This document shows positions 1-10,352 of a stretch of DNA of 10,352 nt, one piece after another. The number at the start of each line of letters is the position of its first letter. The stretch's first letter is position 1. This DNA comes from Candidatus Latescibacterota bacterium. GTDB lineage: Bacteria; JAAXHH01; JABIQT01. The notes below the pieces were generated by a model. That model saw only the letters and a program-made list of their open reading frames with translations. It was not told the DNA's origin and searched no databases. The DNA is taken from contig JABIQT010000406.1 in NCBI GenBank assembly GCA_018667995.1, forward strand, positions 1-10,352. Direction: 5' to 3'. The position numbers and the translations under genes were made by a program.

Positions 1-1310
1 AAACCAGAGGCATATCGGGATTCTGCCAGTTGCCGTGCGGCGGCGGATTGCTCCGTGGCCTCTCTGAGCGCGCGCTCCCGATCGGCAAGAAAAGCTTCGG
101 CTGCGAGGGCTGTCTCAACCTCTCGATATGCCTGAAGTGCCTGTTCGGCAAAGCCTGCGACAGCCTGTTCGTGATTAGCCTCTGCGAGGCTCACGCCTGC
201 TTTCAAACGTCCGCCCTGAAAGAGTGGTGTAAGCACCCCACCGGCCAAACTCCAGACGAAGAAATCACCTTTAACCAGGTCCGCAAGGTTTCGACTGCTT
301 GTACCAGACGATCCGGTTAGCGTGATCCGGGGATATCTGGCTCGTTTCGCCTCCGAAACTCTGGCACCGGAAGCGGCGACTTGCCGCTCTGCGAATACAA
401 GATCTGGTCTACGTGCAATCAGATCGGCCGGCAGTCCCGCCGGTATCGGCCCCGGGATGGTCGGGAGATCTGGCATGATGGCCAATTCAGCACTCGGGTA
501 TCGGCCCAGCAGGATTTCAAGCTGGCGAGTGGCGCTGTCGAGGGCCTGGTTTCGTTGTGCTACAAGTGCTTCGGATGTGGCCACGTTAGTCAACGACAAG
601 CGCAGGTCCAGTGGTGGACGGAGTCCCCTCTCATACCTGCTTTGGATCTGACTATTGATGGTTTGAAAATTCTGTAAAGTCGCCTGTGCGAGTTCCAATT
701 GTCGGCGAGCCTCAATGGCTGCAAACCACGATTTCGAAGTCTGCCCCGCCAGGGAAAGCTGTGCACCCCGATGGTCGGCTTGAGATGCTTGGAGATCTGC
801 CATGGCTGCGGCCTGGCCAGCACCTATCCTGCGCCAAAGATCGAGCTCCCAGCTCAAATCTGCCGACGCGCCGTACGTGGTGGCGGTTGTGCTCAGGACG
901 CCACCGCCAGCCGCCTGGCCTGGAATGGGAAAGCCTATGAAATTCTGACGGCGCTTGGAATTGTTGAAGTTTAGGTTCATCTGTGGAAATAACGGAGCGC
1001 CAGCGGCTTTGGCCTGTGCCCGAGCGGCCGCGATGCGAACAGATGCGGCTTTCAGGTTGTAGTTGTAGGTCAGCGCTCCCGCTACCAGAGAATCCAGCTG
1101 GTTATCCTGAAACTGAGACCACCAGGCGACCAGTGTCGAGTCGGTTCCGACAGCTAGGCCCGGCGTACTCCATTGGTCGGGAATCGATTCCTCAATACCG
1201 GACTTCTGCAGTACGGGCGCGGAGGCACATGCAAGACCCAAAGCCAGGATGACTGGTGTCATCGTGGCCAAGCTGAAGGTTGTTTTATCTGTCAAGATGT
1301 ATGTCCTCAT
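1..1310 (-). CDS. NodT/TolC-type outer-membrane efflux lipoprotein, C-terminus cut by window edge
   Basis: The reverse strand stays open from the ATG at 1310 to the left edge, about 436 codons. The product matches the RND efflux outer-membrane factor family (NodT/OprM/CusC type), the periplasm-spanning exit duct of a tripartite pump. Visible family marks are a hydrophobic N-terminal signal ending in an Ala-Cys at residue 28 (an imperfect lipobox, so lipidation is likely but not certain), an ELDLWRRIG segment, a LPADLIARRPDL segment that is very typical of NodT proteins, and a final ESRYASG that leads into the second repeat's last helices. Family members are about 460-500 residues, so some 30-60 residues are missing. 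The ATG overlaps the tetR stop codon (TAATG). An in-frame TTG at 1295 has a better-placed GAGGA upstream and could be the true start. The adaptor and inner-membrane pump genes are not in view. Confidence 0.9.
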   Translation of the reverse strand, partial: MRTYILTDKTTFSLATMTPVILALGLACASAPVLQKSGIEESIPDQWSTPGLAVGTDSTLVAWWSQFQDNQLDSLVAGALTYNYNLKAASVRIAAARAQAKAAGAPLFPQMNLNFNNSKRRQNFIGFPIPGQAAGGGVLSTTATTYGASADLSWELDLWRRIGAGQAAAMADLQASQADHRGAQLSLAGQTSKSWFAAIEARRQLELAQATLQNFQTINSQIQSRYERGLRPPLDLRLSLTNVATSEALVAQRNQALDSATRQLEILLGRYPSAELAIMPDLPTIPGPIPAGLPADLIARRPDLVFAERQVAASGARVSEAKRARYPRITLTGSSGTSSRNLADLVKGDFFVWSLAGGVLTPLFQGGRLKAGVSLAEANHEQAVAGFAEQALQAYREVETALAAEAFLADRERALREATEQSAAARQLAESRYASG

Positions 1311-1999
1311 TAGGATTTGTGCGTGCCAACCTGAAGGCCGGCGTCTGTGCCGCTTTTCATGCCTGCGGAAAGAAATGAGACGACCGAACTAAGGGGGGTT
1401 TCATCGGATACCAGATCGCAATGAGATGATGCCAGATTGTCCGGCAGATTCTCCTGAGACATGGGATCCATCAGGACGATAAACATCACGCCCAGCATGA
1501 ACTTGAATCTTCTGAGCACTTCGTTGTGTTCAAGTTCCGGTAACGCCTTAGCGAGTGCCTCAATGAATCGACGTGCAATGTCGTGAAATCTGTATTGTAT
1601 GAAGTCGTGCATCTTGCCAGGATCGCCAAAGACTCGGCCCATCAGTTTCATGAAGTGCCGACTTTCCGGCTGTCTGAGGCGTTTTAGAGCCGGGGCTATA
1701 AACGCCTCCTCTATCTCATTTACGGGAACGGGGCGTTCGCCGTGTTCCTGTTCACGCGCGATCAGGCGCTGCAGGCGATCTTCGTTCAGAGGGTCGAATC
1801 GGCGGGCGAAGACTTCCTGAATGAGCCCGTCTTTTGATCCGAAGTGGTAATGGACCGCGGCTAGATTTGCGGCAGCTTCGGAGGTGATAGTGCGAAGTGA
1901 TGTGGCATCGATTCCGTGTTCAGCGAAGAGGCGTTCCGCGGTATCGAGAAGGAGATCTCGAGTATCTGTTCGAGGATTGGTAGTGCCTGTGGCTTCCAT
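1310..1999 (-). CDS. TetR/AcrR-family transcriptional repressor of the adjacent efflux operon
   Basis: This 229-residue protein has the TetR architecture: an N-terminal helix-turn-helix at about residues 13-67, including the typical recognition-helix stretch AAVHYHFGSKDGLI, then a helical ligand-binding and dimerisation domain of the 'tetracycline repressor-like C-terminal' kind (FMKLMGRVFGDP, RFKFMLGV). The start is supported by GGAG seven bases upstream of the ATG (2007-2010). It is transcribed from a strong promoter that overlaps two inverted-repeat operators just upstream, so autorepression is likely. Its stop overlaps the start of the outer-membrane channel gene, which argues that it controls that efflux system. 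The ligand cannot be told from the sequence. The family call is firm; the regulatory target is inferred from position. Confidence 0.93.
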   Translation of the reverse strand: MEATGTTNPRTDTRDLLLDTAERLFAEHGIDATSLRTITSEAAANLAAVHYHFGSKDGLIQEVFARRFDPLNEDRLQRLIAREQEHGERPVPVNEIEEAFIAPALKRLRQPESRHFMKLMGRVFGDPGKMHDFIQYRFHDIARRFIEALAKALPELEHNEVLRRFKFMLGVMFIVLMDPMSQENLPDNLASSHCDLVSDETPLSSVVSFLSAGMKSGTDAGLQVGTHKS

Positions 2000-2084
2000 G
2001 GACGAACTCCGCTATTTCTTTCGGGACCAGATCCGATGGCCCTGACGATTCCAGGACATTTTGCTGCTCGAATCTTGTTGTCAG

Positions 2085-2100
2085 TCAAACGTGCGTTTAA
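2085..2100. promoter_or_regulatory. Second, imperfect TetR-type operator
   Basis: TCAAACG-TG-CGTTTAA repeats the neighbouring operator with one mismatch in the outer arm. Its centre lies 17 bp from that of the perfect site, which offsets the two dimers by about one and a half helical turns. It would lie in the early transcribed region of the tetR operon. The pairing suggests two repressor dimers bind. Confidence 0.62.
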
Positions 2101-2101
2101 A

Positions 2102-2117
2102 TCAAACGACCGTTTGA
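2102..2117. promoter_or_regulatory. Primary TetR-type operator (perfect palindrome)
   Basis: TCAAACG-AC-CGTTTGA is a perfect 7-bp inverted repeat with a 2-bp centre, a size and form common for TetR-family operators. It directly abuts the -10 box and covers the expected transcription start, so a bound repressor would block initiation. Binding by the adjacent regulator is inferred. Confidence 0.7.
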
Positions 2118-2146
2118 ATAGTAGGGCATGCGATGTGATCTGTCAA
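2118..2146 (-). promoter_or_regulatory. Sigma-70-type promoter of the tetR-efflux operon
   Basis: On the reverse strand, TTGACA (2141-2146, a perfect -35 match) is followed by a 17-base spacer and TACTAT (2118-2123, four of six -10 bases). The start of transcription would fall near 2110, giving a leader of about 110 bases before the tetR ATG. The two inverted-repeat operators begin immediately after the -10 box. Confidence 0.7.
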
Positions 2147-2236
2147 TCTAGAATTTTCAGCTGGCCGATTGAGGGTAGTCGGGGTTGATGGTCCGCGTAT
2201 TTATAATGGAGTTTCGAGAGCGGCAAAAGAGAGAGT

Positions 2237-3799
2237 CTACAATACGGTATGAAAGACGCGTTCGTAGATGCTAACTACGCGGTCTGTGTGTGCCTTGTAG
2301 CGAGATAGTAGGGTTTCTGAAGGGCCGTCTGATCCTTGGCCTTTGATACCCATCATGCGGGCGAGAACATTTCTGGAGTGGGTATCAGATGGTATTTCAT
2401 GAGCTTGGTGTCCGGCGGCGATCTGAATGCGATTCTCCAGATCACGTAGGAAGAGATAGGCATCGTTAAGATCCTGTGCCTCACTCTCACCGAGATATCC
2501 TTGTCGTGTGATCCAGTCCAGGGCCTGTAGAGTTCCTCGTTCCCACGGCCATTGTTGCACGCCTGTGTGAATCAACTGGAAACCCTGGGTAAGAAACTCG
2601 ATCTCTCGAATGCCTCCTGGACCAAGCTTGACATGGTGTGCGCCGCTGTTGCGTTTTAGAAGCGCATGAGCGATCTTTTCGCGGTTACGGTTTATCTCGT
2701 CGAGAATGAGAGGGTCTGACTGATCGTCGAATACGAACGGTTTCAGGGCAGAAAGAAAGGCGTCTCCCGTTCTTTGACTGCCCGCTATCGGTCGCGCCTT
2801 GATCAGTGCCTGGCGCTCCCAGATCTGCCCCCGCGCTGCATAGTGACGGTGGTAACCCTCCACAGCGTTCGCGATATCTCCCGCGCTTCCTTCCGGTCGT
2901 AGACGCAGATCCACGCGAAAGACGAAACCCTCAGAAGTAATCCTATGAATGGCGTCCGTTATCATCCGGGCGAGTTTGGGATAGTACTCGTAGCTGGAAA
3001 GCCCACTTACGGAGGTCCGGCCATGAGGGGAATCGTAAACGTAGAGGAGATCTATGTCGGAGCTGAAGTTTAACTCCCTTCCGCCCAGTTTCCCCATGCC
3101 GATCACACAGAAACCGTCGGGGCTCCCATCAGCCAGCAGTGGTTGACCATGCTGGCCCTCGAGCACACGGGAACTGATATTCACGGCGCCCTGCAAACAG
3201 AGATCAGCAGCATCAGCTAATCTAACGAGGATCTCCGATGTATCGACGAGTTTCAGGAGGTCACACATGGCAATATGCAAAGACTCCCAACGTTTGAACT
3301 CGCGTAGAGCAGACATGCCTTCGTCAAATGAATCTGTGCCGTGAGTGATGAATGAAGACCTCTCGGCCAATGCCTCCCGAGTTCCAAGTGACTGCCATGA
3401 TTGATTATTGAATAAAGACAGCAAACGATTTGGGTCCTGGATTAGGTCCATGCTTAAGGACTGACTTCCAGAACAGATGCATGTCAGCGCCTGGGCTTCT
3501 AAGGGAGAATCGGAAAACAATGTCAAGATTTTGGAAGCTGTCTGGTTCTGGGAGTTTGTGAGTATGACATACAAGTTGTTCAGGGCACGGGTCGGATCGT
3601 AGGAACCCACTATGGCATCCGCGAGCGCAGAGAAGCGCTCGCGACCGGCGTGAATGTTCTCCGTCTTCGATGCCAGTTCAGAAAGCATCATCCACGCGGA
3701 CAGGGGCTCGTTGAAACCTGCAGATTCCAGCTGGGAAAGTGTTTCCAGATCTGGGGGTCTGGTTGGTCCGAGCAGCAGGGAGCTAACGAGGGGGATCAT
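2237..3799 (-). CDS. glnE: Half-length GlnE-type glutamine synthetase adenylyl-removing/adenylyltransferase protein
   Basis: This 520-residue protein carries one GlnE unit. A helical N-terminal part includes the 'SYDPTRALNNL' and 'SGSQSLSMDLIQDPNRLL' regions. A nucleotidyltransferase domain follows, with GMGKLGGRELNFSSDIDL (residues 234-251; metal-binding D248 and D250), the third acidic residue in RVDLRLRPEG (D297), WERQALIKARPIAG (327-340) and GPGGIREIEF (393-402), then a C-terminal helical bundle. All these catalytic marks are intact. Usual GlnE is about 950 residues with two such units: N-terminal adenylyl removase and C-terminal adenylyltransferase. The motifs resemble the N-terminal, adenylyl-removing unit. 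The protein ends at the domain boundary with a TAG, and only about 90 bp separate it from the next promoter, so no second half fits here. The ATG has no clear ribosome-binding site; an in-frame TAA 15 bases upstream limits earlier starts. It follows glnA by 78 bp on the same strand. Confidence 0.87.
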   Translation of the reverse strand: MIPLVSSLLLGPTRPPDLETLSQLESAGFNEPLSAWMMLSELASKTENIHAGRERFSALADAIVGSYDPTRALNNLYVILTNSQNQTASKILTLFSDSPLEAQALTCICSGSQSLSMDLIQDPNRLLSLFNNQSWQSLGTREALAERSSFITHGTDSFDEGMSALREFKRWESLHIAMCDLLKLVDTSEILVRLADAADLCLQGAVNISSRVLEGQHGQPLLADGSPDGFCVIGMGKLGGRELNFSSDIDLLYVYDSPHGRTSVSGLSSYEYYPKLARMITDAIHRITSEGFVFRVDLRLRPEGSAGDIANAVEGYHRHYAARGQIWERQALIKARPIAGSQRTGDAFLSALKPFVFDDQSDPLILDEINRNREKIAHALLKRNSGAHHVKLGPGGIREIEFLTQGFQLIHTGVQQWPWERGTLQALDWITRQGYLGESEAQDLNDAYLFLRDLENRIQIAAGHQAHEIPSDTHSRNVLARMMGIKGQGSDGPSETLLSRYKAHTDRVVSIYERVFHTVL

Positions 3800-3823
3800 G
3801 ATGGAATAAGGAGGTTATATCGC

Positions 3824-3863
3824 CAGTGTGGCTAGGCTTGATCGCGTCAAGCCCGCCACACTG
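3824..3863. other. Strong intercistronic hairpin between glnA and glnE
   Basis: CAGTGTGGC (3824-3832) pairs with GCCACACTG (3855-3863), and inside it GGCTTGA (3835-3841) pairs with TCAAGCC (3847-3853) around a 5-base loop. Only a small TA/C internal bulge interrupts the 16 paired bases. No T-run follows on the glnA strand, so it is not a standard intrinsic terminator. It could protect the abundant glnA mRNA 3' end or reduce read-through into glnE. Confidence 0.7.
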
Positions 3864-3877
3864 ACAGATGGGCGATC

Positions 3878-5293
3878 TTAGATATCGAAGTACAGGGCGT
3901 ATTCCCACGGATGGGGACGCAAACGAATGGCATCAACTTCGCTCTCGCGTTTTAAGTCGATCCAAGTCTGTATCACATCCTCGGTAAAAACGTCGCCCCT
4001 CAGGAGATACTCGTGGTCGTTCTCCAGCGCATCCAAGGCTTCAGGCAGGTCTGCAGGTGTTTTCTTCACCTCGGCTGCCTGCTCTGGCTCAAGATCATAG
4101 AGATCGAGATCTATTGGTTCCGGTGGCTCGATACGATTCTCAATCCCGTCGAGGCCGGCCATCAACATGGCGGAAAAGGCCAGGTAAGGATTGCACGACG
4201 GATCCGGTGAACGATATTCGATGCGTTTTGCCTTCTCACTCTTCGAATAGGCGGGAATCCGTACACAGGCACTCCGATTACGCTGCGAATAGATCAGGTT
4301 GATTGGTGCCTCATATCCGGGTACCAAACGCCGGTAGGAGCTCGTCGTTGGTGCGGCGAATGCAAGGACAGACGCCGTATGCTTGAGCAGTCCACCGATG
4401 TAATGTCGCGCCATGGTGCTCAGGTCAGCGTACGTTCCAGCTTCAAAGAACTGGTTGGCGCCGTCCTTCCACAGGCTCATATGAACGTGCATTCCGGAAC
4501 CGTTATCCATGAAAATGGGCTTCGGCATGAATGTGGCTGTTTTTCCTGCCCGCTTGGCCTCATTCTTGATCACGTACTTATAGAGGATCTGTTTGTCCGC
4601 CATGCTAAGCAGCGTGTCGAAACGCAAATCAATTTCAGACTGCCCTGCTGTTCCTACCTCGTGATGATGCAGCTCCACCTTGATGCCAACTTTCTCCAGC
4701 GTCTGGCACATTGTGGTGCGAAGGTCGTGCAGGGAATCACTTGGCGGAACGGGAAAATATCCGCGCTTGTACGGGATCTTATATCCCAAATTCGGACCCT
4801 CATCCTTCGCGGAATTCCACATGCCTTCCGCGGAATCGACCTGGTAGAATGCGGAATGGTTGCTTTGGTCGAAGCGTACATCGTCAAAAACATAAAACTC
4901 CGCTTCAGGGCCGAAATAAGCTACATCAGCAAGTCCCGATGCCTGCAGATACGCCTCGGCCTTTTGGGCCACGTACCTTGGATCCCGGGTATACATCTCG
5001 AGCGTCACGGGATCCTTCACGTTACAGGTCAAGATCAAGGTGGGTGCTTCCATATACGGATCCATGACCATGGTATCTGGGTCTGGAATCAGAAGCATGT
5101 CACTCTTGTCAATGGTTTGAAATCCCCGAATACTGGATCCATCAAAACCGAGCCCCTCTTCAAAGGTGTCCTCAGACATCTCCGAGATGGGTGTCGTGAA
5201 ATGATGCCAGATACCAGGAAGGTCGATGAAGCGGTAGTCGACCATCTGGGCACCGTTCTCTTTGGCGAAGGCAAGTACGTCTTTCGGTGTCAC
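3878..5293 (-). CDS. glnA: Type I-beta glutamine synthetase
   Basis: Glutamine synthetase makes glutamine from glutamate, ammonia and ATP in the cytoplasm as a dodecamer. The 471-residue length is standard for GSI. Signature regions are all present: GFDGSSIRGF (49-58), the metal-binding GPEAEFYVFD (128-137), the ATP-site NGSGMHVHMS (264-273), and RIEYRSPDPSCNPYLAFSAML (357-377). Tyr399 lies in the LYDLEPEQ context that matches the adenylylated tyrosine of enterobacterial GS (Tyr397), marking it as the adenylylation-regulated beta subtype and a fitting target for the GlnE-type protein downstream. Translation starts at GTG, supported by AAAGGAG (5300-5306) six bases upstream. The gene is divergent from htrA. 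No convincing sigma-54 (-24/-12) promoter was found upstream. Confidence 0.98.
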   Translation of the reverse strand: MTPKDVLAFAKENGAQMVDYRFIDLPGIWHHFTTPISEMSEDTFEEGLGFDGSSIRGFQTIDKSDMLLIPDPDTMVMDPYMEAPTLILTCNVKDPVTLEMYTRDPRYVAQKAEAYLQASGLADVAYFGPEAEFYVFDDVRFDQSNHSAFYQVDSAEGMWNSAKDEGPNLGYKIPYKRGYFPVPPSDSLHDLRTTMCQTLEKVGIKVELHHHEVGTAGQSEIDLRFDTLLSMADKQILYKYVIKNEAKRAGKTATFMPKPIFMDNGSGMHVHMSLWKDGANQFFEAGTYADLSTMARHYIGGLLKHTASVLAFAAPTTSSYRRLVPGYEAPINLIYSQRNRSACVRIPAYSKSEKAKRIEYRSPDPSCNPYLAFSAMLMAGLDGIENRIEPPEPIDLDLYDLEPEQAAEVKKTPADLPEALDALENDHEYLLRGDVFTEDVIQTWIDLKRESEVDAIRLRPHPWEYALYFDI

Positions 5294-5404
5294 TTAAGGC
5301 TCCTTTCCCAGCGGGATGAACATGTGCGAATCATGGGCTTAAATCTTGTCGTAGACTGCTAAATTCGAAGTCACTCAGTATAAGATATCTACTAATGTTT
5401 CGGG

Positions 5405-5434
5405 AGTATTTCACGAATATTAAATCTATGTTAA
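5405..5434 (-). promoter_or_regulatory. Possible glnA promoter
   Basis: On the reverse strand TTAACA (5429-5434) is followed by an 18-base spacer and AATACT (5405-5410), a moderate sigma-70 match that would give a leader of about 105 bases. A second -10-like TATACT at 5377-5382 lacks a good -35. This is the best candidate I can see, not a firm call. Confidence 0.35.
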
Positions 5435-5441
5435 CAGGGAG

Positions 5442-5497
5442 AATTGGCACTGGCTTCCCCGATGAAAAATAGATTGACTTATGAAGGGGTGCCAATT
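5442..5497. repeat. Paired 9-bp inverted repeat in the glnA/htrA divergent control region
   Basis: AATTGGCAC (5442-5450) and its exact reverse complement GTGCCAATT (5489-5497) are separated by 38 bp. The right arm fills the end of the spacer and the first base of the -10 box of the htrA promoter; the left arm lies just upstream of the possible glnA -35. The placement suits a regulator that loops between two half-sites or a long-loop hairpin. The 324-bp gap between the glnA and htrA starts otherwise holds only promoters and no convincing gene. Confidence 0.45.
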
Positions 5498-5502
5498 ATA
5501 AT
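5474..5502 (+). promoter_or_regulatory. Near-consensus sigma-70 promoter of the htrA-psd-pssA operon
   Basis: TTGACT (5474-5479, five of six bases) and a perfect TATAAT (5497-5502) are separated by an ideal 17 bp, placing the transcription start near 5509, about 110 bases before the htrA ATG. A second TATAAT at 5557-5562 has only a weak TGTCAC at the -35 distance and may be a secondary start. Confidence 0.72.
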
Positions 5503-5617
5503 GTGGGACACCTTAAAACGCGTTTGAACGACATGTCACAATCGGGCGTGGACGTGTATAATGCGTACGTCTGTGCCTGGTTTTCTATAGGGACAGCACG
5601 CGAAACTTTGATGCGAT

Positions 5618-6874
5618 ATGGAACCGTCACACCAGGGCACGTCGCGCCGCAATTACTCATTAATTTCGTACATTCTTGCGGCACTTGTCGGATCGTTAAT
5701 CGGTGTGATCGTTATGGTGACTGTATTACCGGAAACGATCAAGTCGCGTGTCCTCGGCCCTGCAGACGTTCCGGAAGCGTCGGTTAGCAATGCACAGGAT
5801 TTACCTGCTGAGCAATCAGCTCCTGCTCCAGTCTTCCTGCCGCCATCAGACCCTATAGGATATTCTCGTCGCACGGCAGTAGTTTCCGCAGTTGAACGAG
5901 TAGGGCCATCAGTTGTCAGTATCGTCGCTACACAGGTCGTGCGTCAGCGTGGCTATGCCCGCCTATTTGACGATCCATTCTTCGGCGGAATGATGGTCCC
6001 AAGGATTTATAGCCGTGAGGTGCCTAATACAGGTTCGGGCGTGATAATAGATGAAGCCGGATATATCGTGACCAACGCCCATGTGGTCCGAAGAGCCAAG
6101 CGAATACGAGTAGTCTTGACGGACGGTCGGGCCCTTGACAGTAAAGTCATTGGCCTCAATGTGATTTCTGATCTTGCCGTATTGAAGGTAGAAGAGAATG
6201 ACCTACCCGCAGCGGCGCTGGGTGTCTCCAATGATGTCATGGTAGGGGAGTGGGCAATAGCTATCGGGAATCCATTGGGTTTGGCTATTGAGGATGCACA
6301 GCCGGCGGTAACGGTCGGAGTAGTAAGCGCGGTTGGACGTGATTTTCCACGGTCTGGCAGTGAATCACGTACTGTCTATAGAGATATGATTCAAACGGAT
6401 GCGTCGATTAATCCAGGCAACAGTGGTGGTCCGCTTGTAAATGCGCTTGGAGAGGTCATAGGAATCAACGCCTTCATCCTATCGGAAAGCGGTGGATCTG
6501 AGGGCATTGGATTTGCTATCCCTATCGACCACGCGACGAAAGTGGTGGACGAACTAATAAAATATGGTAAACCTCGCACGGGTTGGATCGGGCTGTATGT
6601 CACCGATTTGACACGTTTTTTTGCCGAAGAATTGGGCGTTGAAGATCGTGCGGGTGTGTTGGTGAGTGAGGTGACGGAGCGCAGTCCGGCCCAGCGGGCA
6701 GGTATTCGTGTGGGCGATGTAATTCGGAAGGTCAACGGTAGTCCGGTGGCCAACCGAGCCGACGCACGAGAACTTCTGTATGGGCTGCTGGTCGGAGACA
6801 CGGTGGAATTCAATCTGGAACGTAGCGGTGCAAGCCTTACAGTCTCGCTGCAGATAGAAGAAGGGCTGGAATAG
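5618..6874 (+). CDS. HtrA/DegS-like periplasmic serine protease with one PDZ domain
   Basis: This 418-residue trypsin-like protease belongs to the HtrA (DegP/DegQ/DegS) family that degrades or senses misfolded envelope proteins. A short cytoplasmic tail is followed by one membrane segment at about residues 16-37, a linker rich in Pro and Ala, the protease domain, and a single C-terminal PDZ domain (about 325-415). The catalytic triad is complete: His155 (TNAHVV), Asp185 (ISDLAVLKV) and Ser269 (INPGNSGGPL). A non-cleaved anchor and only one PDZ domain resemble DegS more than DegP, though signal cleavage cannot be excluded. An in-frame TGA at 5609-5611 fixes the start at the ATG at 5618, which has no clear Shine-Dalgarno sequence. 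It is the first gene of a unit with psd, pssA and a DUF4321 gene, which links envelope proteolysis with membrane lipid supply. Confidence 0.95.
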   Translation: MEPSHQGTSRRNYSLISYILAALVGSLIGVIVMVTVLPETIKSRVLGPADVPEASVSNAQDLPAEQSAPAPVFLPPSDPIGYSRRTAVVSAVERVGPSVVSIVATQVVRQRGYARLFDDPFFGGMMVPRIYSREVPNTGSGVIIDEAGYIVTNAHVVRRAKRIRVVLTDGRALDSKVIGLNVISDLAVLKVEENDLPAAALGVSNDVMVGEWAIAIGNPLGLAIEDAQPAVTVGVVSAVGRDFPRSGSESRTVYRDMIQTDASINPGNSGGPLVNALGEVIGINAFILSESGGSEGIGFAIPIDHATKVVDELIKYGKPRTGWIGLYVTDLTRFFAEELGVEDRAGVLVSEVTERSPAQRAGIRVGDVIRKVNGSPVANRADARELLYGLLVGDTVEFNLERSGASLTVSLQIEEGLE

Positions 6875-6937
6875 CAAAGCACGGCTGCTCTGCCGAATCA
6901 TAGAGCACCGGAGCTGTGCCTTCCAAATCTGAGATAT

Positions 6938-7579
6938 ATGGTTCGTGACGGTTGGATACTTATTGGACCCATTGCTGGCATGACGTTGTTTTTCGTCTTG
7001 CTGGCACAGTGGATCCCCAATATAATATGGATGCCGCTGGCAGTGCTCAATGGCGGACTCGGAATCTTCGTTTGCTTCTTCTTCCGAAATCCAGTGAGAA
7101 ATGTACCCGAAGGTGAGAATTTGGTCATTTCTGCTGCGGATGGAAGGGTAGTCGGCATAGAAGACATCGAAGATGAAGCCTTTATGGGCGGCCGGGCCAT
7201 TCAGATTAGTGTCTTCCTCTCCATCTTTAGCGTGCACGTAAATCGAGCGCCAATCTCGGGCACCATAAAAATGCGAGAGCAGAAAAAGGGCGTCTACGGG
7301 CTCGCGTACAAAGTTGAGGCATCACAGGAGAATGAACAGCTGGTACTCGGAATCGAATCGAAGAGCAGTAGAATAGTGGTAAAGCAGATTGTCGGTTACA
7401 TAGCCCGCCGCATCGTATGTCACGTAAGAGAGGGAGATACGGTCCAGGCCGGGCAACTGTACGGTCTGATTAGATTTGGGTCTAGGGTAGATGTCGTAGT
7501 GCCCCATGGAACGTCGATCAAGGCTAAAATAGGCGACCGGGTTAAAGGCGGAGAGACCATTTTGGGGGTCCTGCAATGA
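6938..7579 (+). CDS. psd: Phosphatidylserine decarboxylase, short (PSD-A) type proenzyme
   Basis: This enzyme decarboxylates phosphatidylserine to phosphatidylethanolamine at the inner membrane. It is made as a proenzyme that cuts itself between Gly181 and Ser182 in the RFGSRVD motif, turning the serine into the pyruvoyl cofactor. Other family marks are SAADG (Asp68) and FSVHVNRAP (His100), the residues expected to drive self-cleavage. Two hydrophobic segments at about residues 6-28 and 30-49 anchor it. The 213-residue length is normal for the compact PSD form that lacks the long N-terminal region of the E. coli enzyme. It begins 63 bp after htrA with no terminator between them, and its stop overlaps the pssA start by four bases (ATGA), which fits coupled production of consecutive pathway enzymes. 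Confidence 0.97.
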   Translation: MVRDGWILIGPIAGMTLFFVLLAQWIPNIIWMPLAVLNGGLGIFVCFFFRNPVRNVPEGENLVISAADGRVVGIEDIEDEAFMGGRAIQISVFLSIFSVHVNRAPISGTIKMREQKKGVYGLAYKVEASQENEQLVLGIESKSSRIVVKQIVGYIARRIVCHVREGDTVQAGQLYGLIRFGSRVDVVVPHGTSIKAKIGDRVKGGETILGVLQ

Positions 7580-8346
7580 AGCAATGGGTCAGAATAACAT
7601 TACCTAATATGTTCACGCTATGCAGCATCTTCTGCGGTGTGTCTGCCATATTTTACTGCATTGATGGGTTCAACGATATGATTGGCGATGCGGGACGTGC
7701 CGCGTGGCTGATCATTGCGGCAGCACTCTTGGATGCGGTTGACGGAAAAGTCGCGCGATTCAGTCAGGGAACAAGCCGTTTCGGCATTGAGTTGGATTCC
7801 CTTGCTGATGTGATATCATTCGGTGTCGCCCCGATGGTGCTCGTCTATACATTGAAGCCATTCGGAGATCTGACATGGCTGCCTTGTTTTCTGTTCCTCA
7901 TGTGCGGAGCTGTGCGGTTGGCTCGCTTCAATGTGATCACCAATCGGCGTGTCGACGATGACGGCGAAGAACGTGGTTACGAAAAAGAAGATTTCCAGGG
8001 ACTGCCTATACCCGTTGCCGCGATCTCCGTTGCGGCCTACATTATTTTCTGTTGGGATCGGTGGGAAGAACTGCATTGGGAGGGGCCCTTCATGGGGTTG
8101 GTCATTCTCCTATCTCTGCTCATGGTCAGTTCCGTGCCATACAGAACATTACCGAAACTGGCTTTTGACAGCATCCGTTCAGTTTTGAATCTGGTGATAT
8201 GGATCGGTGCTGTGGTTGCCGTAGTGGTTGATCCGAAATTGATGGCCTTTCCGATGGTCCTTCTTTATGTAGTTGGAGGTCTCGTGATGTGGGCTGTACA
8301 GTTCGGCAGAAACGATGAAGATATCGTTGTGCCCGTTGAAGAGTGA
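7576..8346 (+). CDS. pssA: CDP-diacylglycerol--serine O-phosphatidyltransferase
   Basis: PssA transfers the phosphatidyl group of CDP-diacylglycerol to serine, giving phosphatidylserine for Psd. The CDP-alcohol phosphotransferase signature is intact: D53-x2-D56-G57-x2-A60-R61-x8-G70-x3-D74-x3-D78. Further type II PssA marks are CGAVRLARFN (110-119) and FQGLPIPVAA (140-149). The 256-residue protein is strongly hydrophobic, with several membrane segments (for example about 43-54, 84-94, 146-160, 172-186, 204-218 and 223-241). Its ATG lies inside the last codons of psd, with a G-rich stretch seven bases upstream as a possible ribosome-binding site. It acts immediately before Psd in the pathway although it is encoded after it. 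Confidence 0.97.
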   Translation: MKQWVRITLPNMFTLCSIFCGVSAIFYCIDGFNDMIGDAGRAAWLIIAAALLDAVDGKVARFSQGTSRFGIELDSLADVISFGVAPMVLVYTLKPFGDLTWLPCFLFLMCGAVRLARFNVITNRRVDDDGEERGYEKEDFQGLPIPVAAISVAAYIIFCWDRWEELHWEGPFMGLVILLSLLMVSSVPYRTLPKLAFDSIRSVLNLVIWIGAVVAVVVDPKLMAFPMVLLYVVGGLVMWAVQFGRNDEDIVVPVEE

Positions 8347-8375
8347 GTTAATCAGGCAGTCCGTGGAGGTGTTAA

Positions 8376-8654
8376 ATGGCCCGTAGGCGTGGGCTCGGTA
8401 TTCTGGTTCTGTCCATATTGATCGGTGCGATCGCGGGCAGTGCCGTAGGGCAGGGCATAGGTTTTATTTTCGGTCAGTTTATGCCAGGCAGCATGGTCGA
8501 GAAGTTCTTTCTTGAGTCATTTATTGACTATGCGCTTTTACCTGTCACAATCAACTTCATTGTATTTGCGATTACCTTTGGCTTTACGATAAAAGTCAAT
8601 ATGATTAGCATTATCGGCATCGTTGTTGCCGTCTATTATTTCCGGTGGTATTAG
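8376..8654 (+). CDS. DUF4321-type small membrane protein
   Basis: This 92-residue protein has a basic start (MARRRG), a glycine-rich hydrophobic segment at about residues 7-34, a middle part and a C-terminal membrane segment ending in YYFRWY. The pattern, especially the late 'GFTIKVNMISIIGIVVAVYYF' type region (residues 68-88), matches the DUF4321 family as I know it; the function is unknown. GGAGG (8365-8369) six bases before the ATG is a good ribosome-binding site. It follows pssA by 29 bp and is the last gene before a strong terminator, so it is probably made with the phospholipid enzymes. A role in the membrane is all that can be inferred. Confidence 0.8.
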   Translation: MARRRGLGILVLSILIGAIAGSAVGQGIGFIFGQFMPGSMVEKFFLESFIDYALLPVTINFIVFAITFGFTIKVNMISIIGIVVAVYYFRWY

Positions 8655-8685
8655 GCCGACTGATTGCGATATGCTGGTACATGAC

Positions 8686-8713
8686 GTCACCAGGGAACCC
8701 TGGTGACTTTTTT
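8686..8713 (+). terminator. Intrinsic terminator of the htrA-psd-pssA operon
   Basis: GTCACCAGGG (8686-8695) and CCCTGGTGAC (8698-8707) form a perfect 10-bp stem around AA (the innermost pairs must open to form a real loop), followed at once by six T residues (8708-8713). It lies 32 bp after the DUF4321 stop codon and separates this operon from gatA. Confidence 0.93.
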
Positions 8714-8736
8714 GTGTCTGGACCATTTAGACGGGC

Positions 8737-8755
8737 GGACTGAGGGCTTCAGTCC
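8737..8755 (+). other. Small hairpin in the gatA leader
   Basis: GGACTGA (8737-8743) pairs perfectly with TCAGTCC (8749-8755) around the loop GGGCT. No T-run follows. It sits between the terminator and the gatA ribosome-binding site and may be a minor leader structure. I see no clear promoter for gatA between 8714 and 8784. Confidence 0.4.
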
Positions 8756-8794
8756 CGTTGAATCGATCAGCGCAGTTTCAGCCTGGAGGAAGCA

Positions 8795-10162
8795 TTGGCA
8801 GGATATTGCACATTCCCCGCTCATGAACTGATACGTCTGATTGCTGAGCGAGAAATCACGGCTGAGGCGGTCACCCGATCTGTGATAGAACGGATCGAGG
8901 AGATCGACGGCCACATTAACGCCTATCTGGCGGTGTGTCACGAGGAAGCTATCGCGGCAGCAATAGCCGTTGATGGCCGGTTGGCGAGGGGAGAGTCAGT
9001 AGGGCCCCTTGCTGGTATTCCTGTGGGTGTGAAAGACGCTATCTGTACACGAGGTCTTGAGACCAAATGTGCATCCCGAATCCTTGATGGCTTTGTCCCA
9101 CCCTACGACGCGACCGTAATTACGCGGCTCAAGTCTGCGGATGCTATTGTGGTGGGCAAGACCAACATGGATCAATTCGGCATGGGGTCCTCCAATGAGA
9201 ATTCCGGATATGGCATCGTACGCAATCCGGTTGACCCCGAGCGAGTGCCCGGTGGTTCCAGCGGCGGCTCCGCGGCGGCTTTGGCCGCCAATGAAGCCGT
9301 TTTGGCACTGGGAGAAGACACCGGAGGATCCATACGACAACCGGCGGCATTCTGTGGTGTGGTAGGTCTGAAACCCACATACGGTCGCGTATCACGGTAC
9401 GGAATCATCGCCTACGGTTCCTCCTTCGACCAGGTGGGCCCGATGGCTAGGAACGTTGAAGATTGTGCGCGCATGCTTCAGGTTATCGCAGGTCACGACC
9501 GAAGAGACTCTACCTCCTCGCCCGAGCCTGTGGAGAACTATCGATCTTCTCTGAAGCGAGATATCAAGGGCCTCAAGATCGGTATTCCTAAAGAGTATTT
9601 TGCTGCCGGTCTAGATAGTGAAGTCGAAGATCGTGTGAAGGCCGCGATTCGGATAATGGAGGATCAAGGCGCTCACATCGAATCCGTCAGCCTGCCGAAC
9701 ACGGAATATGCGATTGCGACCTACTACGTGCTGGTAACGGCGGAAGCATCGTCCAATCTGGCGCGCTATGACGGTGTCCGCTATGGATATCGGTCCGATC
9801 CTGAAGAGCCCGTTGGGGCCAATGGGCTTGATGACATGTATGTGCAAAGCCGGAGCCACGGTTTTGGCATGGAGGTCAAACGACGGATCATGCTGGGGAC
9901 CTATGTACTCAGTGCCGGGTATTACGACGCTTATTATGCCCAAGCTCAGAAGGTTCGGACACTGATCAAGCGAGACTATGAAGACGCTTTCAAGAAGGTT
10001 GACGTCCTGGTAGCTCCCACGACACCGTCAACGGCTTTCAAGGTTCGCGTTTTTCCCGCAAATCGGGACACCAGATCGCTGTCCAGCATGAAATGTTTCG
10101 TGAGATTTCGCGCTTCTAGAAGATACTCGCTCATTCAATTCGCCGCCTGTTCGTTTCGTTAA
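8795..10162 (+). CDS. gatA: Aspartyl/glutamyl-tRNA amidotransferase subunit A, C-terminus lost at a chimeric junction
   Basis: GatA releases ammonia from glutamine for the GatCAB complex, which converts Asp-tRNA(Asn) or Glu-tRNA(Gln) to the amidated form. The amidase-signature triad is visible: Lys80 (GIPVGVKDAI), cis-Ser155 (PGGSSGGSAAA) and nucleophile Ser179 (GEDTGGSIRQPA). Translation starts at TTG, supported by GGAGG (8785-8789) five bases upstream. Family similarity runs to APTTPSTAFK (residue 416, base 10042). The normal continuation of about 70 residues is replaced by some 39 unrelated residues ending at TAA 10160-10162, read antisense through an oppF-like gene. The product as written would lack the C-terminal part of the amidase fold and is unlikely to work. 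No gatC precedes it, unlike the common gatC-gatA-gatB order; gatB would be expected after it but is not seen. Confidence 0.9.
   Translation: MAGYCTFPAHELIRLIAEREITAEAVTRSVIERIEEIDGHINAYLAVCHEEAIAAAIAVDGRLARGESVGPLAGIPVGVKDAICTRGLETKCASRILDGFVPPYDATVITRLKSADAIVVGKTNMDQFGMGSSNENSGYGIVRNPVDPERVPGGSSGGSAAALAANEAVLALGEDTGGSIRQPAAFCGVVGLKPTYGRVSRYGIIAYGSSFDQVGPMARNVEDCARMLQVIAGHDRRDSTSSPEPVENYRSSLKRDIKGLKIGIPKEYFAAGLDSEVEDRVKAAIRIMEDQGAHIESVSLPNTEYAIATYYVLVTAEASSNLARYDGVRYGYRSDPEEPVGANGLDDMYVQSRSHGFGMEVKRRIMLGTYVLSAGYYDAYYAQAQKVRTLIKRDYEDAFKKVDVLVAPTTPSTAFKVRVFPANRDTRSLSSMKCFVRFRASRRYSLIQFAACSFR
10021..10134 (-). CDS. N-terminal fragment of an OppF/DppF-like peptide ABC transporter ATPase
   Basis: Reading leftward from ATG at 10134, 38 codons match the start of OppF/DppF-type ATPases: MSEYLLEARNLTKHF, then the basic loop SRFAGKTR, then LKAVDGV, which in the family leads to the first beta-strand and the Walker A motif. 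After Val38 (base 10021) the sequence becomes gatA in antisense, so the Walker A and everything later are absent. These proteins power uptake of oligo- or dipeptides together with an OppD-type partner, whose end lies 42 bp upstream on the same strand. Ribosome-binding site AGGCGG is weak. The fragment is short but the combination with the oppD-like end makes the call sound. Confidence 0.75.
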
Positions 10163-10176
10163 TGCCGCAACCAGGT

Positions 10177-10352
10177 TTACATATCGTGCAGGTGGCACGC
10201 CGCAGAATGGTTTGGCGCCACTTCTTTCATTTTGGGATTTACGGACTTGCAAATATCCATTGCATGGTCGCAACGAGGATGAAATTTACACCCCGTCGGC
10301 GGGTCCATCATATTGCAAACAAGCCCTTTAATCGGCGTCAGGAATTTCGTTT
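10177..10352 (-). CDS. C-terminal fragment of an OppD/DppD-like peptide ABC transporter ATPase, cut by window edge
   Basis: The last 57 codons read leftward to a TAA at 10177-10179. They hold the cysteine-rich tail typical of oligopeptide/dipeptide transporter ATPases: LTPIKGLV, then MDPPTGCKFHPRC, then CKSVNPKMKEVAPNHSAACHL. The cysteines are the usual ones of this extension (in some family members they bind an iron-sulfur cluster). The nucleotide-binding core lies outside the window. It is followed directly by an oppF-like start, the normal oppD-oppF order. Confidence 0.85.
   Translation of the reverse strand, partial: TKFLTPIKGLVCNMMDPPTGCKFHPRCDHAMDICKSVNPKMKEVAPNHSAACHLHDM

Follow-up and report, generated by a model that had tools for sequence, protein, structure and literature searches.

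The right end of a contig in a draft genome poses the question of whether two broken genes that meet there are neighbors in the chromosome or were brought together artificially. The window analyzed here is the whole of contig C794 (10,352 bases). It belongs to a draft of metagenome type that is very fragmented (1165 contigs, 6.06 Mb altogether) and is estimated as 85% complete and 4% contaminated. Close to its right end, gatA and an oppF-like gene run head-on into one another and share a short stretch of sequence (Table 1). We consider the join to be a chimeric contig end, an artefact rather than biology, with a probability of about 0.93. The arguments for this, and the place of the alternatives, are discussed below.

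Table 1. Features around the join at the right end of the window
Feature	Positions	Strand	Basis
First 416 codons of gatA (glutamyl/aspartyl-tRNA amidotransferase subunit A)	8795..10042	+	PF01425 match, E 1.4e-142
Junction; 22 bases read as TPSTAFK in GatA (+) and as LKAVDGV in OppF (-)	10021..10042	.	Codon reading, both strands
First 38 codons of an oppF/dppF-like ABC ATPase gene (MSEYLLEARNLTKHF...LKAVDGV), interrupted at the junction	10021..10134	-	Translation; OppF head of C977 matches at 47% in 38 aa
Last 57 codons, with the stop, of an oppD/dppD-like ABC ATPase gene that runs off the contig	10177..10350	-	oligo_HPY match
310-base right flank, foreign to the gatA neighborhood	10043..10352	.	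Relatives have the rest of gatA, then gatB, here

A preliminary description had claimed that gatA and an oppF-like gene were joined head-on over about 22 shared bases and that both were broken there. Reading the codons of both strands, together with the ends of protein alignments, confirms this to the base. The + strand from 10022 to 10045, ACACCGTCAACGGCTTTCAAGGTT, is read TPSTAFKV in the gatA frame, and the - strand from 10044 to 10021, ACCTTGAAAGCCGTTGACGGTGTC, is read TLKAVDGV in the oppF frame; the TPSTAFK and LKAVDGV motifs each occur once in the six frames of the window. Among 80 GatA relatives, the columns of TPSTAFK are kept at P (80/80), F (77/80), A (72/80), and K or R (71/80). Local alignments of all but one of these relatives to the window GatA stop at residue 417 (n = 58), 416 (n = 19), or 415 (n = 2), corresponding to nucleotides 10045, 10042, and 10039. 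The gene starts with a TTG codon at 8795, and some 67 C-terminal codons are absent from the contig; past the point at which GatA stops, the frame stays open (VRVFPANRDTRSL...) but is unrelated to GatA. By protein similarity the overlap is 22 bp, or up to about 25 if the next residue of GatA, V, is counted. The fit of the 22 bases to conserved motifs of both genes is a matter of codon reading, with the parent opp sequence lying outside the comparison.

What lies to the right of the join has the order of an oligopeptide-transporter-like operon when read on the - strand: an OppD C-terminus (10350-10180), a stop, a short gap, and an OppF N-terminus (10134-10021). The OppD tail (TKFLTPIKGLVCNMMDPPTGCKFHPRC...) matches positions 35-65 of Pfam oligo_HPY (PF08352) with 31.8 bits, above the cut-off, is similar to an ABC protein of another genome (E 3e-13), and is 49-50% identical to other ABC ATPase tails. 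The OppF-type N-terminus, MSEYLLEARNLTKHFMLDSDLVSRFAGKTRTLKAVDGV, ends at 10021. The G+C content of the flank is 48.7%, compared with 52.3 +/- 3.3% in 310-bp windows from nine contigs of the draft, and 12% of the sampled windows have a lower value. It is not outlying for this draft, and G+C does not discriminate between a different source genome and this one. Nor did we find an 11-mer common to the 310 bases and the rest of the window, in either orientation, as a sign of a fold-back origin.

To the left of the join, the contig resembles its relatives. The order glnA, htrA-like protease, psd, pssA, DUF4321-like gene, gatA is the same in the nearest named GatA relatives, a Latescibacterota MAG (L037) and a MAG labelled Gemmatimonadetes (L038); apart from gatA, gatB, and glnA, these gene names are our own reading of the translations. 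GatA proteins of the phylum are 66-71% identical to that of the window. The synteny with L037 (..., gatA, gatB) is kept as far as 10042 and is lost beyond it. Two other features of this left part were seen in passing. The gap between the DUF4321-like gene and gatA (8654-8795 in the window) is about 140 bases, compared with about 2 kb in L037 and L038. In addition, a half-length GlnE-like adenylyltransferase gene (520 aa; 2237-3799, - strand) adjoins glnA. It has a counterpart at 51% identity in L037 and L038, in frames of 652-686 aa, and both of these also carry a second, longer GlnE-like frame (872-908 aa) elsewhere; since they have the same gene, this one does not look like a break.

If the right flank is misplaced, the rest of gatA might be found on another contig, and this is the case. 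A search of the draft for the amidase family gave, as a fifth and tiny match, C614:3-83 (family positions 419-445), followed by a GatB_N match at C614:148-1011. From base 3 onward, this 5.7-kb contig encodes the final 37 residues of a GatA and then gatB, both well conserved and without sign of decay. For comparison we used 15 loci that hold both ends of gatA-gatB (L037, L038, and L121-L133); they represent about 13 distinct genomes, as L037/L129 and L038/L126 give equal figures and are probably the same genomes. In all 15, gatA is uninterrupted and gatB follows directly; the neighbor of gatA is its own tail and gatB, never oppF. The distance from the last GatA residue of the window to a C614-type tail is 90 nt in 14 of the 15 (for example, 7269 to 7360 in L037, 7302 to 7393 in L038, and 1264 to 1355 in L121); L128, whose alignment ends one residue sooner, has 93 nt. 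Moreover, the C614 GatB is 62-68% identical to GatB of the relatives, compared with 39-43% for the GatB of another contig, C923, which makes C614 the right partner. The true continuation of the gatA side is thus present elsewhere in the assembly, at the expected distance. Taken together, the tail and gatB on C614, the constant spacing, the GatB identity, and the upstream synteny argue that C614 is the continuation of C794, across an unassembled gap of about 90 bases. These comparisons also give good support to the view that the right flank is out of place next to gatA.

Two other contigs were considered in this context and rejected. C923 overlaps the gatA part on C794 and differs from it in sequence, and its GatB is the divergent one just mentioned. 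The amidase on C414 has a longer, signal-like N-terminus and is an amidase other than GatA.

The earlier expectation of a contig bearing the gatA C-terminus, gatB, and the 22-mer proved right in part: C614 begins about 90 bases past the break, but it lacks the 22-mer because the intervening bases are unassembled. The suggestion that the join was artefactual proved right in substance, given that C614 carries the rest of gatA and that the relatives are intact. The proviso that gatA is the only copy does not strictly hold. C923 carries the C-terminal part of a second, divergent GatA and a second gatB (L019, G000:C923, 793-3127), of a type about 40-45% identical to the main one. This type is found as a second copy in G013, beside the usual gatB (L135, G013:C5; 76% for GatA and 64% for GatB), and its GatB is the only one found in G001 (L134, G001:C106; 62%). 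It may be either a lineage-specific second amidotransferase or contamination.

The second gatAB bears on whether a real inversion, at a 22-bp inverted microhomology, could have broken gatA and oppF in this lineage or in a subpopulation, with C923 covering the loss. Because of C923, such an event would not be lethal a priori, and a loss of gatA could be tolerable. The geometry, with both genes breaking at the same inverted stretch, is as expected of an inversion. The unbroken sequence is found on neither C614 nor an opp contig, and the contigs alone thus leave room for a reciprocal join. We nevertheless regard an inversion as very improbable. The GatA tail and gatB show good conservation on C614, every relative with this type of gatA has it intact, and none shows the arrangement. 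The contig ends 310 bases past the join, as would be expected of a piece of read or insert length. Had the inversion taken place inside a single chromosome, the opp bodies would most likely still be in a draft that is 85% complete, and they were not found there. Nor does the draft contain the reciprocal join of an oppF body to the gatA tail: an 18-base core of the 22-mer has a single occurrence, even with up to 2 mismatches allowed, although this argues only weakly, as the draft is incomplete. One can go further and imagine that an inversion inactivated the ancestral gatA in the strain and that the divergent C923-type gatAB took over tRNA-dependent amidation; we give this even less credence than the inversion itself.

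If the join is a chimeric contig end, where did the opp fragment come from? Complete oppD genes are present in the draft on C977, C697, and C1023. Within the draft we found no OppD that a contig end had cut off ahead of its tail, nor an OppF body that would suit the head in the right flank. A search of 16 genomes of the phylum gave no match to the OppD tail closer than about 49%, and a comparison of the window's last 450 bases with C614, C768, C637, and C436 gave no shared 16-mer. C768, C637, and C436 were considered as candidates for the rest of oppF. C768 carries a different OppF type, the relatives of which (L118-L120) differ both in their N-terminus and in the OppD tail that precedes it. 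On C977, OppF breaks off where C637 takes it up, the two contigs sharing 16 bases in the same reading frame. Of its ABC ATPase, C436 has just the final 128 residues. As a separate observation, the right ends of C977 (L026) and C637 (L022) overlap by these 16 bases within a single oppF gene, and the assembler did not join them; by this overlap, C977 and C637 represent one other oppDF. A contig with the rest of oppF, as had been predicted, was therefore not found in the draft, and the absence of opp partner pieces points to a source outside the bin or in its missing part. The 310 bases probably come from another organism in the sample, from unbinned sequence, or from a missing part of the bin. 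They had been ascribed to the same or another genome; their foreignness to the gatA locus stands, and a source outside the bin now seems likelier than the same genome.

We imagine the chimera as follows. The true chromosome would run from gatA on C794, up to about 10042, through some 90 unassembled bases to the beginning of C614, where the GatA tail and gatB lie. A fragment of an unrelated oppD-oppF locus would have been attached in inverted orientation where, by chance, the codons of LKAVDGV match those of TPSTAFK over about 22 bases. This could have happened in a short-k assembly graph, by a wrong path taken at low coverage, or in a chimeric library molecule that was then assembled. Chimeric contigs arising through overlapping k-mers have been reported for genomes of low to intermediate coverage (PMC7881036). 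For 6 Mb of unrelated sequence, a simple random model predicts a few inverted 22-mers by chance, and for 100 Mb it predicts hundreds. What leads us to the chimera is that unrelated loci meet at a short stretch fitting both, that only 310 bases remain to the contig end, that the draft is fragmented, and that the true continuation lies on another contig.

Multiple displacement amplification (MDA) had been put forward next to a short-k graph as the cause. Here a displaced 3' end would prime on a complementary stretch; this would be one more way of making the artefact, not a biological alternative. More than 85% of MDA chimeras are inverted, and more than 70% prime at 2 to 21 complementary bases, but in 337 of 406 inversions the joined segments lie within 10 kb of each other (PMC1855051). 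Over the 10 kb leftward, C794 has no opp gene, and neither has the 5.7-kb C614; nothing shows that the sample was amplified. As its inversions mostly join nearby segments and no opp gene is within reach, MDA fold-back seems to us less likely than graph or library chimerism, and we rate it as unlikely. The chimerism part of the earlier proposal is retained, and the choice among graph error, library chimera, and MDA is one that we infer.

Most likely, the feature is an ordinary artefact without biological interest, and its meaning is that of a data-quality warning: the apparent truncation of gatA and its head-on neighbor should not be taken as biology. The last 310 bases of C794 give no basis for assigning an oppDF operon to the organism. 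Linking C794 to C614 would restore the expected gatA-gatB order in the map of the draft.

Compared with known systems, C794 is closest to the chimeric contigs of short-read metagenomes (PMC7881036), with which it has in common unrelated pieces, a short, apparently shared k-mer, a fragmented draft, and a position near a contig end. It is distinctive only in that the shared stretch encodes conserved motifs of both genes, and the chimera is here deduced from contig sequences. The MDA chimeras described by Lasken and Stockwell (2007; PMC1855051) are likewise inverted and use a short complementary stretch; in C794, however, a stretch of 22 bases would be about the longest in the reported 2-21 range, and neither C794 nor C614 holds the partner nearby. 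On the genomic side, the gatA-gatB operon of Latescibacterota-type relatives (L037 and L121-L133) matches C794 and C614 in its gatA orthologue (66-71% identity) and in the distance of about 90 bases to the tail, and L037 and L038 have the same genes upstream of gatA. The difference is that gatA is uninterrupted in the relatives, whereas in this draft it is split over two contigs.
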